Shown here piece by piece: positions 1 to 64,000 of a DNA stretch of 64,000 nt; within the stretch, counting starts at the first letter, position 1, and the number at the start of each line of letters is the position of its first letter. The stretch is from Candidatus Obscuribacterium magneticum (GTDB lineage Bacteria > Elusimicrobiota > Elusimicrobia > F11), in NCBI GenBank assembly GCA_020523905.1, contig JAJAPZ010000003.1, positions 1-64,000 of the forward strand, read 5' to 3'. Under the pieces are notes generated by a model. It was not told the origin of the DNA. It ran no database searches and saw only the letters and a program-made list of their open reading frames with translations. The position numbers and the translations under genes are program-made.

Positions 1-660
<660 letters not shown>

Positions 661-673
661 GGAACTCTGAGTT

Positions 674-1609
674 ATGCAAAAAATATACAACGATATTACG
701 GAAACGATCGGCCGAACGCCCTTGGTTCGAATCAATCGGCTGACGAAGGATCTCAAAGCCACCGTGCTGGCCAAGCTGGAGTTCTTTAACCCGCTTTCCA
801 GCGTGAAAGATCGGATCGGGGTGTCGATGATTGAATCAGCCGAAACAAACGGCAAGATCAACAAGGACACGGTCATTATCGAACCCACCAGCGGAAACAC
901 TGGGATCGCTCTCGCTTTCGTCTGCGCGGCGAAAGGCTACCGCTTGATCCTTGTCATGCCGGAAACGATGAGTGTTGAGCGGAGGCGCCTCATGAAAATA
1001 CTCGGCGCGGAGCTCGTTTTGAGCGACGGCACGAAGGGCATGAAAGGGGCTGTGGAAAAGGCCGAAGAGTTGGCCCGAACCACAAAAAATTCCTTCATCC
1101 CTCAGCAATTCGACAACCCGGCCAACCCGGACATCCACCGCCGCACCACAGCGGAGGAAATCTGGGATGACACATCCGGCGAGATTGACATCTTTGTCGC
1201 GGGGATCGGAACCGGTGGAACGATCACGGGTGTGGGAGAGGTTCTTAAGAAGCGTAAGCCGTCGGTTAAAATTATCGGCATTGAACCAACGGCCTCTCCT
1301 GTTCTATCCGGCGGAAAACCGGGGGCCCATAAAATTCAGGGGATCGGCGCCGGCTTCGTCCCCAGCATCCTCAACCGGCAGGTGATAGATGAAATTATCA
1401 CCATCTCCCACGAAGAAGCGGGGGATTTCGCGCGAAAGCTCGCCAAAGAAGAGGGGATCCTGACGGGCATCTCCGGCGGCGCGGCCGTGGCGGTGGCCCT
1501 CAAGGTCGCCGCCCGAAAGGAATCCGCAGGGAAAGTGATCGTTACCGTTCTACCGGACACGGGGGAGCGTTACCTCTCCACATGGCTTTTTGAAGAGGAG
1601 ATTAAATGA
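674..1609 (+). CDS. cysK: Cysteine synthase (O-acetylserine sulfhydrylase)
   Basis: A 311-residue, full-length fold-type II PLP enzyme that makes cysteine from O-acetylserine and sulfide. TIGRTPLV lies near residues 11-18, the PLP lysine is K45 in SSVKDR, the substrate loop TSGNT is at 72-76, and the phosphate-binding GTGGT is at 179-183. It starts 13 bp after metY and its stop overlaps the metX start by 4 bp (ATGA), so it sits inside a sulfur assimilation operon. The same sulfide pool would then feed both cysteine (this enzyme) and homocysteine (metY). Cystathionine beta-synthase shares the fold but usually carries extra domains, which are absent here. Confidence 0.95.
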
Positions 1610-2754
1610 CCTCAGTAAATATCGGAGGCACGGCTGAGCCCGGCGTCGGCGTTACCCAAACGAAATATTACACCGGGTGCGAGCCGCCGAACCAACTGCG
1701 GCTTGAAGCCGGCGACAAGCTGGGCCCGATCACCGTTGCCTATGAAACCTACGGCCAGCTCAACAAGGATAAAAGCAATGCCATCCTCGCTGTCCACGCC
1801 TTCACGGGGGACGCCCACGCCGCCGGGATCGATCCGGAGACGAAACTCCCCGGCTGGTGGGAGTTCATGATTGGCCCGGGGAGAGCCTTCGACACCAACA
1901 AGTACTTCGTCATCTGTCAGAACAATCTGGGGGGGTGCCGGGGAACGACCGGCCCCTCTTCCATCAATCCCAAAACCGGCAAGCGCTACGGTCTTACGTT
2001 TCCGATGATCACCCTTGGCGATATCGTGACGGTCCAACGCCTATTGCTGGATCACCTCGGCATAGAAAAGCTTCTCTGCGTGGCCGGGGGGTCCATGGCG
2101 GGCATGATCGCCCTCCAGTGGGTGGCGTCCACTCCGGAGCGCGTTAAAAGCGCCATCCCCATCTCGACGGTGCTGAAACATTCGCCCCAGCAAATCGCCT
2201 TCAACGAAGTCGGCCGCCAAGCCATTATGTCCGACCCGGCCTGGCGAAAGGGGGACTATTATGACCACGGCCAGCCGGAGCGGGGCCTGGCCCTCGCCCG
2301 CATGATCGGGCACATCACCTACATGAGCGAAGAATCGATGGAAACGAAATTTTCGCGGAAACAGACCAAGGCGGAGTTCCTTCACAAATTCACGCCGGAC
2401 TTTGAGGTGGAATCGTATCTTCAATACCGGGGGAGCAATTTCGTGAAGCGCTTCGACGCCAATTCCTATCTCTATTTGTCGAAGGCAATGGACAACTTCG
2501 ACCTGGCCGGCAACAAGCTTTTCCCCGCCGGCCGGCCGGTGACGACCCGATTCCTTGTCCTCGCGTCGGCCTCGGACTGGCTTTATCCGTCCCATCAGAC
2601 GCTCGATATTGTAAAACTCTTAAAAGAGCGCCACGCGGATGCGGTTTATTGCGAAATTCCATCTACGTACGGGCACGACGCCTTCCTCATCAAAAATGAG
2701 GAGCAGATCCGCCTGGTGAGAAGCTTCCTGGAGACCACCTACAATGGCCGATGA
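1606..2754 (+). CDS. metX: Homoserine O-acetyltransferase
   Basis: A 382-residue alpha/beta-hydrolase-fold acyltransferase that activates homoserine for methionine synthesis. The nucleophile elbow is GGSMAGM with Ser163; most relatives have GGSMGGM, so one glycine is alanine here. The other triad residues are Asp324 (SASDWLYP) and His357 (YGHDAF). [14 protein letters not shown] at about 106-119 is typical of the family. It overlaps cysK by 4 bp and metW by 11 bp, implying translational coupling. Some MetX proteins use succinyl-CoA rather than acetyl-CoA, and sequence reading alone does not settle this. The adjacent metY argues for O-acetylhomoserine. Confidence 0.95.
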
Positions 2755-3364
2755 CATCAAAGGTCCGACGGACCTCTCTCTGAACGACCAGATCATTTTC
2801 GAAATGGTCAAGGCCGGCGTCAAAGTCCTGGACTTAGGGTGCGGCAATGGGGAAATCCTCTATGCCCTCGAAAAATTCAAGAACGTGAGGGGCCAAGGAA
2901 TTGAGCTGTCCCAGGAGGCCATTTACCAGTGTGTGGAGAAGGGGTTAAGCGTCTTTCACGGGGATATCGACGGGGGTCTTTCCGAATATCCGGACGATGC
3001 TTTCGACACCATTATCCTGAATCACACCCTTCAGGAGGTCAAGCAGGTGGATTTTGTCATCAGTGAGGCCTTACGCGTCGGGCGAACTCTCATCGTGGCG
3101 TTTCCAAATTTTGCTTATTTCGAAGCCCGCTGGCGCCTCTGCTTCCGAGGACGAGCCCCTGTCATGTCGACGATGCCCCATCCCTGGTATGACACCCCTA
3201 ACGTCCGATTCCACAGCATTCGGGATTTCGAGGAATTCTGCCGGTTGAAGGGGTACCGAATTCTTGCTGCTCACAGCACGAGGCAAGATAAAGAGGTTAA
3301 ATTCTGGCCCAATTTACAGGCGGACAATGCCGTCTACGCCATCACCCGCCCGGGAACAAATTAA
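2744..3364 (+). CDS. metW: MetW, methyltransferase-fold partner of MetX
   Basis: A 206-residue class I SAM-methyltransferase-fold protein with the glycine-rich motif VLDLGCGNG at residues 28-36. The pattern of N-terminal motif I, a LNHTLQ(E) block and a C-terminal segment rich in aromatic residues matches MetW. MetW is habitually encoded next to metX and is required with it for homoserine acylation in several bacteria. The 11-bp overlap with metX supports that pairing. The start ATG is chosen because it gives a short overlap and the normal family length. It ends the metY-cysK-metX-metW operon. Confidence 0.92.
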   Translation: MADDIKGPTDLSLNDQIIFEMVKAGVKVLDLGCGNGEILYALEKFKNVRGQGIELSQEAIYQCVEKGLSVFHGDIDGGLSEYPDDAFDTIILNHTLQEVKQVDFVISEALRVGRTLIVAFPNFAYFEARWRLCFRGRAPVMSTMPHPWYDTPNVRFHSIRDFEEFCRLKGYRILAAHSTRQDKEVKFWPNLQADNAVYAITRPGTN

Positions 3365-3370
3365 AAGACC

Positions 3371-3500
3371 GTCATTGCGAGCCCGCCGCAGGCGGACGAA
3401 GCGCTTTACGTCATTCCCGCGAAAGCGGGAATCCAGGACGTGAACACCGGAATGGATTCCCGCTTTCGCGGGAATGACGATTCACTTCGTTCACAATGAC
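3371..3500. repeat. Composite palindromic intergenic repeat (copy 1)
   Basis: Two perfectly complementary 26-base arms (3409-3434 and 3454-3479) flank a 19-base loop. Each arm is itself a small hairpin: an 8-bp stem ATTCCCGC/GCGGGAAT around GAAA (TTTC on the distal arm). An outer pair GTCATTG (3371-3377)/CAATGAC (3494-3500) encloses the unit, together with a GCCGCAGGCGG stretch. The 20-base hairpin fits the ATTCCC-N8-GGGAAT form known from neisserial dRS3 repeats. It lies between the convergent ends of metW and the reverse-strand glycosyltransferase, so it could also act as a bidirectional RNA hairpin. Confidence 0.85.
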
Positions 3501-3506
3501 AGATCG

Positions 3507-4511
3507 CTATACTGGCAATGATGCCTGAGAATTCTTCTCCACGTTGACTGTCTTCCCTACGACATAGAGAGGCCGCCGCTTGGCTTCGGTGTGAACCCGT
3601 CCGACGTACTCCCCGAGAAGTCCGATGGCCAGGAGTTGAATCCCACCCAAGAAAAGAATCAAGAAGTGGAGAGAGGAAAAATTGATGGAAAACGTGGTTC
3701 CAATGACCTTCGCTGAAATAAGACTCAAGAGGGGAAGAAACGCCAAGAAAATGGAAAAAAATCCCAGATAAGAGGCCAACCGCAAGGGGAGAATCGAGAG
3801 GGCCGTAATCCCGTCAAATGCGAAGCGGAGCATCTTCTTATAATTGTACTTGGTGCGGCCATGGGCCCGCTCTGCCCGATCATAAGGAACACCTGTTTGG
3901 CGAAAACCTGTCCAGGCGGACAATCCCCGCATAAACCGGTGATATTCCGGCATGGACAAGAGCACATTGACCACGTTGCGACTGAGTAGCCGGAAGTCGC
4001 CCGCATCCAGGGGGATGTCGAATTCCGCGGCCCGGCTCATGACTCGGTAAAAAACCTTGGCGGTAAAAAGTTTTAAGAGACTCTCCCCTTTCCGCCGGCG
4101 CCGAACGGCGTAAACCACATCATAGCCTTCCTTCCATTTCCCCACCAGCTCCGGGATCACCTCCGGCGGGTCCTGCAAATCCGAATCGATGATGACCACC
4201 GCCGCTCCGGAGGAAAACTCAAGGCCCGCCGTAATCGCAATTTGGTGGCCGAAATTCCGGGACAAAGACACGGCCTTGGTCCTCGGATCGAGCTCGGCCT
4301 CACGGCAAATCAAATTAAAGGAATTATCCCGGCTGCCATCGTCCACGCAAACGATCTCATAGCGGGAGGCGAGTTTCGACAGGACGGCCCGCAAGCGCTC
4401 AAACAAGGGGCGGATGTTCTGCGCCTCATTGCATACGGGAACCACGACCGACAGCTCCGGCTCAAGAGCCTGATTCAATTCGTTACGATTTGATGCGACG
4501 TATCCCAGCAT
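3507..4511 (-). CDS. Family 2 glycosyltransferase, polyprenyl-phosphate sugar transferase type
   Basis: A 334-residue membrane-anchored GT-A glycosyltransferase of the DPM1/GtrB/ArnC group. These enzymes transfer a sugar from a nucleotide to undecaprenyl or dolichyl phosphate at the inner membrane. SVVVPVCNEA opens the catalytic domain. The nucleotide-binding DDGS is at 57-60, NFGHQ at 86-90, and the metal/substrate DSDLQDPP at 109-116. Two hydrophobic segments (about 235-270 and 280-305) form the C-terminal anchor, and the tail is basic. It is the only gene on the reverse strand and is convergent with metW. Its lipid-linked sugar could feed GT-C enzymes such as those at 49878 and 55866, but that link is inference. 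Confidence 0.9.
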   Translation of the reverse strand: MLGYVASNRNELNQALEPELSVVVPVCNEAQNIRPLFERLRAVLSKLASRYEIVCVDDGSRDNSFNLICREAELDPRTKAVSLSRNFGHQIAITAGLEFSSGAAVVIIDSDLQDPPEVIPELVGKWKEGYDVVYAVRRRRKGESLLKLFTAKVFYRVMSRAAEFDIPLDAGDFRLLSRNVVNVLLSMPEYHRFMRGLSAWTGFRQTGVPYDRAERAHGRTKYNYKKMLRFAFDGITALSILPLRLASYLGFFSIFLAFLPLLSLISAKVIGTTFSINFSSLHFLILFLGGIQLLAIGLLGEYVGRVHTEAKRRPLYVVGKTVNVEKNSQASLPV

Positions 4512-4597
4512 AGGTTTGGGCGCCGATCTTACGATAATTCACCCCCGTTTCACATCCCTGTCATCAATTTGCCTCGACTCCCCCGTATTCTAGGCTC

Positions 4598-4777
4598 ATG
4601 ATTGATAAAAACGAATGGGTTGAAACGTTTCAAACACTTATGGCCAGAGACACCTACCAAACGCTGACCGAAGCCGACGTCTACACCTTGACCTTGGCCG
4701 ATTTCCTCAAAATGCCGGACCTCGACTTTTCCACCCTCGCCAAGAAAGACCACACCCTCAGCGCCCTCTTCAACTAA
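4598..4777 (+). CDS. Possible small protein, 59 residues, unknown function
   Basis: An open frame from ATG 4598 to TAA 4775-4777 encodes 59 residues (begins MIDKNEWVETF, ends TLSALFN). It is acidic to neutral and soluble, with no membrane segment and no motif I recognise. It sits alone in the 369-base gap between the divergent glycosyltransferase (ends 4511) and the secreted NHL protein (4881). No Shine-Dalgarno sequence is visible. TATTCT at 4586-4591 ends 6 bases before the ATG, which would suit a leaderless transcript, but no -35 box is seen. An opposite-strand open frame at 4550-4753 looks less protein-like. A chance frame remains possible. Confidence 0.45.
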   Translation: MIDKNEWVETFQTLMARDTYQTLTEADVYTLTLADFLKMPDLDFSTLAKKDHTLSALFN

Positions 4778-4784
4778 AAGTTAC

Positions 4785-4813
4785 TTCCAACCGCCGCCTG
4801 CCACTTATATAAT
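4785..4813 (+). promoter_or_regulatory. Possible promoter for the NHL/transglutaminase protein
   Basis: A perfect -10 hexamer TATAAT lies at 4808-4813, about 67 bp before the start codon at 4881. The sequence 17 bp upstream is TTCCAA (4785-4790), a weak -35 with 3 of 6 consensus bases. The call rests on the -10 box and its position. Confidence 0.35.
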
Positions 4814-4880
4814 GACCCAACCGTAAAATGCCTGTCGGTCGCACCGCCTTTAAAAATTAAAGCGAGGTTTTCAGCGTCCC

Positions 4881-7800
4881 ATGAATAAACGTTGTCTTAT
4901 TTCTCTCCTGTTTCTTTTTACCGTTGTGTGCTCCTTTGCCTACGACAAGGTCAATTTTGAGAAGTCTATCGTCCTGGTCGACAAAAACGCCGAAATCAAA
5001 TCCCTGCGGCTGGACACACAAGGACGCTTCTGGATCATCAACGAAGCCAACTCCTCATTCCAGCTCATCACCCCCCGGGGGACGCCCGCTTTCACCATCG
5101 AACCCGCCAAGAAAAAACAACCCGGCTTTCTGGTTCCCACCGATTTCGCTTTTATGAAAGACGGCTCCCTCCTTGTGGCCGATGAAAAGGCCAATCAGAT
5201 CCTCATCCTCAGCACCGCAACCGCCGAAAGCGGGGCTGGGAAAAAGGCCAAAATCAAAGTCCATGTGGAGCGCCAGATTCCTTTTACCGCACCCAGCTGT
5301 GTGGCCGTCAGCCACGACGACATCATCGCCGCCGGAAGCAATAAAGACGGGACCATCCGCCTCTTCTCGTTGGACGGCATTCCCCTTCATGACCTTTTCA
5401 TCCCGGAAAAACACGCCTCCAAAAACGTCGTCTCCATGCAATTTACTGCGAACGGGACGCTCTGGGTGCTGGATGGAGGAAAAGGAGTTCTGCACCGCTT
5501 CTCCTCCGACCGCAAATGGCTGGGTGCTACGGAAGGCCTGGAAACGGCCAACAATCTGGCCGTCGATGAATACGGCTTTGCTTACGTTTCCCTCGGCAAA
5601 GGCCGCTGGAAGGAAATAAACAAGGACGGGAAAGTGACCGGCACCTTCGGCACCCAGGGCAAAGATCCCGGGAAGTTTCTGGAGCCGATCGGCGTCGTCG
5701 CCATCAACAAAAACCAGCTCTGGGTGGCCGACCGCGGCAACCAGCGCCTCCAGCTTTTCACGGTTAAAAACCAGGACAAGAAAGAACCCCTCTTTGCCGA
5801 CCCCGCCGCGCGGGTGCAGGTGCGGTTTAAGACCCGCTGGGTGGATCAAATCGTCCGGGCCGTGATGACCACCAAAGGCGAACTCCTCTGCCTGACGCCC
5901 AAGAACAAGTTCAATTGGGTGGATACCTCCGGCAAGGTCAAGTCGAGCTGGGGAAAGAAGGGCAAAGGGGCCAAGGGCTTCCTCTCCCCCTTTGCGATGG
6001 CGGAGGACAAAGAAGGCAACATTTGGGTTTCCGACACAGGCGACCACCAAATTAAATGCGTTTCCCCTGAGGGGGAGATCAACCGGACTCTCGGTCAGAA
6101 AGGAAAGGCGGAAGGGAACCTCATCGGGCCGACGTTCTTTCAGATCCGGCCGGACGGGTCCTTCGCCATTGTGGACAAAGACAACAAGCGGATCCAGGTC
6201 CTCGACGACCAGGGCATGTTTCTATTCTCCGTGGGTGAACAAGGCTCCGGAAAAGGAAAATTTTCAACCGTCGACGGTTTGGCTTTGAACGGCGACCGTT
6301 TCGCCGTTATCGACAATGCGCGGAAAGCGCTCCTTTTCTATGACACGCAGGGTAAGTTTCTTTACGAAATCGCCGACGAGTCCGGAAAAACGCCCATTTG
6401 GGACAACCTGGGGGCGATTGCGGCGGACCGGGACGGCCGGTTCTATGTGGCGGACAAGGGAGCCAAGCGCGTCCGGATTTTCAGCCCCACGGGAAAATTC
6501 ATGGCCGATCTGGCCCTCTCCGGAACCGGCCTCGCCCTCGGGCCCAGCCACGAACTTCTTCTCGTCGGTGAAAAAGAAATCAATCTCTATAGTGTTCATC
6601 TGGTCCCCGGGCCGGTCCCGAACTTAAGCCTTGAAGACGTTGACGGCGACATTTTTCTGACATGGGACCCCTCCTTGGAAGCGACGGAGTACCGCATTTA
6701 CCGGTCCTCCCATACGAACCGTTTCGCTCTTGTCAGCGTGACCTCGGCCACGCACTTTACAGACCTCGCGACCGTCCCGGGGGTTACCTACCGCTATTCC
6801 ATCAATGGTGTGAACGCCCTCGGCTACGAGGGCAACTGGACCCCGACCGACCCCATTAAGGCATCAAAAAAGAAAAATGTATCTTTGGTCAGCATTGCGG
6901 GCACGATCTTCAAACCGGTTTTCACCGCCGCCTTTAAATACTACGTCAAAGAGCCCATCGGCACCGTGATCATCAAAAACAACGACGACCAACCTCACCG
7001 GGACGTCAAGCTCGCCATCTCCCTGAAAAAATACACGGACTACGCCACCGAGACCGTGATTGCGAACATTGAGCCCGGAGAAATCATTGAAGTGCTGGTC
7101 ACCCTCACCTTCAACGACTCTGTATTGGAGCTGACCGAAAACACCCCCGTCCAGGCGGACATCCGCCTCGTCTTTTTCGCGGAGAATGAGGAGAAATCCG
7201 TGACGCAAAACGCTCCCTTGACCCTCTACTCCCGAAACGCCATCTCTTGGGCGGACAAAGCCCGCATCTCCTCATTCATCACGCCGCGGGATGTCCCGGT
7301 CATGGAATTCAGCCGTGTCGGAATCAAATCCTTCCTCGGGTTATTGAAGGGCACCACTCTTCCCAAACCGCTCGCCAAATCCGCTCTTTTCTTTGAGTCA
7401 ATGGCCGCCCTTGGAATCGCTTACGTCCCGGACCCAAAAACCCCTTTCGCGGAGGCGTCTGGGAACCCCCAAACCCTGGACTATGTTCAATACCCGCGGG
7501 AAACCCTGCGCCGAAAAACAGGGGATTGCGACGACACCACAGCACTTCTCTCCTCGCTCCTGGAAAGCATCGGCGTCGAAACGGCCCTGGTTGACACGCC
7601 CACGCACATCTTCATGATGGCCAATCTGGAGGACGCCGACCCCGTCAACATCGGTTTTCCCAAAGACCGGCTGGTGTTTTACCGCGGGTCCTATTGGGTT
7701 CCCATTGAGACCACGCAGCTCTCCAAGAACTTCCCGGACGCCTGGAAGACGGCGGTGGCCAACGTGCGCGCCGGCGAGGAGGAGAAAAATATTGAATTCA

Positions 7801-8345
7801 TCCGCGTCGTGGATGCCTCGGAAAAATATCCGCCCATCACCCTGGTCGAAAAAGATGAGTCTCAGCCGCCCTACCCTTTTGAAAAGCTGGAGGTTCCCTT
7901 CCCGGACCTCATTAAAAAAATGGAGGCCGAACGCTTTAAGTTTCAATTGGAAAACATCAACGCCCAAATCAAAGAACACCCGGAGGACAAAATGCTTGTG
8001 GTCCGCCTCGGCATGATCTATGTGGAAGGCGGCGAAAAGGAGGAAGGGGAGAAAATATTCAATTCTCTCGCGAACGACGCCTCGGTGGAAGTGGGAGCGG
8101 CGGCAAAAAACAACCTTGGGAACCTCGCCTTTTTAAAAGGGGATTATGCCGCGGCCGCCAAAGCCTATGAGGACGCCGCTGTTCTCTCCCCTTATGACGG
8201 CGGCATCGCTATCAACCGGGCGCGCGTGGCGGCCAAACAAAACGACCTTGAAAACGCCAAGAAATATTTGCGGGAAGCAAAAGACTTGAAACCCGATTGG
8301 CGCGAATACACCAAAGACTTTCCCGCAGAACTGGTACAGGAGTGA
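4881..8345 (+). CDS. Secreted NHL beta-propeller / FN3 / transglutaminase-like / TPR protein
   Basis: A 1154-residue exported protein. Residues 1-20 form a signal peptide ending SFA. Residues about 30-570 hold repeated NHL/six-bladed propeller units (DGSLLVADEKANQI, WVADRGNQRLQLF, WVSDTGDHQIKCV, FYVADKGAKRVRIF). Residues about 573-655 resemble a fibronectin type III domain (EYRIYRSS ... YRYSINGVNALG). Residues about 810-930 resemble a transglutaminase/protease core with Cys883 in GDCDD and His909 in PTHIFMM. Residues about 1010-1150 are TPR-like helices (AAKNNLGNLAFLKGDYAAAAKAYEDA). This suggests a periplasmic or surface scaffold with possible thiol-hydrolase or cross-linking activity. The substrate is unknown. 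A 205-residue exported protein follows 28 bp later, probably in the same transcript. Confidence 0.85.
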   Translation: MNKRCLISLLFLFTVVCSFAYDKVNFEKSIVLVDKNAEIKSLRLDTQGRFWIINEANSSFQLITPRGTPAFTIEPAKKKQPGFLVPTDFAFMKDGSLLVADEKANQILILSTATAESGAGKKAKIKVHVERQIPFTAPSCVAVSHDDIIAAGSNKDGTIRLFSLDGIPLHDLFIPEKHASKNVVSMQFTANGTLWVLDGGKGVLHRFSSDRKWLGATEGLETANNLAVDEYGFAYVSLGKGRWKEINKDGKVTGTFGTQGKDPGKFLEPIGVVAINKNQLWVADRGNQRLQLFTVKNQDKKEPLFADPAARVQVRFKTRWVDQIVRAVMTTKGELLCLTPKNKFNWVDTSGKVKSSWGKKGKGAKGFLSPFAMAEDKEGNIWVSDTGDHQIKCVSPEGEINRTLGQKGKAEGNLIGPTFFQIRPDGSFAIVDKDNKRIQVLDDQGMFLFSVGEQGSGKGKFSTVDGLALNGDRFAVIDNARKALLFYDTQGKFLYEIADESGKTPIWDNLGAIAADRDGRFYVADKGAKRVRIFSPTGKFMADLALSGTGLALGPSHELLLVGEKEINLYSVHLVPGPVPNLSLEDVDGDIFLTWDPSLEATEYRIYRSSHTNRFALVSVTSATHFTDLATVPGVTYRYSINGVNALGYEGNWTPTDPIKASKKKNVSLVSIAGTIFKPVFTAAFKYYVKEPIGTVIIKNNDDQPHRDVKLAISLKKYTDYATETVIANIEPGEIIEVLVTLTFNDSVLELTENTPVQADIRLVFFAENEEKSVTQNAPLTLYSRNAISWADKARISSFITPRDVPVMEFSRVGIKSFLGLLKGTTLPKPLAKSALFFESMAALGIAYVPDPKTPFAEASGNPQTLDYVQYPRETLRRKTGDCDDTTALLSSLLESIGVETALVDTPTHIFMMANLEDADPVNIGFPKDRLVFYRGSYWVPIETTQLSKNFPDAWKTAVANVRAGEEEKNIEFIRVVDASEKYPPITLVEKDESQPPYPFEKLEVPFPDLIKKMEAERFKFQLENINAQIKEHPEDKMLVVRLGMIYVEGGEKEEGEKIFNSLANDASVEVGAAAKNNLGNLAFLKGDYAAAAKAYEDAAVLSPYDGGIAINRARVAAKQNDLENAKKYLREAKDLKPDWREYTKDFPAELVQE

Positions 8346-8373
8346 AGGGGTACCAAAATCAATAGGAGGAAAA

Positions 8374-8991
8374 ATGAGAATGAGCAAACGCGGCACACTT
8401 GTTTTTATGTTTCTGATCGGATTCGTTTTTTTGGCTAAAGCAGAGGAAGCCGCCCCACCGGCGGCCCAGGTGGAGCCGGCATCCGCGGAAAAGAAGGTTG
8501 AAGCTCCGGCGCAAGCCCCCGCAGCACCTCAAACGACCGCACCGGTCAAAGCGGCTAAAAAGAAAGTGGCCAAAAAGACGAAAAAAACACCGGCTTCTGC
8601 TCCAACGATGGCCCCTCAGCAAACGGGCGCTCCGGCGACCCCCGCCAAAGCCGAGGAGAAGAAAAAATCAAAGGAAACCCTTCAGACCTGGCTAAAAAAC
8701 CTGCGGAAAAAGATCAACAAGACCCAATCCAAACCCAACAAGCTCATCGCGGTGGGCGCTGTCCGCGGGGATGATAAAGAAGATCCCACACCCCTCTATT
8801 GGAAAGGAAAAGCCGTCGATGGCGCCGCCAACGAAGCCGAGTTGAAAGCCTTCAACGAAGCGCTGGAGCCGGGCCTAAATGGCGACGCCGCAGGATCAAA
8901 GACCAAGCTGGAGGCGTTCATCGCCGCCTTTCCCCAAAGCCCCATGGTCCCCGACGCCCAAGAAGCGCTGAAAAAGCTGGCTGAAGAGTAA
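8374..8991 (+). CDS. Exported Ala/Lys/Pro-rich protein of unknown function
   Basis: A 205-residue protein with a strong ribosome site (AGGAGG, 8364-8369) before the ATG. A hydrophobic signal segment (TLVFMFLIGFVFLAKA) ends near residue 23. Residues about 25-105 are low complexity (Ala, Pro, Lys, Glu) with KKVAKKTKKT-type basic clusters, resembling histone H1-like or wall-binding tails. The C-terminal 60 residues (AFNEALEPGLNGDAAGSKTKLEAFIAAFPQ) look like one helical TPR-like pair. It follows the transglutaminase-like protein by 28 bp. A Lys-rich exported chain beside a transglutaminase-fold protein is suggestive of an enzyme-substrate or scaffold pair, but this is inference only. Confidence 0.75.
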   Translation: MRMSKRGTLVFMFLIGFVFLAKAEEAAPPAAQVEPASAEKKVEAPAQAPAAPQTTAPVKAAKKKVAKKTKKTPASAPTMAPQQTGAPATPAKAEEKKKSKETLQTWLKNLRKKINKTQSKPNKLIAVGAVRGDDKEDPTPLYWKGKAVDGAANEAELKAFNEALEPGLNGDAAGSKTKLEAFIAAFPQSPMVPDAQEALKKLAEE

Positions 8992-8998
8992 AGCCAAT

Positions 8999-9067
8999 CG
9001 TCATTCCGGCGAAAGCCGGAATCTAGGTGACGCCGAAAGGCGTCATCCCGACGAAAGTCGGGATGAC
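8999..9067. repeat. Three tandem GAAA-loop hairpins (repeat copy 2)
   Basis: Three perfect stem-loops follow each other, each closed by GAAA: 9003-9022 (8-bp stem ATTCCGGC), 9028-9045 (7-bp stem TGACGCC) and 9042-9067 (11-bp stem GTCATCCCGAC). The second and third share bases 9042-9045, so they compete. The unit is related to copies at 3371-3500 and 16171-16268. It fills most of the 100-base gap before metH. No T-run follows, so it is not a standard intrinsic terminator. Confidence 0.85.
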
Positions 9068-9091
9068 AAGGACCGCATCCCCAATAACAAC

Positions 9092-12000
9092 ATGAACCTC
9101 GAACAGTATAAGAAGACCCTCTCCGAGCGCATCCTCATCTTTGACGGGGCGATGGGGACCAACCTCCAGAAATTCAACCCCACGTTGGACGATTACCAAG
9201 GCAAAGAAGGCTGCATGGAGATTCTTAATCTCACCCATCCCGAGTGGGTGAAAGACGTCCATGCGAGTTTCTACAAGGTCGGTTGCGACGTCGTAGAAAC
9301 CAACTCCTTCGGTGCCAACCGGATTGTGCTGGGCGAATACGGCCTGGCGGAGAGAGCGATCGAATTGAACCGGAAGGCCGCTCAGATCGCCAGAGAAGCC
9401 GCCCGTGACTTTTCAACGCCGGACCATCCGCGCTACGTTGCCGGTTCCATTGGCCCCGGGACGAAGCTTCCTTCGCTCGGCCACACCACCTTCGACACCC
9501 TTCGCGAAAGCTATACAACCCAGTGCGAGGGCCTCCTGGAAGGCGGCGTGGATATCCTTCTCATTGAAACCTGCCAAGACCTTTTGCAGGTCAAAGCCGC
9601 CGTCAACGGTGCTTTGGACGCAATGAGAAAATTAAGAATCCAGGTGCCGCTCAATGTTCAGGTCACCATCGAATCGACCGGTACCATGCTTGTGGGCTCC
9701 GACATCGCCACTGCCATCAACGTCATCGAGTGCTTCCCCGTGGACACCATTGGCATCAACTGCGCCACAGGGCCCTTCGAGATGAGCGAGCACGTTCGGG
9801 CTCTGGGACAGCTTTCCACCCGATTTATCTCCGTCCTTCCCAACGCGGGGCTTCCTGAAAACGTGGGGGGAAAAGCCGTCTATAAATTGACGCCCCAAGA
9901 ACTGGCCTCCAACCTGGTTGAGTTTGCCACCAAGCATGGGGTCAATGTCGTAGGAGGCTGCTGCGGCACGACACCCGACCATCTAAAAGCCGTCGTGGAG
10001 GCCGTCCAGCCGCTCAAACCTCTAAGACGCCAGGTAAAAAAACCGGCGCAGGTCTCAAGTCTTTATCTGAGCACGCCCCTCCGGCAGGAGCCGGCGCCCC
10101 TCATTGTCGGCGAACGGACGAATGCGAACGGATCGAAGCAGTTCCGCGATCTTCTCAATGCCAATGACTACGATGCCCTGGTGACGGTCGCCAAAGAGCA
10201 GGAAGAGGAAGGGGCGCACGTCCTCGATGTCTGCACCGCTTATGTTGGGCGGGACGAATCGAAAGACATGTTTGAGACAATCAAGCGCTTCTCTCTCCAG
10301 ACACGCGTGCCTTTGATGATTGACTCCACCAACCCAGACGCGATTGAAACGGCCCTGAAATTACTGGGGGGGAAACCCATCGTCAACTCCATCAACCTGG
10401 AAGACGGGGAGGAACGACTCGCCAAAATCTGCCCGCTTCTTAAAACCTACGGGGCTGCTGTCGTGGCCTTGACGATCGACGAACAGGGCATGGCTAAAAC
10501 CGCCGACAAAAAACTGGAGGTGGCCAAACGAATATACAAGCTGTCTGTCGAAAAATACGGCCTCGCACCGTCCGATCTCATCTTCGACCCCCTCACCTTC
10601 ACCTTGGGTAGCGGCGACGAGGAATATCGTAAAGCCGCACGTGAAACGCTGGAAGGCATCCGCCGCATCAAAAAGGAATTTCCCGACGTACACACCCTCC
10701 TCGGCGTCAGTAACATTTCCTTCGGGCTCGCTCCGGTTGCTCGGGCCGTTTTAAACAGCGTCTTTCTCCATTACGCGGTTGAAGCGGGGCTGGACGCCGC
10801 CATTATTAACACCAAAAGAATCATGCCGCTTTTTAAAATCGATGAGAAAGGCCGAGAACTGGCCCGGCAGCTCATTTTTGATGAAAGAAAGCCGGGCTTT
10901 GACCCGTTAAAAGAATTCATGGCCACTTATGCCGATGCCAAGGAAACCCCGGGAAAAGCGCCGGCCCCCAAATCAATAGAGGAAGAATTAAAATATCGCA
11001 TTATCAATGGAAATAAACAGAATATTGAGAAAGTTATTGAACAAGCGCTGAGAAAATACCCATCCCTGGACATCATCAATAACATCCTTCTGGCGGGGAT
11101 GCGGAAAGTCGGGGAGCTTTTCGGCTCCGGCCAGATTCAGCTTCCCTTCGTTCTCCAATCGGCCGAAACAATGAGGGCCGCTGTGAAAATCCTGGAGCCA
11201 CATTTACCGAAGAACGGCGCCATCAAAAGCCGGGGGAAAATGGTTCTGGCCACGGTCAAAGGCGACGTCCACGACATTGGGAAAAACCTGGTGGACATCA
11301 TCCTCACCAATAACGGCTACACCATCATCAACCTCGGCATCAAGCAACCGATCGACAACATCATTAAGGCGGCTGAAGAGCACAAGCCGGACGCCATCGG
11401 CCTCTCAGGGCTTCTTGTTAAATCCACGGCGGTCATGAAGGAGGATTTGGAAGAGCTCAACAAGCGAAATCTCAAATACAAAGTCATTTTAGGGGGTGCC
11501 GCTTTAACCCGCAAGTTCGTCGAAGAAGATCTCCGCTCCCTTTATAAAGGAAAAGTCTTCTACGCGTCGGATGCCTTCGAAGGTCTCCGCCTCATGGACG
11601 AACTGACCCAGGAAAAGGCCCCGCCCTCCCCTCCACCTCCTCGCTGGGGAAAAAGGGCCCGGCCGGAGAAGTCCCTCGAAGCGGAGAGAAACCGGGGGAA
11701 GGGAAAAACGTCAATTCCACACTCCGCACTCCGCCTTCCGCATTCAAAATCGGCCCCCCTCCCCAAGCCCCCTTTCTTCGGCACCCGCGTCGTTCGGGGG
11801 ATCGACGTGAAAGAGGTTTTCCCCTACATCAACCAAACGGCCCTCCTCAAGGTCCGCTGGGGCTACAAGCGGGTTTCAACCAACACCGTCGAAGAGTACG
11901 AACGGTTGATCAACGAACAAGCCAAACCCCTGTACGAAAAATGGAAAAACACGGCGGTGCGGGAGGGCCTCTTCCGCCCGCAGGTGGTCTACGGCTACTT

Positions 12001-12556
12001 CCCTTGCCAGTCCGACGGCGATTCGCTCATCATTTACGGGGACGATCAAACCACCAAACGCCAGCGCTTCCTGTTCCCGCGGCAGAAGAGGGAGCCTTAT
12101 CTTTGCGTCTCCGATTTTTTCCGTCCCCTCGAATCCGATGAGATGGATGTGATCGGGATGATGATCGTGACCATCGGCCCTGACGCCACCCCCAAAACCA
12201 ACGAGCTCTACAAAAAAAACGCCTACACGGACTACCTGTTTTTGCACGGCCTCAGCGTTGAAACCGCGGAAGCCCTGGCCGAATACTGGCACAAGCGCAT
12301 GCGGGAGGAGCTTCATATCGCCGGCGCGGATGCCCACGATATACGCGATCTCTTTCATCAAAAATATCAGGGTTCCCGCTACAGCTTCGGCTACCCGGCC
12401 TGCCCCAACCTGGAGGACCAGGCCAAGCTGGTCGAACTGCTGGACCCCGCCCGCATCGGCGTCACGCTTTCCGAAACCTTCCAGCTCCAACCTGAACAAT
12501 CCGTCTCCGCCCTCATCGTCCCCCACCCCGCCGCCAAATACTTTTCCATTGAATAG
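9092..12556 (+). CDS. metH: Cobalamin-dependent methionine synthase
   Basis: A 1154-residue modular enzyme that methylates homocysteine from methyltetrahydrofolate via methylcobalamin. The homocysteine domain (1-310) has zinc ligands Cys224 (NCATGP) and Cys290-Cys291 (GGCCGTTPDH). A pterin-binding barrel occupies about 345-610. The B12 cap is near 640-730. The cobalt-ligating His727 is in GDVHDIGKN. The SAM-binding reactivation domain (about 895-1154) includes RYSFGYPACP. Between the B12 and reactivation domains the normal short linker is expanded by about 45 residues (843-888) of Pro/Arg/Ser-rich sequence that resembles repeat DNA (see separate entry). It needs homocysteine from metY/metX, encoded 6 kb upstream. 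Confidence 0.96.
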   Translation: MNLEQYKKTLSERILIFDGAMGTNLQKFNPTLDDYQGKEGCMEILNLTHPEWVKDVHASFYKVGCDVVETNSFGANRIVLGEYGLAERAIELNRKAAQIAREAARDFSTPDHPRYVAGSIGPGTKLPSLGHTTFDTLRESYTTQCEGLLEGGVDILLIETCQDLLQVKAAVNGALDAMRKLRIQVPLNVQVTIESTGTMLVGSDIATAINVIECFPVDTIGINCATGPFEMSEHVRALGQLSTRFISVLPNAGLPENVGGKAVYKLTPQELASNLVEFATKHGVNVVGGCCGTTPDHLKAVVEAVQPLKPLRRQVKKPAQVSSLYLSTPLRQEPAPLIVGERTNANGSKQFRDLLNANDYDALVTVAKEQEEEGAHVLDVCTAYVGRDESKDMFETIKRFSLQTRVPLMIDSTNPDAIETALKLLGGKPIVNSINLEDGEERLAKICPLLKTYGAAVVALTIDEQGMAKTADKKLEVAKRIYKLSVEKYGLAPSDLIFDPLTFTLGSGDEEYRKAARETLEGIRRIKKEFPDVHTLLGVSNISFGLAPVARAVLNSVFLHYAVEAGLDAAIINTKRIMPLFKIDEKGRELARQLIFDERKPGFDPLKEFMATYADAKETPGKAPAPKSIEEELKYRIINGNKQNIEKVIEQALRKYPSLDIINNILLAGMRKVGELFGSGQIQLPFVLQSAETMRAAVKILEPHLPKNGAIKSRGKMVLATVKGDVHDIGKNLVDIILTNNGYTIINLGIKQPIDNIIKAAEEHKPDAIGLSGLLVKSTAVMKEDLEELNKRNLKYKVILGGAALTRKFVEEDLRSLYKGKVFYASDAFEGLRLMDELTQEKAPPSPPPPRWGKRARPEKSLEAERNRGKGKTSIPHSALRLPHSKSAPLPKPPFFGTRVVRGIDVKEVFPYINQTALLKVRWGYKRVSTNTVEEYERLINEQAKPLYEKWKNTAVREGLFRPQVVYGYFPCQSDGDSLIIYGDDQTTKRQRFLFPRQKREPYLCVSDFFRPLESDEMDVIGMMIVTIGPDATPKTNELYKKNAYTDYLFLHGLSVETAEALAEYWHKRMREELHIAGADAHDIRDLFHQKYQGSRYSFGYPACPNLEDQAKLVELLDPARIGVTLSETFQLQPEQSVSALIVPHPAAKYFSIE
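11618..11755. repeat. Repeat-like insertion in the MetH interdomain linker
   Basis: This stretch encodes MetH residues 843-888, a low-complexity run unlike the rest of the protein. The DNA has C-rich then G-rich blocks (CCCTCCCC at 11624-11631, GGGGGAAGGG at 11694-11703) that can pair imperfectly. It then has a degenerate 7-base tandem array at 11714-11745 with units ATTCCAC, ACTCCGC, ACTCCGC, CTTCCGC and a partial ATTC. The 7-base period is out of step with codons, so the array did not arise as a peptide repeat. The frame stays open throughout. Confidence 0.65.
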
Positions 12557-12659
12557 CCCAAAAATGCCCCATTTAATTGAAAAACTCATGAGTTCGCTTC
12601 CTTAACGAGGCGCAACCAACTAAAATAGAAGGGCTTCAAAAAAAATCGGGGGTGTTGAC

Positions 12660-13067
12660 ATGAATGTGAAACGATTTATTGTTACCAGCGTGGCTGTGTT
12701 TCTGGCGTTCGAGATTCTGGATGCGATCATCCACATGGGAATCCTAAGGAAAGCCTACGAGGCGCTGGGGCCCCTTTGGCGGCCGGACATGATGTCCAAA
12801 ATGTGGATCATTCATGTGGGCTCTCTCATCCTTGCTTTCCTGTTCACCTTTATTTTCATCAAAGGGTACGAAAACAAGGGGCTGGGAGAAGGCGTACGCT
12901 ATGGGATCATCATCGGACTTTTTGCCAACATTCCTTACGCCTTCTACGAATACGCCATGTTTCCTCTGCCTCTATCTCTTTGTCTGCAATGGTTTCTCTA
13001 TGGCATGATCGAATTCGTCCTGTGCGGTCTTCTCGCCGCCGCCCTCTACAAACCCCGTCAAGCGTGA
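12660..13067 (+). CDS. Small integral membrane protein, about four helices
   Basis: A 135-residue hydrophobic protein with predicted helices near residues 7-27, 48-68, 80-100 and 105-130, ending in a short basic tail (YKPRQA). I do not recognise the family. The start has a GGGGGTG stretch 8 bases upstream. It lies 103 bp after metH and 9 bp before a second small membrane protein, so the two probably form a short operon. A 135-residue open frame overlapping both in another frame was discounted in favour of these two, which both show clean membrane patterns. Confidence 0.75.
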   Translation: MNVKRFIVTSVAVFLAFEILDAIIHMGILRKAYEALGPLWRPDMMSKMWIIHVGSLILAFLFTFIFIKGYENKGLGEGVRYGIIIGLFANIPYAFYEYAMFPLPLSLCLQWFLYGMIEFVLCGLLAAALYKPRQA

Positions 13068-13076
13068 AGAGGCCCT

Positions 13077-13445
13077 ATGCGTTGGCTCTTCATTTTGGTG
13101 GGATTCTTCGTCACCGGCGTTGGCTGCACGTTACTGGTGTCGCCGCTCTTTCTTCGCGATTTCCTTTTGAGATGGCTCAATGAAAAAACAATCTACATGG
13201 CCGCGGGTATGAGAATCGTCCTGGGAACTCTGTTTATCATTTTCCGCCGTCAAACGAGGTTTCCAACCTTCATTCTCGTTATGGGCATCCTGGCCCTTCT
13301 CTCCGGCTTGACGATTCCTCTTTTGGGCGCCGAACGCGCCCTTTCATTCGTCCACTGGTGGCTGGCCCAATCCGCTGCTGTTCTCCGTTCCTGGGCGATC
13401 GCCGCCTGTCTTTTTGGTCTCTTGATCCTCAGAGCGGGATTATAA
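13077..13445 (+). CDS. Small integral membrane protein, unknown function
   Basis: A 122-residue protein with hydrophobic segments near 3-25, 40-58, 64-82 and 98-120, separated by basic turns (FRRQTR). The N-terminus (MRWLFILVGFFVTGVGC) is faintly like short DUF2065/YjeT proteins, but the length is double, so no family is assigned. It sits between another small membrane protein and secA, 18 bp from the latter, so co-transcription with secA is possible. Confidence 0.7.
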   Translation: MRWLFILVGFFVTGVGCTLLVSPLFLRDFLLRWLNEKTIYMAAGMRIVLGTLFIIFRRQTRFPTFILVMGILALLSGLTIPLLGAERALSFVHWWLAQSAAVLRSWAIAACLFGLLILRAGL

Positions 13446-13463
13446 AATTGTAACATCCGCCCT

Positions 13464-16163
<2,700 letters not shown>

Positions 16164-16170
16164 CCCTTTT

Positions 16171-16268
16171 CGTCATTCCGGCGCAAGCCGGAATCTAGGC
16201 TTTAAACATGATTCTGGATCCCGACTTGCGTCGGGATGACGAAAGACATGGATTCCGCCGGAATGACG
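16171..16268. repeat. Palindromic intergenic repeat with GCAA loops (copy 3)
   Basis: An 8-bp ATTCCGGC stem with GCAA loop lies at 16175-16194. A second stem, ATCCCGAC around TTGC (GCAA on the other strand), lies at 16218-16237. A third, shortened element ends at 16268. The first is the same as the first hairpin of copy 2 except GAAA has become GCAA, which keeps the GNRA loop type. It fills the gap between secA and lnt. Confidence 0.8.
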
Positions 16269-16275
16269 TCCTAAG

Positions 16276-17799
16276 ATGGTTACTCTTCCCCTTTTTTCAT
16301 CCGCCCTTTCTGGAATTCTCTTCGCTCTCGCTTTCCCTTCCTTCAACCTCTCCTGGCTGGCGTGGGTGGCCCTCGTCCCGCTTCTCAGGCTCACGGTCAC
16401 TCACCCGAAAAACGCATTCGCCTGCGGCTTGGTGACGGGCCTTTTGGCCAACCTCATTATTTTTCAGTGGCTTCTTCCCACGTTTAAAGCGGCGAATATC
16501 AACGTTGTCACGGGCCTTCTTTGCTGGGTTCTCCTTTCGGCGGTTCTTGCTTTGTACGTCGTCCTATTCTTCAGCTTCTATATCCAGATTCCTTTCTCCT
16601 GGCTTAGGCCCTGGCTCGCCGGGGCGATGTGGGTCGTCCTCGAAGATATCCGGACCCACCTTCTCTCCGGATTTCCCTGGGCTCTTTTGGGACACACGCA
16701 GGCCTATCATTTAGTGTTCATTCAGCTCGCCTCCCTCACCGGTGTTTCCGGCCTTTCCTTTTTGCTGATCGCCGCCAATTCATTTATTGCGGAGTTCCTC
16801 CGGATTGCGCCTGCGCGCCACTATCACCTCATCGCCTGGCGGCGGTTCCTCTTCAGCCAGGGCGGATTTATCGGACTTCTTCTAATCACCTATAGTTACG
16901 GATGGTTTCGGCTTAATCATCCTTCAGGAGCACCGGAACGGACCCTCAAAGTTTCCATCCTCCAGGGGAACATTGACCAATACCAGAAATGGGACGACCA
17001 TTACGAAACGGGCATCCGCACCCGCTATACGGGCCTGGCGGAAAAAGCGGCCGCGGACAAACCGGAGCTTATCGTCTGGCCGGAGTCCGCAGTGCCGGGT
17101 TGGATTCCAAACGAAAAATTTTATCTGGACTGGCTGCAAACCGTGGTTAAAAAAACCGGCACCGCGAACCTGGTGGGTGCGGTGTCCATGTCCAGCGGCG
17201 CTGATTACAATTCGGCCTTTTTGCTTAGCCCGAAGGGAGAGATTCTTCAACGGTACGACAAAAGGCATCTGGTTCCGTTCGGAGAATTCAATCCGTTGGG
17301 AGGATTCTTTAATCGCCTCATCCCCTATCTCGGCCAACTGGGCACCTTTGCAGCGGGAAAAAGAGGCGTCATCTTCGACTTGAACGGAATTCGGCTGGCC
17401 CCCAACATCTGTTACGAAGCTATCTTTGCCGATCTTATCCGCAGCGGCGTCAACCAGGGGGCCGATGTCATCGTCAATTTGACGAACGACGGCTGGTACC
17501 TCCAAACGGCGGCTCCGGAGCAGCATTTTGTCGCCAATATTTTCCGCGCCGTGGAAAACGGCCGGCCCGTCATCCGTGCCGCCAACACCGGGATCTCCGG
17601 CCTGATCGACCCTTTTGGCCGCCCACTTTTACGAACGCCCCTCATGGAAACCGGCGCCTTTACCGGCGAAGTCCCGATGGCCTCCTCTTCCTTTCAAACC
17701 TTTTATCTCCGCTTCGGCAACTGGTTTACCTATTTCTGCTGGGCTCTCATCGCCTTCTTTATATCACTTAATTTCCGTCGATCCAGCCGATGGATTTAG
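16276..17799 (+). CDS. lnt: Apolipoprotein N-acyltransferase
   Basis: A 507-residue inner-membrane enzyme that adds the third acyl chain to lipoproteins before Lol sorting. About six hydrophobic helices occupy residues 1-215, followed by a periplasmic nitrilase domain. Catalytic residues are Glu270 (VWPESAVPG), Lys329 (YDKRHLVPFGEF) and Cys379 (NICYEAIF), matching the Glu-Lys-Cys triad of the family. GVNQGADVIVNLTNDGWY follows as expected. The start ATG gives normal family length. The gene lies between secA and a toxin-antitoxin pair; its functional partners lolC/E and lolD are 4 kb downstream. Confidence 0.96.
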   Translation: MVTLPLFSSALSGILFALAFPSFNLSWLAWVALVPLLRLTVTHPKNAFACGLVTGLLANLIIFQWLLPTFKAANINVVTGLLCWVLLSAVLALYVVLFFSFYIQIPFSWLRPWLAGAMWVVLEDIRTHLLSGFPWALLGHTQAYHLVFIQLASLTGVSGLSFLLIAANSFIAEFLRIAPARHYHLIAWRRFLFSQGGFIGLLLITYSYGWFRLNHPSGAPERTLKVSILQGNIDQYQKWDDHYETGIRTRYTGLAEKAAADKPELIVWPESAVPGWIPNEKFYLDWLQTVVKKTGTANLVGAVSMSSGADYNSAFLLSPKGEILQRYDKRHLVPFGEFNPLGGFFNRLIPYLGQLGTFAAGKRGVIFDLNGIRLAPNICYEAIFADLIRSGVNQGADVIVNLTNDGWYLQTAAPEQHFVANIFRAVENGRPVIRAANTGISGLIDPFGRPLLRTPLMETGAFTGEVPMASSSFQTFYLRFGNWFTYFCWALIAFFISLNFRRSSRWI

Positions 17800-17876
17800 T
17801 ATGATCCCCTTGCTTTAACCTCTCTTCTCGACGCTTCCCTCCCAAAATCCCCTCAACGCCAAATCAATGGAAGGCC

Positions 17877-17905
17877 TTGTCAAATTGTATGGTATAACAT
17901 ACAAT
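17877..17905 (+). promoter_or_regulatory. Promoter and operator of the toxin-antitoxin pair
   Basis: -35 TTGTCA (17877-17882) and -10 TACAAT (17900-17905) are spaced by 17 bp. A perfect 8-bp inverted repeat, ATTGTATG (17884-17891) and CATACAAT (17898-17905), covers the spacer and the -10. That is the layout expected for autorepression by the downstream HTH antitoxin. The toxin start follows 21 bp after the -10. Confidence 0.7.
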
Positions 17906-17926
17906 CAGCAAGCCTGGGGATAAGAC

Positions 17927-18250
17927 GTGCTTAAGGTTTTACAAACCTACATCACCCCTTCAGGCAGAGACATATTCAACGAATGGTTTTCGTCTTTAAG
18001 AGACAAAAAGACGCGAAACATAATCCAAAACCGACTTGATAGACTGGCATTGGGTAATCCTGGTGACCACAAATATGTCGGTGACGGTGTATGGGAGCTT
18101 CGCATCTATTACGGACCGGGCTTCCGGGTGTATTATGGAGAAGACGGTGATTTTATTGTGATTCTTCTCTGTGGAGGAGATAAGTCAACACAAAGCGGCG
18201 ATATTCATTTTGCTAAATCTTACTGGGAGGAATACCTAAATCAACCATGA
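17927..18250 (+). CDS. RelE/HigB-family toxin (addiction module killer protein)
   Basis: A 107-residue basic protein beginning with GTG after a GGGGATAA ribosome site. The order YITPSGRDIFNEWFSSLRD ... RLDRLALGNPGD ... GVWELRIYYGPGFRVYY ... VILLCGGDKSTQ is the signature of the HigB-like/Gp49 branch of RelE ribosome-dependent mRNA interferases. The toxin precedes the antitoxin, as is usual for HigBA, and overlaps it by 4 bp (ATGA). This stretch looks more AT-rich than the surrounding genes, which suggests horizontal acquisition. The target and activity are inferred from family. Confidence 0.9.
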   Translation: MLKVLQTYITPSGRDIFNEWFSSLRDKKTRNIIQNRLDRLALGNPGDHKYVGDGVWELRIYYGPGFRVYYGEDGDFIVILLCGGDKSTQSGDIHFAKSYWEEYLNQP

Positions 18251-18591
18251 AAAGAGTACATGATTACCATGAATTTCTAATCGAATGCCTTAAGGATCCG
18301 GAAGAAGCAGCAGGGTATCTTAACGTTGCCATGGAAGATGGGGATCGAAAAATGTTTCTCATCGCCCTCAAAAATGTGGCAGAAGCCCACGGGGGATTGG
18401 TGGAATTGTCACGTTTAACAAAACTCAACCGGGCCAATCTCTACAAGATCTTTTCGGAAAAGGGCAACCCTGAAATGCAGACATTGGTCCAAATTCTCGA
18501 TAAGTTTGGCCTGCGGCTGGCGATTACTCAAAAGGAACAAAAATCGTCAGCTAAAAAAACGACACGGGATATTAAAAGAAAGGCGGCTTAA
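18247..18591 (+). CDS. HTH antitoxin of the HigA-like addiction module
   Basis: A 114-residue protein. The N-terminal DYHEFLIECLKDPEEAAGYLNVAMED matches addiction-module antidote proteins. Residues about 55-95 form a Cro/CI-type helix-turn-helix (LVELSRLTKLNRANLYKIFSEKGNPEMQTLVQIL). The Lys-rich C-terminus is probably disordered. It would neutralise the toxin upstream and repress the shared promoter through the palindrome at 17884-17905. Its stop overlaps the ribosome site of prfB, which starts 14 bp later. Confidence 0.9.
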   Translation: MKRVHDYHEFLIECLKDPEEAAGYLNVAMEDGDRKMFLIALKNVAEAHGGLVELSRLTKLNRANLYKIFSEKGNPEMQTLVQILDKFGLRLAITQKEQKSSAKKTTRDIKRKAA

Positions 18592-18605
18592 GGAGATCTC
18601 CGTTT

Positions 18606-19728
18606 ATGTCACGGGAATTAAGAGAAAAGCTGGAGAGGTTGGCGAAGAAAATCGACGACATGGGGAGGTTTCTTTGACGTCGCCCATAAAAAGGACATCG
18701 TCAAAGAGTTAGAGCAAAAGACCGCCGCCGACGGATTCTGGAATGACACCTTAGCCGCTCGGAAGGTGATGCAGGAACTGGACGCGGCCAAAGAAGCCAT
18801 CCAAACCTGGAACGAACTTCAACAAACCCACCAGGATTTAAACGCCCACCTCGATCTGGCGGAGGAAGCCAACGACCTCGAAGAAGAAAAGGACGTGGCC
18901 AAAGGAGCCGAGGCGCTCGCTTCCAAGCTCCAAGGCCTGGAATTGAGGGCCCTTCTTTCCGGGCCGCACGACAAATCGAATGCCATCTTGTCCCTCCACG
19001 CAGGGGCGGGAGGAACGGAGGCCTGCGATTGGGTTGAGATGCTCCTTCGTTTGTACATGCGCTGGGTGGAGAAAAAAGGGTTTGAATTTGAGGTGACGGA
19101 TCTCCTCGAAGGAGACGGCGCCGGCTTCCGTAACGTGACGGCCATGGTCCGCGGCCCCTACGCTTACGGGCTCCTGCAGGCGGAAATCGGCGTCCACCGG
19201 CTGGTGCGCATTTCTCCTTTTGACGCAAACGCGAGGCGGCACACCTCTTTCGCTTCCTGCGACATCATCCCCGAAGTGGAAGATGAGATCAACATCGAGA
19301 TCAAAGAGTCCGATTTGCGTGTCGACACCTACCGTTCCTCCGGCGCCGGCGGCCAATACGTCAATAAAACAGAGTCCGCCGTTCGCCTCACGCACATACC
19401 GACCGGCGTCGTCGTCGCCTGCCAAAAAGAACGCTCGCAATTGAAAAACCGCGCCCTGGCCCTGAAAATTTTAAAGGCCCGTCTCTACGATTTGGAAATG
19501 GAAAAACAGCGCGCGGCCCTGGAGAAGCACTACGATGAGAAAGGGCAGATCGCCTGGGGAAACCAAATCCGCTCCTATGTCTTCATGCCGTATCAGCTCG
19601 TCAAAGATTTGCGCACAAATGTTGAAACGGGGAACGTTCAGGCGGTGATGGACGGCGAGATCGACGCCTTTATAAAAGCGTACCTGGATTGGAAGACCAC
19701 CAAAAAAGATGCTAGTATCCGCCCTTAA
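18606..19728 (+). CDS. prfB: Peptide chain release factor 2 (needs +1 programmed frameshift)
   Basis: The gene is read as 23 codons from ATG 18606 to CTT, then +1 slippage over the in-frame TGA at 18675-18677 into GAC 18676, continuing to 19728, for 373 residues (E. coli RF2 has 365). The stop-codon reading motif SPF is at 203-205 and the peptidyl-hydrolysis GGQ at 248-250. SPF identifies RF2, which recognises UGA and UAA. An AAGGAG site (18590-18595) overlaps the antitoxin stop. No promoter is evident in the 14-bp gap, so transcription may come from the toxin-antitoxin promoter or from within it. An annotation lacking the frameshift would start too late, for example at 18766. Confidence 0.96.
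18662..18678 (+). promoter_or_regulatory. prfB programmed +1 frameshift site
   Basis: An internal Shine-Dalgarno-like GGGGAGG (18662-18668), three bases (TTT), slippery CTT (18672-18674) and TGA followed by C. This is the same layout and spacing as the E. coli RF2 autoregulatory site. Low RF2 stalls at UGA and promotes the shift, raising RF2 synthesis. Confidence 0.95.
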
Positions 19729-19745
19729 ATCAGAGGAGGTTTTTC

Positions 19746-20114
19746 GTGGCGAAAATTCTCGTTGTCGACGATGAAAAAGATGTGGTGGAGCTTCTGACCT
19801 TTTTGCTTCAAAAAGACGGCTACACCGTTGTCAACGCCCAAAATGGGAAGGAGGCCCTGGACGTCGTTCCCAAAGAGAAGCCGGATTTGATTCTTTTGGA
19901 CGTCATGATGCCGGAACTGGACGGCTACACGGTGCAAACGCGGCTCCTCGAGGACCCGGCCACCAAGGGAATCCCCATTATTATTCTTACGGCGAAAGGC
20001 CACCTGAGAGACATCTTCGCTATGTCGGCGAATGTCACCGCCTACATTGAAAAACCCTTTGACCCCAAGACGCTTCGAGCGAAAATTCAGGAAGCGCTGC
20101 GGAATAAATTATAA
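19746..20114 (+). CDS. Stand-alone response regulator receiver (CheY-like)
   Basis: A 122-residue receiver domain with no output domain. Acidic pocket Asp8-Asp9, phospho-acceptor Asp52 (LILLDVMMP), a Thr in IIILTAKG and the conserved Lys in EKPFDP are all present. GTG start follows AGAGGAGG with good spacing. No histidine kinase is nearby. It sits between prfB and lysS, so the genetic context does not reveal the partner. Single-domain receivers often act in motility or pilus control; that is only a possibility here. Confidence 0.93.
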   Translation: MAKILVVDDEKDVVELLTFLLQKDGYTVVNAQNGKEALDVVPKEKPDLILLDVMMPELDGYTVQTRLLEDPATKGIPIIILTAKGHLRDIFAMSANVTAYIEKPFDPKTLRAKIQEALRNKL

Positions 20115-20163
20115 CGGCGATCCCCCTGTCTCGAAAAATTTTTTCCTTCGGTCCCCGCAATCT

Positions 20164-21702
20164 ATGAGCCAAGAGCCAACCTCTTCGTCAGCGGATAAGT
20201 CAACCGGCCTCGCTCAACTGCTTCAGGAAAGGCGAAAAAAGAAAAACGACCTTTTGCAGCAAGGAAAACGTGCCTTCGGCCGCCGTTACCCGCGCACCCA
20301 CACCTTGGCCGACATCCACAAGGAATTCGGCCCCAAGATCCCAAGCGACGTTCACGGAACTCCGCCCGGCTTGGACACCCTCGTTTCCCTGGCCGGTCGC
20401 CTCCTGACGCGGCGGGATTTGGGCAAGCTCTGTTTCGCCCACATTCACGACCGCTCCGGTAAACTCCAGCTGAAAATCTCCAAACAGGATTTGGGAGAGG
20501 AAAAATTCAAAGAGTTCTCGAAAGAGGTGGACATCGGCGACATCATCGGCGTTTCGGGAACTGTCTGTCGCACGCAAACAGGTGAACTCTCGCTCCAGTT
20601 GAAAGAATTCGAGATTCTCGCCAAATCCCTCCGGCCGTGGCCGGAAAAGTTTCACGGCTTGACGGACATCGAAATTAGATCGCGCCAACGGGAACTGGAT
20701 TTGGCCACCAACCCGATGAGCCGGGACCGCTTCCTGGCCCGCTCCAAAATCATCCAGTCGATGCGCCAAACGTTGGATGAAATGGGATTTGTCGAAGTCG
20801 AGACACCCCTCATGCAGGCCATCCCCGGCGGCGCCCTGGCCAAACCTTTCATCACCCATCACGAAGCTCTCAACATCGACCTCTACTTGCGGGTGGCGCC
20901 GGAACTCTATCTGAAACGGCTTTTGGTGGGGGGCTTGGAAAAGGTCTATGAAATCGGCCGCGCCTTCCGGAACGAAGGCATCGACACCCGGCACAATCCG
21001 GAATTCACCATCCTCGAAGCCTACCAAGCCTACGGCAACGTGGACGACATGATGGATCTCACCGAAAAACTCATTAAAAACGCAGCCAAAACCTTGGGCC
21101 TCACCCAAACCGAATACCGGGGCGAGGTGTGCGACCTGCAAAAGCCCTTCGCCCGTCTCTCCCTCAAAGATCTTTTCAAAAAGCACCTCCAACTGGACTA
21201 TCTGAAAATCTGCGGGGAGGGGAGTTGGAAAGAAGCGGCGGCCACGGCGGATTTAAGCTTTGCGAAGGAAATTACCGACCGAAAATGCTTCGAACGCCTT
21301 TTGGATGAACGGATCCTCATCCACCTCAAGCAGCCGACTTTTGCGCTTGATTATCCGGCGTCCTTTTCGCCTCTCGCCAAAACCAGGCCGGAGGAGCCGC
21401 TTCTGGCCGACCGGTTCGAACTCTTTCTCGCGAAAGAAGAAGTCGCCAACGCCTACACCGAGCAGAATGACCCTGACGAACAGAGCAAAAAACTCGGCGA
21501 CGAAATGAAGAAACGCCAATCGGGCGACGAGGAGGCCATGCCGGTGGACCATGAATTCATCCAGGCCCTGGAGTATGGGATGCCGCCCGCCGGGGGGCTT
21601 GGCATCGGTGTTGACCGCCTGACCATGGTTTTGACCGGCACCGATTCCATCCGCGAGGTTATTCTCTTCCCGCTTCTTAAACCATTGGGCCCCAACGGCT
21701 GA
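20164..21702 (+). CDS. lysS: Lysyl-tRNA synthetase, class II
   Basis: A 512-residue class II aminoacyl-tRNA synthetase. An N-terminal OB-fold anticodon domain (about 70-170) is followed by motif 1 (FVEVETPLMQ), motif 2 (FRNEGIDTRHNPEFT) and motif 3 (GGLGIGVDRLTM). ATG 20164 was chosen because it gives the normal length. The frame stays open 44 codons further upstream, but that extension overlaps the receiver gene and has no family match. The Shine-Dalgarno site is weak. The gene is 2 bp from lolC/E. Confidence 0.96.
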   Translation: MSQEPTSSSADKSTGLAQLLQERRKKKNDLLQQGKRAFGRRYPRTHTLADIHKEFGPKIPSDVHGTPPGLDTLVSLAGRLLTRRDLGKLCFAHIHDRSGKLQLKISKQDLGEEKFKEFSKEVDIGDIIGVSGTVCRTQTGELSLQLKEFEILAKSLRPWPEKFHGLTDIEIRSRQRELDLATNPMSRDRFLARSKIIQSMRQTLDEMGFVEVETPLMQAIPGGALAKPFITHHEALNIDLYLRVAPELYLKRLLVGGLEKVYEIGRAFRNEGIDTRHNPEFTILEAYQAYGNVDDMMDLTEKLIKNAAKTLGLTQTEYRGEVCDLQKPFARLSLKDLFKKHLQLDYLKICGEGSWKEAAATADLSFAKEITDRKCFERLLDERILIHLKQPTFALDYPASFSPLAKTRPEEPLLADRFELFLAKEEVANAYTEQNDPDEQSKKLGDEMKKRQSGDEEAMPVDHEFIQALEYGMPPAGGLGIGVDRLTMVLTGTDSIREVILFPLLKPLGPNG

Positions 21703-21704
21703 AA

Positions 21705-22940
21705 ATGCCGGCTGAGCTTTACATCGCACGCCGATACCTCACCAATCGGGGTCACGGAACCTGGGGCTGGCTCATTAGTTGGATCTCCACTGGAAGCGTT
21801 GCGCTTGGGGTGGCCGCCCTCATCATCACCCTAGCCGTCATGACCGGCTTTCGGGAAGATATCCAGCAGAAAATCCTCGGCGTCCAGCCCCATGTTATTA
21901 TCACCTCGCCCATCGGAGGCCTGGACCACACCCGTGAAACGCTCAACAAACTCCTCAGTGACCGAAAAGGAATCCTTGCCTGGTCGCCTTTCATCAATGG
22001 GCAAGTCCTCATGGGACGGGGGTCCCAATCCTCCGGCGCCGTCATCAAGGGCATTGACCCCGTCGGAGAACAGAAGGTCGCCGCCATCAATGACAAACTC
22101 ATGTCCGGCCAGTGGTCGGATCTGGACATCGATCGGACCAACAACGAAAAGCCGAGAATCATTCTTGGCCAGGAACTGGCGCGCAACCTGGGGGCGCGGA
22201 AGGGCGACACCATCTGGGCAATGACGCCGGGATCCCTCGGCCTGACCGCGCTGACAATTCCCCGGGCGCACCTATTTATCGTCAGCGGTATCGTTCAAAC
22301 CGGACTTTATGACTATGATTCAAGTCTGGCTTACGTCGACCTCGCCAGCGCCCAGAGCGTGTTCGATATGAAAAAGTCGGTGACCGGCGTCGGCATCCGA
22401 ATTCAAAACCCGGAAGAAGCCGATCGCATGGCGAGGGAACTCCAAACTGAATTCGCGGGGGCCTACTGGGTGCGTTCCTGGCTGTCTTTGAACCGGAATT
22501 TATTTTCAGCCTTGAAGCTGGAAAAAACCGTTATGTTTATCATCCTCACGCTCATCACCCTTGTGTCCGCCTTCATGATCGTGAGTAACCTTCTTCTTAT
22601 TATTGCCCAAAAGGTGCGGGAAATCGGCATCCTAAGAGCCATGGGAGCCACCGCCGGCACGATCCGGCGGATATTCCTTCTCAACGGGCTCATCATGGGA
22701 TTTATCGGTACGGCGGTCGGAACCGGGCTTGGGGTCGCCATCTCCCTCATTCTCGCCAAGACCCAATGGATCCGGCTGCCTGCTGATGTCTACTACATCG
22801 ATAAGTTGCCGGTCCGGATTGCATTTACCGATGTTCTCTCGGTTGTGCTCGCGGCGGTGGCCATTGTCTTTTTCGCCACCCTCTATCCGTCTCATAAATC
22901 AACGGAAGTCGATCCCATCGAAGCCATTCGTTACGGATAA
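21705..22940 (+). CDS. lolC: Lipoprotein-releasing ABC transporter permease, LolC/LolE family
   Basis: A 411-residue protein with the LolC/E layout: an N-terminal helix (about 22-45), a large periplasmic MacB-like domain (about 50-260), and three C-terminal helices (about 268-290, 315-340, 370-395). The IARRYL start, GFREDIQQKILG and IVREIGILRAMGA-like coupling helix (KVREIGILRAMGAT) are typical. It extracts outer-membrane lipoproteins from the inner membrane. Only one permease gene is seen, so a homodimer (LolF-like) or a second copy elsewhere is possible. lolD follows 14 bp later. Confidence 0.93.
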   Translation: MPAELYIARRYLTNRGHGTWGWLISWISTGSVALGVAALIITLAVMTGFREDIQQKILGVQPHVIITSPIGGLDHTRETLNKLLSDRKGILAWSPFINGQVLMGRGSQSSGAVIKGIDPVGEQKVAAINDKLMSGQWSDLDIDRTNNEKPRIILGQELARNLGARKGDTIWAMTPGSLGLTALTIPRAHLFIVSGIVQTGLYDYDSSLAYVDLASAQSVFDMKKSVTGVGIRIQNPEEADRMARELQTEFAGAYWVRSWLSLNRNLFSALKLEKTVMFIILTLITLVSAFMIVSNLLLIIAQKVREIGILRAMGATAGTIRRIFLLNGLIMGFIGTAVGTGLGVAISLILAKTQWIRLPADVYYIDKLPVRIAFTDVLSVVLAAVAIVFFATLYPSHKSTEVDPIEAIRYG

Positions 22941-22954
22941 ATGAGGAAAAGACC

Positions 22955-23614
22955 GTGACACCGATACTTGAACTGAAAAATATATCCAAAAGCTTCGGCG
23001 ATCTCGTCGTCCTGCGCCAGGTCGATCTCACATTGGAGAAGGGCACATCCATCGCCATAGTGGGGCCCTCGGGCGCGGGAAAGTCGACCCTCCTTCACAT
23101 TGCCGGTCTCATGGAAAAACCATCGGGAGGCGAAGTCTGGATTAACGGTCATGCTGGCCATACCTTGCCCGAATCGGAGCGGGCGCGAGAGCGTCTCAAT
23201 ACCATCGGTTTTCTCTTCCAGTTCCACTATCTCCTGCCTGACTTCAATGTACTCGAAAACGTCCTTCTCCCACCGCGGCTTGCCGGTGATGAGCTGGAAT
23301 CCGCCACTCAAGAAGCAAAAAGGATTCTCGACCGGTTGGGTTTGACACCACGTCTCCATCACCTGCCCAGCCAGCTCTCCGGCGGGGAACAACAAAGAAC
23401 AGCTCTCGCCCGGGCTCTCATCCGCCACCCCAAGCTCCTCCTTTGCGATGAACCGACCGGCAATCTGGACAAACAACACGCGGCCGAGATGATGGATCTT
23501 CTTTGGGCCGAAATGTCCCAATATGAGACGGCGGTCATTCTCGTCACCCATAACGAAGCGCTGGCGAAACGAACCCGCATGTCCTATCATCTATCAGACG
23601 GACAATTCCAATAA
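22955..23614 (+). CDS. lolD: Lipoprotein-releasing ABC transporter ATPase
   Basis: A 219-residue ABC ATPase of the LolD/MacB class. Walker A GPSGAGKST is at 37-45, the signature LSGGEQQR and Walker B LLLCDEPTGNLD follow, and the H-loop is VTHN. It starts with GTG, 14 bp after the permease gene, and ends 2 bp before ilvE. It powers lipoprotein release with the LolC/E permease. Confidence 0.95.
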   Translation: MTPILELKNISKSFGDLVVLRQVDLTLEKGTSIAIVGPSGAGKSTLLHIAGLMEKPSGGEVWINGHAGHTLPESERARERLNTIGFLFQFHYLLPDFNVLENVLLPPRLAGDELESATQEAKRILDRLGLTPRLHHLPSQLSGGEQQRTALARALIRHPKLLLCDEPTGNLDKQHAAEMMDLLWAEMSQYETAVILVTHNEALAKRTRMSYHLSDGQFQ

Positions 23615-23616
23615 CT

Positions 23617-24510
23617 ATGCCGAAATCAAAAATCTTCATCGATGGAAATTGGGTTTTCCCCGAAGAAGCCAAAATTTCCGTTTTTGACCATGCCTTGCTC
23701 TATGGCGACGGCATCTTCGAAGGCATTAGGGCCTACGACGGCCATATTTTCCGTCTGAGCGAACATTTGGATCGCCTGTTCCGCTCCGCCAGTAAAATCG
23801 GGCTCACCCTACCTAAAACAAAAGCGGAACTGGAAAAAATAGCGAAGGAATCCCTCGGGCTCAACAACTTGAAAAACGCCTACATCCGGCTCATTGTCAC
23901 CCGCGGGATCGGCGACCTGGGGCTTGACCCCCGTGCCTGCGGGACGCCGTCGGTCATCCTCATCGCGGGCCAAATCGCCCTTTTCCCGGAAAAGTGTTAT
24001 AGAGAGGGGCTCGAGGCGGTTTTTGTCAACACCCGGCGCAACCTCACCTCGGCCGTGGATCCGTCCATCAAATCTCTCAACTATTTAAACAGCATATTGG
24101 CCAAAATTGAAGCCAATGAGAAAAACGTCCCGGAAGGCATCATGCTCAACAACGACGGCTATGTCGCGGAATGTTCCGGCGATAACGTGTTTTTCGTGAA
24201 AGGGGACACGATCGTCACCCCGCCCACCTCGGCCGGCATCCTGGAGGGCATCACCCGGGCCGCCGTCATCGATATCGTCAAAAACAAAACCAAATACCGG
24301 ATCAAGGAAATCCTTTTTACCGCGGATGAAATGATTCTGGCGGATGAGGTCTTTTTCACCGGCACTGCCGCCGAGATCATTCCGGTGACAAAAATCGACA
24401 ACCGGGCCATCGGCACGGGAAAGCCGGGGCCCATCACCCTCGAACTCATCCATCTTTTCCGGGACCTGGTTCAATCCGAAATCAAGGAAGCCGCTTTCGC
24501 AACGAGATGA
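23617..24510 (+). CDS. ilvE: Branched-chain amino acid aminotransferase (class IV)
   Basis: A 297-residue fold-type IV PLP aminotransferase that interconverts Val/Leu/Ile and their 2-oxo acids. SVFDHALLYGDGIFEGIRAYDG is in the N-terminal domain, and the PLP lysine is Lys152 in PSIKSLNYL. The cofactor-phosphate region includes GYVAECSGDNVF and TSAGILEGITR. D-alanine aminotransferase and aminodeoxychorismate lyase share the fold, but the RAYDGHIFRL and ECSGDN blocks favour IlvE. It overlaps mcsA by 4 bp. Confidence 0.93.
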   Translation: MPKSKIFIDGNWVFPEEAKISVFDHALLYGDGIFEGIRAYDGHIFRLSEHLDRLFRSASKIGLTLPKTKAELEKIAKESLGLNNLKNAYIRLIVTRGIGDLGLDPRACGTPSVILIAGQIALFPEKCYREGLEAVFVNTRRNLTSAVDPSIKSLNYLNSILAKIEANEKNVPEGIMLNNDGYVAECSGDNVFFVKGDTIVTPPTSAGILEGITRAAVIDIVKNKTKYRIKEILFTADEMILADEVFFTGTAAEIIPVTKIDNRAIGTGKPGPITLELIHLFRDLVQSEIKEAAFATR

Positions 24511-25073
24511 TATGCTCCAACTGCAAGAAAAAAACCGCGAACGTCCACTTCAGCGGGATCATTAACGGCAAACCTGTCAAAGTCGACCTCTGCGAGACCT
24601 GCGCCCAGAACTCCGGCCTGACGCTCAACCTCATCGACACCACGCTCGGCCATTTTGCAGGGCCTTTTTTTAGTTTCCCTTCCCTCTCCCCGATTCTGGC
24701 GGACCTCATGAACATTCTCTCTCAATGGTCCAAGAAGGAAACCCTGGTCTCACCCCGCGCCTGCCCCCAATGCCGGTGGACGCTGCGCCAATTCCAACGG
24801 TTCGGAAAAATGGGCTGCCCCGAATGCTACATGACCTTCCGGGAGGAAGCCCGAAACATCTTGAAACGAATCCACGGCACCACTCTTCACAAAGGAAAAA
24901 AGGGGACTCCCCTGGCCGCCATCCCAAAACCAAAATCAAAGGAACCCCGGGAAGAACCCGATGAGGCCCTTTCCCTATTGAAAGCCCGGCTCGAAAAGGC
25001 CGTGAAAGACGAACGCTACGAAGAAGCCGCCAAACTGCGCGACAAAATCCGCGAATTGGAAAAGAAAGAGTAA
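24507..25073 (+). CDS. mcsA: McsA, zinc-binding activator of the protein-arginine kinase
   Basis: A 188-residue protein with four CXXC pairs: Cys3/6, Cys29/32, Cys86/89 and Cys104/107. A C-terminal UVR domain (about 153-188, LLKARLEKAVKDERYEEAAKLRDKIREL) follows. This is the McsA architecture; McsA binds zinc and activates McsB. It starts inside the ilvE stop (ATGA) and is 3 bp from mcsB. The usual upstream ctsR repressor gene is absent, its place taken by ilvE. Confidence 0.92.
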   Translation: MICSNCKKKTANVHFSGIINGKPVKVDLCETCAQNSGLTLNLIDTTLGHFAGPFFSFPSLSPILADLMNILSQWSKKETLVSPRACPQCRWTLRQFQRFGKMGCPECYMTFREEARNILKRIHGTTLHKGKKGTPLAAIPKPKSKEPREEPDEALSLLKARLEKAVKDERYEEAAKLRDKIRELEKKE

Positions 25074-25076
25074 ATC

Positions 25077-26135
25077 ATGGCCATCGATTTTTCCGCCTGG
25101 GCGACAGCCCCCGCCAGTTGGATTGCCTCTCCGGGCAATGATCTCGCAGGGACGGTCATCTCCTCGCGCGTGCGCGTCGCCCGGAACCTCACGGGTTTTC
25201 CATTCCCTCACAACGCCCCCGTTCAATCTCAACGGCAAATTCTCAACCTGATTCTTCCCACCTTGATGAAACTGGGATCCCTCCACGCGAGCACAGGGCT
25301 CCGCCTGGATGAACTTAATTCGCTTCAGCGCAGCTTCCTGATGGAACGGCAATTGATCTCCTATCAACACGCCAATCAACAGGGGGAAAAGGGCTTGGTT
25401 GTCTCCTCCGGGGAGCGGCTGGCCATCATGATCAATGAGGAAGACCACATCCGGGCCGCCTGTTTTTCACCGGGCCTTGCACTGGATGAGGGCTGGACAT
25501 CCTTAAATGAATTGGATGATGAAATGAAGAAGGTCCTTCCCATGGCCTACGATCCGGAATTCGGATTTATCACGGCCTGCCCCACCAACATGGGCACGGC
25601 GATTCGGGCCTCGTGCCTCATGCACCTGCCCGCCCTCGCCTCCACGGGCCGCGTCCAGCAAGTCATGCGAGGCTTGGAACGGGCGAATCTGGTGGCGAGG
25701 GGTTTCTATGGGGAAGGGACGAGCTCCCTCGGGGACCTCTTTCAAATCTCCAATGCCAACACCCTCGGCCGTTCCGAAACGGCCCTCTTGAGCCACGTCG
25801 AAAAAACAGTGAAGACCTTAAGCGCCCTCGAAAAGGACGAGCAGGAAGTGATTTTGAAAGGGGACAATCGTGTCCGGATCGAAGACCGCATCTTCCGCTC
25901 TCTTGGAACTTTGCAATCCGCCCGCGTGTTGAACTTCAACGAAGCGATGTATCATCTCTCGATGGTACGGCTGGGGATTCTCCTGGGAGTCCAGGTCAAG
26001 GCGGATTTAACCACGATCACAAACGCCTACTTTTTGATCCAACCGGCGCATTTATTGGTCCGCCAAAAGCCCTCCGGCACCGAGGTTTCCGACGATGTTT
26101 TGCGGGCGGCCACCCTGCGGCAGAAACTAAACTAA
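25077..26135 (+). CDS. mcsB: McsB, protein-arginine kinase
   Basis: A 352-residue phosphagen-kinase-fold enzyme that phosphorylates arginine on proteins, marking them for ClpC-ClpP. SSRVRVARN lies at 29-37, the NEEDH catalytic segment at 120-124 and ACPTNMGT at 167-174. Cys168 is the conserved phosphagen-kinase cysteine, and the RGFYGEGT loop is at 208-215. All motifs expected for activity appear intact. Its partners mcsA (upstream) and clpC (downstream) form the same three-gene set seen in Firmicutes. Confidence 0.95.
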   Translation: MAIDFSAWATAPASWIASPGNDLAGTVISSRVRVARNLTGFPFPHNAPVQSQRQILNLILPTLMKLGSLHASTGLRLDELNSLQRSFLMERQLISYQHANQQGEKGLVVSSGERLAIMINEEDHIRAACFSPGLALDEGWTSLNELDDEMKKVLPMAYDPEFGFITACPTNMGTAIRASCLMHLPALASTGRVQQVMRGLERANLVARGFYGEGTSSLGDLFQISNANTLGRSETALLSHVEKTVKTLSALEKDEQEVILKGDNRVRIEDRIFRSLGTLQSARVLNFNEAMYHLSMVRLGILLGVQVKADLTTITNAYFLIQPAHLLVRQKPSGTEVSDDVLRAATLRQKLN

Positions 26136-26221
26136 TAGATGACCGCGGACAAAGAAAAAGTTATCATTTATATCAGAAAGCGGGTTATCGTCGACCCATC
26201 ACTTTAACAGGAGGTTTTTAC

Positions 26222-28690
26222 ATGTCCAACCGATTCACCGAACGAGCCCAGCGGGTGATTCTTATCGCCCAGGAAGAAGCCAAGCGCCTCAACCACGATT
26301 ACGTGGGGACGGAGCACTTGCTTTTGGGGCTTATCGCGCTCGGGGAAGGCGTGGCGGCCCAGGTGCTCGCCAACCTCGGTGTGGATTTGCGCAAAGTCCG
26401 CGGCGAAATCGAAAAGATCGTCGGCACCGGCGACAACGTGATGCTTCTCGGGGAAATTCCCTTCACGCCCCGAGCCAAGAAGGTCTTGGAGTTGGCGGTG
26501 GAAGAAGCCCAAAACATGGGCCACAACTACGTCGGCACCGAGCACCTGCTTCTGGGGCTCATCCGTGAAGAAGAAGGGGTGGCCGCCCGCGTTCTTGAAA
26601 ATCTGGGGGTCCGGCTCGATGTCGTTCGCGAAGAGGTGATTTCTCTTCTCGGGGAAGGACCGCCCCAAGCCCAACAGCAGCAAACCACCACCAAACCCAA
26701 ATCCAAGACACCGACCCTGGATGAATTCGGGCGCGATTTGACGATTTTGGCGCGCGACAAGAAGATTGATCCCGTCATTGGCCGGCACGAGGAAATTGAG
26801 CGCCTCATCCAGATTCTCTCCCGCCGGACAAAAAACAACCCGGTCCTCATCGGCGACCCGGGTGTGGGGAAAACCGCCATCGTCGAAGGCCTCGCCGAGA
26901 AAATCGCCTCCGGCGACATCCCGGAAATCCTCCAGGGAAAACGCGTCATGACGCTTGACCTGGCGGCCGTGGTCGCGGGAACCAAGTATCGCGGCGAATT
27001 CGAACAACGCCTGAAAAACATCATGGAAGAAATCCGCCGGGCGAAAAACCAGATCATTCTTTTCATCGACGAGCTTCACACCGTCATCGGCGCCGGGGCG
27101 GCCGAAGGGGCCATTGACGCTTCCAATATGTTGAAACCAGCCCTCGCCCGGGGCGAACTCCAATGCATCGGGGCCACCACCCTGGATGATTACCGGCGCC
27201 ACATCGAACACGACGCGGCTCTGGAGCGCCGGTTCCAACCGATTTATATCGAACCCCCCAGCGTCGACGAGACGATTGAAATCCTCCGGGGCCTGCGGGA
27301 AAAATACGAAGCGCATCACAAGGTCAAGTATAACGAAGAGGCCTTGAAGTCGGCCGCCGAGCTGTCGGAGCGATACATCTCCGACCGGTTCCTGCCCGAT
27401 AAAGCCATCGACCTCATTGACGAGGCCGGCAGCCGGGCCCGCCTGCAAATAACGGCCCTGCCGAAACACATCAAGGACAAAGAGGCCGAGCTGGAAACCC
27501 TCACCAAGGAAAAGGATTCCGCTATCGCCTCCCAGGAGTACGAAAAAGCCGCCCGCCTCAGGGACCAGGAAAAAGAAATGCGGAAGGCCCTTGAGGAAAC
27601 AAAAAAGAAATGGCGGACCAGCCGCGAGGAAACGGTCCCCACCATCGGGGACGAAGAAATCGCGACGGTCGTCGCCATGTGGACGGGGATCCCCCTCAAC
27701 AAGTTAACAGAGAAAGAGTCCGACAAACTTCTCCACATGGAAGAAGAATTGCACAAGCGGATCATCGGCCAGGACGAGGCGATCCGGACCATCTCCCTGG
27801 CCATCCGCCGCTCCCGGACAGGCCTGAAAGATCCCAAGAAACCCGTTGGCAGTTTTATCTTTCTCGGCCCCACCGGCGTTGGAAAAACGGAGCTGGCGCG
27901 GGCTCTCGCCGAATTTCTCTTCGGCAACGAAGAAGCGCTTATTCGAATCGACATGTCGGAATTTATGGAAAAATTCGCCGTGTCGCGGCTCATCGGGGCC
28001 CCGCCCGGCTACGTGGGCTACGAGGAAGGGGGGCAGTTGACCGAAGCCGTGCGGCGCAAACCCTACTCGGTTGTGCTTCTGGACGAAATCGAGAAGGCGC
28101 ATCCGGACACCTTCAACATTTTGCTCCAGATCATGGATGACGGACAGCTGACTGACAACCTCGGCCACAAGGTCAACTTCAAAAACACGGTCATCATTAT
28201 GACCTCGAACGTCGGGGCGCGTCTGATCAGCAAAGGCAAAGCCTTAGGGTTCGCCGCCAAAGACGACACCGAGAGGAACTACGAATCGATGAAAGAAACC
28301 GTGATGGAGGAGCTGCGCCGCAGCTTCAACCCTGAATTTCTAAACCGGATTGACAGCGTCATCGTCTTCCATCCGCTGACGCGGGACCACGCCCGTCAAA
28401 TCCTGGACCTCATCCTGGCACGGGTGGCGATCAAGCTCAAGAGCCAAGACATTGCCCCCGACTTGACGGACGAAGCCAAAAATTATCTGGTCGACAAAGG
28501 ATTCGATCCCAACTTCGGAGCGCGGCCGCTTTTACGCATGATCCAGCGGGAGCTGGAAGACCCGATGGCGGAAGAAATCTTGGCAAAACGGCTTACCATG
28601 GGAGGTAAGGTGTTTGTGGACTTTGATCCGGACGGGAAAAAGCTTGTCTTCAGTCCAACACCTCATAAAAAGCCCGTTCGCAGCAGCTAA
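26222..28690 (+). CDS. clpC: ClpC-type AAA+ unfoldase
   Basis: An 822-residue Hsp100 protein. Residues 1-145 hold the duplicated Clp N-domain (two [11 protein letters not shown] motifs). Two AAA modules have Walker A lysines Lys217 (GDPGVGKT) and Lys555 (GPTGVGKT). A UVR-containing middle domain near 415-455 ([17 protein letters not shown]) is the mark of ClpC rather than ClpB or ClpA. An LGF tripeptide in the C-terminal module ([10 protein letters not shown]) is a good candidate for the ClpP docking loop. ATG 26222 follows AGGAGG; the upstream open frame is the out-of-frame shadow of mcsB. clpP is not in the window. Confidence 0.96.
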
Positions 28691-28717
28691 TTCGACGCTT
28701 GTACTAACGACGTATTC

Positions 28718-28759
28718 AGAGGGTTTTGGCCGAGACGTCGCCGGGGGCCAAAACCCTCT
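28718..28759. repeat. Perfect 14-bp inverted repeat between clpC and tamB
   Basis: AGAGGGTTTTGGCC (28718-28731) and its exact complement (28746-28759) enclose a 14-base loop. No T-run follows, so it is not a textbook intrinsic terminator. It ends 8 bp before the preferred tamB start, so an RNA hairpin here could hinder ribosome entry. It could instead be a protein-binding site. Confidence 0.75.
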
Positions 28760-28767
28760 CTCACTTT

Positions 28768-31700
28768 ATGCGGCTTGTTAAAAAGTCCTTCAAGGCATTG
28801 CTGCTTCTGACGGTCTTGGTTCTTTTTGTCTTTTTTACGGGCGGCAGCGTGTGGCTTCATCTTTATGGGCGCGACTGGCTTCAAAAGAAAGGCCAGGCGC
28901 TTCTGCCCATTCAGATCTCCGTGGAAAAAACCCGCTTTCAGTCGTTCAATTCGATCCGCATTGATAACATTCACCTGAAATCAAAAGCCGATCGCCCAGG
29001 CGCCGCTTTTGAAGGCACAATTCAAACGCTGATCGTCTCGATGCGTCCCTGGTTTCTCCTCTTCCCCGGCACCCAGCATAAAATCATCACCGGCGTTCTT
29101 TGGCGGCCGTCCCTTCATATATTTCTTCCCTCCGAAATTCCAAGAAAGGAGAAAAAAGAAAGACGGGGTCTTTTTCTCTACCCCTATGCTTTCTCGGGTG
29201 AAATTAAGGGGGGACACCTTTATATCCATCGAGAGGCTGAACTCCATCAAATTAATAATGTTTCGGCTTCCGTGGCCCTCCTTCCAACTCAAATAACGGG
29301 TCTCGGAATAGGCACAATAAAGGGTCTCGGTCCGATCTCGACCTCCTTCTTTTTATCAACCCGAAGAAAGGGAACCTGGAAAGCCAATGTTGCGTCGAAC
29401 AATGTTGATATCGCATCGGCGCTTTCGTACGGAAAATGGAATCTTCCGGCCGTCGGAGAAATCAATGGGAACGTCAACATTGATCTCTCGGCCGAGGGTT
29501 CTTGGCCGCCGGATTCCTCCTCTCAAATCCGTTGGACAATGACGGCAGAGGGGAAACGCTTGCAATGGAAAAAAGACGGGGCCTTGATTCCCCTGGCTTT
29601 TCAGGCGCAACTTTCACCGACCCTCCTTTCCATTCCATTCGCCCGGCTGGATCATCATCTTGTTTTAAGGGGGAACGTCACGGATCCTTTTAGAAACCCC
29701 GTTCTGAATTTGCACCTCGAGGCCAACCAATGGCCATTTTCTCATCTTGAACACCTGCTCCCCATGATGCCGCTCCCCTTGGGAGGCTCCCTCTCTGGCT
29801 CCGGGAATATGACCGGCCCTCTCCACAATCCGACGCTCTTGGGTGAATTTAACGCCAACCCCGCCTTTGGCCGCACGCGACTGCCCTCTTGGCAAGGCAA
29901 CATCGCTCTTGAGAATCAGCACCTTTTGATTGAATCGAACTTTGCCGATGGCCAAGTCCGCATGAAAGGCTCCACAAAAGAAGGATTCAGGATCCACGAC
30001 ATCGATCTGCGCGGGATCCGACTTGAATCGTGGGCGTCCCTCTACGGTTGGGACAAATTAAAGGGATCATTACAGGCGCAATTTAATCTTGGAACCGACG
30101 TGACATTCCCCTCCATTAACGGCACCTTTTCCCTTAAACATTTTCAATGGGGGGACACGGTGGCCACGGACACCCTCCGCGGTTTTATCACCTCCGTGAA
30201 AGACAACATTGTGCTGGAAACGTTGAACAAGACCCTGGTTATAAGAGCCTCCCGCAAACCCGATAAAATCCTGATTGAAGAAGCCCGCCTCTCTACCGAT
30301 CTTGGTTCGGGCCTTCTTTTGGCCGGCGATATCAACACCGCAATGGGTCGCCTCAATTTGAACGTCCACGCGGAAAACATCCCGATGGACTGGACTCCGC
30401 CATTACTGAAAATATATCCCTCCATTCAGGGGTCCATCGATCTCGAAGGCGCCATCCATGGCGCCTTCGGTTCGCCCGAAGGGGACCTGTCCACCCGGCT
30501 CAACCGTGTCCGGCTCGCCTCCGGAGGCGCTCTCTGGTCCGGCGGAGCCCGCCTGGAGTGGAAAAAGGGGGGGCTCCGCCTCACCGATATTGAGACTGAT
30601 AACGGTTATCAAGGAGCCCTCCGCTATAAAAAAGGCGAGGGCCATCCGATGTGGGAAGGGTCCGTTCAATGCAAAAAAGCCGACCCGCGACTCCTCTTCG
30701 ATATCTTCAAGTCGACCGCGCCCACCAAGGGTCACATCGACGGCCACCTAAACATCGAAAGTCAAGGCTCCCACGTGCTGGCGCGGTCGTCGTTCACCTG
30801 GACAGACGGCCAGTGGGATCGCACGGGCTTCGATCGGTGGAGTGCCAACGCCTCCCTCAACAACACCCATGTCGAATTGAACAACATGGAATGGCTTCAG
30901 GGGGAGAAGCTTTTGCGGGCCGCTGGAACGCTTCATAAAAAAGACGAGCACTGGCTCTACGATCTCCAAGGGCAGATGCAAAAGTTCGGAGCCGATCCGC
31001 TCTCCATCGACGGCGAGATTCAGACACAAGGACAGGTGTCCTTGAAAGAAAAGAATATTTCCGGCTCTCTGACGTCCCAGGCCCTCTGGATCAATGAGAT
31101 TCCCATTGATCGTTTTCAATTGACCTACCGAAAGGAGGGCCAACGGCTGGCCTTGAATTGGGAAGCCCTTCCGGTGATCCAGGGGAATTTAAATTTGAAT
31201 CTTTCGAACCGGGAAATTCAAGGAAAGGGAGAAGCCAAATCCATCGACATTGAAAAAATCTGGTCCGGTTTCTTTTCGTCGATAAACCTCAGCGAAAACC
31301 CCAAGGGCCTTTGCGACATCGCCGCCACGATTTCCGGCTCTCTGGAGTCCCCTGTGATCCGTGTCAAGATGAATGCCTCGCGGGTCACCTTCCGAAATGA
31401 AAACTTCAGCACTCAATTGTTTCTGACCGTCACGCCTCCACTCATCATGCTGACGTCAGCTAAAACCACTCTAGAAAAGGGGGGAACCCTTATTTCCAGC
31501 GGCACCGTGACCCTCACGGAAGAGCTGCCCATCCTGTTTCACGGGGCGGGGACTCAATTGAACCTACAAAGTGTTTTAAACATCATGGACTGGCCCTTGT
31601 ATTGGGACGGCCGAATGGATGCGACGTTTCTCGTGAAATACCTCTCCGGCAAAAAAACGATGGACATCACTTTTGCGGGTGAGCACGACGGCATTGGGCC

Positions 31701-34155
31701 TTTCACCGCCAAAGGGAAGCTGGCCGGCCGTGTCGAGACGGTCGGGAATGATATTGACCTTTCTGGCATCCGGGTGACGAGCGGGGACGGGTATGTCATT
31801 GCCCGCCACGGGAGCCACATCTTTCTCAATCGAGACGATTCCGGAAAATTGCGCCTTTTGCTTGATAGCCGGAACTTGAAATTGGGGGTTTTGACACTCT
31901 TTGGCGGGGTCGAAATGACCGGATCCTGGGAAAGTTCTCAGCCCGGATCCATGGCGGACACCTCGCCTTTCGCCCTGGACATCTTCGCTCGGTCCTTATG
32001 GGTCAACCAGTTCGTTTTGCAGGGCAATGTCACGCGACTTATATTTGAAGAGGATCAACTTCGGTTCACTCCCATTATTGGATCGGGCCAACAGCTCTCC
32101 GGACTTCTTGTCTACAAAGAATATCCCGCCCTCCAAGTGAAACGGTTGCAGTTGGTGGAGGACGGCAAGGAAAAATTCTTTCTCGACGGGGACGTCGGAA
32201 AAGAAAAATGGGGGTTCATCCTGCGCACCAACGACATCGAAGCCGACATCATTCGCGGCCTCTTTGACACGACTGTTCCCATCGAAGGCCGCATCAACAT
32301 CGAGCTGGAGGGAAAAGGATCATTCGACGATCCCCGCATTAAAAGCCGCTTGACATGGATGAACGGGAAAATCGGGGCCCTCCCTTTGGATCTGGCCACC
32401 TGCGACCTCACGTACGAAGACGATGTCTTACAGGTCAAAAACATTAATGCTCAAAAAAGAAAAGGATATCAACTCTACGGGCAGATGCGCCTTCCGGACC
32501 TGTCCCAAGAAGAATCCGCCAACCCTCCGACGATTGAGATCGAGGTGGTCAAGGGGAACATGGCTTTATTAAAGGACGTGTGGCCCTCCTGCACCAAAGC
32601 CCGCGGCTCCTTCGAAGGCCGATTCCACATGAAAAATCAGGCGGGGACCCCTTCCCTGGAGGGTTATTTTAATGCGGAGAACGTTCAATTTAAATCCACG
32701 GCGTATTTACCGCACCTCTCGAAAGGGGAACTTCGGCTCCGCTTTGACCAAAATAAAATCCTCATCGATGGAGCCAAAGCGGTTGTGGGAAACGGGAGGG
32801 TCAAGCTGGACGGACACATTGCCCTCGACCGGTTTCAGCCGGCGTCCTACGACCTTACTCTTGATACGCCGGAGGAGGACGGAATCGCCATTAATGCCCC
32901 GGAACTATCGATCCCGACGGGTCCGTTTTTGGGCCGATTTCAGATCTTAAGGAAAAAACTCGCCGGTCTTTCCCAGGGAGAACCCAAAATTCACCTGACC
33001 TTAAAAGGCCCGGCCAGCGCACCCCTTTTGGCCGGAAACATCCGCTTGGAAAATACGATCTTCACCTACCCGCCCATCCCCGGCTCCTCGGACGAGAGCG
33101 CGCTCTCACTGGGATCACTTTCTTATCTCCGGGATCTGCGCAAAGACCTCCGATGGGACGTCGTCATCAGCGCCGGGAAAAAGACGTGGTACCAAAACGA
33201 GCTGGTGGACGCCAAGATTGCAGGGTCCCTTCATCTGTCGGGCCCAACGTCGGACATTTTTGTCAACGGCCGCATTATCTCCGACAAAGGGTCGATCGTT
33301 TATTCCGGCAACGAATTTGAGATCAAAGAGGCGATCCTCGAGGTCGTCACCCAAACCAATCCCTTTGACCCCAACGAAAAAAGCCAAACCTATGTCTACT
33401 TGAAAGCCAACACAGAAAAAGAAGTGCACTACACCGACGCGCTGGGGGACCAAAACAGCGATACCGTTATGATGATCGTCGATCGGGCCCTCCTCGGGGA
33501 AATCCAACCGCGGTTTGTCTCAAAAAACAATCCCGGTCTTCCGTCTCAAAAAGCCCTCCAATTGGCGTTGGGGATTCCCGTGACCGAGGCAACAGCCGTC
33601 AATCCCCTCATGCCCAAACCGACCGGTGCTCCGAAGACCGCTGACGGAACGACGGAAACGGACCTCATGCTCCGGGCCAGCCTGGTCCAGCTTTTGGATT
33701 CCAGTCTCGCCTCGCCCCTGGCCCGCGCCATTGCCCGGCGGACGGGATTGGTTGATTTCATTCGCATCACCTATCAAGACACCACCACCCCCGCGATTGA
33801 ATCTCCCGCTACGCCGGGGGACAAAACCGCAACCGCCACCAACGCCACCCAAAATCAAGTCATCAAATATATGAAAGGAGCCAGGGTCAAATTCGGTAAA
33901 GAACTGACGGGCCGCCTTTTCGCCGATTACAGCGTCAAGGTCGACGAGTTTGAAAATCAGCTGGACTTTCGGCACGAAGTGGAACTGGCGTACCGGCTTC
34001 ACCACAACCTTTTTGTCCGAGCCACGACGGAACTCGAAACACAAAACACCGCCGGTCGGCCTCCAGAAAAACGGGCTTACCTGGAAAACCGGTGGCGATT
34101 CGGCCTCCCCAAAAAAAAGAAAACACCCACACCCACCCCCAACGAAAGGGAATAA
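28768..34155 (+). CDS. tamB: TamB-like translocation and assembly protein (AsmA-like repeat)
   Basis: A 1795-residue inner-membrane-anchored periplasmic protein. Basic residues precede one hydrophobic helix (about 8-30), followed by a very long run of beta-rich repeats and a C-terminal DUF490/TamB domain (VNGRIISDKGSIVYSGNEFEIKEA, KYMKGARVKFGKELTGRLFADYSVK). TamB-family proteins bridge inner and outer membranes and help outer-membrane assembly or phospholipid transport. The ATG at 28768 was preferred to TTG 28726, because the latter lies inside the inverted repeat and only adds 14 unlikely residues. Neither start has a good ribosome site. bamA follows after 64 bp; no separate tamA is seen. 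Confidence 0.88.
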   Translation: MRLVKKSFKALLLLTVLVLFVFFTGGSVWLHLYGRDWLQKKGQALLPIQISVEKTRFQSFNSIRIDNIHLKSKADRPGAAFEGTIQTLIVSMRPWFLLFPGTQHKIITGVLWRPSLHIFLPSEIPRKEKKERRGLFLYPYAFSGEIKGGHLYIHREAELHQINNVSASVALLPTQITGLGIGTIKGLGPISTSFFLSTRRKGTWKANVASNNVDIASALSYGKWNLPAVGEINGNVNIDLSAEGSWPPDSSSQIRWTMTAEGKRLQWKKDGALIPLAFQAQLSPTLLSIPFARLDHHLVLRGNVTDPFRNPVLNLHLEANQWPFSHLEHLLPMMPLPLGGSLSGSGNMTGPLHNPTLLGEFNANPAFGRTRLPSWQGNIALENQHLLIESNFADGQVRMKGSTKEGFRIHDIDLRGIRLESWASLYGWDKLKGSLQAQFNLGTDVTFPSINGTFSLKHFQWGDTVATDTLRGFITSVKDNIVLETLNKTLVIRASRKPDKILIEEARLSTDLGSGLLLAGDINTAMGRLNLNVHAENIPMDWTPPLLKIYPSIQGSIDLEGAIHGAFGSPEGDLSTRLNRVRLASGGALWSGGARLEWKKGGLRLTDIETDNGYQGALRYKKGEGHPMWEGSVQCKKADPRLLFDIFKSTAPTKGHIDGHLNIESQGSHVLARSSFTWTDGQWDRTGFDRWSANASLNNTHVELNNMEWLQGEKLLRAAGTLHKKDEHWLYDLQGQMQKFGADPLSIDGEIQTQGQVSLKEKNISGSLTSQALWINEIPIDRFQLTYRKEGQRLALNWEALPVIQGNLNLNLSNREIQGKGEAKSIDIEKIWSGFFSSINLSENPKGLCDIAATISGSLESPVIRVKMNASRVTFRNENFSTQLFLTVTPPLIMLTSAKTTLEKGGTLISSGTVTLTEELPILFHGAGTQLNLQSVLNIMDWPLYWDGRMDATFLVKYLSGKKTMDITFAGEHDGIGPFTAKGKLAGRVETVGNDIDLSGIRVTSGDGYVIARHGSHIFLNRDDSGKLRLLLDSRNLKLGVLTLFGGVEMTGSWESSQPGSMADTSPFALDIFARSLWVNQFVLQGNVTRLIFEEDQLRFTPIIGSGQQLSGLLVYKEYPALQVKRLQLVEDGKEKFFLDGDVGKEKWGFILRTNDIEADIIRGLFDTTVPIEGRINIELEGKGSFDDPRIKSRLTWMNGKIGALPLDLATCDLTYEDDVLQVKNINAQKRKGYQLYGQMRLPDLSQEESANPPTIEIEVVKGNMALLKDVWPSCTKARGSFEGRFHMKNQAGTPSLEGYFNAENVQFKSTAYLPHLSKGELRLRFDQNKILIDGAKAVVGNGRVKLDGHIALDRFQPASYDLTLDTPEEDGIAINAPELSIPTGPFLGRFQILRKKLAGLSQGEPKIHLTLKGPASAPLLAGNIRLENTIFTYPPIPGSSDESALSLGSLSYLRDLRKDLRWDVVISAGKKTWYQNELVDAKIAGSLHLSGPTSDIFVNGRIISDKGSIVYSGNEFEIKEAILEVVTQTNPFDPNEKSQTYVYLKANTEKEVHYTDALGDQNSDTVMMIVDRALLGEIQPRFVSKNNPGLPSQKALQLALGIPVTEATAVNPLMPKPTGAPKTADGTTETDLMLRASLVQLLDSSLASPLARAIARRTGLVDFIRITYQDTTTPAIESPATPGDKTATATNATQNQVIKYMKGARVKFGKELTGRLFADYSVKVDEFENQLDFRHEVELAYRLHHNLFVRATTELETQNTAGRPPEKRAYLENRWRFGLPKKKKTPTPTPNERE

Positions 34156-34219
34156 TGTAATTGTCTTTCCCTTAAATCTTCGCTAAAAGACGAGGAACGC
34201 CAATCATTTTTGAGACACC

Positions 34220-36634
34220 ATGATCGACACCTATAAAATACGCCTGTGGTTGGTTCTCCTATTTTTCTGCGCGGGAATGGCCCCGAGAATTCGGGCGGAA
34301 GCAAAAAATCCGGTGGCGGAAAAAACCTCTTGGGTGGGAGACATCCAATTTACCGGCAACACACTGAACAAATCCAAAGCGCTGGAGCGCAAGATTAAAA
34401 CCCGCCGGCAGCATGGGCTTGATGAAAAGCGGCTCAACGACGATGTCAAAGCCCTTTTCGAAACGGGCTATTTTGATGATGTCGCGGTCGAGGTCAGTGA
34501 CATGGAAAAAAAAGACGCCAAGGGACATCGTTTAAGCCGGGTGACCTTCCGCGTCATTGAACGTCCGATTGTCAAGAGGATTGACACCAAGGGAAACCGG
34601 AAAATCAAAGCCAGCGCCTTTCAGGAAAAGGTCAAGTCCGAAGAAGGCCAGCCTTTTGACCGCGTCAAAGCGTCACTGGACGAACGCTCCATTCTGGAAT
34701 ACTACCGGGAGGAAGGCTACGCCAACGCCCAGGTGGAGCACTACACATCGTTGGATCCAAAGGGGAAGAAACTCATTCTTACCTTCTTCATCACCGAAGG
34801 CGAGCGCGTGATGGTGAAATTCCTCCATGTCGAGGGGATGAAACAATTCAGGGAAAAATCGATCCTCCGCAAAATCAAAACGCGGCGGAAGAAAGTGTTA
34901 AAGTACGGGGTGCTCGAAAACGACAAGGGGCTCATCGAGGATTTTTACAAAAATAGGGGACACCTGGATGTGCAGGTCTCAACCCCCACCCTTTCCATCG
35001 ACCCGGAAAAGCACGAAGCGAGCATCGTTTTTCACATCGACGAAGGGCCTCTCTATCACGTCGGATCCATTAAACTGGCCGGCTACACCATTTTTAAAGA
35101 GAAGGAATTGCGAAAAGCCGTCGTCCTAAAACGAAAAGCGACGTTTCAACAAAACAAACTCCAAGAGTCCATTTCCAACATATCGGCTCTCTACGCGGAC
35201 AAAGGGTATTTGCGCACGGAGGTGAACGCCGTTCCCCGGCGGGACATGAGCCGGGGTACCGTTGATTTTGATATCGACATCGCTGAAAGCTCCGTGGTTT
35301 ATGTGGACGGGGTTTACGTCGACGGCAACACCTACACCAAGGGATACGTCATCAAACGAGAGGTTCTCTTGAAACCGGGAGACGTCTTCTCCGCCAGCCG
35401 GCTGCGCCGGTCCGTCGAAAAAATCTACAACCTCGGCTTCCTGGATGACGTGCAAGTGGATGTCCAGCAACCCCGTTCGCCGGATCTGGCGGATCTCATT
35501 TTCACCGTGAAAGAAGGAAAACCCGGCATCCTCTCCGCCGGCGTTGGATTTTCCAGCGTCGATCGATTTGTGGGCAACGTTCAAGTTCAACACACCAACA
35601 TCTTCGGGCGTGCCCAGAAAATGGATGTGTCGTACGAATTCGGCGCCCGGCGGCAAAACTTTACCATCGGCTGGTCCGATCCCTGGTTCCTCGGCTATCG
35701 GATGACAGGAGGCGTTGACTTATTTAACACCTTGCGCCGGAAGGACTTCCCCAGTCAGCGCAATGCCTACCGAGAAAAAAGAACCGGTACCGCGCTTCGG
35801 CTGGGGCCCCGAATCGCGGATGACCTAAGCCTCTTGTTCACCTACACATTGCACACCACAGAAGTGTACGATGTGGATGGAGATGTGAAAGAAGACCTCT
35901 TCCCCTCCTTCGGGATTCCCGAACAGGAAGCGGCTCAAACGGACAGGGTCCGCCAGTTGAAATCCGCCGTCACCTCGGAAGTTGCGTTGGATACGCGGGA
36001 CAACTTTTTTGACGCCTCCCGCGGCGGCCGAAACACGGCTTCTTACGAATTGTCCGGCGGCCCCTGGGGAGGGGATTTCAATTTTTTCAAGCCGGAATTC
36101 ACCTCGGCCTGGTATTTCCCAACCTTTTGGAAATTCGTGTTCTCGGTAAGCGGCCGAACGTCGTGGGTCAACAAATTTGCCCCCTCTCAGGATGTCCCTT
36201 CGTCGGAACGATTCTTTCTCGGGGGTCCGGACACCATCCGAGGCTACGATTATAACTCCATCACCCCGCGAACAGTGGAATTCAATAAGTACGGACTACC
36301 GGAAATTCGCGAAATTCCCGGCCGTATATACACGTTGTTCAACGCGGAATACAAATTCCCCCTTGTACAAGAGGGTAATCGAACCATTTTTCAGGGTGCT
36401 TTCTTTCTTGATGTGGGTGGGTGCTGGCTCCACACCAAAGATATCCGGCTCACCACGGGGGCTTTGGACGAGCGGATGAAAGCGGGCTGGGGTTTTGGCC
36501 TGCGCTTCAAGACGCCGGTCTTCCCGATCCGCCTGGACTTCGCCTGGCCCCTGACGCCGCGGAACACCGATCTTTCGCGGCAGGGAGATTCACGGGCCAT
36601 GCAAACGTACTTCACGATTGGTAACATCTTCTGA
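34220..36634 (+). CDS. bamA: Outer-membrane protein assembly factor BamA
   Basis: An 804-residue Omp85 protein. A signal peptide (about 1-26) is followed by five POTRA domains (about 38-450) with repeated GNTxxxxxxxxR...GYFDDV-like blocks. A 16-strand barrel follows, including FFLGGPDTIRGYDYNSITPR (the RGY/F loop motif) and a C-terminal phenylalanine (TYFTIGNIF). It inserts beta-barrel proteins into the outer membrane. It is followed within 16 bp by skp and the lipid A genes, the classic envelope cluster order. Confidence 0.96.
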   Translation: MIDTYKIRLWLVLLFFCAGMAPRIRAEAKNPVAEKTSWVGDIQFTGNTLNKSKALERKIKTRRQHGLDEKRLNDDVKALFETGYFDDVAVEVSDMEKKDAKGHRLSRVTFRVIERPIVKRIDTKGNRKIKASAFQEKVKSEEGQPFDRVKASLDERSILEYYREEGYANAQVEHYTSLDPKGKKLILTFFITEGERVMVKFLHVEGMKQFREKSILRKIKTRRKKVLKYGVLENDKGLIEDFYKNRGHLDVQVSTPTLSIDPEKHEASIVFHIDEGPLYHVGSIKLAGYTIFKEKELRKAVVLKRKATFQQNKLQESISNISALYADKGYLRTEVNAVPRRDMSRGTVDFDIDIAESSVVYVDGVYVDGNTYTKGYVIKREVLLKPGDVFSASRLRRSVEKIYNLGFLDDVQVDVQQPRSPDLADLIFTVKEGKPGILSAGVGFSSVDRFVGNVQVQHTNIFGRAQKMDVSYEFGARRQNFTIGWSDPWFLGYRMTGGVDLFNTLRRKDFPSQRNAYREKRTGTALRLGPRIADDLSLLFTYTLHTTEVYDVDGDVKEDLFPSFGIPEQEAAQTDRVRQLKSAVTSEVALDTRDNFFDASRGGRNTASYELSGGPWGGDFNFFKPEFTSAWYFPTFWKFVFSVSGRTSWVNKFAPSQDVPSSERFFLGGPDTIRGYDYNSITPRTVEFNKYGLPEIREIPGRIYTLFNAEYKFPLVQEGNRTIFQGAFFLDVGGCWLHTKDIRLTTGALDERMKAGWGFGLRFKTPVFPIRLDFAWPLTPRNTDLSRQGDSRAMQTYFTIGNIF

Positions 36635-36649
36635 TCCGGAGGTTAAACC

Positions 36650-37249
36650 ATGAAATATTTAAAATTCGCGTTTCTAATGTGTTTAATTTGTCTCATTCTT
36701 TCCACACCCCTGAAAGCCATCGAAATTCCATTGGAGGGAAGCACAAAGAGCGGGGGCGCCGCGAACATCGGCTATGTGGACATGGAGCGGATTTTTCAGA
36801 TCTATCCCCAAACCCAATACGCCAAAGAAGATTATTCAAAAAAGCTTAAAAAAATGAGAGAGGACCTGACGGCCAAAGAAGGGGCTATACAAAATTTACA
36901 AGAGCGCATCTCCGTCCTCGAATCCACGCTGAAGGATTTCGAAAAAAACACCTCCACCGCCGGCCCGGCGGTCCCGGAACTTGATGAAACGAACAACATC
37001 ATCAAAATGAAAAATGATCTTGAATCCCAAAAGGTCGAAATCGAAGAGACGAAAAAAGCCGCCGTGGAGGAACTGGCCGCCTTTGAAAGGAGGCAAAGCC
37101 AAATCATCCTTGGGAAAATTTACGAAGCCTTGAGAGAACTCGCCGAAGAAGAACAGATCACGCTGGTTGTCGACAAATCCAGCATTCTCTTCGGGTCAGC
37201 ATCAGTCGACTTAACTGAAAAACTCCAACTCCGTGTCCGGGGTTATTAA
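36650..37249 (+). CDS. skp: Periplasmic chaperone, OmpH/Skp family
   Basis: A 199-residue exported protein with a signal peptide ending near residue 23 (LSTPLKA). The body starts with NIGYVDMERIFQIYPQT, the family opening. A long charged coiled coil (about 60-150) and a short closing beta segment (ITLVVDKSSILFGS) follow. Skp trimers hold unfolded outer-membrane proteins for BamA. A GGAGG site precedes the ATG. Its position between bamA and lpxD is conserved in many diderms. Confidence 0.92.
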   Translation: MKYLKFAFLMCLICLILSTPLKAIEIPLEGSTKSGGAANIGYVDMERIFQIYPQTQYAKEDYSKKLKKMREDLTAKEGAIQNLQERISVLESTLKDFEKNTSTAGPAVPELDETNNIIKMKNDLESQKVEIEETKKAAVEELAAFERRQSQIILGKIYEALRELAEEEQITLVVDKSSILFGSASVDLTEKLQLRVRGY

Positions 37250-37265
37250 AGAGAAGGGAATTCCC

Positions 37266-38294
37266 ATGGAATTGACGGTTCAAGAAATCAGCCGGATCGT
37301 CCAGGGGCACGTGACGGGAGACGGCACACGCCTCATTCGAGGCGCGGCGGGCCTTCTTGAAGCGGGCCCTCAGGATATCACCTTTATCAAAGACATCCAG
37401 CACGAAAAACTGCTGGCTTCAACGAAAGCCGCCGCCGTTATCGTCCCCACAGGAATGCAGGGCAACGGCAAAACCCTCATTGAGGTTTCCCAGCCCATCG
37501 CCGCTTTTGCTTCGGTTTTGGAACTCATTGCCAAGGAAAAGAGATCCATAATTAACGGCATTCATCCCCAAACCGTTGTCTCGCCAAAATCAAAAATAGG
37601 GAATAACGTTGGCATTGGCGCCTTTTCAATTGTTGAGGACGAGGCCGAGCTGGGGGATGGCGTTCAGCTTATCGGCCATGTCTATGTGGGACGGAGAGCC
37701 AAAGTGGGCAAAGACACCCTCCTTTATCCGCACGTTGTCCTAAGGGAAGAGGTCCAGGTGGGGGAACGTTGCATCATCCATGCCAATGCCGTCATTGGGT
37801 CCGACGGTTACGGATTTTACTTCGCCAACGGCAGACACAATAAAATCCCCCATGTCGGGACCGTCATTATTGAAGACGACGTCGAAATTGGGGCCTGCAC
37901 CACCATCGACAGGGCTACGACGGGCGCAACAATTATCCGTCGAGGAACAAAAATTGATAATCTTGTCCAAATTGCCCACAACGTCGAGATCGGGCCTCAT
38001 TCCCTCCTGGTCGCTCAGGTCGGGATTGCCGGGTCGGCCAAAATCGGGCAGGGCGTTGTGCTGGCTGGGCAAGTGGGTGTGGCGGATCACCTCCGAGTTG
38101 GCGATGGCGCCCAAGTGGGGGCTCAGTCGGGATTGCGGGAGGATGTCAAGCCCGGAGCCGTGATGTTTGGCTCTCCGGCTCAACCCATTCAGGAAACCCT
38201 GAAACAAATTGCATCGATTAAAAAACTCCCGGGGCTTTTCAAGGAAATTAAAAAGTTAAAAGACATGGTGAGCAAACGTGGACGAAACGAATAG
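37266..38294 (+). CDS. lpxD: UDP-3-O-acyl-glucosamine N-acyltransferase
   Basis: A 342-residue left-handed beta-helix acyltransferase, the third step of lipid A synthesis. An N-terminal uridine-binding domain (about 1-100) is followed by hexapeptide repeats. The catalytic histidine is His238 in IAHNVEIG; GSDGYGF is in the expected place. ATG 37266 follows GAGAAGGGAA and gives the family length (E. coli 341). A GTG 33 bp upstream overlaps skp and is less likely. lpxC begins inside its last 17 bp. Confidence 0.95.
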   Translation: MELTVQEISRIVQGHVTGDGTRLIRGAAGLLEAGPQDITFIKDIQHEKLLASTKAAAVIVPTGMQGNGKTLIEVSQPIAAFASVLELIAKEKRSIINGIHPQTVVSPKSKIGNNVGIGAFSIVEDEAELGDGVQLIGHVYVGRRAKVGKDTLLYPHVVLREEVQVGERCIIHANAVIGSDGYGFYFANGRHNKIPHVGTVIIEDDVEIGACTTIDRATTGATIIRRGTKIDNLVQIAHNVEIGPHSLLVAQVGIAGSAKIGQGVVLAGQVGVADHLRVGDGAQVGAQSGLREDVKPGAVMFGSPAQPIQETLKQIASIKKLPGLFKEIKKLKDMVSKRGRNE

Positions 38295-39144
38295 CCAAAA
38301 AACCATCGAGACCGACGCCCTTGTGCAGGGCGTTGGTCTGCATACGGGCCGCCCCTGCCAGGTCCTCTTTAAACCGGCCCCGGCTGGAACGGGAATCCTT
38401 TTTATCCGCACGGATTTGCCGGCGAAGCCGGCCATTCCCGCTCGATTGGAGTTTGTGGTGGATGTCGTTCGGGGTACAACGCTCGGCCGTGGAGATGTCC
38501 GCATTTACACCATCGAACACCTCCTCTCGGCCTTAAACGGCCTTGGCCTCGACAACCTCATTATTGAACTCGATGACAACGAACCTCCCGTTTTGGACGG
38601 AAGTGCCGTGGAATTCGTCAAGGCCCTCCAAGGGGCCGGCATCCGCACCCAAGGGGCCTCTCGAAACTATTTCACGGTGACATCCCCCGTCGAATACGAA
38701 TCAAATCAAACTCTCATCCGGTCGGAGCCCTCTGACCGGTTTGAAATCGATTGCGAAATCAACTACGACCACCCCTTACTCCAGTCCCAGCGCCTTCTTT
38801 TCAGCGAAACAGATGACTACGCCACTCAAATTGCCCCCGCCCGCACCTTTTGTTTCGATTACGAGATCGAGGGACTAAAAAAACACGGGCTGGCCAAGGG
38901 CGGTTCTCTGGACAACGCCATCGTGATCGGCCCCTCCGGCATATACAACGCCGGGACAGCGCTCCGGTTTGACGATGAATTCGTCCGGCATAAAATTATG
39001 GATTTTATGGGGGATCTGATGTTGATCGGGGCCCGTCTCCGAGGAAAAATCACGGCACGGCGCTGCGGGCACGGTCATAACATCAAATTCCTCTCTAAAC
39101 TCTTGGAAGGTCGAACTAACGTCCCCGCCATGGCGGCGGGGTAA
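38278..39144 (+). CDS. lpxC: UDP-3-O-acyl-N-acetylglucosamine deacetylase
   Basis: A 288-residue zinc deacetylase, the committed step of lipid A synthesis. Zinc ligands His81 (TIEHLLSAL), His238 and Asp242 (HKIMDFMGD) and the catalytic His265 (CGHGHN) are all present, nearly the same numbers as in E. coli. It is a single-domain LpxC, not the LpxC-FabZ fusion seen in some phyla; fabZ is a separate gene 50 bp downstream. GTG start within the lpxD tail implies coupling. Confidence 0.96.
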   Translation: MDETNSQKTIETDALVQGVGLHTGRPCQVLFKPAPAGTGILFIRTDLPAKPAIPARLEFVVDVVRGTTLGRGDVRIYTIEHLLSALNGLGLDNLIIELDDNEPPVLDGSAVEFVKALQGAGIRTQGASRNYFTVTSPVEYESNQTLIRSEPSDRFEIDCEINYDHPLLQSQRLLFSETDDYATQIAPARTFCFDYEIEGLKKHGLAKGGSLDNAIVIGPSGIYNAGTALRFDDEFVRHKIMDFMGDLMLIGARLRGKITARRCGHGHNIKFLSKLLEGRTNVPAMAAG

Positions 39145-39194
39145 GTCCAGCCTGTTTTCCAACCTTCATCCTTTCAAAAAGAGGTAGAACGAGA

Positions 39195-39665
39195 ATGATT
39201 GATATGCAAACAAAACCGGTTCATCATCATCTGGACGTCACGGAAATCAAGGAAGCCATCCCTCATCGCGAGCCGTTTCTTTTCATCGACCGTGTCGATA
39301 TCCTTGAAGAAGGAAAACGCGCCATCGGTTACACACAACTCCACCAGGAGGAACCTTTTTTTCAGGGACATTTTCCGGGTCACCCCATCATGCCGGGGGT
39401 TCTCATCGTCGAAGCCATGGCCCAAACGGCCTGCGCCATCATTTTTTCACAAGGGAACATGAAAAACAAACTGGCCTATTTCATCAGCATGGACAACATC
39501 AAATTCCGCAAACCGGCCCTTCCCGGTGATGCCTTGGAATTCCATGTTGAGATTCTGCACCTCGGCTCCCGCGCTGGAAAAGCCAAGGGGAAAGCCCTGG
39601 TGAAAGGGGGTGTGGTAACGGAGGGAGAATTCGCCTTCGTCATCACCGAGCGAAACGCCTTATGA
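39195..39665 (+). CDS. fabZ: 3-hydroxyacyl-ACP dehydratase FabZ
   Basis: A 156-residue hot-dog fold dehydratase of fatty acid elongation, acting on the same 3-hydroxyacyl-ACP pool used by LpxA/LpxD. Catalytic His59 (QGHFPGHP) and Glu73 (IVEAMAQ) are 14 residues apart as in the family. PHREPFLFIDRV precedes them. A second ATG at 39204 is possible. It overlaps lpxA by 4 bp. Confidence 0.95.
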   Translation: MIDMQTKPVHHHLDVTEIKEAIPHREPFLFIDRVDILEEGKRAIGYTQLHQEEPFFQGHFPGHPIMPGVLIVEAMAQTACAIIFSQGNMKNKLAYFISMDNIKFRKPALPGDALEFHVEILHLGSRAGKAKGKALVKGGVVTEGEFAFVITERNAL

Positions 39666-40471
39666 TTCACTCCACCGCCGTCATTCATCCGTCAGCCAAG
39701 ATCGGCAAAGATGTTTCCATTGAACCCTATGCCGTCATCGGTCCGGAGGTGACCCTCGGGGACCGGTGTCGCGTTGCCTCCTTCGCTGTTTTGGAACACA
39801 CGGAACTGGGCCCCGAATGTCAGGTTTTTCCTCACGCCAGCTTGGGATTGGCCCCTCAACACCTGGGTTACAAAGGCGAAAAAACAAAGCTGGTCGTCGG
39901 CGCCCGGTGCGTCTTTCGGGAGGGCGTCACCGTCCACCGGGGCAGCCTCTTTGATCGCGGCATTACCACGATCGGCACGGACGGCTATTTCATGGCGACC
40001 TCTCATATCGCCCACGATTGCCAGGTCGGGAATAACGTCATTCTCGCCAACGGAGCCACGCTGGCCGGCCACTGTATCATCGGCGATTATTGTTTTATCA
40101 GCGGGATGGTCGGGCTCCATCAATTCGTGCGGATCGGGACGGGAGCCCTGTGTTCGGGGGGTGCCATGGTTAGCCGGGATGTCGCCCCCTTCTGCATCGC
40201 CCAAGGTGACCGGGCGACCCTCCACGGCTTCAACGTCGTCGGGCTCAGACGCCGCGGCGTCAATCAAAAGACCCTTCTCTTGCTGAAAGAGGCGTACCGC
40301 ACGGTTTTCCTCTCCAATTTATCCTTAACAGAAGCGCTCGAGCATCCCACCCTTAACATCGATAATGAACACATCACACTTTTCCGGGAATTTTTTAGAG
40401 CCTCCAAACGCAGCTTCATCCGGCCCGCCGAAAAAACTCCCCTGGAAGAAACCGAGGAGGTGTTTTCATGA
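39662..40471 (+). CDS. lpxA: UDP-N-acetylglucosamine acyltransferase
   Basis: A 269-residue hexapeptide beta-helix enzyme, the first step of lipid A synthesis. Catalytic His118 lies in SHIAHDCQVGNN, and HQFVRIG is at 153-159. The residue aligned with E. coli Gly173, the acyl-chain ruler, is Gly166 in ALCSGGAM. By analogy this favours a long (about C14) hydroxyacyl chain rather than C10. It is coupled by ATGA overlaps to fabZ upstream and lpxI downstream. Confidence 0.95.
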   Translation: MIHSTAVIHPSAKIGKDVSIEPYAVIGPEVTLGDRCRVASFAVLEHTELGPECQVFPHASLGLAPQHLGYKGEKTKLVVGARCVFREGVTVHRGSLFDRGITTIGTDGYFMATSHIAHDCQVGNNVILANGATLAGHCIIGDYCFISGMVGLHQFVRIGTGALCSGGAMVSRDVAPFCIAQGDRATLHGFNVVGLRRRGVNQKTLLLLKEAYRTVFLSNLSLTEALEHPTLNIDNEHITLFREFFRASKRSFIRPAEKTPLEETEEVFS

Positions 40472-41286
40472 GTTCCCTGGGTTTATTGGCGGGGAACGGC
40501 CGATTTCCTTTTGTCGTCGCTCAGGAAGCCCGGCGGCAGGGGCGGCGTGTCGTCGCCATCGCTTTCAATGAGGAAGCCGATCCGGCCCTCGAACAAACAG
40601 TGGACCGGATTTATTGGGTCTTTGTCGGCCAGCTGAACAAATGGATTGACATCCTTCGCAAGGAAGGCGTCGAGGAAGTCGTCATGGCGGGTTCCGTTCG
40701 GCACAGCAATATGTACCATGACTTGAAAAAATTCCACCCCGACATGCGGGCCCTCAAACTCTACTGGAGGCTGCGGGACCGGAAAGCGGACACGATCCTC
40801 AGCTCCGTGGCACAAGAGATGGCCAAAGACGGATTAAAACTCATCCCCTCCATCACGTACCTCACCCATTATCTCGCTCCCGAGGGCCCCCTCACCAAGC
40901 GAAAGCCCAGTGCCGCGGAGCGGTCCGACATCCAATTCGGATTCCAACTCGCCAAGTCCATGGCGGGCTTGGACATTGGCCAAACGATTTGCGTCAAAAA
41001 CAAAGCCGTCATCGCGGTGGAAGGCATGGAGGGAACGGATCGCTGCATTCAGCGGGCCGGGGAGATGGCCAAAGGAAACTTCACGGTGATCAAAGTGGCG
41101 AAACCGAAGCAGGATCTGCGCTTCGACGTCCCCGTCATTGGCCTCAATACCATTGAAACATTTCAAGAGGCCGGCGGCGGGGTCCTCGTGGTGGAAGCGG
41201 GGAAGACCTTGATCCTCGATCGGGAAAAACTCGTCGATTGGGCCAACAGCGAAAAAATCGGCGTCATGGGAGTGACAGCGCCATGA
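40468..41286 (+). CDS. lpxI: UDP-2,3-diacylglucosamine pyrophosphatase LpxI
   Basis: A 272-residue DUF1009-family protein with the family start GLLAGNGRFPFVVAQEAR. VVMAGSVRH and a C-terminal EGTDR segment with Asp191 (aligned with the essential Asp of characterised LpxI) are present. It releases lipid X precursor and UMP, replacing LpxH. LpxI is the usual solution in alphaproteobacteria and many deep-branching diderms, so this supports a non-gammaproteobacterial host. ATGA overlaps on both sides. Confidence 0.93.
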   Translation: MSSLGLLAGNGRFPFVVAQEARRQGRRVVAIAFNEEADPALEQTVDRIYWVFVGQLNKWIDILRKEGVEEVVMAGSVRHSNMYHDLKKFHPDMRALKLYWRLRDRKADTILSSVAQEMAKDGLKLIPSITYLTHYLAPEGPLTKRKPSAAERSDIQFGFQLAKSMAGLDIGQTICVKNKAVIAVEGMEGTDRCIQRAGEMAKGNFTVIKVAKPKQDLRFDVPVIGLNTIETFQEAGGGVLVVEAGKTLILDREKLVDWANSEKIGVMGVTAP

Positions 41287-42266
41287 AGATGGGCGTCATA
41301 GGAGTGGGGCACCTCGGGCAGCATCACGTTAAGCATCTTGTCACCATGAAGGACGCTGAGTTCACAGGACTTTATGATGTCAACAGCGAGCAGGCGTGGG
41401 CCATCGCCCAGAAATTCAACACCCGCGCTTTTGATTCCCTCGAAGAGTTGGCCCGGGCTTGTGACGGTGTCACCATTGTCGTTTCCACACCCGCGCATCA
41501 TCAGGTCGCAAAATTTTGCCTGGAAAACAACCTCCACTGCCTCGTGGAAAAACCGCTGACGGTCACCGTCGAGGAATCGGAAGAACTCATCGAGCTGGCC
41601 CAGCGAAACGGTCTCGTCCTTCAAGTGGGTCACATCGAACGGTTCAACCCTGCTGTTGTGGAAATGGCCAAACACGTCAAAAACCCAGCCTTCATCGAAG
41701 TCAGCCGGTTGGGTCCCTATGATCCGCGTGTTTCCCATGTGGGGGTGGTCCTCGATCTCATGATCCACGACCTGGACATCCTCCTTTCGATGGTCAATGA
41801 ACCGGTGGTCCGGCTGGATGCCGTCGGAGGAAAGGTCATCAGCGACAAGGAAGATATTGTCAAAGCCACTCTTTATTTCAAAGGCGGGTGTCGGGCCGAC
41901 CTGTCGGCCAGCCGTGTCACGCTGAAAAAATACCGGAAGATCCGCGTTTTCCAACCGGACGCTTACCTATCATTGGATTATTCGGAAAGAAGCCTGAAAA
42001 TTTTCAAACGAAAGGGACCTGTTTTCAACTCTCTCCGAGATATTGAGATTATTCGCCCTCGGCTGGAAAAATATGACGCCTTGGAACGAGAGCTGGCCCA
42101 CTTTGTGCACTGTGTAAAAAATGGAAAAACGCCCCTGGTCAGCGGCCAACACGGCCGCGACGCGCTGGAACTGGCGCTGGAAATTTTAAAAAACATGGCC
42201 TTGCACGAGGGCCGCCACATGGCCGCCGTCCACATGGCACCTCAGCTGGAGAAAATCGGGATATGA
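41283..42266 (+). CDS. Gfo/Idh/MocA oxidoreductase in the lipid A operon (GnnA-like)
   Basis: A 327-residue NAD(P)-dependent sugar oxidoreductase. The Rossmann motif GVGHLG is at 7-12 and the catalytic-domain EKP at 89-91 (LVEKPLTV). Gfo/Idh genes at this place include gnnA, which oxidises UDP-GlcNAc at C3 for amide-linked lipid A in Acidithiobacillus, where gnnA and gnnB sit between lpxA and lpxB. Here no GnnB-type aminotransferase is present in the cluster, so GnnA function is only a hypothesis. ATG 41283 (ATGA with the lpxI stop) is preferred over an upstream GTG/TTG. It overlaps lpxB by 4 bp. Confidence 0.88.
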   Translation: MKMGVIGVGHLGQHHVKHLVTMKDAEFTGLYDVNSEQAWAIAQKFNTRAFDSLEELARACDGVTIVVSTPAHHQVAKFCLENNLHCLVEKPLTVTVEESEELIELAQRNGLVLQVGHIERFNPAVVEMAKHVKNPAFIEVSRLGPYDPRVSHVGVVLDLMIHDLDILLSMVNEPVVRLDAVGGKVISDKEDIVKATLYFKGGCRADLSASRVTLKKYRKIRVFQPDAYLSLDYSERSLKIFKRKGPVFNSLRDIEIIRPRLEKYDALERELAHFVHCVKNGKTPLVSGQHGRDALELALEILKNMALHEGRHMAAVHMAPQLEKIGI

Positions 42267-43390
42267 AACGAGCGCTTATTGTCGCGGGCGATCCTTCCGG
42301 GGACATCATCGCCTCCCAACTTGTCCAATCCATGAAGAAGCTCGAACCGGGGCTTTCCGTGGTCGGCCTCGGGGGGGAAAACCTTAAAAGGGTCAGCGAT
42401 CATTTCCTGGTCAACATCGTTTCTCAGCATGCGCTTGGATTCGCCATCACGCCGCGGCAAATTTTCTATTTTCGCCGAATCCTCAACGAGGTGCTCATCC
42501 CCGAATTGAAAAAGAACCCGCCGGACGTTGTCATTCCCGTCGATTTTTACGGGTTCAACTCTCGGGTGGCCAAAATCGCCAAGAAGATGGGACACAAAGT
42601 TTTTTACTACGTCAGTCCCCAATTCTGGGCCAGCCGCCCCTACCGGGCAGAAAACCTGAGGCCCTATGTGGATCTGTTTCTATGCCTCTTCCCTTTTGAG
42701 CTCGACTTTTATAACGAGCGTGGGCTTCCGGCTCAATTCGTGGGCCACCCCATCATTGATCGATTGCCTTTAATCTCTCAGGACACCCACAAAGAACCGG
42801 GGTCGGCCCCTCTCATTGGCCTCCTGCCCGGAAGCCGCCCGGAGGAGATCCGGCGGCACCTTCCGCTTATGACGTCGGCCAGCGCGATCGTCGCGGCTTC
42901 CTATCCTCGAGCCCGTTTCATCCTCTTCACGGTACCCCATGTATCACCGGCCTATTACCTGAAGATTTTGAGAACAGAAAACGGGAAAAACATTCCCCTT
43001 GAGCTCGTCCAAGATGAAAATTTCCAGCGGCGCGCCCAGCTGGATTTGGCGATCACAGCCTCTGGGATGGAAACCCTGGAAAACACGCTTCTGGGAATTC
43101 CGATGGTGGTCATGTATAAAACCAATTGGGTGACCTACGGTGTTGCCCGGCTTCTCATCCGAATTCCTTTTCTTGCCATGCCGAACTTACTGTCGGGAAA
43201 ACGAATCGTTCCGGAATTAATCCAACTGGGGGCAACCCCGCGCGCCATTGCCGCACCCCTCCTTCAATGGCTGAAAGACCCGGCATCTTATCGGGCCCTC
43301 CGCCAGGAACTTTTATCATTACGCGGTCGAATGGGAGCCATTGGAGCAACCGACCGGGCCGCACGAACGATATTGGAGCAAGTCGCATGA
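42263..43390 (+). CDS. lpxB: Lipid A disaccharide synthase
   Basis: A 375-residue GT19 glycosyltransferase that joins lipid X to UDP-diacylglucosamine. AGDPSGDIIASQLV is the N-terminal signature. VDFYGFN, YYVSPQFWASR, GLLPGSRPEEIRRHLP and the C-terminal TASGMETLENTLLGIPMVVMYK block follow. It is coupled by ATGA overlaps to the oxidoreductase upstream and msbA downstream. Confidence 0.95.
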   Translation: MKRALIVAGDPSGDIIASQLVQSMKKLEPGLSVVGLGGENLKRVSDHFLVNIVSQHALGFAITPRQIFYFRRILNEVLIPELKKNPPDVVIPVDFYGFNSRVAKIAKKMGHKVFYYVSPQFWASRPYRAENLRPYVDLFLCLFPFELDFYNERGLPAQFVGHPIIDRLPLISQDTHKEPGSAPLIGLLPGSRPEEIRRHLPLMTSASAIVAASYPRARFILFTVPHVSPAYYLKILRTENGKNIPLELVQDENFQRRAQLDLAITASGMETLENTLLGIPMVVMYKTNWVTYGVARLLIRIPFLAMPNLLSGKRIVPELIQLGATPRAIAAPLLQWLKDPASYRALRQELLSLRGRMGAIGATDRAARTILEQVA

Positions 43391-45105
43391 TCGCGAAACG
43401 CCTCTGGCCTTATCTGAAACCCCTCTGGGGCCGGTTTGTGACCGCCCTCGTTTGCATGGCCGGTGTGGCCGGCATCTCCACAGCCCTCATGTGGCTTATT
43501 AAGTACCTCTTCGATCACGCGTTGGCCGAAAAAGACGCCCAGGCCCTCATGTCGGGTGTCGTTATCATCTTGAGTCTCATTTCCTTAAAATCTCTCTTCT
43601 GGTACACCCACACCTACCTCACGGCCTACATCGGACAGCTCATCGCCCGGCGGGTTCGGGAAGATACCTACAAACATCTTTACACGTTGTCGATGGGATT
43701 TTTTAACGACGAGGCATCCGCCCGGATCCTCTCCCGCCTGACCAACGACGTGACAATCCTGCAGACGGCTTTGGCCACAACACCCACCGTGGTCGTTCGG
43801 GACGGCTTAACCATCCTGGGACTTGTCGGTTTTCTCTTTTACCTGAACCCAAAGTTCGCCCTCCTTTGCTTCGGCGCCCTGCCCATCGCAGCCTGGTTTT
43901 TAACGGAGCTCGGCAAAAAAAGCCGGCGGGCCGCCAAGGAAAGCCAGGCCAAAATGGCGGACATTTACAACACCATTCACGAAGCTCTCGCGGCCATGCC
44001 CATCGTTAAAACATTTCAGAACGAAAAAAGAGAAACAGATCATTTCGCCGGCGAAAATCTCAACTTCTTCAACATTATTATGAAGCTCGTTCGCATTGAA
44101 GCGCGCTCCAGCCCCATCCTGGAATTTATCGGGGCCCTCTTTCTCTGTTTCATGCTGATCATCGGCGGCCGTGATGTTTTAAGGGGCGTTTGGTCCACGG
44201 GAGCCTTTTTGGCTTTTGTTGGCGCTGCCATGTCCCTTTACAATCCCATTAAAAAATTCGGCCAGGTTAACATCGTCATCCAGCAAGGTTTGGCGGCCGC
44301 CGAGCGAATCTTTGACCTCCTCGGTCAAAAAGGAACCGTCATTGAGAAAATGGGGGCCATCCATGCGTCGACCCTGGCCAACACCATCGAATTCCGCCAT
44401 GTTTCTTTCACCTATCCCAACGGCACGCGGGTCCTCCGGGATGTCAACCTTCGCATCAGCAAAGGAGAAATCGTGGCGTTGGTCGGGCCTTCGGGCTCCG
44501 GAAAAACAACCATCGCCAATCTCCTCCTCCGTTTTTACGACCCGACCTCGGGCCAGATTTTCTTCGACGGAACCGACTTAAAAGACATCACCATCGCCAG
44601 TCTGAGGCAGCAGATCGCCGTGGTGACGCAAGAGACATTTCTTTTCAACGACACCCTGCGCGAAAACATCGCCTACGGAAAACCGGACGCCCCGGAGGAC
44701 GCCATCATCCGGGCCGCCAAGGCCGCTTTTGCCCATGATTTTATTATGAAACTCCCCCGCGGCTACGACACTCTCATCGGGGAACGCGGAACCAAGCTCT
44801 CCGGCGGTGAACGCCAGCGGATTGCGATCGCGCGGTCCCTTCTCAAGAATCCAACGATTCTTATTTTGGACGAGGCCACCAGTGCCCTGGATGCCGCCTC
44901 GGAACAGGCCGTGCAAGCGGCCCTGGACAGGCTCCTGGAACATCGAACCGTTTTGATGATCGCCCACAGGCTTTCCACGGTCCGGAAAGCTCACCGCATC
45001 GTGGTCATCGAAGAGGGACGCATCGAAGAATCAGGAAGCCACGAGGAACTCTTGAGTCAAAAAGGCACGTATCATCGTCTCTACAATCTTCAACTTATCT
45101 CATGA
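43387..45105 (+). CDS. msbA: Lipid A export ABC transporter MsbA-like
   Basis: A 572-residue fused ABC exporter: six hydrophobic helices in residues about 15-310, then an ATPase domain with Walker A GPSGSGKTT (Lys373), LSGGERQRIAIARSLL signature and ILILDEATSALD Walker B. Its place right after lpxB points to lipid A flipping across the inner membrane. Start ATG 43387 overlaps lpxB by 4 bp. A longer open frame upstream is the lpxB shadow. Overlaps thiS by 4 bp. Confidence 0.92.
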   Translation: MIAKRLWPYLKPLWGRFVTALVCMAGVAGISTALMWLIKYLFDHALAEKDAQALMSGVVIILSLISLKSLFWYTHTYLTAYIGQLIARRVREDTYKHLYTLSMGFFNDEASARILSRLTNDVTILQTALATTPTVVVRDGLTILGLVGFLFYLNPKFALLCFGALPIAAWFLTELGKKSRRAAKESQAKMADIYNTIHEALAAMPIVKTFQNEKRETDHFAGENLNFFNIIMKLVRIEARSSPILEFIGALFLCFMLIIGGRDVLRGVWSTGAFLAFVGAAMSLYNPIKKFGQVNIVIQQGLAAAERIFDLLGQKGTVIEKMGAIHASTLANTIEFRHVSFTYPNGTRVLRDVNLRISKGEIVALVGPSGSGKTTIANLLLRFYDPTSGQIFFDGTDLKDITIASLRQQIAVVTQETFLFNDTLRENIAYGKPDAPEDAIIRAAKAAFAHDFIMKLPRGYDTLIGERGTKLSGGERQRIAIARSLLKNPTILILDEATSALDAASEQAVQAALDRLLEHRTVLMIAHRLSTVRKAHRIVVIEEGRIEESGSHEELLSQKGTYHRLYNLQLIS

Positions 45106-45323
45106 CCTCTTTGATTAAAACCATGACGATCCAAGTCAATGGTCAAAAAGAAAGCATTGACGAGGGAATGACGATTCAATCATTCCTTTTGTCGAAAAAA
45201 GCAAACCCCAACGCGGTGGCCTGTGAACTTAATCAACAGATTGTGCGCCGCCCCCAATGGGACAAAATGATTTTAAAGGAGGGGGACAGCCTCGAAATCA
45301 TTCGCATGATGGGAGGTGGGTAA
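45102..45323 (+). CDS. thiS: Sulfur carrier protein ThiS
   Basis: A 73-residue ubiquitin-fold sulfur carrier for thiazole synthesis, with VNGQ near the start and the required C-terminal Gly-Gly (IIRMMGGG). The ATG at 45102 overlaps the msbA stop; an internal ATG at 45123 (MTIQVNGQ) is closer to the usual ThiS start. thiG follows directly. The activating enzyme ThiF and ThiH/ThiO are not in the window. A MoaD-like protein is the alternative, but the neighbour decides. Confidence 0.88.
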
Positions 45324-45325
45324 CG

Positions 45326-46126
45326 ATGGGGTTGGACATTAAACGGATGGACGAAATTTTGCAAATCGGCCGAACTCAGCTGTCCTCACGTCTTATCGTG
45401 GGAAGCGGCAAATACAAATCGCTGGAGGTGATGAGGCGATGCCTCGAGGTCTCAGGAACTTCCATGGTGACCGTGGCCATCCGCCGCGTGAATCTTCAAG
45501 ACACGTCGGATTCCTCTTTTCGAGCCGCCATCCCGAAACAGGTCATGATCTTGCCAAACACCGCGGGCTGCTACAATGTTCAAGACGCCATCCGAACGGC
45601 CCGCCTGGCCCGGGAACTTCTAGAGACTGATCTTATTAAATTGGAAATCCTGGGTGACCCCAGCACCCTTCTTCCCGACACCGAACTTCTTTTACACGCC
45701 ACAAGAATCTTGGTGAAAGAAGGTTTCACCGTTCTTCCTTACACCAACGACGATCCCATCATGGCGCAAAAACTGGTGGAAGCCGGCGCTGCCGCCGTCA
45801 TGCCCTTGGCGGCTCCCATCGGGTCCGGCCTTGGAATTCTCAATCCTGTTAATATCCGACTTATTCGTGAAACCATCTCATCGGTGCCCGTGATTGTGGA
45901 CGCCGGCGTCGGAACGGCGTCGGATGCGACCGTCGCGATGGAATTGGGGATTGACGGACTCCTCATGAACACAGCCATTGCGGAAGCACAGGACCCCGTG
46001 AAAATGGCTCTCGCCATGAAACAGGCCACGGAAGCGGGCCGGCTTTCTTTCCTGGCGGGCCGGATACAGAAGCGCTTTCAGGCATCACCATCCAGCCCCT
46101 CGCAAGGATTAATCCAGGGAAATTAA
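45326..46126 (+). CDS. thiG: Thiazole synthase
   Basis: A 266-residue TIM-barrel enzyme that forms the thiazole ring of thiamine from deoxyxylulose 5-phosphate, ThiS-thiocarboxylate and dehydroglycine. [11 protein letters not shown] lies near residue 20, the Schiff-base lysine Lys105 is in LIKLEILGD, and APIGSGLGI and [10 protein letters not shown] follow. ATG 45326 starts 2 bp after the thiS stop; a longer open frame upstream overlaps thiS. Confidence 0.94.
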
Positions 46127-47163
46127 TGCGGTTTGTAAAGCCTATGTCTCGCCTTTTCCCTTCTGCACTCATTCCTTTCTTCTTCCTTACATCGTTGCAA
46201 GCGAAACCTTCCACCTTCCTTCCCGAAACGGCTTATGACGGCGGTGTTCTCAGTGCCGAAACGCTCGGGAGAGGAGGTGCCATGGCGGGCGGGATTTCCA
46301 CGCACGCCTCCGGCTCAGAAAATCCTGCTTCTTTAATCAGCCCTCTTCAGAGCGGAGTCTACACGACCCTTAAGACCCATCACCGGAGCGATCTGACCGA
46401 TGGTCAAGTCCGAGATCTGGATCCTCTACAAGGGAAAACATTGAATTATGTTGTCATCGGAGCAGACAAGGGAGTTCTCTTCTTTGAACCCTTAGGCCGC
46501 ATTCGAAAATCGTCCTTTCTCCACCCTGAAAACCCCTCCATCACCCGTGATATGGAATTTGTCGCCGATGCCATCGGATTTGCCGGCGCTCATGGATTTC
46601 AAAAAGGATCCTTTGGCCTCTCACTTTCCTATGTCAGAGCCAGCTTGGCGGCCACGGACCGTGTGAGCGGGCTTCCCGATGAAACCCACCTCGACACCGC
46701 CGATGGCGTACGGCTGAACATGGGGTTTTTATATCCCGCCGTCGGGGCGACCTGGGGTCTTCTCTTCCAGAACATACCCGGCTTTTTATGGTGGAAAGAT
46801 CACCGCCGGGACCAGCTCCCGGTTAAAATCCGGATTGGAAACCGTATTCCGGCCGGCAAATACTTCGTCCTCTCACTGGATGGCGAAACGCGGTTCACCC
46901 AGGAAGGGGCCGACCGGGAAAACCTCCTTTATGTGGGGGGGGAATCGTCCGTGAACAACTACATCACACTAAGAGCCGGAGCCTATGGCACATCTCTTAA
47001 TTATTCAGCTGAACGCCATATGACCTATGGCCTGACCATCAAAGTCGATAATGGCGCCATGATCAGCTGGGCTTCGGACACTTTCGAGAAATATGGTGAA
47101 AAAATAATGGAATCATTTATTTCCATCACACTCCCCTTTATAACGACGGGGAGCGAAAAATGA
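46126..47163 (+). CDS. PorV/PorQ-like outer-membrane beta-barrel protein
   Basis: A 345-residue exported protein. A signal segment ends near residue 26 (LQA). The next segment, LSAETLGRGGAMAGGISTHASGSENPASL, matches the N-terminal GxGGA...NPA pattern of PorV/PorQ/FadL-like barrels. The rest alternates hydrophobic and polar residues as expected for beta strands, with the last strand (ESFISITLPFI) near the C-terminus. It is not a known thiamine or recombination gene. It overlaps thiG by 1 bp and recG by 4 bp, so it is embedded in the operon. PorV-like proteins often accompany surface secretion, but no type IX genes are visible here. Confidence 0.75.
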   Translation: MRFVKPMSRLFPSALIPFFFLTSLQAKPSTFLPETAYDGGVLSAETLGRGGAMAGGISTHASGSENPASLISPLQSGVYTTLKTHHRSDLTDGQVRDLDPLQGKTLNYVVIGADKGVLFFEPLGRIRKSSFLHPENPSITRDMEFVADAIGFAGAHGFQKGSFGLSLSYVRASLAATDRVSGLPDETHLDTADGVRLNMGFLYPAVGATWGLLFQNIPGFLWWKDHRRDQLPVKIRIGNRIPAGKYFVLSLDGETRFTQEGADRENLLYVGGESSVNNYITLRAGAYGTSLNYSAERHMTYGLTIKVDNGAMISWASDTFEKYGEKIMESFISITLPFITTGSEK

Positions 47164-49325
47164 TCGGCAGCCCTCCACCGCTTCTAACCAAACCCCCTAC
47201 ACCCCAACAATCCAACATCCATTTTGAAACCCCCCTTCAATATCTGAAAGGCGTCGGGCCACAGAAGGCGACCCTCTTAAAAAAACTGGGCCTTGGAACC
47301 GTCGAAGATCTTCTTTTCTATTTCCCCCGTAATCACGAGGACCGGCGGCTTTCCCCCATCAAAGAAGCGTTTCTGGGAAGTAAGGTCGCCATCAAAGGGA
47401 AAGTCCAATCGTTCGAGTTTCGGCGAGTGGGCAAATCTCTCGGCCAAGCCACGGCCTGGCTTCATGACGGGACGGTTTCCATCCAGGCCGTCTGGTTCAA
47501 ACATTTGTCCTATCAATACGATGTCTTTGCACCATTAAAAAAACACTTACAACCGGGCCAGGAAATTTTCGTTTATGGAACCGTGGAAGGCAGCGTTCAC
47601 GGCCCTGCCATCAATGTGGAAGACTACGAGCTTTCCTTGGGCACCGCTCCCTGGCACTTTGATCGCATCGTCCCAATTTATCCCATGACGGAAGGCCTTC
47701 CCGAGCGATGGTTCCGGCATCTGGTGGTATCGGTTGTCCTTCAACAAGCCTCCATGATCCCCGAGATTCTTCCGGAAAGACTTCGGACCCTCCATCAACT
47801 CCTGCCCTTAAAGGAGGCCGTTCGTGCCTATCACCTTCCTGAAAACTTGGCCCAGCGAGACAAGGCCCGTGAGCGACTGGCCTTCGATGAATTCTTTTTT
47901 CTGGAGCTGGCTCTCGCGCAAAACCGGCAGAATCGGGAACGCCTTTCAAAAGGGTACGCCCTCCAACCCCATCGAACGCTTCTGACTCCCTTCAAAAAGG
48001 CCCTCGGCTACGAATTCACAAAATCACAGATCCGGGTGATCAACGAAATCTTCCGCGATATGGCGAGACCGAAGCCGATGCACCGCTTGCTCCAGGGCGA
48101 TGTCGGTTCTGGGAAGACCGTGGTGGCCCTTTCCGCCGCCCTCCTGGCCATTGAAAACGAGAAGCAGGTGGCCTTCCTGGCCCCGACGGAAATTCTGGCC
48201 GCCCAACACGCGTTGACGATCTCGGCCTTCTTCCGGAACCTCCCCGTGCGCTGGGCTTTGCTCACCAGCTCGACCGCAAGCTCGGATCGAAAAAAAATCC
48301 TTGATGAACTGGCCAGCGGGCGGCTTCACCTTCTTATTGGAACCCACGCCATGCTGGAAGAAGATGTCCGGTTCAAACAATTGGCCCTTGTCATCATCGA
48401 TGAACAACACCGGTTCGGGGTCCGGCAAAGGGAACGGCTATTAAAGAAGAAAGAGGACGTCCTCATCGGCGGTCACCACCCGGACGTCCTTATTATGACG
48501 GCCACCCCCATCCCCCGAACGCTCTGTCTCACCCTCTACGGTGACCTGGATGTTTCCGTTATCAACGAAATGCCGGCCGGCCGACAGGCGATCAAAACGC
48601 TCATGATGAACGAAGAAAACGCCATGGAGGAGGTGAAAAAAAGCGTTGCGGAAGGGCGGCAAGCCTACATTGTCTTCCCCTTGATCGAGGAATCCGATCT
48701 TCTCACTCAACAACGGGGAAAGCTGATCCGGGCGGCCAAGCACGAATTCCAAAAATTGGCGGACCGATTCCCGCACATTTCCATAGGCCTTCTCCATGGG
48801 CAAATGAAGGGGGAAGAGAAAAAAAGGGGATTGGACGCCTTTCGACGGCATGAGATCGCCATTCTTGTGTCCACCCCCGTCATCGAGGTCGGCATCGACG
48901 TTCCGAACGCCAACACAATGGTCATCGTCAATCCCGAACGGTTCGGCCTGGCCCAGCTCCATCAACTGCGCGGTCGTGTGGGCCGGGGTCCCCACGCCTC
49001 GCAATGCCTCCTGGTCGTCCATGAAAACGAACCCGTTCCGGAACGCCTGCGCCTCTTTTGCGATCTCATGGATGGTTTTCGACTCGCCGAAGAAGATTTA
49101 AAATTGCGGGGGCCCGGAGAATTGCTGGGAGAGGCGCAACACGGTTTGCCTCTTTTTAAAGTGGGGGACCTTTTTCGGGATGGGCTTTTGATACAACAAA
49201 CGCGGGACGCCGCCAAAAGTCTCAGTGAAGGTCAGATCCCGCTCACGATGGTCGAATTTAACGACCTCAACAACAGGCTTCAGAAACAATTCGGAAATAA
49301 ATTGACGCTCTCAAAAGTGGGTTAA
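47160..49325 (+). CDS. recG: ATP-dependent DNA helicase RecG
   Basis: A 721-residue superfamily 2 helicase that remodels stalled forks and Holliday junctions. An N-terminal wedge/OB domain (LKGVGPQKATLLKKLG near 25-40, FYFPRNHEDRR) precedes the motor. Walker A is GDVGSGKT with Lys319, the box is DEQHRFGVRQR, and the TATPIPRTL and QLRGRVGRG motifs follow. Full length. It begins inside the preceding gene's stop (ATGA). Confidence 0.96.
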   Translation: MIGSPPPLLTKPPTPQQSNIHFETPLQYLKGVGPQKATLLKKLGLGTVEDLLFYFPRNHEDRRLSPIKEAFLGSKVAIKGKVQSFEFRRVGKSLGQATAWLHDGTVSIQAVWFKHLSYQYDVFAPLKKHLQPGQEIFVYGTVEGSVHGPAINVEDYELSLGTAPWHFDRIVPIYPMTEGLPERWFRHLVVSVVLQQASMIPEILPERLRTLHQLLPLKEAVRAYHLPENLAQRDKARERLAFDEFFFLELALAQNRQNRERLSKGYALQPHRTLLTPFKKALGYEFTKSQIRVINEIFRDMARPKPMHRLLQGDVGSGKTVVALSAALLAIENEKQVAFLAPTEILAAQHALTISAFFRNLPVRWALLTSSTASSDRKKILDELASGRLHLLIGTHAMLEEDVRFKQLALVIIDEQHRFGVRQRERLLKKKEDVLIGGHHPDVLIMTATPIPRTLCLTLYGDLDVSVINEMPAGRQAIKTLMMNEENAMEEVKKSVAEGRQAYIVFPLIEESDLLTQQRGKLIRAAKHEFQKLADRFPHISIGLLHGQMKGEEKKRGLDAFRRHEIAILVSTPVIEVGIDVPNANTMVIVNPERFGLAQLHQLRGRVGRGPHASQCLLVVHENEPVPERLRLFCDLMDGFRLAEEDLKLRGPGELLGEAQHGLPLFKVGDLFRDGLLIQQTRDAAKSLSEGQIPLTMVEFNDLNNRLQKQFGNKLTLSKVG

Positions 49326-49328
49326 CAA

Positions 49329-49844
49329 ATGCGAACAATCCAACATCGAAAAAGAATTGCCATTTATCCAGGCACCTTTGACCCCATCACAAACGGCCAC
49401 CTCGACATCTTAGCGCGGGCCTCGCAAATCTTTGATGAGATCATCGTAGCCCTGGTGGAAAATACAACGAAATCAACGATGTTTTCTTTGCTTGAAAGGC
49501 ACCATTTCCTCAAGCAAGCCGTCGCTGCACGGGCCTTCGGTTGCCCTGTACGAGTTGAAACGTTCAAGGGGCTTTTGGTCGACTTCGCTAAACGGAAAAA
49601 GGCCCCCATTATCGTCCGCGGCCTGCGAGCGGTGTCGGATTTCGAATACGAATTCCAGATGGCCCTCATGAACCGGCATCAATCGGCACAAATCGAAACC
49701 GTTTTTCTCATGCCGGATGAAAAATATGTCTACCTCTCGTCGTCAATGGTAAAGGAAGTGGGGCATCACCAGGGCAACCTAAAATCTTTTCTCCCCAAAC
49801 CGGTCCTCATGGCCATCCGGGAAAAACTTCGGCATCGCACTTAG
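49329..49844 (+). CDS. coaD: Phosphopantetheine adenylyltransferase
   Basis: A 171-residue nucleotidyltransferase of coenzyme A synthesis. The PGTFDPITNGHLDI motif holds the catalytic His24 (T/HxGH class), and SSSMVKEVG closes the active site. It lies 3 bp after recG, so it shares that transcript. A short basic N-terminal extension (MRTIQHRKR) is slightly longer than usual. Confidence 0.95.
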   Translation: MRTIQHRKRIAIYPGTFDPITNGHLDILARASQIFDEIIVALVENTTKSTMFSLLERHHFLKQAVAARAFGCPVRVETFKGLLVDFAKRKKAPIIVRGLRAVSDFEYEFQMALMNRHQSAQIETVFLMPDEKYVYLSSSMVKEVGHHQGNLKSFLPKPVLMAIREKLRHRT

Positions 49845-49877
49845 TTTGAACAACGTCCCTCGATTCCTTCAATTCTT

Positions 49878-51611
49878 ATGACGTTTCAATCTTTTACGAA
49901 ATCAACCATCGCCCCCTATTTGATTCTCACTCTTTTCGGCTTTCTCTCCTTTGGCCCCGCCCTGCGCGTGGGTTTTCTTTGGGATGATCATGAAATGATC
50001 GAGAACAACCAACATATAAAAAAGCTCACGGTAGAAAACTTAAAATACATCTTCACCCACGACGCCTTTGACGGAAAAGGAGATCCGTATTACCGCCCTC
50101 TCCAAACGCTGTTCAACATGGGGGACTATCATATCTGGAAACTGAATCCTTTCGGATACCATCTCACCAATTTCTTTCTTCACATCCTCAATGTCTGTCT
50201 GCTTTTTTTCTGCCTGAAGCGGCTCTTAAGATCTCCCCCACTTGCCTTTCTAACCTCGTTGTTCTTCTCTCTCCACCCCATTAATGTCGAACAGCAACTG
50301 ATTATTGCGGGGCGAGCCGAACTCATGGCACTGGCCTTTGGCTTTCTTTCCTGGGCCTTGGTTATGCAAAAAACCGTGCGAGGCCTTTGGGGAGCCCTCT
50401 TTTTTTATGTTTTGGCTTGCTTGAGTAAAGAAACGGGAATAGTTTTCCCGATTTTCATGTTTCTTGGGGGCCTTTTGAATGGCAACTTCCGCTGGCCTTG
50501 GAAAACGTACCTCTTGTTTGGTTTCCTCGCCGCCATTTATCTTTCCATGCGCTTTTCTCTCATCCCCTATGATGTCTCCACTCCTTCTCTCCACGATCTC
50601 ATCCTTTTTTTCACAAGGGACCTCCCAACCATTCTGATCACCTACATGCGAATTCTTGTTTTCCCGACGGATCTCCACTCCCATCGACGCATGCTCTTTG
50701 TCAAGCCATTGATGTACATAAGCCCAACGCTCCTTTTGATGGCTCTGCTGTGGGCCTCCTTTAAAAAGTCGCGTGTGGTCTGGTTTTCAATGGGATGGTT
50801 TATGATGGGGCTTCTGCCCAAAATGCCCATTTTGGCCACCAACTCCTTGATGCTGGACCACTGGGCTTACATCAGCGGAATAGGCGTTTATTTGATAATC
50901 GCCCAGGGGTTGTTGTTTCTCTTGAAGCGGGGCGGGAAAGCAAGCGGAATGGGAATCGCGCTCACGGGAGGGATCCTTCTCTTTTGGATGGGAATGACAT
51001 GGGGCAACATCCGTAACAGAAATACCGATAAAAAAATGTATGAATGGGCGCTTCGACATCCAACCTCGTCCCACGTGCGATACAACCTCGGATTGATTTA
51101 CTATCAGGAAGGAAAATACATGGAGGCAAAACGACTTTTTGAAGAATCCTTGCGAATCAATCCAGACAACCTGGTCACGGCCAACGGGCTCGCCTTGACC
51201 CTATGGAAATTGGGAGAGAAAAACGAGGCGGTCCAAACCCTTTCAACGTGGATCGAACGTAAACCGGGTCACGCACAATCCTATATCAATCGAGCCATCC
51301 TTCTTCGCGGCCAAAAGGGACTGGCGGACATCAACAAAGCGCTGGGAATCAATCCCCGCCATGAAAGGGCCTGGCTCATCAAAGCCGGTCTTTTGTACGA
51401 AGCGGGATTAAAAATCGGATCGATCGAAGCCTACAAGAAAGCCCTTCAAATTAATCCGACGAACGATAAGGCATTATGCGATGTGGGAACGCTTTATCAG
51501 GAACTCGGAGATATCCCGACAGCGACACAATATTGGACCGAGGCCCTCTCCATCAATCCAAATAATCCGTTGGCAAAAGAAAACCTGAAGCGTTGGTCCG
51601 CTTTAAAATAA
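49878..51611 (+). CDS. GT-C membrane glycosyltransferase-like protein with C-terminal TPRs
   Basis: A 577-residue protein with about 10 membrane helices in residues 1-385, then TPR repeats (about 390-570; NLGLIYYQEGKYMEAKRLFEESLRINPDN). The first periplasmic loop has WDDHEMIENNQHIK, the acidic pair expected of GT-C enzymes, and the YYRPLQTLFNMGDYHIWKLNPFGYHLTN block. This matches TMTC-like O-mannosyltransferases, which use polyprenyl-phosphate sugars and carry TPRs. The substrate is unknown. It is separated by 140 bp and a promoter from the pilus operon, so a role in pilin or surface-protein glycosylation is plausible but unproven. Confidence 0.8.
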   Translation: MTFQSFTKSTIAPYLILTLFGFLSFGPALRVGFLWDDHEMIENNQHIKKLTVENLKYIFTHDAFDGKGDPYYRPLQTLFNMGDYHIWKLNPFGYHLTNFFLHILNVCLLFFCLKRLLRSPPLAFLTSLFFSLHPINVEQQLIIAGRAELMALAFGFLSWALVMQKTVRGLWGALFFYVLACLSKETGIVFPIFMFLGGLLNGNFRWPWKTYLLFGFLAAIYLSMRFSLIPYDVSTPSLHDLILFFTRDLPTILITYMRILVFPTDLHSHRRMLFVKPLMYISPTLLLMALLWASFKKSRVVWFSMGWFMMGLLPKMPILATNSLMLDHWAYISGIGVYLIIAQGLLFLLKRGGKASGMGIALTGGILLFWMGMTWGNIRNRNTDKKMYEWALRHPTSSHVRYNLGLIYYQEGKYMEAKRLFEESLRINPDNLVTANGLALTLWKLGEKNEAVQTLSTWIERKPGHAQSYINRAILLRGQKGLADINKALGINPRHERAWLIKAGLLYEAGLKIGSIEAYKKALQINPTNDKALCDVGTLYQELGDIPTATQYWTEALSINPNNPLAKENLKRWSALK

Positions 51612-51637
51612 CCGCGTGAGCTGAAATATATTGTGTC

Positions 51638-51666
51638 TTGACATAAAATTGTACTAGGGATAAATT
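51638..51666 (+). promoter_or_regulatory. Probable promoter of pilB-pilT-pilC
   Basis: A perfect -35 TTGACA (51638-51643) is followed at 17 bp by TAAATT (51661-51666), a 4-of-6 match to the -10. The pilB start is 85 bp further on. No other strong signal is seen in the 140-base gap. Confidence 0.5.
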
Positions 51667-51751
51667 TCTTTTGTGCAAGAATTCATCGAATCCCTTTTCA
51701 ATCAAGGATACAGCGCTCCGTGTCTCGGCCATGGTTTCGAGGTTTAAATAA

Positions 51752-53533
51752 ATGGGTGTCCGATATTTAAACACATCGCGAAAAAGACTGGGCGATTATC
51801 TCGTCGACCTGGGTTTTATCACGGAAGAGCAACTTAATGAAGCCCTCAAGGAACAAAAAGAAAAAGGGGGGAAACTGGGGGCCATTCTCATACAACTCGG
51901 CCATCTAACAGAAGACATACTCCTGGCTGTCCTCGGCAAACAAACGGGCGTTTCTTACGTCTCCCTTACAGAGTATGGGGACATTCCCGAGGACGCCATT
52001 AAAATGGTCCCGGAAACGATCGCCAAAAACCAGATGCTCATTCCCATTAAAAAAGAGGGCAATCTTCTGACCATTGCGATCGCCGATCCCCTCAATGTTT
52101 TCGCCACGGACGATTTGAAATTACTCACCGGCTGCGACATTCGCATGGTCGTGGCCTCCGACAACGACATCAAAACCGCCCTGGATAAATACTACACCAA
52201 GAAGAAAAAGAAAAGGGTTTCCACGGACTCCGAATTAAAAGACGCCGTGAATCAAATCACCCAAATGGATCTCTCGACCCTCGATTCCAGCGCTCAGGTC
52301 GAGTTCATTAAGGACAGCATTTTCGATGTGGAAGAGGAGGGGGAATCCGCTCCCGCCATCAAATTAACGAACATGATTCTGTCCGAAGCGGTGGCCAAAG
52401 GGGCCTCCGACATTCACATCGAACCGCAGGACAAAAAACTGGTGGTTCGCTTCAGGATCGACGGCGTTTTACATGAGCAACCCTCACCTCCCAAAAGGGC
52501 GGCCGCCTCCCTGACGTCCCGCTTGAAAGTGATGGCGGACATCGACATTTCAGAGCGCCGCATTCCACAGGATGGGAGAACAAAAATCCACATGGAAGGC
52601 CGGGATCTGGACATTCGCGTCTCTACCATTCCCACTGTCTTTGGAGAGAAAATCGTCTTACGGCTCCTGGACCCCGAGGGCCTCACCTTGGACATGACAC
52701 AACTTGGTTTCGACGAAAAGGAATTGACTCTTTTTAAGAAACACATTGAAGCTCCCTATGGCATGATTCTTGTCACCGGGCCGACAGGTTCCGGAAAAAC
52801 AACCACCTTATACTCCGCCCTGGCCGCCCTGAATCAACCTCATGTCAATATCGTCACTATTGAAGAACCGGTGGAATACATTTTGCCCGGCATCAACCAG
52901 GTTCAAGCCAAACCGGATATTGGTCTCACCTTCGCCGCCGGCCTCCGGGCTTTCTTGCGTCAAGATCCCGATATCGTCATGCTGGGAGAAATCCGCGATA
53001 AAGAAACGGCTGAAATTGCCGGAAACGCCGCCCTGACCGGTCACCTCGTGTTGACCACGGTCCACACCAACGATGCGGCCAGCACCGTCATTCGCCTCCT
53101 AAACATGGGCGTGGAACCGGTCCTTATTTCGGCGACCCTGCGGCTCATTGTCGCCCAACGATTGCTCCGTAAAGTCTGCTCCCAATGCCGAGTTCCTTAT
53201 GAAGTCACCGTAGAGGAACTCTCTGGATTGGGGGTGACGCTCCAGCTTTCCTCCAGCACAAAAATCAGGCTCTTTAAGGGGAAAGGATGCGAAATGTGCC
53301 ATAATTCGGGATATAAAGGCCGTGTTGGAATCTACGAAGTGTTGGAAGTGAATGAAGAAATGAGACAATTGGTCGTCAAACAAGCGCCCCCGTATGAAAT
53401 TCGGGCGGCCGCCTCTCGAACGGGACTTGAAACCCTTCGCGAAGCCGCGGTTAAAAAATTATTTGCGGGGATCACCAGTCTTGAAGAAGTCATTCGCGTT
53501 ACGCTCTCCGATAGCGAGGTGTCATCGCAATGA
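51752..53533 (+). CDS. pilB: Type IV pilus extension ATPase PilB
   Basis: A 593-residue secretion ATPase. An N-terminal MshEN-like region (about 5-150; RLGDYLVDLGFITEEQLNEAL), which in relatives may bind cyclic di-GMP, is followed by the ATPase core. Walker A is GPTGSGKTT with Lys349; the Asp/His box is present (VEYILPGINQ, GEIRDKETAEIA). A zinc tetracysteine is present (CSQC ... CEMC). It powers pilus assembly. It overlaps pilT by 4 bp. Confidence 0.94.
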   Translation: MGVRYLNTSRKRLGDYLVDLGFITEEQLNEALKEQKEKGGKLGAILIQLGHLTEDILLAVLGKQTGVSYVSLTEYGDIPEDAIKMVPETIAKNQMLIPIKKEGNLLTIAIADPLNVFATDDLKLLTGCDIRMVVASDNDIKTALDKYYTKKKKKRVSTDSELKDAVNQITQMDLSTLDSSAQVEFIKDSIFDVEEEGESAPAIKLTNMILSEAVAKGASDIHIEPQDKKLVVRFRIDGVLHEQPSPPKRAAASLTSRLKVMADIDISERRIPQDGRTKIHMEGRDLDIRVSTIPTVFGEKIVLRLLDPEGLTLDMTQLGFDEKELTLFKKHIEAPYGMILVTGPTGSGKTTTLYSALAALNQPHVNIVTIEEPVEYILPGINQVQAKPDIGLTFAAGLRAFLRQDPDIVMLGEIRDKETAEIAGNAALTGHLVLTTVHTNDAASTVIRLLNMGVEPVLISATLRLIVAQRLLRKVCSQCRVPYEVTVEELSGLGVTLQLSSSTKIRLFKGKGCEMCHNSGYKGRVGIYEVLEVNEEMRQLVVKQAPPYEIRAAASRTGLETLREAAVKKLFAGITSLEEVIRVTLSDSEVSSQ

Positions 53534-54612
53534 TCAACATGAGCGACTTGCTGTTGATGATGGTCCAGAAACGGGCCTCCGACCTGCATTTAACAGCCGG
53601 GGCGCCTCCCATGCTTCGGATTGATGGGCATGTCGTCCCCACCCCTTTTGAGAAATTAACGCCAGAAGTCTGCCAGCGACTCATCTACTCCCTTTTGACC
53701 GATCAGCAACGACAATCCTTCGAAGCAAAAAACGAACTGGACCTTTCTTTCGGTATTAAAGGCATCGGGCGGGTCCGCATGAACGTCTTCCGCCAGCGGA
53801 TGAGTGTGGGAGCGGCCCTGCGCGCGATCCCCTCCACCTTCCGGACGTTCGAAGAGTTGGGGATTCCGGAAGTGATTTATGAAACACTAAAGCTCCCCCG
53901 TGGTTTGATTCTTGTCACCGGTCCGACGGGCTCCGGGAAATCAACAACCCTGGCGACCATGATTGATTACCTGAACGAAAACAGGGATGGCCACATCATC
54001 ACCATCGAAGACCCCATCGAATTTCTTCACCAACATAAAAAATGTATCATCAATCAGCGCGAAATCGGTCAAGACACAGGCAGTTTTACGACGGCTCTCA
54101 AGTATGTCTTGCGACAAGACCCCGATGTTATTCTGATCGGGGAAATGCGGGATTTGGAAACGATCCAGGCCGCCATTACCATCGCGGAGACAGGACATTT
54201 GGTATTAACCACCTTACACACCAATGACGCCCCCACCACCATTAACAGAATCATAGATGTTTTTCCGAGCCATCAACAGCTTCAGGTCCGCAACCAACTT
54301 TCCTTTGTTATTCAGGCCGTCATATGCCAAATGCTGATGCCCCACGTTTCAGGGACGGGGCTCGTTCTATCGAGCGAAGTGATGATCGCTACCCACGCCA
54401 TCAAGAATTTGATTCGGGAGGGCAAGGCGGAACAGATTCCCATGTTGATACAAACGGGGGGAAAGCACGGCATGCAAACCATGAACCAGTCCTTGGTCGA
54501 ATTAACAATCAAGAGGAAGATCTCACAAACAGAGGCCGTGGACAATTCCTCTGATATTGAGGAATTGAAAAAACTGATTGCCCAGCGAACCCAATCCGCC
54601 ATTCCCAAGTAA
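53530..54612 (+). CDS. pilT: Type IV pilus retraction ATPase PilT
   Basis: A 360-residue hexameric ATPase. Walker A GPTGSGKST has Lys137; EDPIEFLH, REIGQDT and GEMRDLETIQAAI follow. No zinc tetracysteine, as expected for PilT. Retraction would support twitching and DNA uptake. It overlaps pilB and precedes pilC by 20 bp, the usual pilBTC order. Confidence 0.94.
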   Translation: MINMSDLLLMMVQKRASDLHLTAGAPPMLRIDGHVVPTPFEKLTPEVCQRLIYSLLTDQQRQSFEAKNELDLSFGIKGIGRVRMNVFRQRMSVGAALRAIPSTFRTFEELGIPEVIYETLKLPRGLILVTGPTGSGKSTTLATMIDYLNENRDGHIITIEDPIEFLHQHKKCIINQREIGQDTGSFTTALKYVLRQDPDVILIGEMRDLETIQAAITIAETGHLVLTTLHTNDAPTTINRIIDVFPSHQQLQVRNQLSFVIQAVICQMLMPHVSGTGLVLSSEVMIATHAIKNLIREGKAEQIPMLIQTGGKHGMQTMNQSLVELTIKRKISQTEAVDNSSDIEELKKLIAQRTQSAIPK

Positions 54613-54632
54613 GGAAATCTAAGGAGAGAACC

Positions 54633-55859
54633 GTGCCAGCCTTTGCTTACAAAGCTCGAATGATCACCGGCAGCATGACCGAAGGCGTCATCAGCGCCAA
54701 CAATCAGAAGACCGCCATCGACGAACTTCGAAAGCAAAAACTGACGCCTGTCGAAGTCAAGGAATCGTCGAAATCGCTGCTTGAAATTTTTGAGGCCATC
54801 AATCCCTTCAAACCAAAAGTCCACCCCAAGGACCTGGTTTTGTTTTCCCGTCAACTCTCCACGCTTGTTTCCGCCGGCGTTCCCTTGGTGCAGGGATTGA
54901 CCATCTTGGAAGAACAAGTGGAAACCAAGGTTTTTAAAGGCATCATCCATGCCGTGCGGGAAGATATCGAGTCCGGCCAATCCATCACAGACGCCTTGAG
55001 GAAACACCCCTCAGCCTTTGAAGAACTCTATGTCTCCATGATCAAAGCCGGGGAAGTCGGCGGTATTCTGGATACCATCTTGGAACGGTTGTCCGCATAT
55101 CTGGAGGCCGCCGAGGTTCTCAAGGGAAAAGTGAAGGGGGCCATGATGTATCCCGTCGTCGTGAGCACCATCGCCGCGGGCGTCACCCTCTTCCTCATCA
55201 TGGGTGTCATTCCCACCTTCACAAAAATATTTGCTGGATTCGGCGCCGAATTGCCCATGATGACCCAAATATTGATCGATTTGTCGGATTTTCTTAGAAA
55301 ATTTTGGTACGTCGTGTTTGCTGTTCCTGTCGCTTTTTTTGTCGCTCTCAAACAATGGCGCAAAACGGAGCAAGGACATCGCAACGTCGATGCACTCCTT
55401 CTTAAACTGCCCATCTTTGGAATCATTCTCAAAAAAGTGGCTGTTGCCAAATTCACGCGGACTCTGGGAACCCTCATTAAATCCGGCGTGCCCATTCTCC
55501 AAGCCCTGGAAACAGTGGCCAAAACAGCCGGTAATCGGGTCATCGAAATCGCGATCATGACGTCGCGCGAAGCAGTGAAAGAAGGGGAACGGATCGCCAC
55601 GCCTCTTAAAAAATCAAACATTTTTCCTCCCATGGTCATCCAGATGGTCGCCATCGGCGAAGAAACCGGCAACCTCGACACGATGCTCAACAAGATTGCC
55701 GATTTTTACGACCAAGAGGTGGACACGGCAGTGAAAGGCCTCACCTCCATGATTGAACCCTTGATCATCGTGATCATGGGAGCCGTCATTGGATTTATCG
55801 TCGTTGCCATGTTCATGCCGATGTTCGAACTCGGGAATCTGGCCAGCCGGGAGGGCTAA
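54633..55859 (+). CDS. pilC: Type IV pilus inner-membrane platform protein PilC
   Basis: A 408-residue protein with two T2SS-F cytoplasmic domains (about 70-195 and 275-395) and three membrane helices (about 170-195, 220-245, 375-400). FSRQLSTLVSAGVPLVQGL and KFTRTLGTLIKSGVPIL are the paired family motifs, and GEETGNLDTML closes the second. GTG start follows AAGGAGAGAA. It couples the ATPases to the growing pilus. Confidence 0.94.
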   Translation: MPAFAYKARMITGSMTEGVISANNQKTAIDELRKQKLTPVEVKESSKSLLEIFEAINPFKPKVHPKDLVLFSRQLSTLVSAGVPLVQGLTILEEQVETKVFKGIIHAVREDIESGQSITDALRKHPSAFEELYVSMIKAGEVGGILDTILERLSAYLEAAEVLKGKVKGAMMYPVVVSTIAAGVTLFLIMGVIPTFTKIFAGFGAELPMMTQILIDLSDFLRKFWYVVFAVPVAFFVALKQWRKTEQGHRNVDALLLKLPIFGIILKKVAVAKFTRTLGTLIKSGVPILQALETVAKTAGNRVIEIAIMTSREAVKEGERIATPLKKSNIFPPMVIQMVAIGEETGNLDTMLNKIADFYDQEVDTAVKGLTSMIEPLIIVIMGAVIGFIVVAMFMPMFELGNLASREG

Positions 55860-55865
55860 AACGTA

Positions 55866-57917
55866 TTGAAATCCTTCGCAGGGATGCCTTCACCAAAGAA
55901 GCGGAAGTTTCTCTTGACGCTGGGCCTTTCTATCTTCACCCTTTTCATGGGGCGGGTCCTGGTCCTTTATTTCAATGACTTCCCCATTCCGGAGTTGATG
56001 CCGAAAATCCTGGCGGTTGTTTCGGCCCTCTTTCTTCTCTGTTCGCTTGCGGCGATGGGCCAGACTTTCCTCCGTCTCGTTTCCAAATGGATGGGATGGA
56101 CGTTCTTCGATATCCCTGCCATTTGGAGGTTCAATTTCTCTGCCGGCCTCGGGGCAGGATTGGTGGCCATCCTCACGCTCGCTCTGGGGGGACTCGCCCC
56201 TGGCCCCCTTCACACAAAACTTCTCCTTTTAAAAATCCTTCTCATGGCCTTCTTTATTTGGAAAGCCATTCCCGTCATAAAAATGTTGGCCCATTGGCGG
56301 GCAGGTTCCTCAATCTCATTTTCCATGACGGACATCATTTGGGTTGTGTTGGCTGCGGGGGGCATGGCTTTTTCTTTGCTCGCCTGTTTTTCTCCGATCA
56401 CCTATTACGATTCTCTCGTTTATCACGTCGCCTTGCCGGCCTATTACCAGATGATGGGATCCATCAACGCTGTCCCCTTCAATCTTTACTCCTATTTCCC
56501 GGCCAATACGGAGATGATCTACCTCCTGGCGCTTGACCAGCTTCCCGAAGCCGAATACACAATCAACTTATTAGGTTGGGCGGCTTCCCTTGGAATTTCC
56601 TGCGGACTTTATCAATGGGTGAAAGAACACTATGGAAAAGGGGCCGGATGGATGGCCATGGGGTTGTGGTGGACAACCCCCGCTGTCTTGTTTCTTTCCG
56701 TCGGAGGCTATGTTGATATTTTTCTTGCCTTCTACACTCTCCTTGGCTTTTATGCCTTCAGCCGAGCGATGCAAACACGATGGAACACGGGATGGCTTTT
56801 CTTGGCTGCCCTCGGCGCCGGATTGGCTGGCGCCACGAAATACACCGGCATGGCCGTCATCATTTTCTTATCTCTCTATCTGGCCTATCAGACCCTGAGA
56901 AAAGAATTGCTTTTTAAGAAGTGGCTTTTCTTCAGTGGGATCGCCCTCCTCCCGTTAAGCCCGTGGCTTTTAAGAAACGCGGTTACCGTCAAAAATCCCT
57001 TCTTCCCATTTTTCTACCGTTTTTTTGGCGGGACCATTGGATGGACCGAACAGACCGCGGAAGGCTATTTCCGACTCCTGACGGAATACGGTGCAAAGAG
57101 CCACATGGTCTGGGAACTTCTGCAAGCCCCGTGGCACATCGCCACCCGAGCCACCCGGTTTGGGGGCGGATTTGACGTCCTGGGCGACTTCGGTTGGCCC
57201 CTCTTTATCTTCGGCTCACTTCTGGCTTTTTTTCTTCTCCCATGGAAAAGGGAACAGGCGCTTCTGAAATTTTATTTCGCGTTCCAATTCATTTTCTGGT
57301 TTGTCACAAAACCTGTTCTCCGCTTCCTTTTTGGGCATCTTCCTCCCCTGGTTTTCCTAACGGTCGGATCCCTTTGCGTTCTCGTGCACAATAAATCGTT
57401 GGTGTACCGTTTCCTGACAAGTTTCATCGTCGGCTTATGGCTTCTTTCAAACTTTTTCATCATCTTTTTCATCAACGATGTACACAAACCCTTCCTGGTT
57501 CCCCTGGGCCTTCAAACCCGCACGGATTACATGGTCAGATATCTGCCTTATTACCGGATATACGATTTCATCAATCATCATTTATCAGCAACCGACAAGA
57601 TTTTATTGGTCGGTGAGCAACGGGGATATCACTTGAAAATCCCCTATCTGATCTCCAACTATTTTGCCCCTTCTCAAATGGCTCAGTGGTGTAATGCGGC
57701 AGGTTCGGCCGAGGAGATACGGCATCAAATCGAGCGCGAAAAAATCACCCACATTCTTGTTAACGAATCTGAGATTAATAGGCTGGGCGGACTTTCAGCC
57801 TTGGGTTTTTCGACGGTAGGAAGCCGGCATTTTCTCAATCTTATCCACAACTTGAGAATGGCTCATGGGGACAACTCTCTTTCCCTCTTTGCCATAAACA
57901 CTCGAGATCCCAACTAA
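55866..57917 (+). CDS. GT-C-type membrane glycosyltransferase within the pilus operon
   Basis: A 683-residue protein with about 12 membrane helices and a C-terminal soluble part (about 560-683). YYDSLVYHVALPAYYQM places an acidic residue in the first large loop, as in GT39/ArnT-like GT-C enzymes. SFPANTEMIYLLAL-type (YFPANTEMIY) and GATKYTGMAV blocks are typical of this class. TTG 55866 is chosen because GGGAGGG lies 10 bases upstream; ATG 55884 is the alternative. It is 6 bp after pilC and upstream of the pilA promoter, so it may glycosylate pilin. No biochemical specificity can be read from sequence. Confidence 0.78.
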   Translation: MKSFAGMPSPKKRKFLLTLGLSIFTLFMGRVLVLYFNDFPIPELMPKILAVVSALFLLCSLAAMGQTFLRLVSKWMGWTFFDIPAIWRFNFSAGLGAGLVAILTLALGGLAPGPLHTKLLLLKILLMAFFIWKAIPVIKMLAHWRAGSSISFSMTDIIWVVLAAGGMAFSLLACFSPITYYDSLVYHVALPAYYQMMGSINAVPFNLYSYFPANTEMIYLLALDQLPEAEYTINLLGWAASLGISCGLYQWVKEHYGKGAGWMAMGLWWTTPAVLFLSVGGYVDIFLAFYTLLGFYAFSRAMQTRWNTGWLFLAALGAGLAGATKYTGMAVIIFLSLYLAYQTLRKELLFKKWLFFSGIALLPLSPWLLRNAVTVKNPFFPFFYRFFGGTIGWTEQTAEGYFRLLTEYGAKSHMVWELLQAPWHIATRATRFGGGFDVLGDFGWPLFIFGSLLAFFLLPWKREQALLKFYFAFQFIFWFVTKPVLRFLFGHLPPLVFLTVGSLCVLVHNKSLVYRFLTSFIVGLWLLSNFFIIFFINDVHKPFLVPLGLQTRTDYMVRYLPYYRIYDFINHHLSATDKILLVGEQRGYHLKIPYLISNYFAPSQMAQWCNAAGSAEEIRHQIEREKITHILVNESEINRLGGLSALGFSTVGSRHFLNLIHNLRMAHGDNSLSLFAINTRDPN

Positions 57918-57961
57918 AACGCCCCTAGATAACGCGTCAATAATTTAAAACCTGATATTTC

Positions 57962-57991
57962 TTGACAACGGGTTCTGTTCCGGCATATACT
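57962..57991 (+). promoter_or_regulatory. Strong sigma-70-type promoter of pilA
   Basis: TTGACA (57962-57967), an 18-bp spacer and TATACT (57986-57991). No sigma-54 GG-N10-GC signal of the TGGCAC/TTGCA type was found, unlike the pilA promoters of some other bacteria. The pilA start is 73 bp after the -10. Confidence 0.8.
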
Positions 57992-57997
57992 TAAAAA

Positions 57998-58037
57998 CAG
58001 CGATGATTATCGTTACATTGTCGTTATATTATCGCTG
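57998..58037 (+). promoter_or_regulatory. Hairpin-forming leader of pilA mRNA
   Basis: CAGCGAT (57998-58004) and ATCGCTG (58031-58037) are perfect complements around an AT-rich loop containing two copies of a TTATCGTTA/TCGTTAT-like motif. It lies between the predicted transcript start and the AAGGAGG ribosome site (58051-58057). It may stabilise or regulate the pilin message. Confidence 0.4.
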
Positions 58038-58064
58038 ATACAGGTCATTCAAGGAGGTCGAAAC

Positions 58065-58553
58065 ATGAACAAGATAAAGCTGAACCGAAAAACAGGGTTC
58101 ACGCTCATCGAACTTATGATCGTTGTTGCAATCATAGGTATATTGGCGGCCGTCGCCATTCCTAAGTTCGCTGATCTCGTGACCAAGTCAAAAGAATCCA
58201 GCTCCAAAGCCTCTCTGGGGGCCATCCGAAGCGCTCTGAGTATCTACTACGGAGACACGGATGGAGTCTATCCGGGGAACATATACACAGGCTTGACAAC
58301 GGCCGGCAAGTATATGCCTTTCCGCGGGGGGACGCCTTCCTTAGGAGCCATTAATCTACCTTCCCATAATGGGAACGTGGGACACACCTACAATAACATC
58401 ATGGCGGGAAATGTATTACATGGTGCTGCATCCGGTGGTAGCGATGCGACAGCACTGTACTATGTGAATGTGCAAGGCGACCCAAGTCTGGGTGAAGTTT
58501 TCATCAACTGCACCCACAACGACACCAAAGGAAGTGCCTGGACAGCGTTCTAA
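58065..58553 (+). CDS. pilA: Type IV major pilin
   Basis: A 162-residue prepilin. The leader MNKIKLNRKTG is cut after Gly11. The mature protein begins FTLIELMIVVAIIGILAAVAIP with the essential Glu5 (residue 16). It carries a short globular domain for a major pilin and a single cysteine, so no disulfide-bonded D-loop. The sequence is rich in Gly, Ser and Ala. An excellent AAGGAGG ribosome site, a strong promoter and a strong terminator suggest high, monocistronic expression. Confidence 0.95.
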   Translation: MNKIKLNRKTGFTLIELMIVVAIIGILAAVAIPKFADLVTKSKESSSKASLGAIRSALSIYYGDTDGVYPGNIYTGLTTAGKYMPFRGGTPSLGAINLPSHNGNVGHTYNNIMAGNVLHGAASGGSDATALYYVNVQGDPSLGEVFINCTHNDTKGSAWTAF

Positions 58554-58572
58554 AAAGCTCCAAGCTTAATTA

Positions 58573-58609
58573 AGAAAGGCACCCCACTTCTGGGGTGCCT
58601 TTCTTTTTT
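58573..58609 (+). terminator. Intrinsic terminator after pilA
   Basis: A perfect 14-bp stem AGAAAGGCACCCCA with a CTTC loop (58587-58590), followed by TTTTTT (58604-58609). It lies 19 bp after the pilA stop. pilD starts only 7 bases beyond it. Confidence 0.93.
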
Positions 58610-58616
58610 CCATCGA

Positions 58617-59447
58617 ATGGGTACCGGCGATCTGGCTCTTCTTCTTTTTAGCGTTACCATCATTGGATTACACGTCGGCAGTTTTGCCAACGTTTGTATC
58701 CACCGTTGGCCTCGAAATAAATCCATTCTCAATCCCTTACGATCGGCCTGCCCTTGGTGTGGTCACTCAATCCCCTGGTATGATAACCTTCCGATTTTTA
58801 GCTTCCTTCTTTTGTCAGGCCATTGCCGTTTTTGCCGATCCAAAATCTCATTTCGCTACCCTTTTATCGAACTGCTCTTGTCCGTTCTCTGGGTGACAGC
58901 GACTTTTTTCATAATCCGGAAAAGTTCAACTTTGCCTGTCCCTCTAGCGTTTTTTGTTTTCATTCTAGCAACGATATTCGTTATGGTGGTAACATCGTTT
59001 ATCGATTTGGAATGGAAAATCATTCCCGACGCACTCACAATTCCGCTCATTCTTTCTGGTTTATTAATCTCCTTTGTGAATCCGTTGCTAGGGTCGGCTA
59101 CGCCGGGGGAGCGCATCACGCAAGCGTTGATTGGGATGACCCTGGGGGCCGGTTTCCTATGGATGGGCTCGTATGGGGGATATCTATGGTTGTCAAAGGA
59201 AGTCCTGGGAGGAGGTGACATCAAACTCATGGCCGGACTGGGAACCATTCTGGGCTGGAAGGGGGCCCTCTTATGCTTGCTTATCGCTGCCATCTCCGGA
59301 GGGATCTTTTCCGTCATCGGATTGTGGACAAAGCGCATAAAATGGAAACAATACATTCCTTTTGGCCCTTTCCTCAATATCGGGGGGGTTCTATCCCTTC
59401 TCTTATCGATACAATACGCCCCCTTGAACATTCCCCTTTTTCGATAG
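58617..59447 (+). CDS. pilD: Prepilin peptidase (leader peptidase/N-methyltransferase)
   Basis: A 276-residue membrane aspartic protease. HVGSFANVCIHRWP is followed by two CXXC pairs (ACPWCGHSI and CRFCRSKISFRYP) that bind zinc. The protease aspartates lie in DLEWKIIPD and GGGDIKLMAGLG. About eight helices. No ribosome site is seen before ATG 58617, which sits just after the pilA terminator. There is no room for a promoter, so expression may need terminator read-through. It trims PilA. Confidence 0.92.
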   Translation: MGTGDLALLLFSVTIIGLHVGSFANVCIHRWPRNKSILNPLRSACPWCGHSIPWYDNLPIFSFLLLSGHCRFCRSKISFRYPFIELLLSVLWVTATFFIIRKSSTLPVPLAFFVFILATIFVMVVTSFIDLEWKIIPDALTIPLILSGLLISFVNPLLGSATPGERITQALIGMTLGAGFLWMGSYGGYLWLSKEVLGGGDIKLMAGLGTILGWKGALLCLLIAAISGGIFSVIGLWTKRIKWKQYIPFGPFLNIGGVLSLLLSIQYAPLNIPLFR

Positions 59448-59479
59448 AAGTCCTAAAATAAAAAATCCATAAAAGCCTC

Positions 59480-59508
59480 TTGACAATAGGACGGACGGCA
59501 AATAGACT
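59480..59508 (+). promoter_or_regulatory. Probable promoter of the pilMNOPQ leader
   Basis: TTGACA (59480-59485), a 17-bp spacer and TAGACT (59503-59508), 4 of 6 to the -10. It lies 105 bp before pilM. Between them are a perfect 12-base palindrome AATTTTAAAATT (59530-59541) and a terminator-like hairpin. Confidence 0.5.
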
Positions 59509-59541
59509 TCAGAGTGGATTGACGCAACGAATTTTAAAATT

Positions 59542-59603
59542 AAAAACGCCGAGTGAACTAATTGATAAGATAGAGGTTCTTCAATTGGTAACGGCGTTTT
59601 TTT
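59542..59603 (+). terminator. Terminator-like hairpin between the candidate promoter and pilM (possible attenuator)
   Basis: AAAAACGCCG (59542-59551) pairs perfectly with CGGCGTTTTT (59592-59601). An inner AATTGA/TCAATT helix (59560-59565 with 59581-59586) strengthens it. The 3' arm runs into seven Ts (59597-59603). The pilM start is 10 bases later. It could end pilD transcripts, attenuate pilM, or both. Confidence 0.6.
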
Positions 59604-59613
59604 ATGAGGAACT

Positions 59614-60744
59614 ATGGACCTGTCTCAACTAAAGAACTTTAAGTTCAAGATGCCGTCCCTGAAGTTTCTTCGATCCAAAGAGACCTTGGGGATTGATTTG
59701 GGATCAAACTCGATTAAGATTGTCCAGCTGTCGGGCCGCAAACTTGTCCGCTGGGCTTATAAAGAACTGGACACAAAACACGCCGCTCCGGACGCCGATG
59801 TTGGCGAACGCATGGCTGCCACCACACAAATTCTGACGGATCTTCTCACCAAGCAAGCAAAAACACCAAAGACCGCCGCCATATCCGTGAGCGGCAACTC
59901 GGTCATTGTCCGATACGTCAAACTTCCGAAACTTCCAAGAGCCGAGCTGGAAAAAACCATCCAATTCGAGGCCGAACCCTACATCCCGTTTCCAATCCCT
60001 GAGGTGAACATGAGCTTCCACATCCTGGGAGATGTTGTGGAAGAAGGTCAACCCAAGATGGAGACCGTTCTTGTGGCTGCTAAAAAAGAACTTATTGAGC
60101 AACGCCTGGGAGCCATCGCCGGCGCGAACTTAAGACCCGTGGTTGTCGATGTGGACGCCTTTGCCTTGGAAAATGCCTACAATCTGACGCATCCCCCGCA
60201 AGAAGAACCGGAGACAGTCCTCCTCGTCCATATTGGAGCCAGCGTGACGACAATGATCGTCCTGGAAAACGGTCTTTCCCGCGTCGTCCGCGATGTGTTC
60301 ATTGCCGGCAACACCATCAACAAATCCCTTCAACGCATTTTTGATTGTTCCTACGATGAAGCGGAGACCCTGAAAAAGAAAGGACAGATCCTGGTGACAC
60401 CCGATGAAAAAGAAGCCACCCTCGCTCAGGATGATCAGGATTCCCTTCAAATTTCCAATACGATCGTGACCGTCCTGAAAGATTTGGTCGTGGAAATCCA
60501 ACGTTCCCTTGATTTTTATCTATCGCAACACCCGGACCGCCAAATCAACCGGATCCTTCTTTGCGGTGGATCCGCCCGCGTGACGGGAATCGACCGCTAT
60601 TTTTCTCAAGAACTTCGTCTAACAGTTGACGTTTTTGATCCCTTCAGCGGCCTTGTGGGAGAAGACCTGCCACCTCCCGAATTGCGGTCCTCATTTGTGG
60701 TGGCCATGGGGCTGGCCACCCGCCTCGAGGGGGATTCCGTATGA
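59614..60744 (+). CDS. pilM: Type IV pilus assembly protein PilM
   Basis: A 376-residue actin-like ATPase-fold protein of the cytoplasmic alignment ring. TLGIDLGSNSIKIVQLSG (about 26-43) is the phosphate-1 motif. VLLVHIGASVTTMIVLENG and LLCGGSARVTGIDRYF are the later nucleotide-binding motifs. AGGA lies 4 bases before the ATG. It overlaps pilN by 4 bp, which starts with the PilM-binding INLLP motif. Confidence 0.94.
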   Translation: MDLSQLKNFKFKMPSLKFLRSKETLGIDLGSNSIKIVQLSGRKLVRWAYKELDTKHAAPDADVGERMAATTQILTDLLTKQAKTPKTAAISVSGNSVIVRYVKLPKLPRAELEKTIQFEAEPYIPFPIPEVNMSFHILGDVVEEGQPKMETVLVAAKKELIEQRLGAIAGANLRPVVVDVDAFALENAYNLTHPPQEEPETVLLVHIGASVTTMIVLENGLSRVVRDVFIAGNTINKSLQRIFDCSYDEAETLKKKGQILVTPDEKEATLAQDDQDSLQISNTIVTVLKDLVVEIQRSLDFYLSQHPDRQINRILLCGGSARVTGIDRYFSQELRLTVDVFDPFSGLVGEDLPPPELRSSFVVAMGLATRLEGDSV

Positions 60745-61316
60745 TATGTATTAATTTACTTCCGCCCGAATACGCCGAAGCCCAAAGTCAACGGGAACAG
60801 AAGATCCTGTTCAGTACGGTGGGAGGATGCCTTCTTGCATGCATGGTCCTATTTCTGGGAATTAAAAAAAGGCAGGCGGCCGTCTTAAAAGCGGATATTG
60901 CCCGTGCTCAAGCCGAACTCGATCGGTATCAGACGATCGTCGCTCAAATGAATCAAATCCAGAATGATAAACAAAAACTTCTTGAAAAAAGAGACGTTAT
61001 AAAAAACCTGAATCGAAGCCGCCTCATCTATCCGGTTCTTTTAGACGACCTCCTCCCCATCATCCCGCCAGACGTTTGGATCACGAATATTCAATTTGAA
61101 GAACAGGGGGCGCAGATTAAAATTTCCATGGACAACAACGCCCTGTCGAACTACGCCCTCGCCACGTGGCTCACCAATTTAAAGCAGTGCATTCACTTTT
61201 CCGGCGTCAATTTGGTGGGCGCTATTTCTTACACAAAAACGGACCAAGGGCAGACCCTGACCTTTAAAACGGCGGGCTTCTATCAACACCAGGGGCCTTT
61301 CCCTCTATTGGAATGA
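60741..61316 (+). CDS. pilN: Type IV pilus assembly protein PilN
   Basis: A 191-residue inner-membrane protein. The N-terminal CINLLPPEYAEA is the short motif that docks into PilM. One hydrophobic helix (about 25-43) precedes a periplasmic coiled coil and a ferredoxin-like domain. It joins PilO in the alignment complex. It is coupled to pilM by a 4-bp overlap. Confidence 0.9.
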   Translation: MICINLLPPEYAEAQSQREQKILFSTVGGCLLACMVLFLGIKKRQAAVLKADIARAQAELDRYQTIVAQMNQIQNDKQKLLEKRDVIKNLNRSRLIYPVLLDDLLPIIPPDVWITNIQFEEQGAQIKISMDNNALSNYALATWLTNLKQCIHFSGVNLVGAISYTKTDQGQTLTFKTAGFYQHQGPFPLLE

Positions 61317-61329
61317 ACTCGGAACGAAA

Positions 61330-61884
61330 ATGAAAGGATTGACCAAACAACAACAAATGATCGCCCTCGCCATCGCGTTTATTGTCGGCGTTTATTTCTA
61401 TTATGTCAAACTCATCAAACCCACCCTCGCCGAAATTAAAACAAACAAAGCCACCTACGAGGATCTCTCTGTCAAAGCGGAAAACGCTCGCCTTCAAGCG
61501 GTACGCCTGCCGGCCTTACAAAGCGAGTTGGAAAAATTACGCGTCGAACTAAAAGAAATGGAAAAGCAATTGCCCACCGACAAGGACATCCCGAATATAA
61601 TCCGCACGCTCACGCGAGAAGCCCAACAGGAAAATATCGAATTCGTCCGTATGACGCCGAAGGACCCCACCCGGCAAAAATTCTTTGACATCATCCCCTT
61701 CGATATTCAGTTCACGGGTACACTTCACAACCTGGCCCGGTTCCTCTCTTCACTGGGGCAACAGGACAGAATATTTCAAGCGCAGAACATTAAACTCCAA
61801 CCCATAGGGTCTGTCGCGGAGGGGGGGGGTATAGTCAATCTCAACATCACGTTGATTATTCAAACTTACGCCTACTCAGGATAA
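61330..61884 (+). CDS. pilO: Type IV pilus assembly protein PilO
   Basis: A 184-residue protein with one N-terminal helix (about 11-26), a coiled coil (about 35-80, QAVRLPALQSELEKLRVELKEMEKQLP) and a small alpha/beta domain. PTDKDIPNIIRTLTREA is the usual PilO segment. It pairs with PilN and supports PilP. It lies 13 bp after pilN and 3 bp before pilP. Confidence 0.92.
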   Translation: MKGLTKQQQMIALAIAFIVGVYFYYVKLIKPTLAEIKTNKATYEDLSVKAENARLQAVRLPALQSELEKLRVELKEMEKQLPTDKDIPNIIRTLTREAQQENIEFVRMTPKDPTRQKFFDIIPFDIQFTGTLHNLARFLSSLGQQDRIFQAQNIKLQPIGSVAEGGGIVNLNITLIIQTYAYSG

Positions 61885-61887
61885 TTT

Positions 61888-62385
61888 ATGAATGTGAACA
61901 GAGTCATTTTTAGAAATGTTATACCGGGGACCCTCACTCTCCTTCTTTCGCTCGGAGCCATGTCCTGTCGAAAAAAAGCCTCAACGACGGCTGTCGCTGA
62001 ACTCCCGAAGCCGCCCATCCCCGTCCAAGCGGCCCCTCAACCCACTCCGATAAAGGAGAAACAGATTTATGTCTATTCGGGGGACCAATACAGGGACCCC
62101 TTTGTTCCTACCGGCCAATCCAGCAATTACAAGGCCGACGCCGTTTTCGACCCCGTCCGCTCCGTTGTGAAAGGCATCATTTTTGGACGTGAGCTAAAAT
62201 CGGCCGTCTTGACGGGGAATGCGGGCAGCTACTTCGTAAAGTCGGGCCGCATTTTTGACGTCATGGGAAAGATTATTGAGGGCTATACCGCAGACATTTT
62301 TGTCGACAAAGTCGTCATTCAGAATGAAGCCGGAAATACCTACGAACTGAAGGTTAAAAATCCGGATGAGGAGGATAAGAAATGA
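61888..62385 (+). CDS. pilP: Type IV pilus lipoprotein PilP
   Basis: A 165-residue exported protein. The hydrophobic leader ends LGAMSC, a slightly loose lipobox with the modified Cys near residue 27. A Pro/Ala-rich linker precedes the HR/GspC-like domain (RDPFVP, VKGIIFGRELKSAVLTGNAGSYFVKSGR). PilP links PilNO to the PilQ secretin. The lipobox ties it to Lnt and Lol processing encoded elsewhere in the window. It overlaps pilQ by 4 bp. Confidence 0.88.
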   Translation: MNVNRVIFRNVIPGTLTLLLSLGAMSCRKKASTTAVAELPKPPIPVQAAPQPTPIKEKQIYVYSGDQYRDPFVPTGQSSNYKADAVFDPVRSVVKGIIFGRELKSAVLTGNAGSYFVKSGRIFDVMGKIIEGYTADIFVDKVVIQNEAGNTYELKVKNPDEEDKK

Positions 62386-64000
62386 AGAAATTTTCCATGA
62401 AACTAATCTGGGCCTGTGTCTATTGCGTCCAATTGATCGGGGCCCCCTTGACGGGGTCAACCGCTCCCGCCGGTGAGAGTTCCGTTCCTGCGGTTCAGGA
62501 TGTCCGCGTGGAAGGATCCGACGTCATCATTGAGCTTTCACAGCTGATGCCTTATAAAACATCCAGCATGACATCCCCCTGGAGACTCATCATTGAAATT
62601 CCGGGGACCTTGTACAAAACCGGATTTAGTAAAAAGGATCTCAATACCCTGTTGGTACGCCGAGTGAGGGGGTATCAGTTCAAGGAAACCCCCCTGGTCT
62701 CCCGGGTCGTTGTCGATTTAAACGCCCCAGTCGACTACAAATCCTCCAACGTAGATAATAGTATTGTTATTAACTTCAGAAAAAACGAAGCCCTGGAAAG
62801 CCAACAGAAAAAGGAAGCGGCCGGGAAAGAAAAATCGATGCTGGGTCAGCGCCGAAGGGATCTGCTGAACTCCTTGCCGAAGGAAATCGTGACACTGGAT
62901 TTTGAAGGGGCCGACATTCGTGATGTCGTCCGCCTCATGTCCGAGACGAGCAACATCAATATCATTTACGGACCCGAGGTGGCCGGCACCATCACCATCC
63001 ATCTTAAACAGGTCCCTTTTGATGAAGCCTTCAATACCATTCTGAATCTCAAGGGTTTCGTCGCCAGCCAATTGGGGTCGAACATCCTTCGGGTAACCAC
63101 GCCGGAAATCCTTCAAAAAGAACAATCCAAAGCGGTGGTCTTCACCAAAACAATCCCCGTCAACTACATCAAGGCCCAGGAAATGCAGAAGCACATCCAG
63201 TCGATCATGTCGTCCGCCGGCCGCCGGGGCAACATCACAATCGCGGAAGAAACCAACAGCCTCGTTGTCACCGATACCCAGGACGGCCTTGCCCAAGCGG
63301 AACGGCTGATTGCCCAAATCGACAAAAAGCCGGCCCAAGTCATGATCGAAGCCCGCATCGTCGAAATCAATCTCAACAACGGCCTCGATGTGGGCGTTCA
63401 GTGGGAATACGCCAAGCAGAATTTTAAAACGGACGCATCGGGAGCGACGGAAAAAGCGACGACGTTTGGGTTACTTGACCGATCAGGAGGTTCTCGCATT
63501 TCTCAAACTGGAACATTCTCAGGATCAGGTGAGGAATCCATTGGAGCTATAGGTCCCGGTCAGGCGGGGACAGGAGTCAATCTCCCCGGTCCCGCCTCGG
63601 CCGCCATCACCTTCGGTATCGTGAAAAATCTTTCCGCCTTCAGCGCAACACTCTCCGCCCTGGTCAACCAAAGCAGGGCCAAAATCCTAGCCGCTCCAAA
63701 GGTCGTCACCATTAATGGTAAAGAAGCCAGAATACAAGCCGTTCAAGACATTCCTTTCCGCACCGCTGCCGTCTCGGCTTCCGGAGCGGTGGCCGAATCC
63801 TTCACCACGGTGAGTGCTGGTATCATCTTGGCGGTCACCCCCACGATCAACGCAGAAGACAAAATTACCCTCAAAATTGCACCCGAATCGAGTTTTCCAA
63901 CCGCCGACAGCACGCCGGCAGGCCCCATCATCCGCACCCGGAAAGCGGAAACCACGGTTATCGTCAAAGACGGAGATACACTGGTCATTGGGGGGCTTAT
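62382..64000 (+). CDS. pilQ: Type IV pilus secretin PilQ, 3' end outside window
   Basis: An open frame starting ATG 62382, inside the pilP stop, remains open to the last base, giving 539 codons. A signal peptide (about 1-30) and an AMIN domain (about 40-130, VRVEGSDVIIELSQLMPYKT) come first. The N0/STN domain (VTLDFEGADIRDVVRLMSETSNINIIYGPEV), an N1 domain (PVNYIKAQEMQKHIQSI) and the start of the secretin core (ILAAPKVVTINGKEARIQ) follow. The final barrel strands lie beyond the window. It forms the outer-membrane gate of the pilus. Confidence 0.94.
   Translation, partial: MKKFSMKLIWACVYCVQLIGAPLTGSTAPAGESSVPAVQDVRVEGSDVIIELSQLMPYKTSSMTSPWRLIIEIPGTLYKTGFSKKDLNTLLVRRVRGYQFKETPLVSRVVVDLNAPVDYKSSNVDNSIVINFRKNEALESQQKKEAAGKEKSMLGQRRRDLLNSLPKEIVTLDFEGADIRDVVRLMSETSNINIIYGPEVAGTITIHLKQVPFDEAFNTILNLKGFVASQLGSNILRVTTPEILQKEQSKAVVFTKTIPVNYIKAQEMQKHIQSIMSSAGRRGNITIAEETNSLVVTDTQDGLAQAERLIAQIDKKPAQVMIEARIVEINLNNGLDVGVQWEYAKQNFKTDASGATEKATTFGLLDRSGGSRISQTGTFSGSGEESIGAIGPGQAGTGVNLPGPASAAITFGIVKNLSAFSATLSALVNQSRAKILAAPKVVTINGKEARIQAVQDIPFRTAAVSASGAVAESFTTVSAGIILAVTPTINAEDKITLKIAPESSFPTADSTPAGPIIRTRKAETTVIVKDGDTLVIGGL

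Follow-up and report, generated by a model that had tools for sequence, protein, structure and literature searches.

The DNA between the B12-binding and activation domains of the methionine synthase gene (metH) of Candidatus Obscuribacterium magneticum is probably an ordinary, fast-changing and disordered MetH linker (Linker IV) that carries a small, worn heptamer microsatellite, and no transposed 138-bp element is needed to explain it. The window, meaning the whole 64,000-nucleotide stretch of DNA that was analyzed, belongs to a metagenome-type assembly of 2.89 Mb in 137 contigs (completeness 71%, contamination 13%). Pfam searches of the 1154-residue MetH identified S-methyl_trans (homocysteine methyltransferase), Pterin_bind, B12-binding_2 (B12 cap), B12-binding at residues 716-809 and Met_synt_B12 (activation domain) at residues 906-1153. 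The 138 bases at 11618-11755 (the 138-mer), which a preliminary description of this DNA had taken for an insertion, lie inside the metH frame and, by the Pfam bounds, between the B12-binding and activation domains; both the coordinates and the open frame given in that description were confirmed. The features are as follows.

9092-12556, + strand: metH, cobalamin-dependent methionine synthase, 1154 aa, intact (open frame and Pfam domains)
11609-11764, + strand: variable linker from the B12 domain to the activation domain; predicted to be disordered, with 52 residues separating the anchors (alignment, length, pLDDT)
11618-11649, + strand: C-rich block with a short G run at its end, encoding the APPSPPPPRWG region (sequence)
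11692-11703, + strand: G-rich block, the partner proposed for the C-rich block in the preliminary description (sequence)
11714-11745, + strand: degenerate 7-base repeat that matches (AYTCCGC)4AYTC at 30 of its 32 positions and translates to about IPHSALRLPHS (Tandem Repeats Finder, consensus fit)

The gap immediately upstream of metH holds copies, at 8999-9064, of a dispersed palindromic repeat, CGTCATTCCSGCGAAAGCSGGAATC, which is also found in the window at 3409-3479 and 16170-16268. Allowing at most two mismatches, the repeat has 330 sites in the genome (174 forward, 156 reverse), and its reversed control has 0.

To compare linker lengths, we measured the span from the D of DAFEG to the G of PFFG in the window MetH and 30 aligned relatives, comprising 29 non-self loci and one KSB1 contig. 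The 29 loci come from a homologue search that matched 45 of 60 genomes, the source genome included, with lower-ranked matches left outside the alignment and no genome of the same genus among the 60. The window span is 71 residues and those of the relatives are 60-74 (median 65), including 66 and 74 in two same-family homologues that are 74% and 72% identical overall. The window linker is thus the second longest of the 31, with an excess over the median of about 6 residues rather than the 45 extra residues first proposed, a figure that is wrong because 71 falls within the range of the aligned relatives. Against the closest solved homologue, the Thermus-type 8ssc, the alignment likewise contains 16 gap positions in the linker, not 45. 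Across this region the relatives have a length in common but not a sequence, which counts against an inserted element.

The character of the stretch is also that of a tether. The residues P, K, R, A, S, E, G, T, Q and N make up 69-90% of the linker in the window protein and the eight relatives measured. An AlphaFold2 model of residues 701-1154, of modest quality (mean pLDDT 64.6, built from 8 sequences), gives residues 841-887 a pLDDT below 50 and shows the linker without secondary structure; other short segments of the same model also fall below 50. Based on the Pfam bounds and this low pLDDT, the stretch is predicted to be a MetH Linker IV, a flexible segment joining the cobalamin domain to the activation domain. 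Its position, flexibility and richness in Pro, Lys and Arg resemble those of Linker IV (Cob:Act) of cobalamin-dependent methionine synthases, and the P-x-P-P-F-F-G segment that follows it is present in both 8ssc and 8g3h, although the window Linker IV is about 16 residues longer than that of 8ssc and has another sequence. The 2023 report on a thermophile's MetH structure describes long flexible linkers and a Linker IV (Glu877-Ala897) that could not be modelled (PMC10567725). Movement of the cobalamin domain between its partners by such a tether is established for the MetH family and would be expected of the window protein.

Within the linker, the presence of a degenerate 7-base tandem array, as first described, was confirmed. 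Its units (ATTCCAC, ACTCCGC, ACTCCGC, CTTCCGC and a terminal ATTC) fit (AYTCCGC)4AYTC at 30 of 32 positions, and Tandem Repeats Finder (TRF) reports it with period 7, 3.9 copies, 80% matches and a score of 33, as one of 15 rows in the window; a bacterial heptanucleotide tandem repeat has at least three such head-to-tail units. Under independent bases the 32-base fit has a probability of about 2e-14 per position for a fixed pattern, which is optimistic, the (AYTCCGC) pattern having been chosen after the array was seen. When the whole window was shuffled 60 times, arrays that good (at least 3.5 copies, a score of at least 33 and a period of at least 4) arose in 6 shuffles; when the 138-mer was shuffled 5000 times, they arose in only 4. 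The rarity of the array therefore depends on the reference. The array is locally non-random and only mildly unusual for 64 kb.

The heptamer was then sought in other genomes. With at most 3 mismatches over 21 bases, the array patterns gave 16 matches at 10 places in five genomes (the source genome, three of the same family and one of the same class), four of which had a match, against 0 for the reversed-pattern control; several of the 10 places (G001 C11, G002 C75) resemble chance matches or natural coding sequence. At 3 mismatches the source genome has two other degenerate array places, on contigs C59 and C90 (control 0), and a 14-mer at no more than one mismatch has none outside metH (control 1). 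On contig C90, an ATTTCGC-type heptamer array comes immediately after a copy of the dispersed palindrome and lies either ahead of a reading frame or at its beginning. Allowing at most one mismatch, there was no enrichment of the heptamer in the class (3 matches in 3 of 235 genomes versus 5 control matches in 2 of 235) or of the ATTCCGC unit in the phylum (2 of 340 genomes versus 3 control matches in one genome).

Among the viral contigs of IMG/VR, an exact 24-base heptamer array occurs in 47 stretches, some of them near-duplicates or on one contig, compared with 20 for the reversed unit and 2, 11 and 13 for three scrambled units. The control heptamers form arrays too (contigs L129, L158, L166 and L168), some of them long, with 8 matches in L168; 7-base arrays in general are therefore frequent in viral contigs. 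The AYTCCGC heptamer is recurrent, yet not unique among heptamers. An association of such arrays with C-rich and G-rich blocks was not supported: 52 viral-contig arrays have 1.46 block words nearby versus 1.13 at 1040 random places, and three or more block words are found near 21% of the arrays versus 15% of the random places. No account of the heptamer or its peptides was found in print in the open-licence literature.

These counts bear on whether the array has a repeat history at all. A chance likeness to a repeat, arising in a C/T-rich linker of low complexity, is a somewhat unlikely explanation: it would fit the whole-window shuffles, a TRF score of only 33 in a window where 13 of the 15 TRF rows outscore the array or are unlike it, and the class search, where the heptamer was not enriched over its reversed control at up to one mismatch, but it sits poorly with the scarcity of such arrays among shuffles of the 138-mer itself, with the 30 of 32 positions that fit a heptamer recurring elsewhere, and with the excess over the control in the five near genomes. 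The first reading of this DNA is thus partly supported, insofar as a short degenerate heptamer array does lie inside the linker and belongs to a type that other genomes have too and that can lie in frame within a protein loop.

Heptanucleotide repeats have been described in other bacteria. GGGAATC-type heptamers of Xanthomonas and Nostoc prefer four units and are over-represented outside genes (PMC4692102), and TAACTGA repeats of Beggiatoaceae include 24 sets within or overlapping the coding regions of 25 proteins (PMC4679880). The window array resembles these, as described there, in its 7-base unit, its few (about four) copies and, for some of them, a location overlapping or inside reading frames, and it differs in having another unit, in being degenerate and in being few, whereas the described repeats are mostly intergenic and numerous per genome. 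In type it resembles them, with another unit.

Arrays of this heptamer are also found inside other proteins. In a genome of the same phylum, a DegT-type aminotransferase (locus L063, 118-1281, - strand) contains a nearly perfect in-frame ATTCCGC array that encodes SSAFRIPHSAF. The array gives rise to a 12-residue loop segment that is missing from a 51%-identical homologue; at the same loop site the structure 1mdo and a homologue of 40% identity are only 4 residues short, and 2fn6 is 12 short. The loop is naturally variable, and the case shows that heptamer arrays can sit in frame in a loop of a conserved enzyme. In viral contigs, 40 mechanically called frames contain an array, at 26 of 52 array places, and many of the 40 must be false because both strands of one array were counted. 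Three frame fragments were scanned, giving two weak PHROG matches (phrog_13246, E 0.00039; phrog_286, E 0.00052) and one fragment with no match. Two IMG/VR contigs (L064 and L072) have similar-looking stop-free frames in which an in-frame array follows a conserved W-A-R motif at a matching position, and the fragment from L064 weakly matches a replisome-organizer PHROG.

Arrays of ATTCCGC and ACTCCGC are free of stop codons in all six frames, a property of 8264 of the 16384 possible heptamers. This makes the open frame of the window array unsurprising; an open frame was retained in 4572 of 5000 shuffles of the 138-mer as well. The frame is intact despite the 7-base period, as had been pointed out, and no special explanation for that is called for. 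A broader and speculative idea, which we regard as unlikely, is that (AYTCCGC)n is a promiscuous repeat, stop-free in six frames, that recurs in unrelated bacteria and phages and supplies, again and again, DNA for new linker peptides (FRIPHSA or ECGMRNA repeats) by entering loops and linkers of proteins in frame, the MetH linker being an old, worn case, the L063 aminotransferase a fresh one and the similar-looking phage frames of L064 and L072 further instances.

The three nearest relatives (L005, L006 and L031) share a (D/E)KKLTxY-like linker start that the window protein does not have, and that part was therefore lost, eroded or replaced in this lineage, a point against the reading as an ordinary linker. 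The ancestral linker is not being read in another frame, as no KKLT-like segment is present in the other two forward frames. That a single event exchanged the ancestral linker for unrelated DNA of similar length, perhaps intergenic and open by chance, is improbable. The loss of the shared start would agree with it, as would the open frames common among shuffles of such DNA and the flat codon-position GC of the window linker (0.63/0.63/0.63), but the linker drifts in every aligned relative, such that gradual loss suffices, and no donor was found in the source genome at its completeness of 71%. The linker of a same-family relative (L006), moreover, is equally flat in GC (0.47/0.47/0.45); the "intergenic-looking" quality first ascribed to this DNA is therefore accurate as a description of its codon positions and is shared by the linker of that relative.

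The palindromic elements of Rickettsia, to which the stretch had been likened, are present in multiple dispersed genome copies, are palindromic with a stable stem-loop, and add an in-frame peptide that is absent from homologues. The likeness is that DNA of non-genic appearance lies in frame inside a conserved gene, here metH; the window stretch differs in having no significant hairpin, no family of copies and no net extra length. A search with the 138-mer at E up to 10 found no second copy in its own 71%-complete genome, the best other match being 22 bases long (E 0.0996), and a dispersed 138-bp element was rejected on this single copy. At E up to 0.01, a search of 231 genomes of the class, with three candidates scored per genome, gave one match of 21-36 bases in each of 8 genomes besides its own (E 0.001-0.008); this is somewhat more than the roughly 2 matches expected by chance, and we read these as short C-rich matches. 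The C-rich block at 11618-11649 has no near copy (at most 3 mismatches) in the window or in five genomes. The C-rich and G-rich blocks described as pairing imperfectly are both present, but the pairing is no more stable than that of shuffled sequence, either as DNA (z +0.85; 159 of 200 shuffles folded equally well or better) or as RNA of 11618-11710 (z +0.68; 152 of 200), and a stable hairpin was rejected. In-frame insertion of a mobile, Rickettsia-like palindrome of about 138 bp is accordingly a very remote prospect, having in its favor the low coding character of the DNA (the flat codon-position GC) and facing the lack of a second copy, of a fold better than shuffles and of any extra length to explain, in a genome whose true dispersed palindrome, at 330 sites, is a different sequence.

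The preferred reading, an ordinary Linker IV with a worn microsatellite, suggests the following course. The linker would serve as a flexible tether, rich in Pro, Lys, Arg and Ser, on which the cobalamin domain may move among the catalytic and activation domains. The length of the linker is kept near 60-74 residues, with the sequence free to drift, as the aligned relatives show. The drifting DNA in this lineage would include a short, now degenerate microsatellite built of AYTCCGC-like heptamers. Because the heptamer can be read through in every frame, an array of it may arise or grow within the linker, provided that the net change in length is a multiple of three. A disordered linker that changes fast in sequence but hardly in length can in this way account for an apparent element inside a conserved gene, and a stop-free heptamer microsatellite, translatable in any frame, may offer a simple route from simple repeats to the peptides of linkers or loops.
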